From NCBI GenBank assembly GCA_015520605.1, contig WAPT01000002.1, forward strand, positions 1 to 32,124: a stretch of DNA of 32,124 bases. The letters run 5' to 3'. A program made the position numbers and the translations under genes. Positions 1 through 32,124 of this stretch are shown here, piece by piece (position 1 is the first letter of the stretch; each line of letters starts with the position of its first letter). The stretch is from Nanobdellati archaeon (GTDB taxonomy: Archaea; EX4484-52; WAPT01). The notes below the pieces were generated by a model. That model was not told where the DNA came from, searched no databases, and saw nothing but the letters and a program-made list of their open reading frames with translations.

Positions 1-47
1 ACTATGGCCTCAACATCCTGCAAAGACGCCTCACGGATTTTCATCAT
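1..47 (-). CDS. GNAT-family N-acetyltransferase, N-terminal fragment (cut by window edge)
   Basis: Only the first 15 or so codons lie in the window. They read MMKIREASLQDVEAIV, the usual opening of RimI-like GNAT acetyltransferases (beta1 IRxAxxxD then helix 1). The start is ATG at 47 (or 44). The TATA-like box at 70-80 lies about 28 bp upstream, so a leaderless transcript starting at the ATG is expected. It is divergent from the MFS gene and appears to share that box with it. Substrate cannot be predicted. Family call is from a short stretch only. Confidence 0.5.
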   Translation of the reverse strand, partial: MMKIREASLQDVEAI

Positions 48-69
48 AGCATTTCTGTTCGGCAACAAC

Positions 70-80
70 CTTTTTATATG
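70..80. promoter_or_regulatory. Shared divergent TATA box
   Basis: The run TTTTTATAT sits 27-28 bp from ATG 102 on the plus strand and about 28 bp from ATG 47 on the minus strand. It reads as a TATA box either way, and neither ATG has a Shine-Dalgarno site. Inferred from spacing and sequence. Confidence 0.5.
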
Positions 81-101
81 GATTCCGTATTCAAACATTC
101 C

Positions 102-1283
102 ATGAATAAAGAGCTCGTGAGGAACATAAAGAAAGTTTACATTCTCAATTTCCTAACATCATTCGAGTTCTTTTCAGCTGTAATTATCCCATTCTTTACT
201 CTTTGGGGCAAGCTAAGCCTTGCTCAGGTCTTGATTTTACAGTCCGTTTTCCAGCTAACGATTATGCTGATGGAGGTGCCAACAGGCGCTGTAGCGGACA
301 AGATAGGGAGAAAGTTCTCCCTTGCTATCGGTTTTCTCCTCATTACAGCTGGAGCCATCATCTATGCCAGCTACCCGGATTTCTGGATCTTTGTTCTTGC
401 TGAAGCCCTTTTTGGAACAGGAATTAGCTTTCTCTCCGGAGCTGGAGAAGCCTTTGTTTACGACACGCTAAAGGAGATCGGAAGGGAGAAAGAATCAAAG
501 AGAGTTTTTGCAAGACTCGGGCAATTCAGTTTAGCGGGGCTTGCAATTTCAGCCCCCATTGGAAGTGTTGTAGCTCATTACTTTGGTGTAAGGGCTCCCA
601 TGCTCCTCACAGCCGTTCCGTTTTTCACGGGTTTCCTGATATCCTTAACCCTAAAGGAGCCAAAAGTTCACGAAACAAGAGGAAGGCACAGTTATGTCCA
701 AATAGTAAGGAGCAGCGTTGAAATGTTAAGGAAGCATAGGGAACTCAGGATTCTGGCTTTGGACATGGTGTTGGTTAGCGTGCTTACTTACTTCTACGTC
801 TGGACGTATCAGGCAAAGCTGATGCGGATCGGATTTCCGATAGCCTTTTTCGGTGTTGTACATGCTGCCATTGTGCTGGCGGAAATTGCTGTGTTGCATT
901 TCCTTGAAAGGCTTGAGAGACTCACAGGAGGAAAGAAAAATTATCTGTTTATCTCAGCTGCTTTGCCCGGAGCATGCTATCTCGTCATAGCAGCCTCCTC
1001 CAGCTGGATGATTGTGGTGCCTGCTGTAATTGCAGGTATGGCTTTTGGGAAAACGAGAAGAACGCCAATGATAAACTACATCAACAAATTCGTGGAATCT
1101 CATAACAGAGCAACAACCCTCTCATTCATAAACCTTCTCCACTCGTTGCTGCTCTCAGTGATGAATCCAGTGGTAGGGAAGGCTATGGACATCAATCTAA
1201 ACATTACGCTTGCCATCCTTGGCGTCCTTCTTCTTATAGTAGCTGCAACCACAAGAATCGAGGAGGAGATGTTGCTTGACTAA
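102..1283 (+). CDS. Major facilitator superfamily transporter
   Basis: A 393-residue polytopic membrane protein with about 12 hydrophobic segments. The MFS loop 2-3 signature is clear: GAVADKIGRKFSL, matching GxxxDxxGRK. A charged central loop near residues 195-215 separates the two six-helix halves. I chose ATG 102 over ATG 78 because the TATA-like box at 71-79 covers the upstream ATG, and a start about 27 bp downstream of it falls at 102. There is no ribosome binding site, so translation is probably leaderless. It should export or import a small molecule by proton coupling at the cytoplasmic membrane, but the substrate cannot be read from the sequence. The next gene has its own TATA box, so this is probably monocistronic. 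Confidence 0.8.
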   Translation: MNKELVRNIKKVYILNFLTSFEFFSAVIIPFFTLWGKLSLAQVLILQSVFQLTIMLMEVPTGAVADKIGRKFSLAIGFLLITAGAIIYASYPDFWIFVLAEALFGTGISFLSGAGEAFVYDTLKEIGREKESKRVFARLGQFSLAGLAISAPIGSVVAHYFGVRAPMLLTAVPFFTGFLISLTLKEPKVHETRGRHSYVQIVRSSVEMLRKHRELRILALDMVLVSVLTYFYVWTYQAKLMRIGFPIAFFGVVHAAIVLAEIAVLHFLERLERLTGGKKNYLFISAALPGACYLVIAASSSWMIVVPAVIAGMAFGKTRRTPMINYINKFVESHNRATTLSFINLLHSLLLSVMNPVVGKAMDINLNITLAILGVLLLIVAATTRIEEEMLLD

Positions 1284-1284
1284 C

Positions 1285-1292
1285 ATTTAAAA
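1285..1292 (+). promoter_or_regulatory. TATA box for the small membrane protein gene
   Basis: ATTTAAAA, centred about 28 bp before ATG 1317, overlapping the sequence just after the MFS stop codon. No Shine-Dalgarno site follows, which suggests leaderless transcription. Confidence 0.5.
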
Positions 1293-1316
1293 AGCTCACC
1301 GCTGCACTTTAAGAGC

Positions 1317-1640
1317 ATGACAGGGAAGAAGAAGGAAAAGCACGAAAAAAGCAAAAAGAATAGCAAAGCTGATGAAAAATCGCGCGAAAACATTGGCCTG
1401 ATTGTAACCACGCTTTCCATACTTCTCGGCATCGTGATGGGTTACGCTTCTGCCGCGCTCATCTCAAGGAGTAGCACGGCAATAATCGCCGGTTTGCTCT
1501 TCCTTTTTGTTTACCATCAGGGGATGCTTCGAGCAATAAAATCCCTTGAAAAGGAGGAAATAAGGGGTCTGACCATCCTTCCCTTTTTGACAGCATGGTA
1601 TGCCGCCTGGGTGTTTTTCTATAATTATCTCGCTGGATGA
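1317..1640 (+). CDS. Small membrane protein, three helices, function unknown
   Basis: A 107-residue protein. The first 24 residues are strongly basic and acidic (MTGKKKEKHEKSKKNSKADEK), followed by three hydrophobic segments at about 26-48, 52-69 and 84-104. It has a leaderless start 25-30 bp after the TATA box at 1285. The size and three-helix layout resemble the EMC6-like small membrane proteins annotated in archaea, which are insertase-related, but I see no diagnostic motif, so this is only a suggestion. It lies between an MFS transporter and aspS. aspS has a separate leader with its own binding site. Confidence 0.55.
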   Translation: MTGKKKEKHEKSKKNSKADEKSRENIGLIVTTLSILLGIVMGYASAALISRSSTAIIAGLLFLFVYHQGMLRAIKSLEKEEIRGLTILPFLTAWYAAWVFFYNYLAG

Positions 1641-1641
1641 T

Positions 1642-1652
1642 ACAAATAAAAA
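1642..1652 (+). promoter_or_regulatory. Possible TATA box for aspS
   Basis: The A/T-rich run ACAAATAAAAA follows the stop of the preceding gene. A start about 25 bp downstream would give a leader of roughly 30 nt ending in the GGGGGT site at 1690-1695. Weak call. Confidence 0.3.
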
Positions 1653-1701
1653 AACTCAGCTTGAAAACAAACAACATTACAACTATCTTGGGGGTATAAC
1701 A

Positions 1702-3006
1702 ATGCTAAGGAGCAAATACATAGCTGAGGTTAAACCGGATGATAGTGTTAAGCTTGCCGGCCATGTCTATGAGATAAGGGATCTGGGCAAGCTCGTATTC
1801 ATAATACTTCGTGATCCGACAGGACTAATTCAGGTTGTGGCAAACAGAAAGGCGTGCGGAGATGAGGTATTCGAGAAAGTGAAGAATCTCTCAAAAGAAG
1901 ATTTTGTTGTTGTGGAAGGCAAGGCTGTTGCCAACGAGAAAGCCCCTTACGGTGGAAGAGAGGTTATTCTATCCAAAATTGAAGTTATGGCTGAAAGTGA
2001 GGCACCACTTCCAATAGATGTATCCGGGAAAATAGAGAGCACGCTGGACAAAAGGCTTGATTGGCGCTTCATAGATATGAAAAATCCGGATGTGCTTGGA
2101 ATCTTCATCTTCCAGAGCAAGCTCGTGGGACATATGGAGGAATTCCTGAGGAAGAATCGCTTTGTGAGGATCTTCACCTCAAGGATAACGAGCGCTGCTA
2201 CAGAAGGTGGAGCGGACTACTTCCCGATCCTCTACTTCAACAAGGAAGCTTTCCTTGCCCAGAGTCCGCAGCTTTATAAGGAGAGTGTACTCGTCTCCGG
2301 CATAGATAGAGTGTATGATGTTGGTATGGTTTACAGAGCGGAGCCGCACCACACGCCAAGGCACCTCTGTGAGTACGTCTCCTTTGATGTAGAGATGGTT
2401 GTGGAAAACATGAAAGATGTGCTTGAAATTCAGGAAGGGATGTTAAGGTATGCGTTTGAGAAATTAAATAAGGATGAGTGGGTAAGGGAGTTCCTTGAGA
2501 AAAGGGGTGTTGAGATCACCTTTCCCAAAAAGATTCCGGAGGTTAGTTTTGAGGAGGCCAACGAAATTCTGAAGGGTTTGGGTGTTGAAACTGATGAGCA
2601 CGATCTAACTCCGGAGGGTGAAAGAAGGCTCTGCAGCTACTTTACGGAAAATGAGGAAAGCGAGTTCGTGCTGGTACATAGCTTCCCGTTTGCCAAGAAG
2701 CCATTTTATCTTATGAGGTATGAGGACAATCCCGAACTTACGTATTCCTTCGATCTGCTCTATCGTGGGCTTGAGATAACTTCAGGAGGGCAGAGAGAGC
2801 ATAGGTATGAGGAGAGAGTGAAGAACATAAAGGACAAAGGTCTTGCCGTGGAGCAATTCGATCATTTGCGCTTCTTCAAGTACGGAATGCCACCGCATGC
2901 TGGCTTTGGCCTCGGAATAGAGAGGTTAACGATGAAAATGCTCAACCTGAAAAATGTCAAAGAAGCATCACTAACACCTCGAGACCCCGACAGGCTTGTG
3001 CCGTGA
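1702..3006 (+). CDS. aspS: Aspartyl-tRNA synthetase, archaeal type, probably non-discriminating
   Basis: A 434-residue class IIb synthetase charging tRNA with aspartate in the cytoplasm. It has an N-terminal OB-fold anticodon domain (about 1-105). The catalytic core carries motif 2 around YRAEPHHTPRHLCEYVSFD and motif 3 GFGLGIERLTM near the C-terminus. Length matches the archaeal family. The start is ATG 1702, preceded by a GGGGGT site 7 nt away. An upstream in-frame ATG at 1600 lies inside the previous gene and is rejected. The residue at the AspRS specificity position is His21 (AGH) rather than Trp, and Pro82 is present (KAPYGG). This His/Pro pair is reported for archaeal non-discriminating AspRS, such as that of Methanothermobacter, which also charges tRNA-Asn for GatCAB amidation. 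The specificity call is inference from that comparison. Confidence 0.95.
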   Translation: MLRSKYIAEVKPDDSVKLAGHVYEIRDLGKLVFIILRDPTGLIQVVANRKACGDEVFEKVKNLSKEDFVVVEGKAVANEKAPYGGREVILSKIEVMAESEAPLPIDVSGKIESTLDKRLDWRFIDMKNPDVLGIFIFQSKLVGHMEEFLRKNRFVRIFTSRITSAATEGGADYFPILYFNKEAFLAQSPQLYKESVLVSGIDRVYDVGMVYRAEPHHTPRHLCEYVSFDVEMVVENMKDVLEIQEGMLRYAFEKLNKDEWVREFLEKRGVEITFPKKIPEVSFEEANEILKGLGVETDEHDLTPEGERRLCSYFTENEESEFVLVHSFPFAKKPFYLMRYEDNPELTYSFDLLYRGLEITSGGQREHRYEERVKNIKDKGLAVEQFDHLRFFKYGMPPHAGFGLGIERLTMKMLNLKNVKEASLTPRDPDRLVP

Positions 3007-3051
3007 GATATTAAAGCTAAGCTCCAAATTCCGCTCTTTTTTATCACATTT

Positions 3052-3723
3052 TTATTTCAGAAAGCCAAGCGCCTCGTCTATTCTTGCTATCTCAACTCCA
3101 GTTGTCTGCTCACCCACTACGTAGCCGTAAGAGTTGGCAACAATGCCGCTTCTCACAAAACAGCTACCAAAGTTCACGCTACCCAAATCACCCTCAACAC
3201 GTAGGGTCTTTTCCAGCACCTCGTAGTCCTCCTCGCTGCCGAGGTTGGAGAGTAAAAAGCCCTTGTTTGTTGCTACCGTGTAGCTCCCGGGGAGCTTACT
3301 CCTTGCGATTCTCGAGATGCTCACCTCCACACCAAGAACGTCCTCTATCTTCTTTTTCGATGATTTCAGGTTTTCGGATATCACAGCTCCTTTATCATTG
3401 CAAACCACGAGGTTGCCGAGCACCGTGTGCTTGGATCTGAGGGTGGCGATGTTGATATCTATGCCCGCATCCCTCAAAGCTTTCTTTATGGTCTCTCTTT
3501 CCTTTTCATCCACTATTTTCGGCAGAAGTAGTCCATTGGAGTTAGCTGCCACGAACAGACCTATAAGAGGTGTATCTGCAACACTACAGAATATCTGAGG
3601 CACATGGAGAACCTCATCCACCCTCGGGTAATCAGGGGGTGTGAGTACGAACCTGTCGGTTGCTGTTGCAAACAACCCTATGTTTATATCTCCGTTGTAG
3701 CTTATCTTTGCAACATGAACCAT
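3052..3723 (-). CDS. eif6: Translation initiation factor 6 (aIF6), ribosome anti-association factor
   Basis: A 223-residue protein with the eIF6 pentein fold of five repeats. Repeat units such as IGLFATATDRFVLTP, IGLFVAANSNGLLLP and YTVATNKGFLLS recur through the chain. The protein binds the large ribosomal subunit and blocks 50S-30S joining. It is the last gene of the S19e-PDCD5-L39e-L31e-aIF6 operon, starting 20 bp after the L31e stop. In many archaea this gene is followed by L18a/LX and prefoldin. Here the operon ends and meets aspS convergently across about 45 bp of T-rich DNA on the coding strand of aspS. Confidence 0.95.
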   Translation of the reverse strand: MVHVAKISYNGDINIGLFATATDRFVLTPPDYPRVDEVLHVPQIFCSVADTPLIGLFVAANSNGLLLPKIVDEKERETIKKALRDAGIDINIATLRSKHTVLGNLVVCNDKGAVISENLKSSKKKIEDVLGVEVSISRIARSKLPGSYTVATNKGFLLSNLGSEEDYEVLEKTLRVEGDLGSVNFGSCFVRSGIVANSYGYVVGEQTTGVEIARIDEALGFLK

Positions 3724-3743
3724 TCGAGAACATCACCGGAGTT

Positions 3744-4220
3744 TTATTTTTTTCCGCTATTTTCCTCACTTTCTTTCTTTCCCTCCCCTTCCTCCTTGGC
3801 TTTCTCCTTTTCTTCCATTTTCGCTGTGCTTTTCTCAGCTTCTTTTTCCTCACCCGCTTCTTTCTCTTCTCCTTCAGCCTTCTTTTCTTCGGGTTTTTCA
3901 GCAGCCTCTTCCTTTTCTTCCTTCTTTACCATCTCGAATTGGAACTTATGCTCTGGTAAGGTTACCCATGCAAGCTCCTCGCTAACCTTTGCGGCCCTGA
4001 CTCTTATCCTGCGGGGTGGATTTTTCATTCCCCTCTCCCACAGCTTCTCGTTAAGCTCCTGCGTTATCTTTACCTCCTTAACCTTCATGTGTCTCATGAT
4101 GAATTTCTTGAGTATGTCGACAGCCTTTCTCGTTCTATCGTTGTGAGGCCCATACCACGCATACTTGAGTGGGACTGTGTAAATCATCTCCCTTTGTGTC
4201 TCAACCTTCGCCTCAGTCAT
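3744..4220 (-). CDS. rpl31e: Large-subunit ribosomal protein L31e with long Lys/Glu-rich C-terminal tail
   Basis: Residues 1-93 form a normal L31e: MIYTVPLKYAWYGPHNDRTRKAVDILKKFI, then NPPRRIRVRAAKV and WVTLPE. From about residue 98 the protein runs into about 60 residues of almost only K, E, A, G and S. Archaeal L31e is usually 80-95 residues, so the 158-residue length is due to this tail. L31e sits at the rim of the polypeptide exit tunnel, so the tail could extend into the space where SRP and chaperones act; that is inference. It follows L39e by 13 bp in the translation operon. The reading frame stays open without any frameshift, so the tail is genuinely encoded. Confidence 0.93.
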   Translation of the reverse strand: MTEAKVETQREMIYTVPLKYAWYGPHNDRTRKAVDILKKFIMRHMKVKEVKITQELNEKLWERGMKNPPRRIRVRAAKVSEELAWVTLPEHKFQFEMVKKEEKEEAAEKPEEKKAEGEEKEAGEEKEAEKSTAKMEEKEKAKEEGEGKKESEENSGKK

Positions 4221-4233
4221 TCAGACCACCGCC

Positions 4234-4413
4234 TTAAAAGTCTATTTTGCTCGCACCCCTCCTCCAGTGTCTTGAGCGGAATCTCTTAACAGACCTGAAC
4301 CTCGCTCTTCCGAGGCCAAAGACACGCAAATCTATCCAGCGTGGAGCCGCTTTTGCGCTTTTCTTAGCTTTGACTATCCTCATCTTCTGCCATCCCGTCT
4401 TGTAACGGCCCAT
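4234..4413 (-). CDS. rpl39e: Large-subunit ribosomal protein L39e
   Basis: A 59-codon gene read directly from the minus strand. It begins MGRYKTGWQKMRIVKAKKSA and ends in an arginine-rich stretch RFRSRHWRRGASKIDF. The core matches L39e (K-rich N-terminus, PRW, then RHWRR in place of the common RNWRR). Family length is about 51, so this copy has a few extra residues at the C-terminus. L39e lines the exit tunnel of the large subunit. GGTGAG sits a few bases before ATG 4413. It lies 14 bp after PDCD5 and 13 bp before L31e, the usual L39e-L31e-aIF6 gene order of archaea. Confidence 0.93.
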   Translation of the reverse strand: MGRYKTGWQKMRIVKAKKSAKAAPRWIDLRVFGLGRARFRSVKRFRSRHWRRGASKIDF

Positions 4414-4427
4414 AAATGCTCACCACA

Positions 4428-4763
4428 TCACAGCCTTTTGATTTTCCACTCCCTTTTTCCGCTTGAAAGAGCGTTCAGCAGGCTCTTAAGCTGCTCTTCA
4501 GTTATCGGTTGCCTTATTCTTCCCGCTTGATACAGTTGGAGTATAAGCATCTCAACTTGCTTTGCCAACTCCGGCTTGACAAGCTTTACATTTGCAAGCC
4601 TCTCTCTGGCTGCAGGTTCAAGCAGCCTCTGCATAAGGGCTTTTATCTGCATTTCAATGGCTGCCTGCTGTCTGGCAGCCTCAGCTTCTTCAGCATGCTG
4701 GAGCTGCATTGCCCTCATGTATTCCTCCATTTTCCTTCTCTTTATCTCAGCAAGCTCATCCAT
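4428..4763 (-). CDS. PDCD5-family DNA-binding protein
   Basis: A 111-residue, mainly helical protein. It has an N-terminal charged helix (DELAEIKRRKMEEYM), a Q/A-rich helix (AEEAEAARQQAAIEMQIKALMQRLL) and the conserved core LEPAARERLANVKLVKPELAKQVE...ITEEQLKSLL typical of archaeal PDCD5/TFAR19 homologues. Archaeal members bind nucleic acid and are almost always linked to S19e and L39e, as here. It starts 33 bp after S19e. The precise cellular role is not established. Confidence 0.92.
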   Translation of the reverse strand: MDELAEIKRRKMEEYMRAMQLQHAEEAEAARQQAAIEMQIKALMQRLLEPAARERLANVKLVKPELAKQVEMLILQLYQAGRIRQPITEEQLKSLLNALSSGKREWKIKRL

Positions 4764-4796
4764 GAAACACTACACCCGAAAGAACAGTTGTGCACC

Positions 4797-5321
4797 TCAC
4801 TTTGAACTTTTTGTTTTAGTTTTGCTTTCTTTCTTCCCCTCTTTCTCCTTCTTTTCCTTCGCACCTGTTTTCTCAGTCTGTGAAGTTGTGCTCCTTTCCT
4901 TCTCCTCCAGTTCCCTCACAATCTCAGTTGCAATTTTATCCAAAAAGCTCCTACCCTCGGGGGTTACCTCTCTCCCTTTCAGGCCTTTCTTAACAAACCC
5001 CGCCACCTCAAGCTGCTGTAAACATTTCCTTATTATACTCCCGCTTCCCGGATAAAATTTTTCGGGCGCATGCCCTCTGTTTTTCTTACCTCCATACTTC
5101 CTTCTAAGTCTTGAAACACCTCTCGGCCTTATGTATATCTGCCTCAGGATGGCAGCAGCCCTGTAGTACCACCAGTCTGGCTGGTCGGGAATTCTTTCTT
5201 TATGTCTGCCGGTCTTCACATAAGTAGCCCATACTGGGGGTTTTATGGAATCGACTCCCTTCAGCTTCTGTGCCACTCTCTCAATCAGCATGTTCGGATC
5301 CACATCATATACCGTTGCCAT
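4797..5321 (-). CDS. rps19e: Small-subunit ribosomal protein S19e with charged C-terminal tail
   Basis: A 174-residue S19e. Family landmarks in order are [63 protein letters not shown] and a winged-helix end with [13 protein letters not shown]. Archaeal S19e normally stops near residue 145-150. Here about 30 more K/E/S/T residues follow. S19e binds 18S/16S rRNA in the head of the small subunit. It is first in the operon, with GGTGAT about 6 bases before ATG 5321. The A/T-rich stretch at 5431-5450 or AAATTAAA at 5349-5361 would be its promoter. Confidence 0.94.
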
Positions 5322-5430
5322 TCCATCACCGTCCTATAGAATTTTTGGTAGTTTAATTTGTAGCATCAGGGAACTCTATTACGTTTCCTCCGTAAGCCAT
5401 AAGGTTGTAATGTACTGTTTGTGTTGGGTA

Positions 5431-5450
5431 AGATTTTTAAATATTTAATT
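5431..5450 (-). promoter_or_regulatory. Probable TATA element of the S19e operon
   Basis: On the minus strand the stretch reads AATTAAATATTTAAAAATCT. A start about 25 bp on would give a leader of about 90 nt for S19e. That leader holds a 15-codon ORF (5353-5400, MAYGGNVIEF...) of unknown meaning. A second A/T patch at 5349-5361 could instead drive a short leader. Confidence 0.35.
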
Positions 5451-5461
5451 TTTCGCCGTTT

Positions 5462-5626
5462 GGGAAAGGACGCTGGAACGAGTAGAATGGATATAGAGAG
5501 GGCAGGCAACTATTCATAACCTACGCAGCTCCTCATCTATTTTTCTTGCTATCCTTCTTATTCTCTCGAATTCTTTTTCTATATCCCTCTCTATTTCCCT
5601 TATGGTTCCTTCCAGCGTCCTTTCCC
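5462..5626 (-). repeat. Imperfect inverted repeat joining the 3' end of the HTH gene to its downstream DNA
   Basis: A perfect 17-bp arm, GGGAAAGGACGCTGGAA (5462-5478), is the reverse complement of 5610-5626 inside the HTH gene. A second collinear pair matches 5493-5502 (ATAGAGAGGG) with 5585-5594. In the minus-strand transcript the end of the coding sequence could fold back on the 3' untranslated region over about 41 bp, with about 82 nt of loop. It may be a terminator or decay signal, or the scar of an inverted duplication. Confidence 0.7.
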
Positions 5627-5915
5627 TTAACTCGTAGCCGCCCTGCGTCCTCACGATCATGCCTACTCTGATGTACTTCTGGAGGTGGTGTACCACCGTG
5701 CTCCTAGAAAGCTTCACTTCCTGAGCAAGAACTTCAGGCTTTACAGGCCCGTTTTTTATGGAATGCTTCAGAATGCACAGCAGAAGCTTAGCAGATGTCT
5801 TTTCAATATCCCTTCCCTTAATTAACCCTAAACATTCACATACCCACTCAAGCATTTCCTTAAAGCTCTCTTCATCCGGGAGCTTTTTTTCTTTTACCGT
5901 AATCTCCTTCCTCAT
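5514..5915 (-). CDS. ArsR-like winged-helix regulator, candidate heat-shock repressor
   Basis: A 133-residue protein. Residues about 40-97 form a winged helix: KLLLCILKHSIKNGPVKPEVLA, then the recognition helix LSRSTVVHHLQKYIRVGMIV and wing TQGGYELRERT. A C-terminal charged helix (EIERDIEKEFERIRRIARKIDEEL) probably dimerises. The gene is divergent from hsp20-cdc48 over 118 bp, with the two TATA boxes side by side (5942-5953 minus, 5961-5972 plus). In Archaeoglobus fulgidus the heat-shock regulator HSR1 is linked with cdc48 and an hsp20 gene, and Phr of Pyrococcus has similar targets. A repressor of this cluster and of itself is therefore likely by analogy, not proven. Operator half-sites of the HSR1 type were not evident. 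Its 3' end is part of a long inverted repeat. Confidence 0.82.
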   Translation of the reverse strand: MRKEITVKEKKLPDEESFKEMLEWVCECLGLIKGRDIEKTSAKLLLCILKHSIKNGPVKPEVLAQEVKLSRSTVVHHLQKYIRVGMIVRTQGGYELRERTLEGTIREIERDIEKEFERIRRIARKIDEELRRL

Positions 5916-5941
5916 AATTAATCATATTTACCCCTGCAAAA

Positions 5942-5972
5942 CTTTTTTAAATCTTTCGATAAATTATAATTA
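5942..5972. promoter_or_regulatory. Back-to-back promoters of the HTH regulator and hsp20
   Basis: On the minus strand GATTTAAAAAAG (5942-5953) lies about 32 bp before ATG 5915. On the plus strand AAATTATAATTA (5961-5972) contains the perfect palindrome AATTATAATT and lies about 67 bp before hsp20, giving a leader of about 40 nt with a strong binding site. A repressor bound between them could control both. Confidence 0.5.
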
Positions 5973-6033
5973 TTGTTGAAATGATTTCGTCAAAAACAAA
6001 ACCAATTATACAGAGATCGGGAGGTGATGGTAT

Positions 6034-6498
6034 ATGGTGTGGAGACGTGATCCTTTTGAAGAGATGCACAGACTTATAGACAGGATGGAAAGGCTATTTG
6101 AGGAGGACTGGGATTTCGAGTTCGGTCCTGCAAGGATAAGATTCGGCTGGAGAGGCCCAGCTCTTGAAGGTTTCAGAGAGCCACTGGCGGACGTCTTTGA
6201 GACTGAGAATGAGGTCATCGTTACTGTGGAGCTACCGGGGGTAAAGAAAGAGGACATTGAAGTCAACGTAACGGAGAATGCTGTAGAAGTAAAGGCCAAG
6301 ATAAAAGAAGAGTATAAGGAAGAGAAAGAAGGGATTTACAGAATGGAGAGGAGTTACAGGGGCTTCTACAGAGTCATACCACTGCCTGCTGAGGTGAAGC
6401 CAGAGGAGGCTAAGGCTACTTACAAGAACGGTGTGCTGGAGATAAGGATACCGAAGGCCAAGGAGAGCACGAAAGGCACTAGAGTAAAGGTCGAGTAA
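6034..6498 (+). CDS. hsp20: Small heat-shock protein, Hsp20/alpha-crystallin family
   Basis: A 154-residue chaperone. The N-terminal arm is [24 protein letters not shown]. The alpha-crystallin domain covers about 48-140, with [37 protein letters not shown] and the conserved A-x-x-x-N-G-V-L-E-I-R ([13 protein letters not shown]). The family usually ends in an IxI motif. Here IRIP may serve, as the tail is short. It holds unfolding proteins in the cytoplasm as oligomers. GGGAGGTGAT at 6019-6028 is a near-perfect complement to the 16S rRNA end, 9 nt before the ATG. It lies upstream of cdc48, which has its own TATA and binding site. Confidence 0.95.
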
Positions 6499-6577
6499 AG
6501 CAGTACGTTTCTCCTTCGTTTTCAGTTTTTTGTTCCACTGTTGTTTATTTTTTTTGCAGAATTTTTCAACGGAACCC

Positions 6578-6622
6578 ATATTATTTATTTTTTCACTCTA
6601 TATCATGGTAACGGAGGTGATC
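6578..6622 (+). promoter_or_regulatory. TATA box and ribosome binding site deciding the cdc48 start
   Basis: A TATA-like run ATATTATTTATT at 6578-6589 would place transcription start near 6605. GGAGGTGA at 6613-6620 then lies 8 nt before ATG 6626 (5 nt before ATG 6623). ATG 6605 and farther upstream starts are therefore unlikely. Confidence 0.55.
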
Positions 6623-6625
6623 ATG

Positions 6626-8818
6626 ATGGTGGAGAAAAATGTTAAAGGGGGTGAAAAGAAACCCATTGTGCAACTTACCGTGGCGGAAGCTCTGCAGATG
6701 GATGTGGGGAGGGGAATAGCCAGAATAGACACCAAGGTTATGGAAAAACTCGGTGTTGATGCTGGAGATGCCGTGCTTATAAAGGGTAAGAAAGAGACAC
6801 CAGCAGTTGTATGGAGAGCAAGACCTGAAGACGAGGGTCTTGGGCTCATCAGAATAGATGGCATAACAAGGAAGAATGCGGGAGTCTCACTTGGTGACAT
6901 AGTGGAGGTAATGCCAGCGGAGGTTAAGTCGGCAAGAGTGATCACCATAGCTCCGAGGGAAGAGATAAGGTTCAGCGGTGATCCTACTCCTTTCTTCAAG
7001 GAGAGGCTTCTCGACAGGGTGTTCATAAGGGGTGATGAGCTCACGATAGACATCCTAGGTACGACTCTCCATTTTGTTGTTACAAGAACCGATCCCAGTG
7101 GCGTTGTGAGAATAACTCCGCAGACACAGCTCATAGTTTCCGAGAGACCTGTAAAAGAGCTGGAAGCAAGAAGAACCGATGTAACTTACGAGGATATAGG
7201 AGGTCTCAAGGAGGAAATAGCAAAAATTAGGGAAATGGTGGAACTGCCCCTTAAATATCCAGAGGTATTCACAAGGCTCGGAATATCTCCACCAAAAGGT
7301 GTGCTTTTATACGGTCCACCCGGATGTGGTAAGACCTTGCTTGCAAAGGCCGTAGCTAATGAGACTAACGCCGCCTTCTATGCGATAAACGGCCCGGAGA
7401 TAATGAGTAAATACTACGGTGAGAGCGAGAGACAACTCAGGGAGATCTTCGAGGAAGCGGAGAAGAATGCTCCCGCAGTAATCTTCATTGACGAGATAGA
7501 TGCCATAGCGCCAAAGAGAGATGAGGTGAGTGGAGAGGTCGAAAGGAGGGTCGTAGCGCAGCTATTGACGTTGATGGACGGTTTGAAGGGCAGAGGAGAT
7601 GTGATAGTCATAGGCGCAACAAACAGACCTGACGCGCTTGACCCAGCGTTGAGAAGACCGGGAAGGTTTGACAGGGAGATAGAGATTGGTGTGCCGGATA
7701 AAGAGGCAAGGAAGGAAATCCTACAAATACACACGAGGGGCATGCCTCTCGAGAAGGATGTGGATCTTGATAAGATAGCTGAGCTCACCCACGGATACAC
7801 AGGAGCTGACCTTGAAATGTTGTGTAAGGAGGCTGCGCTGAAAGCTTTAAGGAGATATTTGCCAGAGATCCAGAAGCTTGAGACAGACAGGGTTCCTCCG
7901 GAGCTGCTGGAAAAGATGAAGGTTACAATGAAAGATTTCATGGAAGCGCTTAAAATTGTGCAGCCTTCAGCCCTAAGGGAGGTGCTCATAAGGAAACCCA
8001 ATGTAAGGTGGGATGACATAGGTGATCTGGAAGAGGCAAAGCAGGAGCTTATGGAAGCTGTGGTATGGCCAATGAAGCACAGGGACATGTTTGAGAAAGC
8101 CGGTATAAGACCGCCAAAGGGTATTTTGCTTTACGGCCCACCTGGCTGTGGTAAGACCTTGCTCGCAAAGGCTGTAGCCACGGAGTGCGATGCGAACTTC
8201 ATAGCAATTAAAGGTCCTGAGCTTCTGAGCAAGTGGGTAGGAGAGAGCGAGAAGAAGGTAAGGGAAATCTTCAGGAAAGCGAGGCAAGTGGCACCATCTG
8301 TGATATTTTTTGATGAGATAGATTCCATAGCTCCGATAAGAGGTAAGAGCCTGTCAACGGATGTAACGGACAGAATACTCAACCAGCTGCTCACGGAGCT
8401 GGACGGTATAGAAACATTGGAGGATGTGGTGTTTATAGCGGCAACAAACAGGAGAGATCTTATAGATCCCGCTCTCCTTAGACCCGGTAGGATAGACCGC
8501 GAGATTTACGTGCCGATGCCCGATGAAAAGGCAAGGTATGAAATCTTCAAGGTGCACACCAGAAAGATGCCTCTGGCAAAGGACGTTGATCTTAAGGAGC
8601 TTGCAAAGAAGACAGAGGGTATGAACGGAGCGGAAATAGAAGCGATATGTATGGAAGCGGGTATAATAGCGATAAGGGAAGCCATACAGAAAAAGAAGGA
8701 GTTCAAGGAGGTCAGCATGAAGCACTTTCTGGAGGCGATGGAAAAGATAAAGAAAAGAAAGGACAGGAGCTCAGCGGCGCGGCAAAAAGGAAATGGAAAC
8801 GAGGGATATGTTGGATGA
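6626..8818 (+). CDS. cdc48: Cdc48/VAT AAA+ ATPase (p97 homologue)
   Basis: A 730-residue type II AAA+ unfoldase. The N domain (about 10-185, double-psi barrel with [19 protein letters not shown]) is followed by D1 with Walker A GPPGCGKT near 229, Walker [15 protein letters not shown] and arginine fingers [10 protein letters not shown]2 has a second GPPGCGKT near 503, [12 protein letters not shown] and RPGRIDRE. It forms a hexamer that threads proteins through its pore and hands them to the proteasome or releases them. The tail ends in GNGNEGYVG. There is no canonical HbYX motif because the Tyr is third from the end, so docking to the 20S gate by that route is not supported. It sits with hsp20 and an HTH regulator, suggesting heat induction. 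Confidence 0.96.
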
Positions 8819-8835
8819 CCGTGCCACCACCCCAC

Positions 8836-8852
8836 TTTTAATTAATTTTTTA
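8836..8852 (+). terminator. T-rich stretch after cdc48
   Basis: CTTTTAATTAATTTTTT, just after the cdc48 stop and before the rfcL promoter, resembles an archaeal oligo-T termination site. No strong stem is seen. Confidence 0.35.
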
Positions 8853-8890
8853 GGTCTCTGATGCTGAACCTGTGGTTTGGAGAGGTTTTC

Positions 8891-8900
8891 TTTAAATTTA
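8891..8900 (+). promoter_or_regulatory. TATA box of rfcL
   Basis: TTTAAATTTA, centred 27 bp before ATG 8922, with no ribosome binding site. This supports a leaderless rfcL transcript. Confidence 0.55.
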
Positions 8901-8921
8901 TTCGTCTCCCAAAGTAGAGTT

Positions 8922-10103
8922 ATGCTCTGGATACACAAACATGCTCCAAAGACCCTTGAGGAGTTCGTGGGAAACAGAGAAGCTGTGGCGCGGATTCTCA
9001 ACTGGCTTTCCAACTGGAAGAACGAATCGAAGAAGGCCCTCCTCATCTACGGCCCACCGGGTGTGGGCAAGACAACGCTCATGGGTTTACTTGCAAAAAA
9101 ATTCAACCTCTTCCTAATAGAGACGAATGCTTCCGATCTCAGGGCGGGAGAGGTCATAAAGGACAAGTTCGAGAGCGCTCTGCAACAGTCATCACTCTTC
9201 TACAAAGGAAAGCTCATGGTTTTTGATGAGGTGGATGGAATAGCTGGTGCTGAGGACAAAGGCGCTGTTGCTGCTATCATCGAGATAATCAGGAAAACGA
9301 GATTCCCTATTGTTCTGATAGCGAACGATCCGTACGTGCCAGCATTACGTCCGCTGAGGAACCTGTGTGAGATGGTGGAATTCAAAAAAGTGGATGCGAG
9401 GAGCATAGCCAAAAGGCTTAAAGAGATACTGATGAGAGAGGGAATTCAGTTTGATGAGGAAGCGATCAACATGATCGCGAACAATGCCAACGGCGATTTG
9501 AAAGCTGCGATAAACGATTTGCAGCTGATAGCGGAAGGGAAGAGCAAAATAACCAGCGAGGATGTTAAAATCGCCGGTTACAGAGACACTGAAAGGAATA
9601 TATTCGAGGCGTTGCGCATAATTTTTAAGACTGAGAAAGCTGACGTTGCAAACTGGGCTGTTTCCAACCTTGAAAAGGATCCTGATGAGTTCATTTTGTG
9701 GGTGAGGGAAAACGTCCCGCTTGAGTATGAGAAGGCTGATGATCTGCTCAGAGCATACTATTTTATTTCAAGGGCGGACGTTTTCAGAGGGAGGATCGTA
9801 AGACAACAATACTGGAGATTCATAGTTTACATCATGCAGCTTCTCTCCGTGGGTGTAGCTACGGCCAAAGATCAAAAGTACAGAAAGTTCGTGAAGTACA
9901 GATATCCCGCCAAACTCAAGCGACTCAGTCAGAGTAAGGAGGAAAGGGAGCAGTTGCTCCAGCTGCTGGAGAAACTATCCAAGAAGCTGCACTGCTCCAG
10001 AAAGGTAGCAAGAACCTACATACCTCTGCTCAGGCTCATGAAACAGAAGGATAAAGAAGCATTCCGCAAGACGTTTGGTGATGTTGCTACATCGGTAGTA
10101 TAA
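8922..10103 (+). CDS. rfcL: Replication factor C large subunit (clamp loader)
   Basis: A 393-residue AAA+ protein that, with RfcS, loads the PCNA sliding clamp. It begins MLWIHKHAPKTLEEFVGN, the standard RFC-L opening. Walker A is IYGPPGVGKTT near 45 and Walker B is LMVFDEVDGIAG, the DEVD form typical of the large subunit. Sensor 1 is IVLIANDPY, and lid and collar helices follow. The start at 8922 follows the TATA box by 27 bp; an in-frame codon at 8877 is upstream of that box and is rejected. The protein is shorter than many archaeal RfcL (about 480), and the C-terminus (RKTFGDVATSVV) lacks an evident PIP box. It ends convergently with the pilus operon. Confidence 0.93.
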   Translation: MLWIHKHAPKTLEEFVGNREAVARILNWLSNWKNESKKALLIYGPPGVGKTTLMGLLAKKFNLFLIETNASDLRAGEVIKDKFESALQQSSLFYKGKLMVFDEVDGIAGAEDKGAVAAIIEIIRKTRFPIVLIANDPYVPALRPLRNLCEMVEFKKVDARSIAKRLKEILMREGIQFDEEAINMIANNANGDLKAAINDLQLIAEGKSKITSEDVKIAGYRDTERNIFEALRIIFKTEKADVANWAVSNLEKDPDEFILWVRENVPLEYEKADDLLRAYYFISRADVFRGRIVRQQYWRFIVYIMQLLSVGVATAKDQKYRKFVKYRYPAKLKRLSQSKEEREQLLQLLEKLSKKLHCSRKVARTYIPLLRLMKQKDKEAFRKTFGDVATSVV

Positions 10104-10108
10104 ATCAC

Positions 10109-10125
10109 GGGGATTTTTTTGCCCC
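10109..10125. terminator. Bidirectional terminator candidate between convergent genes
   Basis: GGGG, then A and seven T, then GCCCC gives a small hairpin with a T-rich loop between the rfcL stop (10103) and the end of the pilus operon (10138). Confidence 0.35.
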
Positions 10126-10137
10126 CTCAGTTTGCCT

Positions 10138-10527
10138 TTATTTGAGTTTCAGTTCCTTTTCCAGGTAATAGTCTTCGGATGCTATAGTGAACTCCAAAAC
10201 TCGTGGAGTAAACCCATAACCGTAGAACCACTTGATCACGACACCCCGTTTGGAATACTCACGTGCCACTACGCTCATATACCAGGGAACATAAATATCC
10301 AGCTGTTCTCTTGTGCACGTGCTGTTTAGCAACTCTATGTCTCTCGTGATCTTGAAGTTTATCAGATAATACTCATTACCCATCACCTTGCTGAGGTCAA
10401 AGACGAGATTACCACCCAAGGAGGACAGCAAATGACCAAAACTGAGAAGAAGGACTATAACCGCAAGAAGATAAAACTGCCCTTTTCTTCGTTTCATCCT
10501 TAGAGATTCTCTTCTAAGCCTAAACAC
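10138..10527 (-). CDS. Exported protein with class III (prepilin-like) signal peptide
   Basis: A 129-residue protein, unrecognised beyond its signal. After ten residues it has KRRKGQFYLLAVIVLLLSFG: a basic stretch, G16-Q17 and a hydrophobic helix, the K-G-Q pattern cut by archaeal prepilin peptidases (PibD/FlaK/EppA). The mature part (about 113 residues) is soluble-looking, with one NST sequon. The start is GTG 10527, preceded by GAGGTGA about 5 bases away. An ATG at 10497 (MKRRKGQ) is the alternative. It is last in the pilus-type operon, 11 bp after the 591-residue gene, so it is a candidate minor pilin. Confidence 0.7.
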   Translation of the reverse strand: MFRLRRESLRMKRRKGQFYLLAVIVLLLSFGHLLSSLGGNLVFDLSKVMGNEYYLINFKITRDIELLNSTCTREQLDIYVPWYMSVVAREYSKRGVVIKWFYGYGFTPRVLEFTIASEDYYLEKELKLK

Positions 10528-10538
10528 GATTTTTCACC

Positions 10539-12314
10539 TCACCACACACGGATTTCAGCAGATCCAATCAGCTTTGTTTCGTTAATCCAAGCAATCGGAA
10601 TAACAAAACTGTACTGGTAGCCCCTGTCTGTAAGCATCTTATAGCTGTGTTTTCTCATTACCCACAACAATGCATCAGCGAAAAGTTCTTCCTCATCGGT
10701 TCCGTTGATCTGAGCAGTCATCCATCCGGATCTGTAGGTGTTGTTTATTTCCTGTAAGATCAGCACGGGTGCTGGGAACTGACCGTCTGCAACCCTGTCA
10801 TAAAGGGAGTGAACTATCAGCCTTGTGGAGTCGTTCTTAATCGGTATTATAGCATTGTATCCACGTTCTACGGGGGTTAAATCCCTGAACACATGTGTTC
10901 TGTTAAAGGTAAAATATATTGGTGATCCGCTGTACGGCTGGATTTTTCGCAGGGTGATGTTGTTTAGATAGTACTGTTCCCCGATGCTCACATTCAGCCA
11001 GAAAGTGTTGTTGGTTTCATTCACCCTGAGATAATCGTTTGGAGCGTCACACAAGTCAAGATCGTCGGGGTGTTTCGCGATATAGACTGTATCGTAAACA
11101 GGTGAGCTTTCATTCAATACTATGAAAGCGTGGGGTTCTCCGGAAACATTTAACCATCCATATCTTATCGGGCGGGTTGTGTTCCCGCTTACGATGCACG
11201 AGATATTAACTCCCGGAGCGGAGAGATTAAGGGGGCGTGTCAGAATCCCTATCCAGAGATGCTCAAAATATTCCGCAACTTCATAACCATCTATATATCT
11301 GGCGTTGGATAAGTTGCTCAGATAATAATTAAAGATGGATGGCGCTGCTGATCCCGGATAGGTATAACTACCATTCCATCGCACACCCACAAGGTCTCCC
11401 AGGAGGGTTGGGAAGCTCGCATTGACATCAGCAACCCATAGAATACCTCCTTCCTTTTCTGTAAATTCCCGCAGAGCCTCGACCTCCTCTGGACTGAAGC
11501 CGTTACTGCGGTTGAAAATTAACACCGCATCTAGATCTGGTGTCAGAAATTGGTAGGTTATGGGGTTAAAATAAACGTGTATGTCCTTCCCATTTAGATA
11601 AAACGATCCCGTACTGAGTTCCGGATATTTTCGGTGAAATGCAACATATCTATCAATTTTGAGAAAATCGAGGTTTATTATTCGTGATCCTGTCTCGACT
11701 TTCCTTAGAAACTTGTAGTAATGCCCTCCGTATTCGAATTGCATTTGAGGATAAATCATGAGGTCCGGCCGATTGGGATCACACAGACCACTCTCATTGA
11801 GAAGCGCAATGACACTTTCATTAACGAAGTATGCGGTATTCCCGTCAAGGTCAAACTCTATGCAATTTCCACTAATCGCGGTGCAGTTGGTTGTTTTCGA
11901 GCATGACACTTGGTTAAGGGTGTTCAAACTCACGCTGAATTTTCCCTCTGGTGGTAGAAGGAACCCTACATAAAGATATTTGCGGGGTATGCCATTGAGA
12001 TAAAATTTTATTTTGGATTCTCTCCCGCTTAGAATTCTGAGCAGCCTGCTTGATACGTCCTCGTCCAGGCTGTATAAGGCATTTTGAGCGTCTGACATTG
12101 TTGTGGCCATGAGCAATGTTGAGTATGTCATGTAATTCCTGGACTCCGTGCCCTTGATTTTAAGTGGAGCAGCAGAGAAGTAATTCATGTACATCAGCAA
12201 CATTAAACCCGCTATTACTGCCTCAAGTGTTTTCAAAAAACCCTTCCGTTTTTGATTCCCGAAGATCCGTTTTTTAACCATGCTTCGGTAATTCTGAACA
12301 TTTAATCCATACAT
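10539..12314 (-). CDS. Large sequon-rich surface protein with pilin-like N-terminus and GATase-like domain
   Basis: A 591-residue protein. Residues 21-45 (QKRKGFLKTLEAVIAGLMLL) look like an archaeal pilin signal: basic, G25, then a hydrophobic helix with a Glu at +6. The ectodomain has about 20 N-x-S/T sequons, as in a secreted, possibly glycosylated protein. Around residues 245-312 (DLDAVLIFNRSNGFSPEEVEALREFTEKEGGILWVADV) there is a flavodoxin/GATase1-like fold of the type in membrane proteins with DUF4350-like modules. No catalytic Cys is evident. The start is ATG 12314, overlapping the upstream gene by 13 bp; ATG 12281 is an alternative. The operon position suggests an adhesin or pilus-tip protein; the function is inference. 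Confidence 0.7.
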   Translation of the reverse strand: MYGLNVQNYRSMVKKRIFGNQKRKGFLKTLEAVIAGLMLLMYMNYFSAAPLKIKGTESRNYMTYSTLLMATTMSDAQNALYSLDEDVSSRLLRILSGRESKIKFYLNGIPRKYLYVGFLLPPEGKFSVSLNTLNQVSCSKTTNCTAISGNCIEFDLDGNTAYFVNESVIALLNESGLCDPNRPDLMIYPQMQFEYGGHYYKFLRKVETGSRIINLDFLKIDRYVAFHRKYPELSTGSFYLNGKDIHVYFNPITYQFLTPDLDAVLIFNRSNGFSPEEVEALREFTEKEGGILWVADVNASFPTLLGDLVGVRWNGSYTYPGSAAPSIFNYYLSNLSNARYIDGYEVAEYFEHLWIGILTRPLNLSAPGVNISCIVSGNTTRPIRYGWLNVSGEPHAFIVLNESSPVYDTVYIAKHPDDLDLCDAPNDYLRVNETNNTFWLNVSIGEQYYLNNITLRKIQPYSGSPIYFTFNRTHVFRDLTPVERGYNAIIPIKNDSTRLIVHSLYDRVADGQFPAPVLILQEINNTYRSGWMTAQINGTDEEELFADALLWVMRKHSYKMLTDRGYQYSFVIPIAWINETKLIGSAEIRVW

Positions 12315-13036
12315 ATAAAGTCCACCCTGACTATTTGCCCATTATATGTCGCGAAAAAGCGGTAAGTTATCGCACTAACACGTCCCTCTTCTGTGGGTGA
12401 AGGGGGTAAAGCACCGCACTGTTTGAGAGGATCTTTTTTTCGAAGAAGAATATATCCACCTTTGTCCACATCCGGTACATTCTTTTTCTCAATGTATTCA
12501 TCCTCCACAACATATGTACTGCCGAATATGTCAATTGTGTCTCCTTTTTTTATCCAATCCCCAACACCAGAGATGTTGGCATAAACAACCCCGTTTTCTT
12601 CCCACATTACAACCGGATAAGTGGTGCCGTTGAAAGATATAGTACCCTCTTTTATTTTATCGTTTCCTGGTTGTGGCGAGAGGTAAGAACTCACAATGAA
12701 CAGATCCATACGAAGGTATGCCGTAATATTCTCCCCGTGTATGGATTTAAGGAAGTCCTCGTATTTATTCCAGTCCACGGTGTTGGGCGGGGGGGATAGA
12801 GGGCAACCCTTCACGAATGTGTTGTAGTAATTGGTGTTGATGCTCATATCGGGGTTTATGAGCTTTCCCATAAGAATTGCTGTAGCCCCTCCGCACTGCG
12901 TTTCACCTTTAAGTTCTCTCAGTGCAACGTTACTTCCTATAATTTTTCCGGCAGCGGTGTAGAAATAGAATGATAATGCTACTATAAAGATAGTGATACT
13001 TATCGCGAAATCCACGTTGGTCTGAGCTCTTTTCAT
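12302..13036 (-). CDS. Prepilin-like exported protein
   Basis: A 244-residue protein starting MKRAQTNVDFAISITIFIVALSFYFY. This short basic lead, A-Q cleavage position and hydrophobic helix fit a class III signal peptide. The start was chosen as ATG 13036 because GGAGG (13046-13050) is 9 nt upstream. A TTG at 13045 in the same frame would leave no room for that site. The mature part is a globular, non-repetitive ectodomain with several Cys and a few sequons (NIT, NGT, NIS). It follows the second membrane-platform gene by 5 bp and precedes the large surface protein. It is probably a major or minor pseudopilin of the system. Confidence 0.75.
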   Translation of the reverse strand: MKRAQTNVDFAISITIFIVALSFYFYTAAGKIIGSNVALRELKGETQCGGATAILMGKLINPDMSINTNYYNTFVKGCPLSPPPNTVDWNKYEDFLKSIHGENITAYLRMDLFIVSSYLSPQPGNDKIKEGTISFNGTTYPVVMWEENGVVYANISGVGDWIKKGDTIDIFGSTYVVEDEYIEKKNVPDVDKGGYILLRKKDPLKQCGALPPSPTEEGRVSAITYRFFATYNGQIVRVDFICMD

Positions 13037-13041
13037 ATCCT

Positions 13042-14019
13042 TCAACCTCCAAGGAAGAGTGAGAGTGCTACGAGCGATATACTGAGCATTATAGCTATGT
13101 GTTTAAATCCCGCCTTTGCGTTGTTCTCCACCATGATACCTATAAGTACTCCCTGACACACACTCTGGATTATGGCCATAATCAAAAACATGCTCTTGAA
13201 ATAAAGGTCTGTACCATTAAATCCGAACATTTTACCGAATATACATATCGGGAGAGCAATATGATAATTGCAGTAATTTTCCATCTTGATGGATAAACCT
13301 CCGATTCCACCCACCTCAGTTGCCGTTATTGATGCGCTCTGGAATGTTGTCATGAACCTCTGCAGGAGGTACTTATCCATTCCAATGAGAAGTCCGAGGA
13401 AAATGAAAAACACAAGATATATAACAATTATCTGCTGGCTTAATGCGGCTCTCCTCTCCATTTCCATTTCACGCAGAGTAGTCATGCTGTCAGCGAGAGA
13501 GTCCATTGTGGTTGCGACGTCTCCCCCTGAGTTGAACGTCTCGATGATTATCGCTATGCACTGCCTCAGAATTCTGCTGCCCCTTATTCTCTGGCCCATC
13601 TTGTAAAGCACCTTTACGAATGGTACACCCCACGAAAGCTGTGCTGCAGCTCTCCTTATCTCTGCCGAAAGCGCACCGTAATCCACCTTGGCCGTCATTC
13701 TCAGCGCTGCGGGAAATGTCATCCCGCTCCTTATAGCTTCCGCAAAGTCTCTTAGAAAGAAGGGAAAATAATCCTCCATTTTTTTGTACTTGGCAAACTC
13801 CATGTACTCAACAACAAAGTAAGGCAAAATGCAGGTAAACATACCGAGCATTACGAAGAGAGGCATTAGCTTGGAGTTTATCTGGCTGAACGCAACACCC
13901 AGCAATATGATAATGAAAAAACCTAAGATAAAAAGATAACGGTATTCGTAAAGTGTTTTCTTCTCCTCCAGCTTGGGCTTCTTCCTGTCACCCGCCCTTT
14001 GAAAAATTATAGGACTCAT
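13042..14019 (-). CDS. Type II/IV secretion membrane platform protein (TadC/FlaJ-like), second copy
   Basis: A 325-residue membrane protein with the T2SSF domain: FFLRDFAEAIRSGMTFPAALRMTAK, then FNSGGDVATTMDSLADSMTTLREMEMERRAALSQQIIVIYLVFFIFL. Hydrophobic helices lie at about 28-45, 50-70, 205-225, 255-275 and 300-325. Platform proteins anchor the extension ATPase and feed pilins into the filament. It follows the other T2SSF gene by 16 bp with a GGGGG site before the ATG. Two separate platform genes after one ATPase is a Tad-like arrangement. Confidence 0.88.
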   Translation of the reverse strand: MSPIIFQRAGDRKKPKLEEKKTLYEYRYLFILGFFIIILLGVAFSQINSKLMPLFVMLGMFTCILPYFVVEYMEFAKYKKMEDYFPFFLRDFAEAIRSGMTFPAALRMTAKVDYGALSAEIRRAAAQLSWGVPFVKVLYKMGQRIRGSRILRQCIAIIIETFNSGGDVATTMDSLADSMTTLREMEMERRAALSQQIIVIYLVFFIFLGLLIGMDKYLLQRFMTTFQSASITATEVGGIGGLSIKMENYCNYHIALPICIFGKMFGFNGTDLYFKSMFLIMAIIQSVCQGVLIGIMVENNAKAGFKHIAIMLSISLVALSLFLGG

Positions 14020-14035
14020 GTCTTTCCCCCTTCAA

Positions 14036-14974
14036 TCACGCGGAAGCCGGCTGTATTCCCCTTATTAGTAGCACCGTTGCCATCGTCGCCACGGGTAGCA
14101 ATACGAATATGAGAGCGTAATGGATAAAGATAATTGTGCTCGCTCCAACACCCAGGATACCTATCACGCTTGTGAGGATCACAAAAAATACCACACCGAT
14201 TATTACAGCATTTATGTAGATCTCGAGAAACATCATGAGCTGGTTTGTGTAGGAAGCGAGCCTCCTTCTATATTCCTGCACGAATCCACGGGCTTTTTCA
14301 TAAAGGTATGCCCTCAGATCACCTCCAATGGTTATCGTGCTCTTTATCCCCCACAGGAGTTCGCGGAATGCCTCGGAGGGTGTCCTCTCAGCAACATCCT
14401 CCAGCACTCGGGTTATGGGCGCCCCTGTTATCTCCACAGCATCCACAATTCTTTTGGCCTCTCTCGCAACCTCCCCGTACTCCTTAAAACGGGAAAGCAT
14501 TTTGAATACGCTTACAAGCGGTGCTCCGGTTCCTACCATGGTGGCCATGTAAAGAGTCGCGAAGGGGAGCGTATCATCAATGTTTTTTCTCCTTTCTCCA
14601 ACGATTATTGTGGGGTACATGTAAAGGATGATAAATGTCAGGACGGAAAACACGATCCCCCCGAGCACCCCTCCAAACACACCAAAAAGCACACTTTTAA
14701 AAAGCAAGGTGAACAGAATGCTGAGAAACAGAGTTTGAAAAAAGAACATGAAGGTTGCGGCTCCTACAGCCAGCGAGAGATACTCGGTAAGTGTGAGGGG
14801 TATCATCGCTTTTCTAAGATCAACCTGTAAATCCCGAAAGAAATCCACAAAATATCTGTTAACGAAATCTCCGAACAACCTATATGCTATTCCTGCAAAA
14901 TATACCATGGTGGTATGTTTGTCCTCCTCCTGATGTGCTGGGCTTGTGCGCGAAGCCTTGTTAAAAATCGGCAT
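14036..14974 (-). CDS. Type II/IV secretion membrane platform protein (TadB/FlaJ-like), first copy
   Basis: A 312-residue polytopic protein. A T2SSF core is seen at FATLYMATMVGTGAPLVSVFKMLSRFKEYGEVAREAKRIVDAVEITG, then WGIKSTITIGGDLRAYLYEKARGFVQEYRRRL. Hydrophobic segments lie near 65-85, 90-120, 248-275 and 280-305. It starts 2 bp after the ATPase stop, so the two are translationally coupled. MVYFAGIAYRLFG at residue 23 is an alternative start. It should pair with the second T2SSF protein to form the inner-membrane assembly platform. Confidence 0.88.
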   Translation of the reverse strand: MPIFNKASRTSPAHQEEDKHTTMVYFAGIAYRLFGDFVNRYFVDFFRDLQVDLRKAMIPLTLTEYLSLAVGAATFMFFFQTLFLSILFTLLFKSVLFGVFGGVLGGIVFSVLTFIILYMYPTIIVGERRKNIDDTLPFATLYMATMVGTGAPLVSVFKMLSRFKEYGEVAREAKRIVDAVEITGAPITRVLEDVAERTPSEAFRELLWGIKSTITIGGDLRAYLYEKARGFVQEYRRRLASYTNQLMMFLEIYINAVIIGVVFFVILTSVIGILGVGASTIIFIHYALIFVLLPVATMATVLLIRGIQPASA

Positions 14975-14976
14975 TA

Positions 14977-16989
14977 TTATTCACCGATCATTTCCATGAC
15001 ACGGGCAGGGTCTGAATAGTACTGCGCAAAAAGCCTTCCGAGATCCCGATAATTCTTTATGCCCTTTTCTTTGGCCCACTGAAGCAACTTCTCTCTGTTA
15101 CTCAGCTCAATTGCAAGCTCCTTCTCATTCATCCCCGCTATTTCCTTCATCTTTTCAAGAAGGTACGATTTGCTCGCAACCTCTATCTCATCATTGCGGG
15201 GGTTCCATGTAAACACTTCAACGCATCTGAGTTTCTTATTAACAGCATCATATCCCTTAACCTCGTAAATGTTGGTCACTCTTCTCACAAACTCTCCCTT
15301 GTACTTGAACCTCTTGACAAGAATGATCACGTCCAAGATCTCGAGAAGGGAAGGAGGTAAGTTGATCGGAGGGGTTGTAAGTCTGTCTATGAGTTTTTCC
15401 AAGGAGTCGGCATGAATCGTAGCCAGGCCGGCATGACCTGTTGCCATTCCCTGAAACAGCACATAGGCTTCTTCACCCCTCACCTCTCCGACTATGATGT
15501 AATCTGGCCTCTGCCTCAGCGCTGCCCTCACAAGATCAAACATGGTGACCTCTCCCATCTTGCCACCGGATACGCTCGTCCTTGCAACTTCGGGTACCCA
15601 GTGTTCGTGAGGCAGCCTTAATTCGGGCGTGTCTTCTATACTGACTATTTTTGCCTCCGGCTTTATGAATAGCGAGATGGAATTGAGAATTGTTGTTTTA
15701 CCAGATGCTGTCGGACCGGAAACGAGCATCGAACCGTTGTGCTCGACCACATACCACAGATAAGCAAGAGCTTTTGCATTGATGGTGCCGTATTCCATGA
15801 GGTGCACAGGGGTCAAAGGTTCCTTGCTGAACTTACGGATTGTAAAGTTTGATCCGCGCCTCGCGATATCAGTGCTGAGCACCGCCTGAACTCTCGAGCC
15901 ATCCGGAAGGCTACCGTCAAGCAAAGGTTCAGCAACGGAGATGCTTCTCCCACACCACTGAGCGAGTTTAATCACGAACTCGTCAAGCTCTTCGTTGCTT
16001 TCAAAAACGATATTGGTGCGGAGCGATCCGATTCGCGGATTTCTGTGATAGACGAAAACCGGAATACTCACACCATCACAGCTTATGTCCTCGATGTTCG
16101 GGTCATTCATCAGGGGCTGGATCTTGCCGAGCCCTATGAAATCCCGTAGGATGTAATACTCAAAGATATCCCTCTGTCTGGGAGTGAGGTTGAACCCGTA
16201 GGCAGTCACGATTTTATTCAGCATTCTTTTAAGGTAGTTGATGGCAGCTCCCTTCCCTATGAGATCGAGAGAGATGTCAATTTTGTCCTCCATGATTCTC
16301 TTTATCTCCTCGAGTTTCTGTCTCTCGGCAGGAGTTATTTCGGGTTCGTGTACTTCATAGATCAGGCCCTTCAGCTTTGGGTCCCAGTGAATGTGAGCCC
16401 ATGCATAAACCGGTTCGTTAGGCTTTGGATTGGGAGGAACGAGGGGATATTTGAGGTTTATTTCCTTTTTCGATTCCTCACTCGCTTCTTTTGTCAGATA
16501 GAACATTTCCTTCATGAATCCGAGCGTCTCTTCCGAGACCTCGGTTAGAGACTCAAATGCAGGAGCGCCCTCCACTTCAACCAACCCACCACCCTCTCCA
16601 CTGGTGTTGGTACTAACCTGTTGAGGTGAAGCAATGCCGGAAGCCGGAGGTGTGGTTGAAGCTGAAGGCATCCCGCCTTCAACATGAGCGGCAAAAATAG
16701 GGAGTATGTCGCTTTTTCTTTTCTTTTCTTCTCGAATCATCTCGTATTCTTTCAGTTTCCTCGCCATTCTGGAAAGTAAACCGCTGAATTTTAAAGTGCG
16801 AGTATAGTTATCACCACCGCGCGAATTCCGTGAAGCGATAGAACCGGTTGATTCTCCTCTTTTTTCGGAAGAAATCACTCCTGCGTTCGTTTTCAACCTG
16901 TTTGATGCTGCAGACCCCATCCTCTTCTGCATTTCTCCCATTTTTCGGAGTGCTGTTCTGAGACCCATTACCCCGGCACCTCTCTTCAT
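14977..16989 (-). CDS. Type IV pilus/Tad secretion ATPase (TadA/VirB11/FlaI family) with long N-terminal extension
   Basis: A 670-residue ATPase. Walker A is GPTASGKTTI near residue 425, followed by the Asp box SIEDTPELRLPHEHW, Walker B YIIVGEVRGEEA and the His box GMATGHAGLATIHAD. The N-terminal domain (about 200-400) has LGKIQPLMNDPNIEDISCDG, normal for the family. The first 180 residues are an extra basic, Ser/Gly-rich, probably disordered extension with two charged helices. This hexameric cytoplasmic motor drives pilin assembly. It is first in a six-gene minus-strand operon. The promoter AAAATTTATAAC (17017-17028) lies just upstream, with no clear binding site before the ATG. Confidence 0.93.
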   Translation of the reverse strand: MKRGAGVMGLRTALRKMGEMQKRMGSAASNRLKTNAGVISSEKRGESTGSIASRNSRGGDNYTRTLKFSGLLSRMARKLKEYEMIREEKKRKSDILPIFAAHVEGGMPSASTTPPASGIASPQQVSTNTSGEGGGLVEVEGAPAFESLTEVSEETLGFMKEMFYLTKEASEESKKEINLKYPLVPPNPKPNEPVYAWAHIHWDPKLKGLIYEVHEPEITPAERQKLEEIKRIMEDKIDISLDLIGKGAAINYLKRMLNKIVTAYGFNLTPRQRDIFEYYILRDFIGLGKIQPLMNDPNIEDISCDGVSIPVFVYHRNPRIGSLRTNIVFESNEELDEFVIKLAQWCGRSISVAEPLLDGSLPDGSRVQAVLSTDIARRGSNFTIRKFSKEPLTPVHLMEYGTINAKALAYLWYVVEHNGSMLVSGPTASGKTTILNSISLFIKPEAKIVSIEDTPELRLPHEHWVPEVARTSVSGGKMGEVTMFDLVRAALRQRPDYIIVGEVRGEEAYVLFQGMATGHAGLATIHADSLEKLIDRLTTPPINLPPSLLEILDVIILVKRFKYKGEFVRRVTNIYEVKGYDAVNKKLRCVEVFTWNPRNDEIEVASKSYLLEKMKEIAGMNEKELAIELSNREKLLQWAKEKGIKNYRDLGRLFAQYYSDPARVMEMIGE

Positions 16990-17016
16990 CTCAACATATT
17001 GATAACCGAAAGTACT

Positions 17017-17028
17017 GTTATAAATTTT
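17017..17028 (-). promoter_or_regulatory. TATA box of the pilus operon
   Basis: AAAATTTATAAC on the minus strand, centred about 33 bp before ATG 16989, predicting a very short leader for the operon. Confidence 0.45.
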
Positions 17029-17050
17029 GGGAAAAGGTAATATATTAATG

Positions 17051-17786
17051 TTAATGTTGTTTGGGTGTGTCTAACAATTCCACCAGAATAATAACCTCTT
17101 TAAGCTTCTCCTTCAACTCATCAAGATCATAACACCTCATCAACACCCTCAAATTGTAACATACAAGCCTACAAATAATCCTCACTTCAGCAACAACAAC
17201 CAAATAACAGTTAATCTCATCCCCGAAATCGTTACTCAGAGCTCCAAACATTCCTTCATGCACAGCTCTCAGCGTATAAATCCGTTCCGAATAATACCTA
17301 TCTCTAAGCTTAGCATAATATCCTGTGGCCCCATACTTTCTTGGCTTAACAATGGGAATATAGTTGTGCTTTCCAATGGCTTTTATAACATTCCTGTCAT
17401 CATACAATCTGTTAGCAAGCAAATAGCCATTTCCACGTTTTAAACTCCTGCACGCATCAAGCTTGCTGAAGCCAAAGCTGAACTCGATACACATGGGATA
17501 AGCTTTGCTTTCCTTGTAAGCAAATGTATCTCAACCAAATTTTTATCTCTCAAAGAAAATTTTGTTGCAATCCAGAGCTGAGTTATCATAGCTCAACTCT
17601 TGCAATCACTCTCTTAGCTTTTTCTTTCCTCTTCCAGCAATGCAGCACGGGATGATCTATTCTTTCGTTGCATACAAGCTTTGCATCCTCATGCTCAGCT
17701 ATTCTTAGAGCATGGTTTCTGAGTTCTTTAATCACTAGTATTTTGCGGTGCTTCTTTCGAATAAGTGTCCCTATTTTCGGGATCTT
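17051..17786 (-). pseudogene. Decayed DDE-type insertion sequence transposase
   Basis: Two pieces of one gene. The 3' piece (about 17530-17051) reads RGNGYLLANRLYDDRNVIKAIG and later RRRYYSER-type and RLVCYNLRVLMR motifs (here LRDRYYSERIYTLRAVHEGMFG), the C-terminal half of IS4/IS5-like DDE transposases. The 5' piece (17786-17586) encodes KIPKIGTLIRKKHRKILVIK and ends at a TGA. The frames differ and the middle is missing, so it cannot make an active enzyme. No terminal inverted repeats were found. The 5' piece begins immediately beside the CCA end of tRNA-Gly. The family assignment is from pattern, not from a search. Confidence 0.6.
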
Positions 17787-17787
17787 A

Positions 17788-17861
17788 TGGTGCGCCGGCC
17801 GGGAATCGAACCCGGGTCAGCGGCTTGGGGGGCCGCTATCATACCACTAGACCACCGGCGC
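17788..17861 (-). tRNA. tRNA-Gly (anticodon CCC), encoded CCA
   Basis: Acceptor arms GCGCCGG and CCGGCGC pair fully. The anticodon stem GCGGC/GCCGC encloses the loop CCCCCAA, giving anticodon CCC. The T arm is CCGGG TTCGATT CCCGG, discriminator A, then a genomic CCA (17788-17790). Length is 71 nt without CCA, and there is no intron. Position 33 is C instead of the nearly universal U. A TATA-like element at 17919-17929 lies about 60 bp upstream. Confidence 0.93.
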
Positions 17862-17918
17862 TCATCGACATGGACATCATCATGTGTAAGCGCTTCTACT
17901 GTTCTCTGAAGCGGTTAG

Positions 17919-17929
17919 AATTTAAAAAG
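17919..17929. promoter_or_regulatory. TATA box of the broken acetyltransferase, possibly shared with tRNA-Gly
   Basis: AATTTAAAAAG, centred 28 bp before ATG 17952 on the plus strand. Read on the minus strand it would start the tRNA-Gly precursor with a leader of about 35 nt for RNase P removal. Confidence 0.45.
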
Positions 17930-17951
17930 TTTCCCAGCTGCGTAATCTCGT

Positions 17952-18464
17952 ATGGACGTTTTAATACGCGAGCCGAAAATGGAAGATGCTGAAGCGCTCC
18001 ATTCTTACTTTAACGAGCTCGTGGAAGAGAAGACGTACATCATCTGTAACAGGAAGATCACGTTAGAGAAGGAGAAAAGGTGGCTCAAGGAGCAGCTCGA
18101 AAAGATGAGAGAAAACAGGCTTGTTTTTGTTGTTGCGGAGACTGATGGAAAAATTGTTGGCACGGCCAGGCTTGAGAGAAAGGAGTGAAGGGAAGATCAT
18201 CTTGCGGAGTTTGGCATAGCTGTGAGCAAAGACTATAGAGGCAAGGGTATTGGCAAGTTGCTGTTCCACGAATGTTACACCCGTGCGAAAGAGCTGTGGA
18301 AGGATGAGGTAAAATACATCATTCTATCGGTTTTCGAGAACAATCACATCGCAAGAAGGTTCTACGAAACGCTGGGTTTCAAGGAAGTTGCACGCGTTCC
18401 AAATTCCATTCAGTGGAACGATGGCACGCTGATAGCGCAGGTAATCATGATGAGGAAGTTTTGA
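17952..18464 (+). pseudogene. GNAT acetyltransferase interrupted by an in-frame TGA
   Basis: One frame of 171 codons encodes a whole GNAT domain: IREPKMEDAEALHSYF (N-terminus), VFVVAETDGKIVGTARLERK, then TGA at 18186-18188, then REDHLAEFGIAVSKDYRGKGIGKLLF with the acetyl-CoA loop (R/Q-x-x-G-x-G/A as RGKGIG), and FYETLGFKEVARVP. No frameshift is present: only the stop breaks it. A CGA to TGA change is the simplest cause. The promoter and leaderless ATG look intact. Either it is a recent nonsense pseudogene, it is read through, or the two halves are made separately (GTG 18222). I favour a pseudogene. Confidence 0.75.
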
Positions 18465-18665
18465 TGTTTCTACCTTTGCCAGCCTAACCATAACAACGCT
18501 ATACCTTCGGTAACGCTCCCCGCTCGTTTTTCATGGTGTTGTGAGTTTCTCCTTGTAGAAGCGATTTGTCCATATTCAAAAAACACGGACGAATATCTTA
18601 AAGCTGGTTCTCTGGAAGCTTTAGAGATTACCCATCTCTCTCGATACATCAACATAAGCTAACGG

Positions 18666-18673
18666 TTTTAAAC
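18666..18673 (+). promoter_or_regulatory. TATA box of the 166-residue hypothetical
   Basis: TTTTAAAC, centred 27 bp before ATG 18696, with no ribosome binding site. The 230 bp before it (18465-18665) hold no gene I can support. Confidence 0.5.
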
Positions 18674-18695
18674 TTTCGTTTAGCTTCCTATCACT

Positions 18696-19196
18696 ATGAA
18701 AAGCGACTCTTCCAAAAACGGCTTTGAGGCTGCAAAGGAATTCTTTGAGTCCAGGCGTGACCTTTACGGACTGCCGCCATTTGAAGAGATCGCGGTTCTT
18801 TTCGATGTCTCAAACCTGAGCAGACCCGCAAAGTTCATCTTCTATGAGATAGCACAGTGCATGGCCCAAACTGTCAACACCATGCTTGCACTGCTCGAAA
18901 GTCTCATCTCAGGCATGAGACTCGGATCGAGCTACGAGTATAAGATGCTCACTGTTGATGAGAGGGAAGCTCTCAAAAGAATGTGGTTCAAGCTGCAGAG
19001 TAAGATGTGGATGCTTCATCGCATCTCAACAACACTTGACGAGGAGGAGCTTTGCAGGGGAATAAGGGAGATATACGAGTTCTGGGTCAACGAGTTCATA
19101 CCATTTAGAAATGTTGTTTTTAAGAAGTTAGAAGAGAGGTGGGACGGTCAGAAAATAAGAAAAAGCGGACAGGAAAGCCTTGAGATTTACGAATAG
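18696..19196 (+). CDS. Unrecognised helical protein
   Basis: 166 residues, not recognised. It is predicted mostly helical: EAAKEFFESRR, a mildly hydrophobic central helix pair (FIFYEIAQCMAQTVNTMLALLESLISGM) and amphipathic C-terminal helices (WFKLQSKMWMLHRISTTLDEEEL, GIREIYEFWVNEFIPFRNVVF). It has no signal peptide or full membrane span, so it is probably cytoplasmic. Leaderless start 27 bp after a TATA box. It ends 11 bp from the convergent nucleotidyltransferase gene. Codon use looks like that of neighbours, so I consider it a real gene. Confidence 0.7.
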   Translation: MKSDSSKNGFEAAKEFFESRRDLYGLPPFEEIAVLFDVSNLSRPAKFIFYEIAQCMAQTVNTMLALLESLISGMRLGSSYEYKMLTVDEREALKRMWFKLQSKMWMLHRISTTLDEEELCRGIREIYEFWVNEFIPFRNVVFKKLEERWDGQKIRKSGQESLEIYE

Positions 19197-19207
19197 CCAA
19201 ACTTTTT

Positions 19208-20236
19208 CTACGCAATTCTGAGGGTAACGAGAACCAGCAGAAGATACGTTATCAGCAGGATGATGAGGAGAGTTATCGCCCGCATATATTGCTTGGTTTC
19301 AACATTATGATAGAGTGCAAAGAAATTGAGCATGACCACAAATCTCAGGGCTTTGAGACAGAAAACGAGAACGTCCTTCCTGTTCATTCTTCCGCAGGCT
19401 TCATCGAAGTTGTACTTTATTTCAAGGGCTTTATCGACGAAATCCAGATCGATTAGCTTTCTGTAACTGAAGGTGAAAACAACGTCCAGCTCCGCGGAAT
19501 TAAGGAACTTTGCTTTCATCTCAACTTTTCTGTTCATCAACCTTTCCAGCGCTTTCTTGTTCCTTTCCACCCCAACTTTTACGGGCTTATCCATGAAGAG
19601 CAGCGCGGACTCGATGGAATAAAGGACGGCTTTGGACGAAAGCTTGAGGCAGAGCTTCGGGAAGAAAGGAGCGCCGATGGAACTCAGGAGGGTCATGTAA
19701 AACGGAACCATTATTGCCTTGAATTTCTCCAACAGAGTGGGCCTGACCCTTATAACCTTTCTTATATCCTTCCCATAGAGAATCTTTCCCTCCCTCTTCA
19801 TTTTCAAGAAGAGCATGGATTGTGATGCCACCAGCTTGGCTCCCAGCTTGAGGTCGTTCCTTTTTATCTCACCTCTCTCCCAATCCATATCCTCAGGTGC
19901 AAAGACCTCGAACGGTACGTAAAGCTTGGCTTTCTGCAGAGCTTTGTCCAGCTTGCTTTTTCCTGCTGTAGAGCAGACTTTATGGAAAAGGGTGCCGTGC
20001 TTCTCGTCAAGCTCCCAGAAAAGTTTTTCAGCGTAGCTTCTCACGGGCTCAACATACTTCTTGCTCTTAACTCCGATGATGAGATCGACATCACTCACAC
20101 CGCGCTTCCACTCCCCTCTTGCAGCGCTACCAAATAGAAGTATGAAATCTATCGCTTCGCCATGCTTTTTCACGAGTTCATCCACGAAATCCGAAAGGAA
20201 ACGCTCCACAAGTTTCTGATCCTTCCCAACTTCCAT
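19208..20236 (-). CDS. Nucleotidyltransferase-domain protein with C-terminal membrane helix
   Basis: 342 residues. The N-terminal domain has the pol-beta/MNT nucleotidyltransferase signature LLFGSAARGEWKRGVSDVDLIIGV (G-S, then D-x-D). A long helical part (about 110-310) resembles substrate-binding helices seen in larger nucleotidyltransferases. The last about 25 residues (AITLLIILLITYLLLVLVTLRIA) form a membrane span, which is unusual for this family. The start was set at ATG 20236 because the TATA-like ATTAATAAAT (20261-20270) is 29 bp upstream; the longer frame would begin before that box. The transferred nucleotide and target are unknown. There is no HEPN partner next to it. Confidence 0.75.
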   Translation of the reverse strand: MEVGKDQKLVERFLSDFVDELVKKHGEAIDFILLFGSAARGEWKRGVSDVDLIIGVKSKKYVEPVRSYAEKLFWELDEKHGTLFHKVCSTAGKSKLDKALQKAKLYVPFEVFAPEDMDWERGEIKRNDLKLGAKLVASQSMLFLKMKREGKILYGKDIRKVIRVRPTLLEKFKAIMVPFYMTLLSSIGAPFFPKLCLKLSSKAVLYSIESALLFMDKPVKVGVERNKKALERLMNRKVEMKAKFLNSAELDVVFTFSYRKLIDLDFVDKALEIKYNFDEACGRMNRKDVLVFCLKALRFVVMLNFFALYHNVETKQYMRAITLLIILLITYLLLVLVTLRIA

Positions 20237-20260
20237 GAAGATGTTAAACCACCAACCTCT

Positions 20261-20270
20261 ATTTATTAAT
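20261..20270 (-). promoter_or_regulatory. TATA box of the nucleotidyltransferase gene
   Basis: ATTAATAAAT on the minus strand, centred 29 bp before ATG 20236. Leaderless start predicted. Confidence 0.45.
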
Positions 20271-20315
20271 TTTTCCCGCTTTGATGGGATGGTTAGATAC
20301 ACACCACAGACGAAA

Positions 20316-20325
20316 AATTTATTAA
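20316..20325 (+). promoter_or_regulatory. TATA box of the KaiC-like gene
   Basis: AAATTTATTA, centred about 30 bp before ATG 20351, with no ribosome binding site. Confidence 0.5.
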
Positions 20326-20350
20326 TGGTTATAGTATTGTAAATTAAAGC

Positions 20351-21109
20351 ATGCCTGGCAGGCTAGCCATAAAAAGAGTTAAATTCGGCATACCAAAACT
20401 TGACAGAGCCATGAATGGAGGTATACCCAAAGGGAGTGCCGTTGTTGTGTGCGGTCCCCCCGGATCGGGAAAGACGATACTATCACTTCAGTTTCTGGTC
20501 AACGGAGCGACAATGTTCAACGAGCCTGGAGTGTACGTCGCGCTGGAGGAAGTTAAAAAAGACATAATAGATCAGGCCGCCGTTTTTGGATGGGACATCG
20601 AAAACCTGGAAGAGGAAAACAAGTTGAATGTGGTGGAACTTAAAAGGGACGAGATCCCCCTGTTTGATGACAAGTTAAGCGAAATTAAAAAGGAGATCAA
20701 ACCCCAGAGGTTTGTGCTTGACTCCATAACATTTTACTATACTTACGCGCTTCTCCACACTTACACAAAGGAGTACGCAAGAGCCCAACAGGAGCTGTTG
20801 ATTCAGGACGGTGCGGAGATAACCCATCCCCTCGTGGCGAGAACCACCATCACAGAACTGATAAGGAAGCTTAAGTCCCTCGGTTTTACATCGCTCCTTA
20901 CCTCCGAAATCTCCGGATCTCAGCCGTATTACACGAGAGATCAGCTCTCCGAGTTCATAGCCGACGGCGTTGTGTTGATGGACTATCTTGAGTTCGGAGA
21001 GGATGAATTTCGCAGCATAAAAATAGTTAAGATGCGGAAAACGGGACATGAGGTGAAACACATACCTTTCGAGATAACCTCGAAAGGCATAGAAATACGG
21101 GAGCTGTGA
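20351..21109 (+). CDS. KaiC-like RecA-superfamily ATPase
   Basis: 252 residues, a single KaiC domain. It opens with IKRVKFGIPKLDRAMNGGIPKGS and Walker A VVCGPPGSGKTILSLQFLVNG near 30-50, followed by EPGVYVALEE. Walker B is RFVLDSITFYY. Late motifs SEISG and FIADGVVLMDYLE fit the archaeal KaiC/GvpD-like group. These ATPases act as signalling or regulatory switches, and the function of single-domain archaeal members is mostly unknown. It lies between a divergent nucleotidyltransferase and tRNA-Ala, with no clear operon partner. Confidence 0.9.
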   Translation: MPGRLAIKRVKFGIPKLDRAMNGGIPKGSAVVVCGPPGSGKTILSLQFLVNGATMFNEPGVYVALEEVKKDIIDQAAVFGWDIENLEEENKLNVVELKRDEIPLFDDKLSEIKKEIKPQRFVLDSITFYYTYALLHTYTKEYARAQQELLIQDGAEITHPLVARTTITELIRKLKSLGFTSLLTSEISGSQPYYTRDQLSEFIADGVVLMDYLEFGEDEFRSIKIVKMRKTGHEVKHIPFEITSKGIEIREL

Positions 21110-21184
21110 GATGCAAGATAAAATTTTTAAAAAGTGATCAAAAATCATTCTCCTGAGCTACGGAGTTATTTAGCATGTCTCTGT

Positions 21185-21342
21185 GGGCCGGTGGTCTAGC
21201 CTGGAAGGACGTCGCCTTGGCACCGCACAGCCATAAGCTGGCTGCGCGCTAGAGTGGCGGAGGCCCCGGGTTCAAATGCCCGGAGTAAACTCATTTTGTA
21301 TTTTCGGCTGCTCCGTGGCTGAGAATCCCGGCCGGTCCACCA
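21185..21342 (+). tRNA. tRNA-Ala (anticodon GGC) with two introns, encoded CCA
   Basis: Acceptor GGGCCGG pairs with CCGGTCC and contains the G3-U70 alanine identity pair. The anticodon stem TCGCC/GGCGG holds TTGGCA then T, so the anticodon is GGC. Intron 1 (21223-21254, 32 nt, position 37/38) forms a bulge-helix-bulge: central pairs TTGG/CTAG, bulges CAC and AGT, inner stem through CAGCC/GGCTG. Intron 2 (21277-21325, 49 nt, position 59/60) splits the T-loop: T stem CCGGG/CCCGG, central pairs TTCA/TGAG, bulges AAT and AAT, inner stem GCC/GGC continuing CGGAG/CTCCG. Discriminator A, then CCA at 21340-21342. Splicing by the archaeal tRNA endonuclease is expected. Confidence 0.93.
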
Positions 21343-21343
21343 A

Positions 21344-21351
21344 ATATAAAT
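21344..21351 (+). promoter_or_regulatory. TATA box of pyrKD, two bases after tRNA-Ala
   Basis: ATATAAAT, centred 29 bp before ATG 21377, with no ribosome binding site. It begins directly after the CCA of tRNA-Ala. Confidence 0.5.
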
Positions 21352-21376
21352 TTTTTTCTTTCCATTCAACACAACA

Positions 21377-23152
21377 ATGACAACAAAACTCCCTCAGTTC
21401 TACGAAATAACCGAGATAAGGGATGAAACGCCAACCATAAAGACTTTCGTGTTTCTCGCTCCTGCCATAGCACAAAAAGCCCGGGCAGGTCAGTTTCTCA
21501 TGGTTCTCCTTCCAAATATAGATGAGATTCCGATAAGCGTGGCCTGTGCTGATTCGTCAAGTGGCATTATCGAGCTTGCTATAGCGAAGGTGGGAGATTG
21601 CACATCAAAAATTCATGAACTAAGGGAGGGAGATACGCTAGGATTGCGCGGCCCTTACGGCAATGGTTTTGATGTGTCTTACGAGCTTGAGTCAGCATGG
21701 CTCGTGGCTGGAGGGTGTGGAGCCGCTCCGCTGCGTTTTCTTGCAGAGGAGTTGAAGGAAAAAGGCGTACATGTCACGAGCTTTTTGGGAGCGAGAAGCA
21801 GGGAACATTTGCTCTATGTTGAACACTTCAGGAAAGTGGGAGAAGTAAGGATAGCCACGGATGACGGAAGCGCTGGGTTCAAAGGTTTCGTTACGGATTT
21901 ATTGAAAGAGGAGTTGCGAAAAGAAAAGCCTGATATGATATTCACCTGCGGTCCGGAGATAATGATGCGTAAAGTGTGTGAGATCGCAGCAGCTCAAAAC
22001 ATTCCGGTGCAGGCATCCATAGAAAGGATAGTTAAATGTGCAAGAGGGGCATGCGGTGCTTGCGACATATTTGGTTTCAGGGTGTGTAAAGATGGTCCTG
22101 TGTTTGATGGAAAATTCTTGCTAAAGACGGAATTCGGAAGGTGGAAGCGCGACAAAAGTGGGAAAAGGATTGCGATAGCTGGCAATGACATCTCATCGCC
22201 ACCGATTCCTCCATTGAAAATTGAGACGAATCCAAAGCTGAGCATGGAGCTATTTGGCATAAAGTTTGGCAATCCCTTCATGAACGCTGCAGGTTTCGGT
22301 GTTTCGGGCATGCTCCTCTATCGCTATGCCAGAAATGGAGCTGGGGCCGTGGTCACAAAGTCGGTGGGAAAAGATGAAAGAACAGGATTTCCCAACCCGA
22401 CTTTTGCTGAGCTGGATGACGGCACGTACGTCAATGCCATGGGTCTGCCCAACCCCGGCATAGATAATTACAAGCTCGACATAATAGATGCAAAGAAGGC
22501 TAACGTGCCCCTCATTGTGAGCATCTTCGGCCAAAACGAGGAGGAATGCATCTATGTTGCATCCAAAGCTATAGAATACGGCGCGGACATGATAGAGATA
22601 AACGTTTCATGTCCCCACACCGAGATATCCAGCGTGGAGAACGATCCGGAGCTTGTGAAGAGCATAACAAAAGCTGTGGTCGAGGTTGCTAAGAAGAACA
22701 GCATACCTGTGAGCGTCAAGATCTCGCCGAATTGCGATTACATTGCTGTTGCCAAAGCCGCTGAGGAAGGCGGAGCAAGCGCAATAACCGCTATAAACAC
22801 AAAACGCGCTAAACCCACAATAAGGATGGATGGGGAGGAAATCAAGCTGCTTGGCAATCCTACAGGTTACGGAGGAATGTCCGGAAGAAAGCACAAGGAA
22901 GTCGGTAAGAAAGTTGTCTATGAACTTTATGAAGAGCTGAATATTCCCATCATCGGAGTGGGAGGAATATTTGATGGGGGAGACGCTTTTGAATATGCTG
23001 CCTGCGGTGCTTCTCTCTTCCAGATAGGCAGTGCCATGGTTAACAGAGGAATAAGCGTTTTTGCCGCAATTCAGAAAGAGCTTGAGGAGGAGCTTGAAAA
23101 AAGAGGGTTTGAGAGGCTCGGGGAAGCTGTGGGAGCTTATCATAAAAGGTAA
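21377..23152 (+). CDS. pyrKD: Fused dihydroorotate dehydrogenase: PyrK electron-transfer domain plus PyrD catalytic domain
   Basis: 591 residues. Residues 1 to about 265 are PyrK: an FAD barrel with GLRGPYGNGFDV and AWLVAGGCGAAPLRFLAEEL, an NAD site ending FTCGPEIMMRKV, and a [2Fe-2S] motif CARGACGACDIFGFRVC. Residues about 285-591 are class 1B PyrD: FGIKFGNPFMNAAGFGVSG, catalytic Cys in EINVSCPHTE, VKISPN, TAINTK and the FMN-phosphate loops GGMSGR and IIGVGGIFDG. Class 1B enzymes oxidise dihydroorotate to orotate and pass electrons to NAD+. The two subunits are normally separate genes; here they are one frame with no stop between. The stop overlaps the pyrC start by one base, so the pair is coupled. 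Confidence 0.94.
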   Translation: MTTKLPQFYEITEIRDETPTIKTFVFLAPAIAQKARAGQFLMVLLPNIDEIPISVACADSSSGIIELAIAKVGDCTSKIHELREGDTLGLRGPYGNGFDVSYELESAWLVAGGCGAAPLRFLAEELKEKGVHVTSFLGARSREHLLYVEHFRKVGEVRIATDDGSAGFKGFVTDLLKEELRKEKPDMIFTCGPEIMMRKVCEIAAAQNIPVQASIERIVKCARGACGACDIFGFRVCKDGPVFDGKFLLKTEFGRWKRDKSGKRIAIAGNDISSPPIPPLKIETNPKLSMELFGIKFGNPFMNAAGFGVSGMLLYRYARNGAGAVVTKSVGKDERTGFPNPTFAELDDGTYVNAMGLPNPGIDNYKLDIIDAKKANVPLIVSIFGQNEEECIYVASKAIEYGADMIEINVSCPHTEISSVENDPELVKSITKAVVEVAKKNSIPVSVKISPNCDYIAVAKAAEEGGASAITAINTKRAKPTIRMDGEEIKLLGNPTGYGGMSGRKHKEVGKKVVYELYEELNIPIIGVGGIFDGGDAFEYAACGASLFQIGSAMVNRGISVFAAIQKELEEELEKRGFERLGEAVGAYHKR

Positions 23153-24450
23153 TGGTTATGCGGGATATTGTTGTTGGGGGTAGGTTTGTTACACTTCACG
23201 GTATTAAGGAAGGGTACATAGGGATCGATGGTGATATAATTGCTGAAGTCTCCCTCAGCTGCATCAGAGGAAGGAACAGGATTAAAGTTGAGCACAGCTG
23301 CCTTATTTTCCCGGGCTTCATTGACATTCATGTGCATCTGAGAGAGGATGAAAGCGGGAAATGGACGCACAAAGAGGATTTCAAAACGGGAAGCATGGCA
23401 GCGCTGAACGGAGGCGTAACCAGAGTGGTTGATATGCCCAACACACCGGTAACAGGGACAACGAAAGAAAGAATAGAGAACAAAGTAAGATTGGCAAAGA
23501 AGGCAAAGATTCCGGTTCAGTTCTATGGGGGTGTGGCCACCGACAACATAAACGAGCTGAGCAGGATGAAGGGTTTGATTGTTGGTTACAAAGCGTTTCT
23601 ATGTAAAAGCACGGGAAACATGACCATAAATTATGAGATTCTGGAAAACGCTCTACAGGAGATAAGGAAAGTAGAGCTACCCATAACACTGCATTGTGAA
23701 GAGCAGAGTATGGTTGATGAGCTGCAGGAAAAATTCAAAAACTCGAAGTCGGGGGTGATGGCACATCCAGAAATAAGAGCCCCAGCAACAGAATACGTCT
23801 GCGTTGAGAAAACACTAAAGATTGCTGAGCGCTTTCCAGAAGTTCATTTCAATATAGGTCACGTTTCAACACCCGAAGCTATGGAAATGATACTTAAAGC
23901 TAAGGAATGCGGGATGAAGGTAAGCTGTGAAGTTACACCTCATCATTTGTTTTTCAACAAGAACGCTATGAAGAAGAAAGGAGCATATCTCAAAATGAAC
24001 CCTCCTCTAAGGGATGAGGAAAGACGTGCGAAGCTGATTAAAATGGTTAGAAGCGGGGCTGCGGATTTTCTTGCAAGCGATCACGCTCCCCACACCACGG
24101 AAGAAAAGGAAAGCGAAACTCCTCCCAGCGGTGTGCCTCAGCTCGATACCTACGGCTTGTTTGTAACGTGGCTCCTAAAGAAGGAAAAGTTTGATCCGGT
24201 TCTCATCCTTCGAATGTGTTCTTACAATCCAGCAAGATTTCTGGGGCTGGAGAACGAGGGAACATTAGAGGTGGGATGTGCGGCAAATCTAACCGTTCTG
24301 GATCTTAAACATGAGATAAAAGTAAAGAATGATATGATACGTTCGAAGTGCGGATGGACACCTTATGAAGGCACGGCATTCCCCGGATGCGTTAAGCATG
24401 TGATGCTCGGCGGTGAGGTCATCAGTAGCCATCATGAGCTTTTTCTATGA
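23152..24450 (+). CDS. pyrC: Dihydroorotase
   Basis: 432 residues, amidohydrolase superfamily. Metal ligands are in FIDIHVHLREDE (HxH), with GYKAFLCKS (Lys for carbamylation), LHCEEQ and FNIGHVSTPEA (His), and the final Asp in ASDHAPHTTEEK. This is a class I dihydroorotase, cyclising carbamoyl-aspartate to dihydroorotate, the step before PyrD. The start ATG 23152 overlaps the last base of the pyrKD stop; ATG 23158 is two codons on. Adjacent steps 3 and 4 of UMP synthesis are thus made from one message. Confidence 0.96.
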   Translation: MVMRDIVVGGRFVTLHGIKEGYIGIDGDIIAEVSLSCIRGRNRIKVEHSCLIFPGFIDIHVHLREDESGKWTHKEDFKTGSMAALNGGVTRVVDMPNTPVTGTTKERIENKVRLAKKAKIPVQFYGGVATDNINELSRMKGLIVGYKAFLCKSTGNMTINYEILENALQEIRKVELPITLHCEEQSMVDELQEKFKNSKSGVMAHPEIRAPATEYVCVEKTLKIAERFPEVHFNIGHVSTPEAMEMILKAKECGMKVSCEVTPHHLFFNKNAMKKKGAYLKMNPPLRDEERRAKLIKMVRSGAADFLASDHAPHTTEEKESETPPSGVPQLDTYGLFVTWLLKKEKFDPVLILRMCSYNPARFLGLENEGTLEVGCAANLTVLDLKHEIKVKNDMIRSKCGWTPYEGTAFPGCVKHVMLGGEVISSHHELFL

Positions 24451-24511
24451 CTTTTTCTCTGAACGGCTTTTGTCGATTCTCTTGGAAAAAACAGCATAAG
24501 GAGCGGAAAAC

Positions 24512-24520
24512 CTTTATATA
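24512..24520 (+). promoter_or_regulatory. TATA box of the MC1 gene
   Basis: CTTTATATA, about 27 bp before a predicted start near 24543. A leader of about 25 nt follows, with GAGGTG 6 nt before ATG 24567. Confidence 0.55.
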
Positions 24521-24566
24521 GTTGCGAGCACCTAAATAATCACAACAAGCGAAAGAGGTGGCATGA

Positions 24567-24863
24567 ATGGCCGGAAAGAAGAGGTACTTTGTTCTGTTGG
24601 ATGAAAACGGGAATGAAATAGGAGTCTTTACCGGAAGACAGCCAAGACAGGCAGCCCTGAAGGCAGCAACAAGAGGTTACACAACCATAAGGCTCAGGGA
24701 GAGGGGAACCAACAAGATCCATATCTACGAAGGAAGCAGGAAGAAGGTACCTGCCCCGCCAAATGCGCCTTCCTGGATGGGAAGCGAGGTGTGGAAGCCT
24801 GTTGTAAGGAAGATAGGAATCGAAAGGATAGAGAAGAAGGGCGCAAAGAAAAAGAAGAAATAA
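24567..24863 (+). CDS. MC1-family chromosomal protein (architectural DNA-binding protein)
   Basis: 98 residues. It carries RYFVLLDENGNEIGVFTGRQPRQAALKAATRG, IRLRERGTNKIHIYEGSRK and the end APPNAPSWMGSEVWKPVVRKIG, matching methanogen chromosomal protein MC1 nearly throughout. MC1 is a monomer that bends DNA sharply and acts as a non-histone chromatin protein. It is known from Methanosarcina, haloarchaea and a few other lineages, which narrows the host. The tail IEKKGAKKKKK is more basic than usual. The last codons form the left arm of a 20-bp inverted repeat. Confidence 0.95.
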   Translation: MAGKKRYFVLLDENGNEIGVFTGRQPRQAALKAATRGYTTIRLRERGTNKIHIYEGSRKKVPAPPNAPSWMGSEVWKPVVRKIGIERIEKKGAKKKKK

Positions 24864-24897
24864 ACGAGCTTTTGATGTTCTTTGCGCCCTTCTTCTC
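24831..24897 (+). terminator. 20-bp perfect inverted repeat at the MC1 3' end, followed by T-run
   Basis: 24831-24850, within the last MC1 codons, is the exact reverse complement of 24878-24897, with 27 nt between them. A T-rich tail (CTTTTATTTTTTTATTT) follows at about 24898-24914. It resembles an intrinsic terminator whose stem reuses coding sequence. It also lies just beyond the stop of the convergent nre gene, so it may act in both directions. Confidence 0.7.
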
Positions 24898-24908
24898 CTT
24901 TTATTTTT

Positions 24909-26147
24909 TTATTTCTCCCACATAAGGATCGATGTCTGTTTTTCCGTCACCCTTTTTAGGAGAGTGCTGACAGCTCTGAGAGTTATATTTGCTTTCATCT
25001 GACTCTCAACAAATCTAACCGCGTTTTCCAAACTACTGAAAATAACTGGAGGTCTTCTCATCGCTTCTCTTACAGTCTCCCTGACGAGCCACACACCTAA
25101 TGGAGCCCAGTAGTCCGGGAGTATCTCCCTTACTACAAGTGCTGCAGCCTGTATCTCAAGCTTCTTCAGATGCTCGAGCACACCGAGCCTAGAAGCGTAA
25201 TAACCACCAGCAGTCTCCTCCACATAACTCTTGCGAGATGTAAAGTCCTCGTAATCCTTAGTTATGTAGTATTTTTTGCCAAAACCCTCCCACTTAGCTA
25301 TGGGGTGTGCAATCTCTATCAGCTCAAACTTCCAGCTTGATGGAAATAGCAGAACCCAAAAACGGTTACCGTTGTATTCCGCATAGTGCACCCTTGTAGA
25401 ATCCACAACATCATAATATCTTACCTCCCTTATTATCGCTCTTCCCAGGATGTCATCAACAGCCGTTATACTCCATCTTGTTGGCACGAGTTTCCTCTGC
25501 TTCTTCAGTCCGAGGAGTCCAGCAGAAAGCACCCTTGAAAGCACATTCTCCTCCACACCTCTACTGTAGAGCTCCACAACTGCATCGCTTGCTTTTAAAT
25601 CAAAATCGTATGCTGCCTTTTCCACCCTTCTATCAACGCGTGGGTTTTCAACAAGTCTAATGCATTTAAGCCTCCCTCTCAGACCAACCGGAGAAAAAAC
25701 ATAGGAAAAGTTGATCTCAACTTTCGGCTTCTTGCTGAACTCTACCTCAGTCGAGAAACTTCTTCTGGCCATCGCTGCTTCCTGCACAACCTCTATGATT
25801 CTGGGAGGGGATCTAACGCTCGCCTTGAATGCAGGATTTATCATGCTGAGGCGCTTTGCCAGAATTTCCTGGACACCCATACCGTGCTTGAACCACAGTT
25901 TCGGGCTATCATAAAAATAAGCAGCTTTCCTTCCTTCCTCTTCCTTCACGCCAAGGGTACCGACATTCACATAGGGGTAGTTGAATCTACCAACAAATAC
26001 AGATGGAGGAGTGACAAGCTCTTCCCTCTCCTTTACGGATGATGCCTTCTCCTTAAGCTTAAGCACTTCCACAAAATAGCATGGCTTTCCGCAGAGATTC
26101 TTACCCTTACACCGCACACAGAGGGAAGGGTTTATTATTTTGCCCAT
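24909..26147 (-). CDS. nreA: NreA-type archaeal DNA repair protein
   Basis: 412 residues. The N-terminus has a zinc-finger-like CVRCKGKNLCGKPC. Next comes the family core PSVFVGRFNYPYVNVGTLG, RSPPRIIEVVQEAAMARRSFSTEVEF and a C-terminal stretch VREILPDYWAPLGVWLVRETVREAM. The last residues, KQTSILMWEK, fit a PIP box (Q-x-x-I-x-x-W), and PCNA binding through a C-terminal PIP has been shown for archaeal NreA. It helps repair DNA alkylation or cross-link damage in haloarchaea. I set the start at ATG 26147, not GTG 26192, because a TATA box lies 28 bp before it. Divergent from an MFS transporter. Confidence 0.85.
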   Translation of the reverse strand: MGKIINPSLCVRCKGKNLCGKPCYFVEVLKLKEKASSVKEREELVTPPSVFVGRFNYPYVNVGTLGVKEEEGRKAAYFYDSPKLWFKHGMGVQEILAKRLSMINPAFKASVRSPPRIIEVVQEAAMARRSFSTEVEFSKKPKVEINFSYVFSPVGLRGRLKCIRLVENPRVDRRVEKAAYDFDLKASDAVVELYSRGVEENVLSRVLSAGLLGLKKQRKLVPTRWSITAVDDILGRAIIREVRYYDVVDSTRVHYAEYNGNRFWVLLFPSSWKFELIEIAHPIAKWEGFGKKYYITKDYEDFTSRKSYVEETAGGYYASRLGVLEHLKKLEIQAAALVVREILPDYWAPLGVWLVRETVREAMRRPPVIFSSLENAVRFVESQMKANITLRAVSTLLKRVTEKQTSILMWEK

Positions 26148-26169
26148 ACGGGTTGTGTTGTGCGCGTAA

Positions 26170-26180
26170 CTTTTAATTTG
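26170..26180. promoter_or_regulatory. Shared divergent TATA box of nreA and the MFS gene
   Basis: CTTTTAATTTG (minus: CAAATTAAAAG) lies 28 bp from ATG 26147 on one strand and 29 bp from ATG 26204 on the other. Neither start has a binding site, so leaderless transcripts in both directions from one box are likely. Confidence 0.55.
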
Positions 26181-26203
26181 ATCAACAACCACATGACGTG
26201 TGT

Positions 26204-27370
26204 ATGATAAGTAAGGAAGACCATACCCTCATGACTCTCACAGTACTTTCCACTTACCTTCTTCTGGTGGAAGCTGCAGAGCGCATACTGTTCGTACTCT
26301 TTCCGTTTTACCTTGTGAATAGAGGTTTAAGTGCCATACAGATGGGGGTCATTTTCTCTGGAGCGTCGCTCTCTTTAGTTGTTTCCCGTTTTCTTATAGG
26401 CAAACTTTCCGATATAGTAGGTAGGAAGCCCATAATGAGTGTTGGGGCCTTGATGAGTAGTATTAGTGTTGTGCTTTATCCTTTTTGCGCCTCAGCAAAA
26501 CAATTTCTTCTTGCAAAGTCCGTAAAGGAAGTTGCGAACACCCTCACTTCCAGTGTGTTTGACGCCATTCAAGCTGATGAATTTGAGGGAGAAATGCGCA
26601 AAATGTATGTCAGGATTGTCGGTACGGTTTATCCGGCTGGCAGAGCGATAGGAGTGGTTGCAGGGTTTTTAATCTCAACTTACCTTACATACATCTATGG
26701 GTTTTACGTTGCAGCAGCGTTTTTATTGATGGCCACTGTTATCTTTACTCTGTTTTACCGTCCTAAAAGGAAAAAGCATGGAAAAAGCTATACTAACTTC
26801 GGAATTAAAGTATCCGTGCGCACCTGCAGGAAGGATTTCCTAGCTGCCTGTGTTGCGGTATTTACCGGAAGCGTTACCTTCACTCTTGTTTACTATCCTT
26901 CCTTCTTCATAAGGGCTAAGGAGCTCGGGCTTGACGCTCCTCATATTTTTGCTACGATGTTCGTTACGTACGCTGCTGCCTCGATTTTGATTCATGCGTG
27001 CAAAGAAAGAATAGAAAAAACTGAAAGTGGTCGGATCATGGTGGCGGGGCTTTTGATCATGGGCCTAATAACTCTTCTTTACACTTATGGTTCAGCGTTT
27101 GTTTTTATCTTAGCATTTTTCGGCATAGCCCTAACATATTATGTGTGGAGAATACATCTCAAAGACTATCTTTATTCCACAGCAGAACCGAACAGGAGAG
27201 GTGAGCGGCTCGGTTTTGTGAAAACGGTGGAAGGTGTTGGAGCTGTTCTCGGACCAATTCTGGGAGGCGTAATTGTTGAGGTCCTGAATGTTACCTGTCT
27301 TTTTCTCATAGCATTTATCATATATGCTGTAGGGGCTGTAATTACCAATATGCTTATGAGAAAACGATGA
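26204..27370 (+). CDS. Major facilitator superfamily transporter
   Basis: 388 residues with 11-12 hydrophobic segments. The loop 2-3 motif is FLIGKLSDIVGRKPIMSVGAL. A basic central loop (FYRPKRKKHGKSY, about 190-205) divides the halves. C-terminal half includes GAVLGPILGGVIVEVL, typical of drug-exporter type MFS. The start is ATG 26204, 29 bp after the shared TATA box. GTG 26198 is also in frame. Substrate unknown. It differs in sequence from the MFS protein near the window start. Confidence 0.85.
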   Translation: MISKEDHTLMTLTVLSTYLLLVEAAERILFVLFPFYLVNRGLSAIQMGVIFSGASLSLVVSRFLIGKLSDIVGRKPIMSVGALMSSISVVLYPFCASAKQFLLAKSVKEVANTLTSSVFDAIQADEFEGEMRKMYVRIVGTVYPAGRAIGVVAGFLISTYLTYIYGFYVAAAFLLMATVIFTLFYRPKRKKHGKSYTNFGIKVSVRTCRKDFLAACVAVFTGSVTFTLVYYPSFFIRAKELGLDAPHIFATMFVTYAAASILIHACKERIEKTESGRIMVAGLLIMGLITLLYTYGSAFVFILAFFGIALTYYVWRIHLKDYLYSTAEPNRRGERLGFVKTVEGVGAVLGPILGGVIVEVLNVTCLFLIAFIIYAVGAVITNMLMRKR

Positions 27371-27398
27371 TGAAGTTGAGAGTATGTCCATCCAAAAC

Positions 27399-27408
27399 TA
27401 TTTAAAAT
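27399..27408 (+). promoter_or_regulatory. TATA box of the SRP RNA gene
   Basis: TATTTAAAAT, centred 27 bp before the first paired base of SRP RNA at 27430. Confidence 0.6.
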
Positions 27409-27429
27409 GCCACTGTTCTATTCTTACTT

Positions 27430-27709
27430 GCGGCAGGGCTAGGCCGGGGAGTTAGCCCCTCCCTGTAACCGCAAATGGGCTCATGGCGGGGCCGAAAACC
27501 GGGGGGCGGGCGAGTTGCGCTCCTCCGGCAGCTTGCTGCTGAACAATGACTCTCTGCCCTCCGAGGCGGTTGCAGGGGTGAACCGGGTCAGGCCCGGAAG
27601 GGAGCAGCCCTAAGCCTCTGCATCCGTGCTCGGAGATCAGCGGAGGGGAGGTAGGCGGCATCCTTGTCGGAGGAGAAGGCATCGCTCCACTCCCGGGAAG
27701 CCCTGCCGC
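27430..27709 (+). ncRNA. ffs: Signal recognition particle RNA (7S RNA)
   Basis: About 280 nt. The ends GCGGCAGGGCT (27430-27440) and AGCCCTGCCGC (27699-27709) pair fully as helix 1, which archaeal SRP RNAs have. The SRP54-binding helix 8 is clear: GGTGAACCGGGTCAGG, then CCCGGAAGGGAGCAGCCCTAAG at about 27577-27613. With SRP19 and SRP54 the RNA targets membrane and secreted proteins to the translocon. The ends could be off by one or two bases. It is followed 39 bp on by a Lon-type membrane protease. Confidence 0.93.
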
Positions 27710-27748
27710 GTAATTATGGATGTTTTTGTTTATCGGAGGAAGATAGCG

Positions 27749-28621
27749 ATGCCGAAGAGGAAGGGTAAAAACGTGGACAGAACTGCGGCTCCGTGGGGAA
27801 GGCAGATAGGATTCGTACTGTTTCTTATCCTAATTTCCTTTCTGATCGGAGTCATTGCTGGCATGGAAGGTTATCTTGCAAAGCTCGTTCTGAACATAGG
27901 AAAAGTCCAAAACGCCAGAACGTACGGCACGCACACCGGTGCGGTCTACGGATCTTTGTTTGAGGGAAAAAAGGAGTTGACCAGCAACGGCACGGCATCC
28001 ATAATCATTCCTGCGGTGATGGCGAACGACACCGGTGTGTATGCGGTTGTGCACGTTAGGGCTGTGAAGGGAAAGGGCAGAATTTACGTAAGAATCGGTA
28101 AGGTGCTGGTCAACGATGACACCCAGCAGTCCATAAGAAAGGCTGCACTTGTGGCGGCAAAGCTTGCGGACATAAACTTAAGCAAAGTGGATCTCTACTA
28201 CGATATTGAAGCTCCCGCAACGGAGCTCGAGGGTGGGAGCGGTGGTGCTTCCATAGCTGTTGCAACGTATGCGGCGCTCACCGGCAGGAAACTCAGGGAC
28301 GATGTCATGATGACAGGGAGCATAAATCATGATGGCACGATCGGGGCAGCGAGCAAGATAGCGGAAAAAGCGAAGGTTGCGGACAGTCTTCACATGAAGT
28401 ATTTTCTCGTGCCTAGGGGTTTAAAACAGCTTTACGATTACAAGGAAAGGGAGTTCTGTTACGAATGGCAAAAAGGCGTCAGGTTCTGCGATGTGGAATA
28501 TGTACCCGTAAAAACCGCACTCTGGAACCTGAGCGTGAAGGTCGTGGAAGTTGGCACGATTCAGGAAGCTTTAAGGTACTTTCTGGAGGACAATGAAAGC
28601 GAATTAACGGTGAACGGGTAA
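27749..28621 (+). CDS. Membrane-anchored Lon-type (S16) serine protease without ATPase domain
   Basis: 290 residues. A basic N-terminus (MPKRKGKNVDR) leads to one membrane span (about 19-40), then a domain with ASIIIPAVMANDTGVYAVVHV and the S16 core. The catalytic Ser is probably in LEGGSGGASIAVATYAALTG (Ser164) and the Lys in GTIGAASKIAEKAKVA (Lys203; Lys207 possible). There is no AAA+ domain, so it is not archaeal LonB itself. It resembles the archaeal Lon-like stand-alone proteases. The active site is probably outside the cytoplasm, given the basic start and single span. The start was taken at ATG 27749, with GGAGG 9 nt upstream. Confidence 0.85.
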   Translation: MPKRKGKNVDRTAAPWGRQIGFVLFLILISFLIGVIAGMEGYLAKLVLNIGKVQNARTYGTHTGAVYGSLFEGKKELTSNGTASIIIPAVMANDTGVYAVVHVRAVKGKGRIYVRIGKVLVNDDTQQSIRKAALVAAKLADINLSKVDLYYDIEAPATELEGGSGGASIAVATYAALTGRKLRDDVMMTGSINHDGTIGAASKIAEKAKVADSLHMKYFLVPRGLKQLYDYKEREFCYEWQKGVRFCDVEYVPVKTALWNLSVKVVEVGTIQEALRYFLEDNESELTVNG

Positions 28622-28753
28622 AACTTGATCACGACGTCTACGATTTCTGCGGGGAAGATCATCGGAAAATTTCTTATTTATCCGTCAAGTGACGGGAGAG
28701 ACAAAAGATCCGTGAGATTCGTGTTGTACTGCTCGGGTTATCAAACTATGGTG

Positions 28754-28866
28754 TGGCGCCGCGGGCCGGATTTTCAGCAGGGTAAGGATTTCTGCATTTG
28801 AACCGGCGTGCCCTTGCGGGCAGTGGCTCTCGAGGCCACCGCACTACCAGGCTATGCGACCGCGGC
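28754..28866 (-). tRNA. tRNA-Ser (anticodon CGA) with T-loop intron, encoded CCA
   Basis: Acceptor GCCGCGG pairs with CCGCGGC. Anticodon stem GTGGC/GCCAC encloses CTCGAGA, anticodon CGA. A long variable arm TGCCC-GCAA-GGGCA is typical of tRNA-Ser. The T loop TTCAAAT is split by a 26-nt intron (28771-28796). The fold is a regular bulge-helix-bulge: outer GCCGG/CCGGC, central TTCA/TGAA, inner GCAG/CTGC, with 3-nt bulges AAT on both strands. Cutting after the second bulge base places the intron at 59/60. Discriminator G, then genomic CCA at 28754-28756. Confidence 0.93.
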
Positions 28867-28992
28867 GCTTCAAAATTGGGCAGTACCGGACAATGTCGGG
28901 CTGATTTCTCCTGACTCCCTATACCACCCACTCTCAAGAAGTACGTATGCGGACTGTATTTTAAAAATTTTTTAATTATTTTTTATAGACAT

Positions 28993-29442
28993 TCACTCTT
29001 CAATTTTCTTCTGGAACTCGAGGATCTGATGCTTGAGCTTTATCAGTATATCCGTGGTTCTCGTGAGCGACTCCTTAAGCTTTTCCTTCTCCTTTTCGAG
29101 CTCCCTTATTTCTTCCTGAAGCGTTGATTTCTCCGCCGTGAGCTTTGCAAGCTCGTCCTTGAGACTCTTGATCTCAATCTCCATCTGTTCCTTCTCCTTG
29201 GTAAGCTCACCGACCTTCTTCGTAAGCTCCTCCCTCGCCTTCTCCAGATCATCAACCTCCAGCTTGAGCTGTTGCTCCTCCGTCAGCAGCTCTTTCAGCT
29301 TCTTTTCAAGGCGCTTTTTTTCTTCCTTTATTTTCATTGCCTCTTCTATACTCTTCTCAAGCACCTCGAGAATGTTCACCAGTTCCTTTTCATATTCCGG
29401 AGGGATCACAGCCCCTTCAGTACTCGCTCTCTGCTCCGACAT
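28993..29442 (-). CDS. Coiled-coil protein, function unknown
   Basis: 149 residues, almost entirely a long coiled coil from about 25 to 149 (IKEEKKRLEKKLKELLTEEQ, LEKAREELTKKVGELTKEKEQ, IKSLKDELAKL, LQEEIRELEKEKEKLKESL). It has heptad spacing of Leu/Ile and no Pro in that part. No membrane span, Cys or enzyme motif. GGGGTGGT precedes ATG 29442 by about 5 bases. TATTTATATA on the minus strand (29501-29510) would start a leader of about 35 nt. A structural or prefoldin-like scaffold role is possible but not supported by a family signature. Confidence 0.75.
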   Translation of the reverse strand: MSEQRASTEGAVIPPEYEKELVNILEVLEKSIEEAMKIKEEKKRLEKKLKELLTEEQQLKLEVDDLEKAREELTKKVGELTKEKEQMEIEIKSLKDELAKLTAEKSTLQEEIRELEKEKEKLKESLTRTTDILIKLKHQILEFQKKIEE

Positions 29443-29580
29443 ATAACCACCCCTAACTCTGTTGCTTTTACGAACCTCAAACCAAGTTTAGTTAACCCAC
29501 TATATAAATATTTTATTTTATATACGCTACATGTTCCGTCTGCGTTACACACCCTTTCTCCAAGCTCGGATTTTCAAAAC

Positions 29581-29589
29581 AATTAAATA
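29581..29589 (+). promoter_or_regulatory. TATA box of the VWA gene
   Basis: AATTAAATA, centred about 28 bp before ATG 29613, leaderless. The 170-bp divergent region 29443-29612 also holds the A/T palindrome TATATAAA/TTTATATA around 29501-29525. Confidence 0.45.
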
Positions 29590-29612
29590 CGACTTAACAC
29601 ATTTTTAGGAAT

Positions 29613-30602
29613 ATGGAAATTCATTATACATATGAGAACCTTAATTGGATAATCCTTACTGCGGGAATAGTTGTGATACTCCATTTTTTCGTACTCAAAA
29701 AAAGCAGGGAACGTGCCATCCTTTTCGCCAATTATGAAACCCTAAAAAAGGTCACCGGCGGTGATCCTGTCCACAGGAACCTTATTCCCCTCATTCTCAG
29801 GGTTCTCGCCGTGACGTGCCTTCTCCTTGCGATATCCAATCTCAAAATAATCGTGGTCAAACCGGTTTCGGATGTCGATTTTGTTATTGCGATTGACACA
29901 TCCCCCACCATGCTCAGCTCGGACAACGGCAGCTTCGTGCCAAGTAGACTGGAGGTTGCAAAACTTTCAGCAATACGGATAGTTGATGTTCTTCCGCCAG
30001 AGACCAAAGTGGGCGTTGTTTCCTTTTCCGGCAATGCGAAGATGCTCGCACCCCTAACCTCGAACAAAAAACTGGTCAAAGCGGCCCTAAAAAATATCAC
30101 GCTCGGTGAGGAAGCCGGTACCGCTATAGGAGATGCCGTGGTGCTCTCAACGATGATGCTCATGAATTCTTCCAAAGAGAAAAAGGTCGTGGTGCTTATA
30201 ACTGATGGTCGTTCAAATAAGGGTGTGAGCGTCAATGAATCGGCAAAGTTCGCCAGAGATCATAGCGTGAGGATAAATGCAATAGGTGTCGGGCCGAAAA
30301 ACATAACGCTCCCCTTTAACCTGAGCGAGTTTAACCTCACAAAAATGGTCGGGAATTCGAATATCACCATTTATACCGGAGACGCTCTGGATGAGAAATC
30401 TTTGATCTTCCTTACTAATTATACTGGAGGTAAATACTTCTATGTCCACAACGCCACGGAGATGCTTGAGGCATTCAAACAATCGGTGCTGAAGGCAAAT
30501 TCCGTGGAGATAAACGTCAGGAAGTGGGCGATAATAGCGGGTGTGTTTCTCCTTCTGATCGAGTGGGCGCTCGGGGCAACCAAGTACAAAACTCTACCGT
30601 GA
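29613..30602 (+). CDS. BatA-like von Willebrand factor A membrane protein
   Basis: 329 residues. Two N-terminal spans (about 12-28 and 58-82) flank a short loop, and a third ends the protein (WAIIAGVFLLLIEWALG). The VWA domain has a MIDAS site: DFVIAIDTSPTM (D-x-S/T-x-T), the Thr in EEAGTAIGDAVV and ITDGRSN. This is the layout of BatA/aerotolerance-type proteins, which act at the membrane with a MoxR ATPase and a DUF58 protein. The DUF58 partner lies convergent next to it, but no MoxR is in the window. Confidence 0.85.
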   Translation: MEIHYTYENLNWIILTAGIVVILHFFVLKKSRERAILFANYETLKKVTGGDPVHRNLIPLILRVLAVTCLLLAISNLKIIVVKPVSDVDFVIAIDTSPTMLSSDNGSFVPSRLEVAKLSAIRIVDVLPPETKVGVVSFSGNAKMLAPLTSNKKLVKAALKNITLGEEAGTAIGDAVVLSTMMLMNSSKEKKVVVLITDGRSNKGVSVNESAKFARDHSVRINAIGVGPKNITLPFNLSEFNLTKMVGNSNITIYTGDALDEKSLIFLTNYTGGKYFYVHNATEMLEAFKQSVLKANSVEINVRKWAIIAGVFLLLIEWALGATKYKTLP

Positions 30603-30632
30603 TCGGGAGTAGTGCAAAAAGTTATAAGTCAC

Positions 30633-31613
30633 CTACAAACCCCTGCCTGCAGCCCATATGTCCAGCCAGTGTACGATGGGTTTTACAAAAGGTTCATCGG
30701 TTATGTACTTTATTAAGGTCACTCCTGCCTTGTGGAACCCGTCCTCGACCATTTTGATCTCTTCAAGCGCTTTCCTCTTGTATTCATCGGCATACTTATC
30801 GACGTCCACCTCCATAACTCTACCTGTTATTGGATCCTTGAATCTGTAGTAGCCGGCACCCTTGGGAAGTTCTATGTCTCTCCTGTCTCTTATCATGATC
30901 CCGAGCACCCCCTCAAATTTTGATGCTGCGAGTTTGAGCTTATCCCACCACCCGTTTTCAACATTTATAAAATCCGATATGATGAAGAGCATCGTCTCGC
31001 CCCTCAACAGCTTTACCGCGAAGTCAAGCGCCGCGGAGAAATCCTTCTTTCCACACCAGTTGTTCCTATCGACAAGAGCCGCGAGAATTTCGTAATACTG
31101 AGAACTCTCTTTGGTTGGAGGAATAAAAACATTTATCCTATCTGAAAACATGATGAGTCCCGCGTTGTCGTTACTCTCGAGGGCAGCATATGCTACAGCT
31201 CCCGCTATGAGTGATGCGTACTCACACTTCAGTTTTTTCCCAGTACCAAATAGCATTGTTGGTGATGCGTCGAGTAAGACCATAACGTCTAGGTCTCTCT
31301 CCTCTTCGAAAACCTTTACATAAAGCTTTGATATTTCCCTGCTGGGGTTGCTTCTGAGAGTCGCCTTCCAGTCGATCATGAACGCATCATCCCCCTCCTC
31401 GTATTGCCTTAGACCGTAAAATTCGAGTCCCTTACCCCTAAATATCATCTTGTATTTGAGAACAAGACGGAAAATGTCCGCAAGCTTTTTTACCTCTATA
31501 TCAATTTCGGTCATAAGTTTTTTTATTTCCTTCGAGATACCCTTTCTCTGTTTAGCTTTTTTCAGCTCGTCCTCGATTACTCCCCTTTCTTTGTGAAATA
31601 ACCACACTCCCAT
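30633..31613 (-). CDS. DUF58 family protein (MoxR-associated)
   Basis: 326 residues. The DUF58 hallmark is GLRQYEEGDDAFMIDWKATLRSNPSREI, followed by a VWA-like fold starting LDVMVLLDASPTMLFGTGKKLK and ending IMIRDRRDIELPKGAGYYRF. DUF58 proteins are usually found with MoxR ATPases and VWA proteins. The start was taken as ATG 31613; the TATA element CATTTATATG (minus, 31637-31646) is 28 bp upstream, leaving no leader. A GTG at 31622 would extend it by three residues. Ends 30 bp from the convergent VWA gene. Confidence 0.87.
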   Translation of the reverse strand: MGVWLFHKERGVIEDELKKAKQRKGISKEIKKLMTEIDIEVKKLADIFRLVLKYKMIFRGKGLEFYGLRQYEEGDDAFMIDWKATLRSNPSREISKLYVKVFEEERDLDVMVLLDASPTMLFGTGKKLKCEYASLIAGAVAYAALESNDNAGLIMFSDRINVFIPPTKESSQYYEILAALVDRNNWCGKKDFSAALDFAVKLLRGETMLFIISDFINVENGWWDKLKLAASKFEGVLGIMIRDRRDIELPKGAGYYRFKDPITGRVMEVDVDKYADEYKRKALEEIKMVEDGFHKAGVTLIKYITDEPFVKPIVHWLDIWAAGRGL

Positions 31614-31621
31614 AATAAACA

Positions 31622-31768
31622 CTAATGACTCGTGTGCATATAAATGTTAAGAAGGAGGTTATACAATCCCGTTAAATCCCACAATTTCGATCCGATCGCA
31701 TTTATTATCCGTATGAACTCGTACAGGGCGCTGATATCCGTGTTGAACCACCCCCGCGCCCCCGTCAT
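31622..31768 (-). CDS. Possible small protein upstream of the DUF58 gene
   Basis: A 48-codon frame starting at ATG 31768, preceded by AAAGGAG about 3 bases away, and encoding MTGARGWFNTDISALYEFIR then IINAIGSKLWDLTGLYNLLL. The middle could be an amphipathic helix. A TATA-like TTATTTAAATC lies about 54 bp upstream, giving a leader of about 27 nt. It ends 8 bp before the DUF58 ATG and overlaps the DUF58 TATA box. Short and with no known relative recognised, so tentative. Confidence 0.35.
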   Translation of the reverse strand: MTGARGWFNTDISALYEFIRIINAIGSKLWDLTGLYNLLLNIYMHTSH

Positions 31769-32124
31769 AAACTCCTTTCATCGAACAATTCAACACCGAC
31801 CTCCGATCGATACCTGATTTAAATAACATTCCGATAATAAAATGCCGTTACAAGCTTTCTATCTTCGCGTCTTAGTAGGAGGCATGTCGTGTCGAATCTC
31901 CGCAGGAAGGTGTCTCACCTGAACTTGCACCTCGTGGTGTTTTCTTTCCTTGTCTGAATGACTCCCGTATAGAGAGACCGTTCGGATAAGCATCACCTCA
32001 TTTAACAACATTCCAGTAAAACAACATGTGCTTGCACCACAAGGAAAGCAAATACACGACGCGTTTAAACCATAGACCCTCATCCAGCAGTAGCAGTTTA
32101 ATCTTCTTCCTAAAATTAACACAT
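31769..32124. other. No confident gene; two copies of an A/T element
   Basis: No gene I can support. The minus strand has an open frame to 31859 ending RHDMPPTKTRR, but its composition (Cys-rich, mixed) is not convincing. Two near-copies of a 20-bp element occur: ACCTGATTTAAATAACATTC (31812) and ACCTCATTTAACAACATTCC (31995). The last 100 bp run off the window edge. Confidence 0.5.

Follow-up and report, generated by a model that had tools for sequence, protein, structure and literature searches.

The essential tRNA-Ala(GGC) gene of a tiny, uncultured DPANN archaeon is interrupted at two places, and the second interruption, 49 nucleotides (nt) within the T loop, raises the questions of whether it is an intron and how it came to this site. 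The gene lies in the window analysed here, a stretch of 32,124 nt. The order of the host includes ex4484_52, and its relatives carry labels such as DPANN, Nanohaloarchaea/Nanohalarchaeota and Aenigmatarchaeota. The analysis led us to conclude with considerable confidence that the insertion, in what is the sole tRNA-Ala(GGC) gene found, is a bulge-helix-bulge (BHB) intron at position 59/60, that it arrived recently, and that it is a probable member of an intron family, family A, which appears to be spreading among T loops.

Results

Two introns in the tRNA-Ala(GGC) gene

With both introns taken out, the gene gives a complete cloverleaf with the G3-U70 pair (Table 1). Reading of the sequence showed a D arm and full pairing of the anticodon stem (5/5) and the T stem (CCGGG/CCCGG, 5/5). 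A sequence-only reading of the window had placed introns at 37/38 and 59/60 and had claimed that removal of 49 nt restores the T arm and that the removed segment folds as a BHB. These claims hold. The BHB is complete as it was described, with a central helix of 4 bp (TTCA/TGAG), bulges AAT/AAT and inner pairs GCC/GGC. The orthologous gene in the sister genome G002 is the same gene without the T-loop insertion, which is strong comparative evidence that the insertion is an intron. The 37/38 intron is also kept in G002, with compensating changes. Judged from its sequence, the T-loop intron is probably spliced in the cell.

The gene was reported neither by ARAGORN nor by Rfam nor by a genome-wide RF00005 search. 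A second complete tRNA-Ala(GGC) gene, which the sequence-only reading had named as possible counter-evidence, was sought with a custom scan that covered all 863 kb of the assembly (90.7% complete), and none was found.

The competing false T arm predicted from the sequence exists on paper, formed by the 5' strand of the T stem and a CCCGG within the intron. With the acceptor stem fixed, RNAfold slightly favours the false T arm (-71.7 kcal/mol) over the BHB-compatible folds (-69.2 to -70.5 kcal/mol), an advantage of 1-3 kcal/mol that lies inside the error of the model. The false T arm is peculiar to the tRNA-Ala(GGC) gene.

Table 1. Positions of the tRNA-Ala(GGC) gene parts and of related features (window coordinates unless a contig is named)
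Feature	Position	Strand	Remarks
tRNA-Ala(GGC) gene, encoded CCA included, two introns	21185-21342	+	acceptor, D arm, anticodon stem, T stem; G002 ortholog
Acceptor strands GGGCCGG / CCGGTCC	21185-21191 / 21332-21338		7/7 pairs, G3-U70 present; sequence reading
Anticodon GGC	21219-21221	+	sequence reading
Canonical 37/38 intron, 32 nt	21223-21254	+	full BHB (TTGG/CTAG; bulges CAC/AGT); sequence reading
T stem 5' strand CCGGG	21266-21270	+	sequence reading
T-loop 5' exon TTCAAA	21271-21276	+	positions 54-59; TTCA contributes the 5' side of the BHB central helix
T-loop (59/60) intron, 49 nt	21277-21325	+	full BHB; probable family A member
CCCGG in T-loop intron	21279-21283	+	can pair with 21266-21270 instead, giving the false T arm with an 8-nt loop
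TGAG in T-loop intron	21320-21323	+	forms the 3' side of the BHB central helix
U60 and T stem 3' strand CCCGG	21326-21331	+	U60 at 21326; CCCGG at 21327-21331
Discriminator A; CCA	21339; 21340-21342	+	sequence reading
tRNA-Ser(CGA), 26-nt T-loop intron	28757-28866 (intron 28796-28771)	-	conserved in G002
EndA gene	G000:C15, L031 1213-1803		about 195 aa

T-loop introns across the genus

Nine tRNA genes of the window's assembly have a T-loop intron (Ala-GGC, Ser-CGA, Ser-GGA, Ser-GCT, Arg-GCG, Leu-TAA, Leu-CAG, Ile-TAT and Pro-TGG). The tRNA-Ser(CGA) gene also lies in the window; it is missed by ARAGORN, and its Rfam score is below the cut-off. The sequence-only reading had overlooked this second T-loop intron of the window, as it had the probable membership of the tRNA-Ala(GGC) intron in a dispersed family. 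The three sister genomes together have 49 T-loop introns, with 9 in the window's assembly, 10 in G002 and 30 in G001, where about 30 of about 43 archaeal tRNA genes are interrupted in this way. The matches at C3:59071-59177 in G001 and C29:7066-7104 in G002 lie outside recognisable tRNAs and were dropped.

Full 4-bp pairing with the TTCR strand was found in 41 of the 49 introns, compared with 2.9% for random 4-mers. Across 35 aligned introns, tRNA position 57 changes in concert with the intron base that it faces (A-U 17, G-C 8, G-U 8), and 94.5% of the alignment cells pair, compared with at most 56% in slid controls. The number of full helices and the covariation at position 57 indicate that the BHBs of the T-loop introns are selected. 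A few of the host introns are incomplete BHBs.

Similar introns in different tRNAs

Comparisons of introns among different tRNAs showed 62 of 1,054 pairs at z>5, and none in the shuffled control. Identities of 74-100% are seen over the core, with the helix strand excluded, between introns from different tRNAs. The introns of Ala-CGC and Val-GAC are 92% identical, those of Cys and Gly-CCC 86%, and those of Glu-TTC and Gly-TCC 81%. The tRNA-Leu(CAA) (G001:C3:113156-113219) and tRNA-Leu(CAG) (G001:C5:31276-31339) genes have identical T-loop introns of 47 nt, which could reflect very recent copying or gene duplication. Gene duplication cannot easily account for the other similar pairs. In the genus, mainly in G001, similar introns thus occur within one genome in tRNAs that are phylogenetically different.

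The tRNA-Ala(GGC) intron of the window is 74% identical to the Pro-TGG intron of G001 (z 7.2). In a search with a leave-own-out profile from G001 alone, it was the top match of its assembly, with an E value of 5.5e-5 for the whole intron. When the 3' helix strand and the bulge are left out, the E value is 0.035, and a match of similar score is found inside a coding frame. The intron probably belongs to family A, and membership is probable rather than certain because of the weaker E value after trimming. No copies of family A outside T loops were found at E<0.4 in all the sequence searched. The next match in the window's own assembly, considered as a possible non-tRNA copy, was rejected because it sits within a coding frame.

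Empty and occupied sites in related genomes

The tRNA-Ala(GGC) locus of G002 is orthologous to that of the window (682 of 750 ungapped columns identical, 91%), and the synteny covers the upstream gene and the downstream pyrimidine-synthesis gene. In the G002 gene the T-loop intron is absent and TTCAAATCCCGG is unbroken, which represents the empty site. The G001 gene has a T-loop intron that belongs to a different family. The situation is reversed in tRNA-Glu(CTC), where a family A intron is present in G002 and absent from the window's genome. Many T-loop introns of G001 are located in genes that have none in both sister genomes. In the distant G018, from another family of the order, the T loop of tRNA-Ala(GGC) is uninterrupted, which favours gain over loss. 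These comparisons, in which the genus is represented by three genomes, suggest that the 49-nt intron is a recent arrival, with gain more probable than loss in G002.

A different history, which we consider improbable, is that of an ordinary old BHB intron that was ancestral in the genus, never moved and was lost in G002, the similarity between introns being due to folding constraints. Such constraints exist, as the BHB forces a shared 3' end and helix, and T-loop introns occur order-wide and in low numbers in other archaea. However, the high identity between introns of different tRNAs is found outside the helix strand, and the G001 tRNA-Ala(GGC) site holds an intron of another family. The many G001 introns at genes that are intron-free in both sisters and the uninterrupted T loop of G018 also argue against it.

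Very little credence can be given to a random insertion that turned the gene into a non-functional pseudogene. The gene is indeed missed by annotation tools, but its exon positions are all intact, a full BHB lies exactly at the site, it is the sole Ala-GGC gene found, and an insert of this type recurs in eight further tRNA genes. Misassembly or a chimeric joint at the T arm might be suspected in a draft of 27 contigs that is apparently a metagenome-assembled genome (MAG); it is most unlikely, as the insert conforms to a functional motif and similar inserts are present in relatives assembled independently by other studies. The joint is likewise at 59/60 in the permuted tRNAs of Thermofilum pendens and Cyanidioschyzon, including the permuted Thermofilum halves (PMC3218864), so that the T-loop junction could be read as left over from gene permutation or splitting. 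However, the parts of the gene follow one another in the usual order over 158 bases, and the gene of the sister genome is in one piece, which renders a permuted origin scarcely credible.

Distribution in the order and in other archaea

A covariance model of the T arm and its intron (R1) was built from sequences of the genus, and its counts are therefore biased towards the genus. R1 matched window 21266-21331 with an E value of 9.5e-10, this intron being part of the training set. Matches of intron length occur in five of the order's seven families, usually with a few in each genome, and in families f2 and f5 R1 finds intron-free T arms only. With strict filters, 52 of 393 archaeal genomes have an R1 match, those outside the order being raw model matches. 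A full re-search outside the order gave a maximum of 14 R1 matches, also raw model matches, compared with 30 in G001. The repeated 31-nt matches in G357, a genome outside the order, may be non-tRNA. The open-licence literature yielded no paper that treats T-loop introns of this order, which is weak evidence that none exists. The statement in the sequence-only reading that T-loop introns are uncommon beyond the Crenarchaeota agrees with the literature up to 2011 (PMC3218864) but not with this DPANN order, in which they are common.

Splicing enzymes

All three genomes of the genus have one gene each for EndA and RtcB. Searches of the three genomes with PF01974 and PF02778 found no second EndA subunit. 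EndA has about 195 aa and one match per genome of the genus, in keeping with the single gene of about 180-200 aa of the alpha4 type, and gene content predicts an alpha4 enzyme in the host. Its predicted fold matches Methanocaldococcus jannaschii alpha4 EndA (1A79; TM 0.78/0.88), and the two enzymes share length, a single gene and the conserved Tyr and His. However, the Tyr-His-Lys triad is incomplete in the host enzyme, in which Tyr124 and His141 are present and the Lys position is Ala172. The catalytic Lys (K156 of M. jannaschii, in the SVRK motif) is replaced by Ala, Ser or Thr throughout the order and in the examined Nanohaloarchaea and Aenigmatarchaeota. In the same groups Tyr and His are retained, and the loop between them is lengthened, with a nearly invariant GxK; relative to 1A79 the insertion in the host has seven residues. 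Our guess is that the catalytic lysine has been relocated.

The loop at the CSL/ASL site of EndA, GKWIEEEKVKFL, has 10 residues and is intermediate in length between those of M. jannaschii (6) and A. pernix (16); the place of the Lys is non-conserved. This loop was considered as a determinant of T-loop introns and rejected, because families f2 and f5 have the loop together with T arms that are only intron-free in the R1 search. The alpha4 type has been characterised as having a narrow substrate range (PMC6379350). This agrees with the full BHBs of the host but is at odds with its few relaxed introns.

Discussion

For a recently gained T-loop intron of a spreading family, splicing can be outlined from the motif and the enzymes present. 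In the pre-tRNA, T-loop bases 54-57 (UUCA) would pair with UGAG of the intron and form the central helix. The single-gene EndA would then cleave both bulges and RtcB would ligate the exons, allowing the mature T loop to fold. An intron ending in YGAR-AA would form a valid BHB with TTCR in almost any tRNA T loop, the U opposite position 57 pairing with either A or G. Spread among T loops may be possible because the TTCR strand is nearly the same in every tRNA and supplies half of the splice motif. One intron could thus spread without adaptation and be spliceable at any T-loop landing site. Copying might proceed through RNA-level reverse splicing or insertion with reverse transcription, through recombination, or through gene conversion between the short shared T arms. 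A more specific version, which we regard as tentative and rather unlikely, is that of a mobile RNA element that targets the invariant T loop by reverse splicing or RNA recombination via EndA and RtcB, followed by DNA copying, with an EndA that tolerates such introns and whose lysine is relocated or replaced.

Earlier descriptions of BHB introns in the T arm, 59/60 joints and intron transposition come mainly from Thermoproteales and Caldiarchaeum (PMC8450103, PMC4033280, PMC4090602, PMC3218864, PMC3293823). The noncanonical archaeal introns of Marck and Grosjean (2003) and Sugahara (2008), as cited in PMC4033280 and PMC8450103, resemble those described here in the BHB at the joint, as substrates of EndA, in their T-arm positions and in the presence of multiple introns per tRNA. 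However, almost all noncanonical introns of the three sister DPANN genomes are at 59/60. The transposed tRNA introns of the Thermoproteales type are likewise similar in unrelated tRNAs, suggesting spread between genes. In contrast to these, the introns described here belong to another archaeal branch, are confined to the T loop and have an empty-site ortholog between near sisters, and the host has one EndA gene instead of the (alpha-beta)2 pair of Crenarchaeota. The tRNA-Thr heterogeneity in Caldiarchaeum (PMC3293823) is a similar case of intron presence and absence among very close relatives; an integrated mobile element and gene splitting were proposed there, whereas the insertion here is a bare 49-nt intron. 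To our knowledge, the DPANN lineage, the strong bias for a single site, the empty site in a sister genome and the single-gene EndA without the canonical lysine are new.

The origin of tRNA introns is an open question. The genus offers a natural setting in which to study how archaea gain introns, because one tRNA gene is found with an empty, an occupied and a differently occupied site and near-identical introns are present across tRNAs. Of all tRNA regions, only the T loop presents the same half-motif for splicing in every tRNA, suggesting an explanation for the favoured site. General tRNA models would miss or truncate about two thirds of the tRNA genes of one genome, so that both the number of tRNAs and the completeness of such genomes could be underestimated. 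A lysine-less single-gene EndA amid abundant noncanonical introns poses a direct biochemical question.

Other observations in the genus

The tRNA-Arg(TCG) gene (G000:C22:7489-7368) has a D-loop intron of ~45 nt that is kept with changes in the three sister genomes, and in G001 this gene has a T-loop intron in addition. Four tightly packed bacterial-style tRNAs (Thr, Tyr, Gly and Thr) at G001:C11:168-495 probably represent a contaminant contig of the G001 MAG. The window also contains the gene of an MC1-like chromatin protein (24567-24860), consistent with the earlier mention of MC1 in this host.
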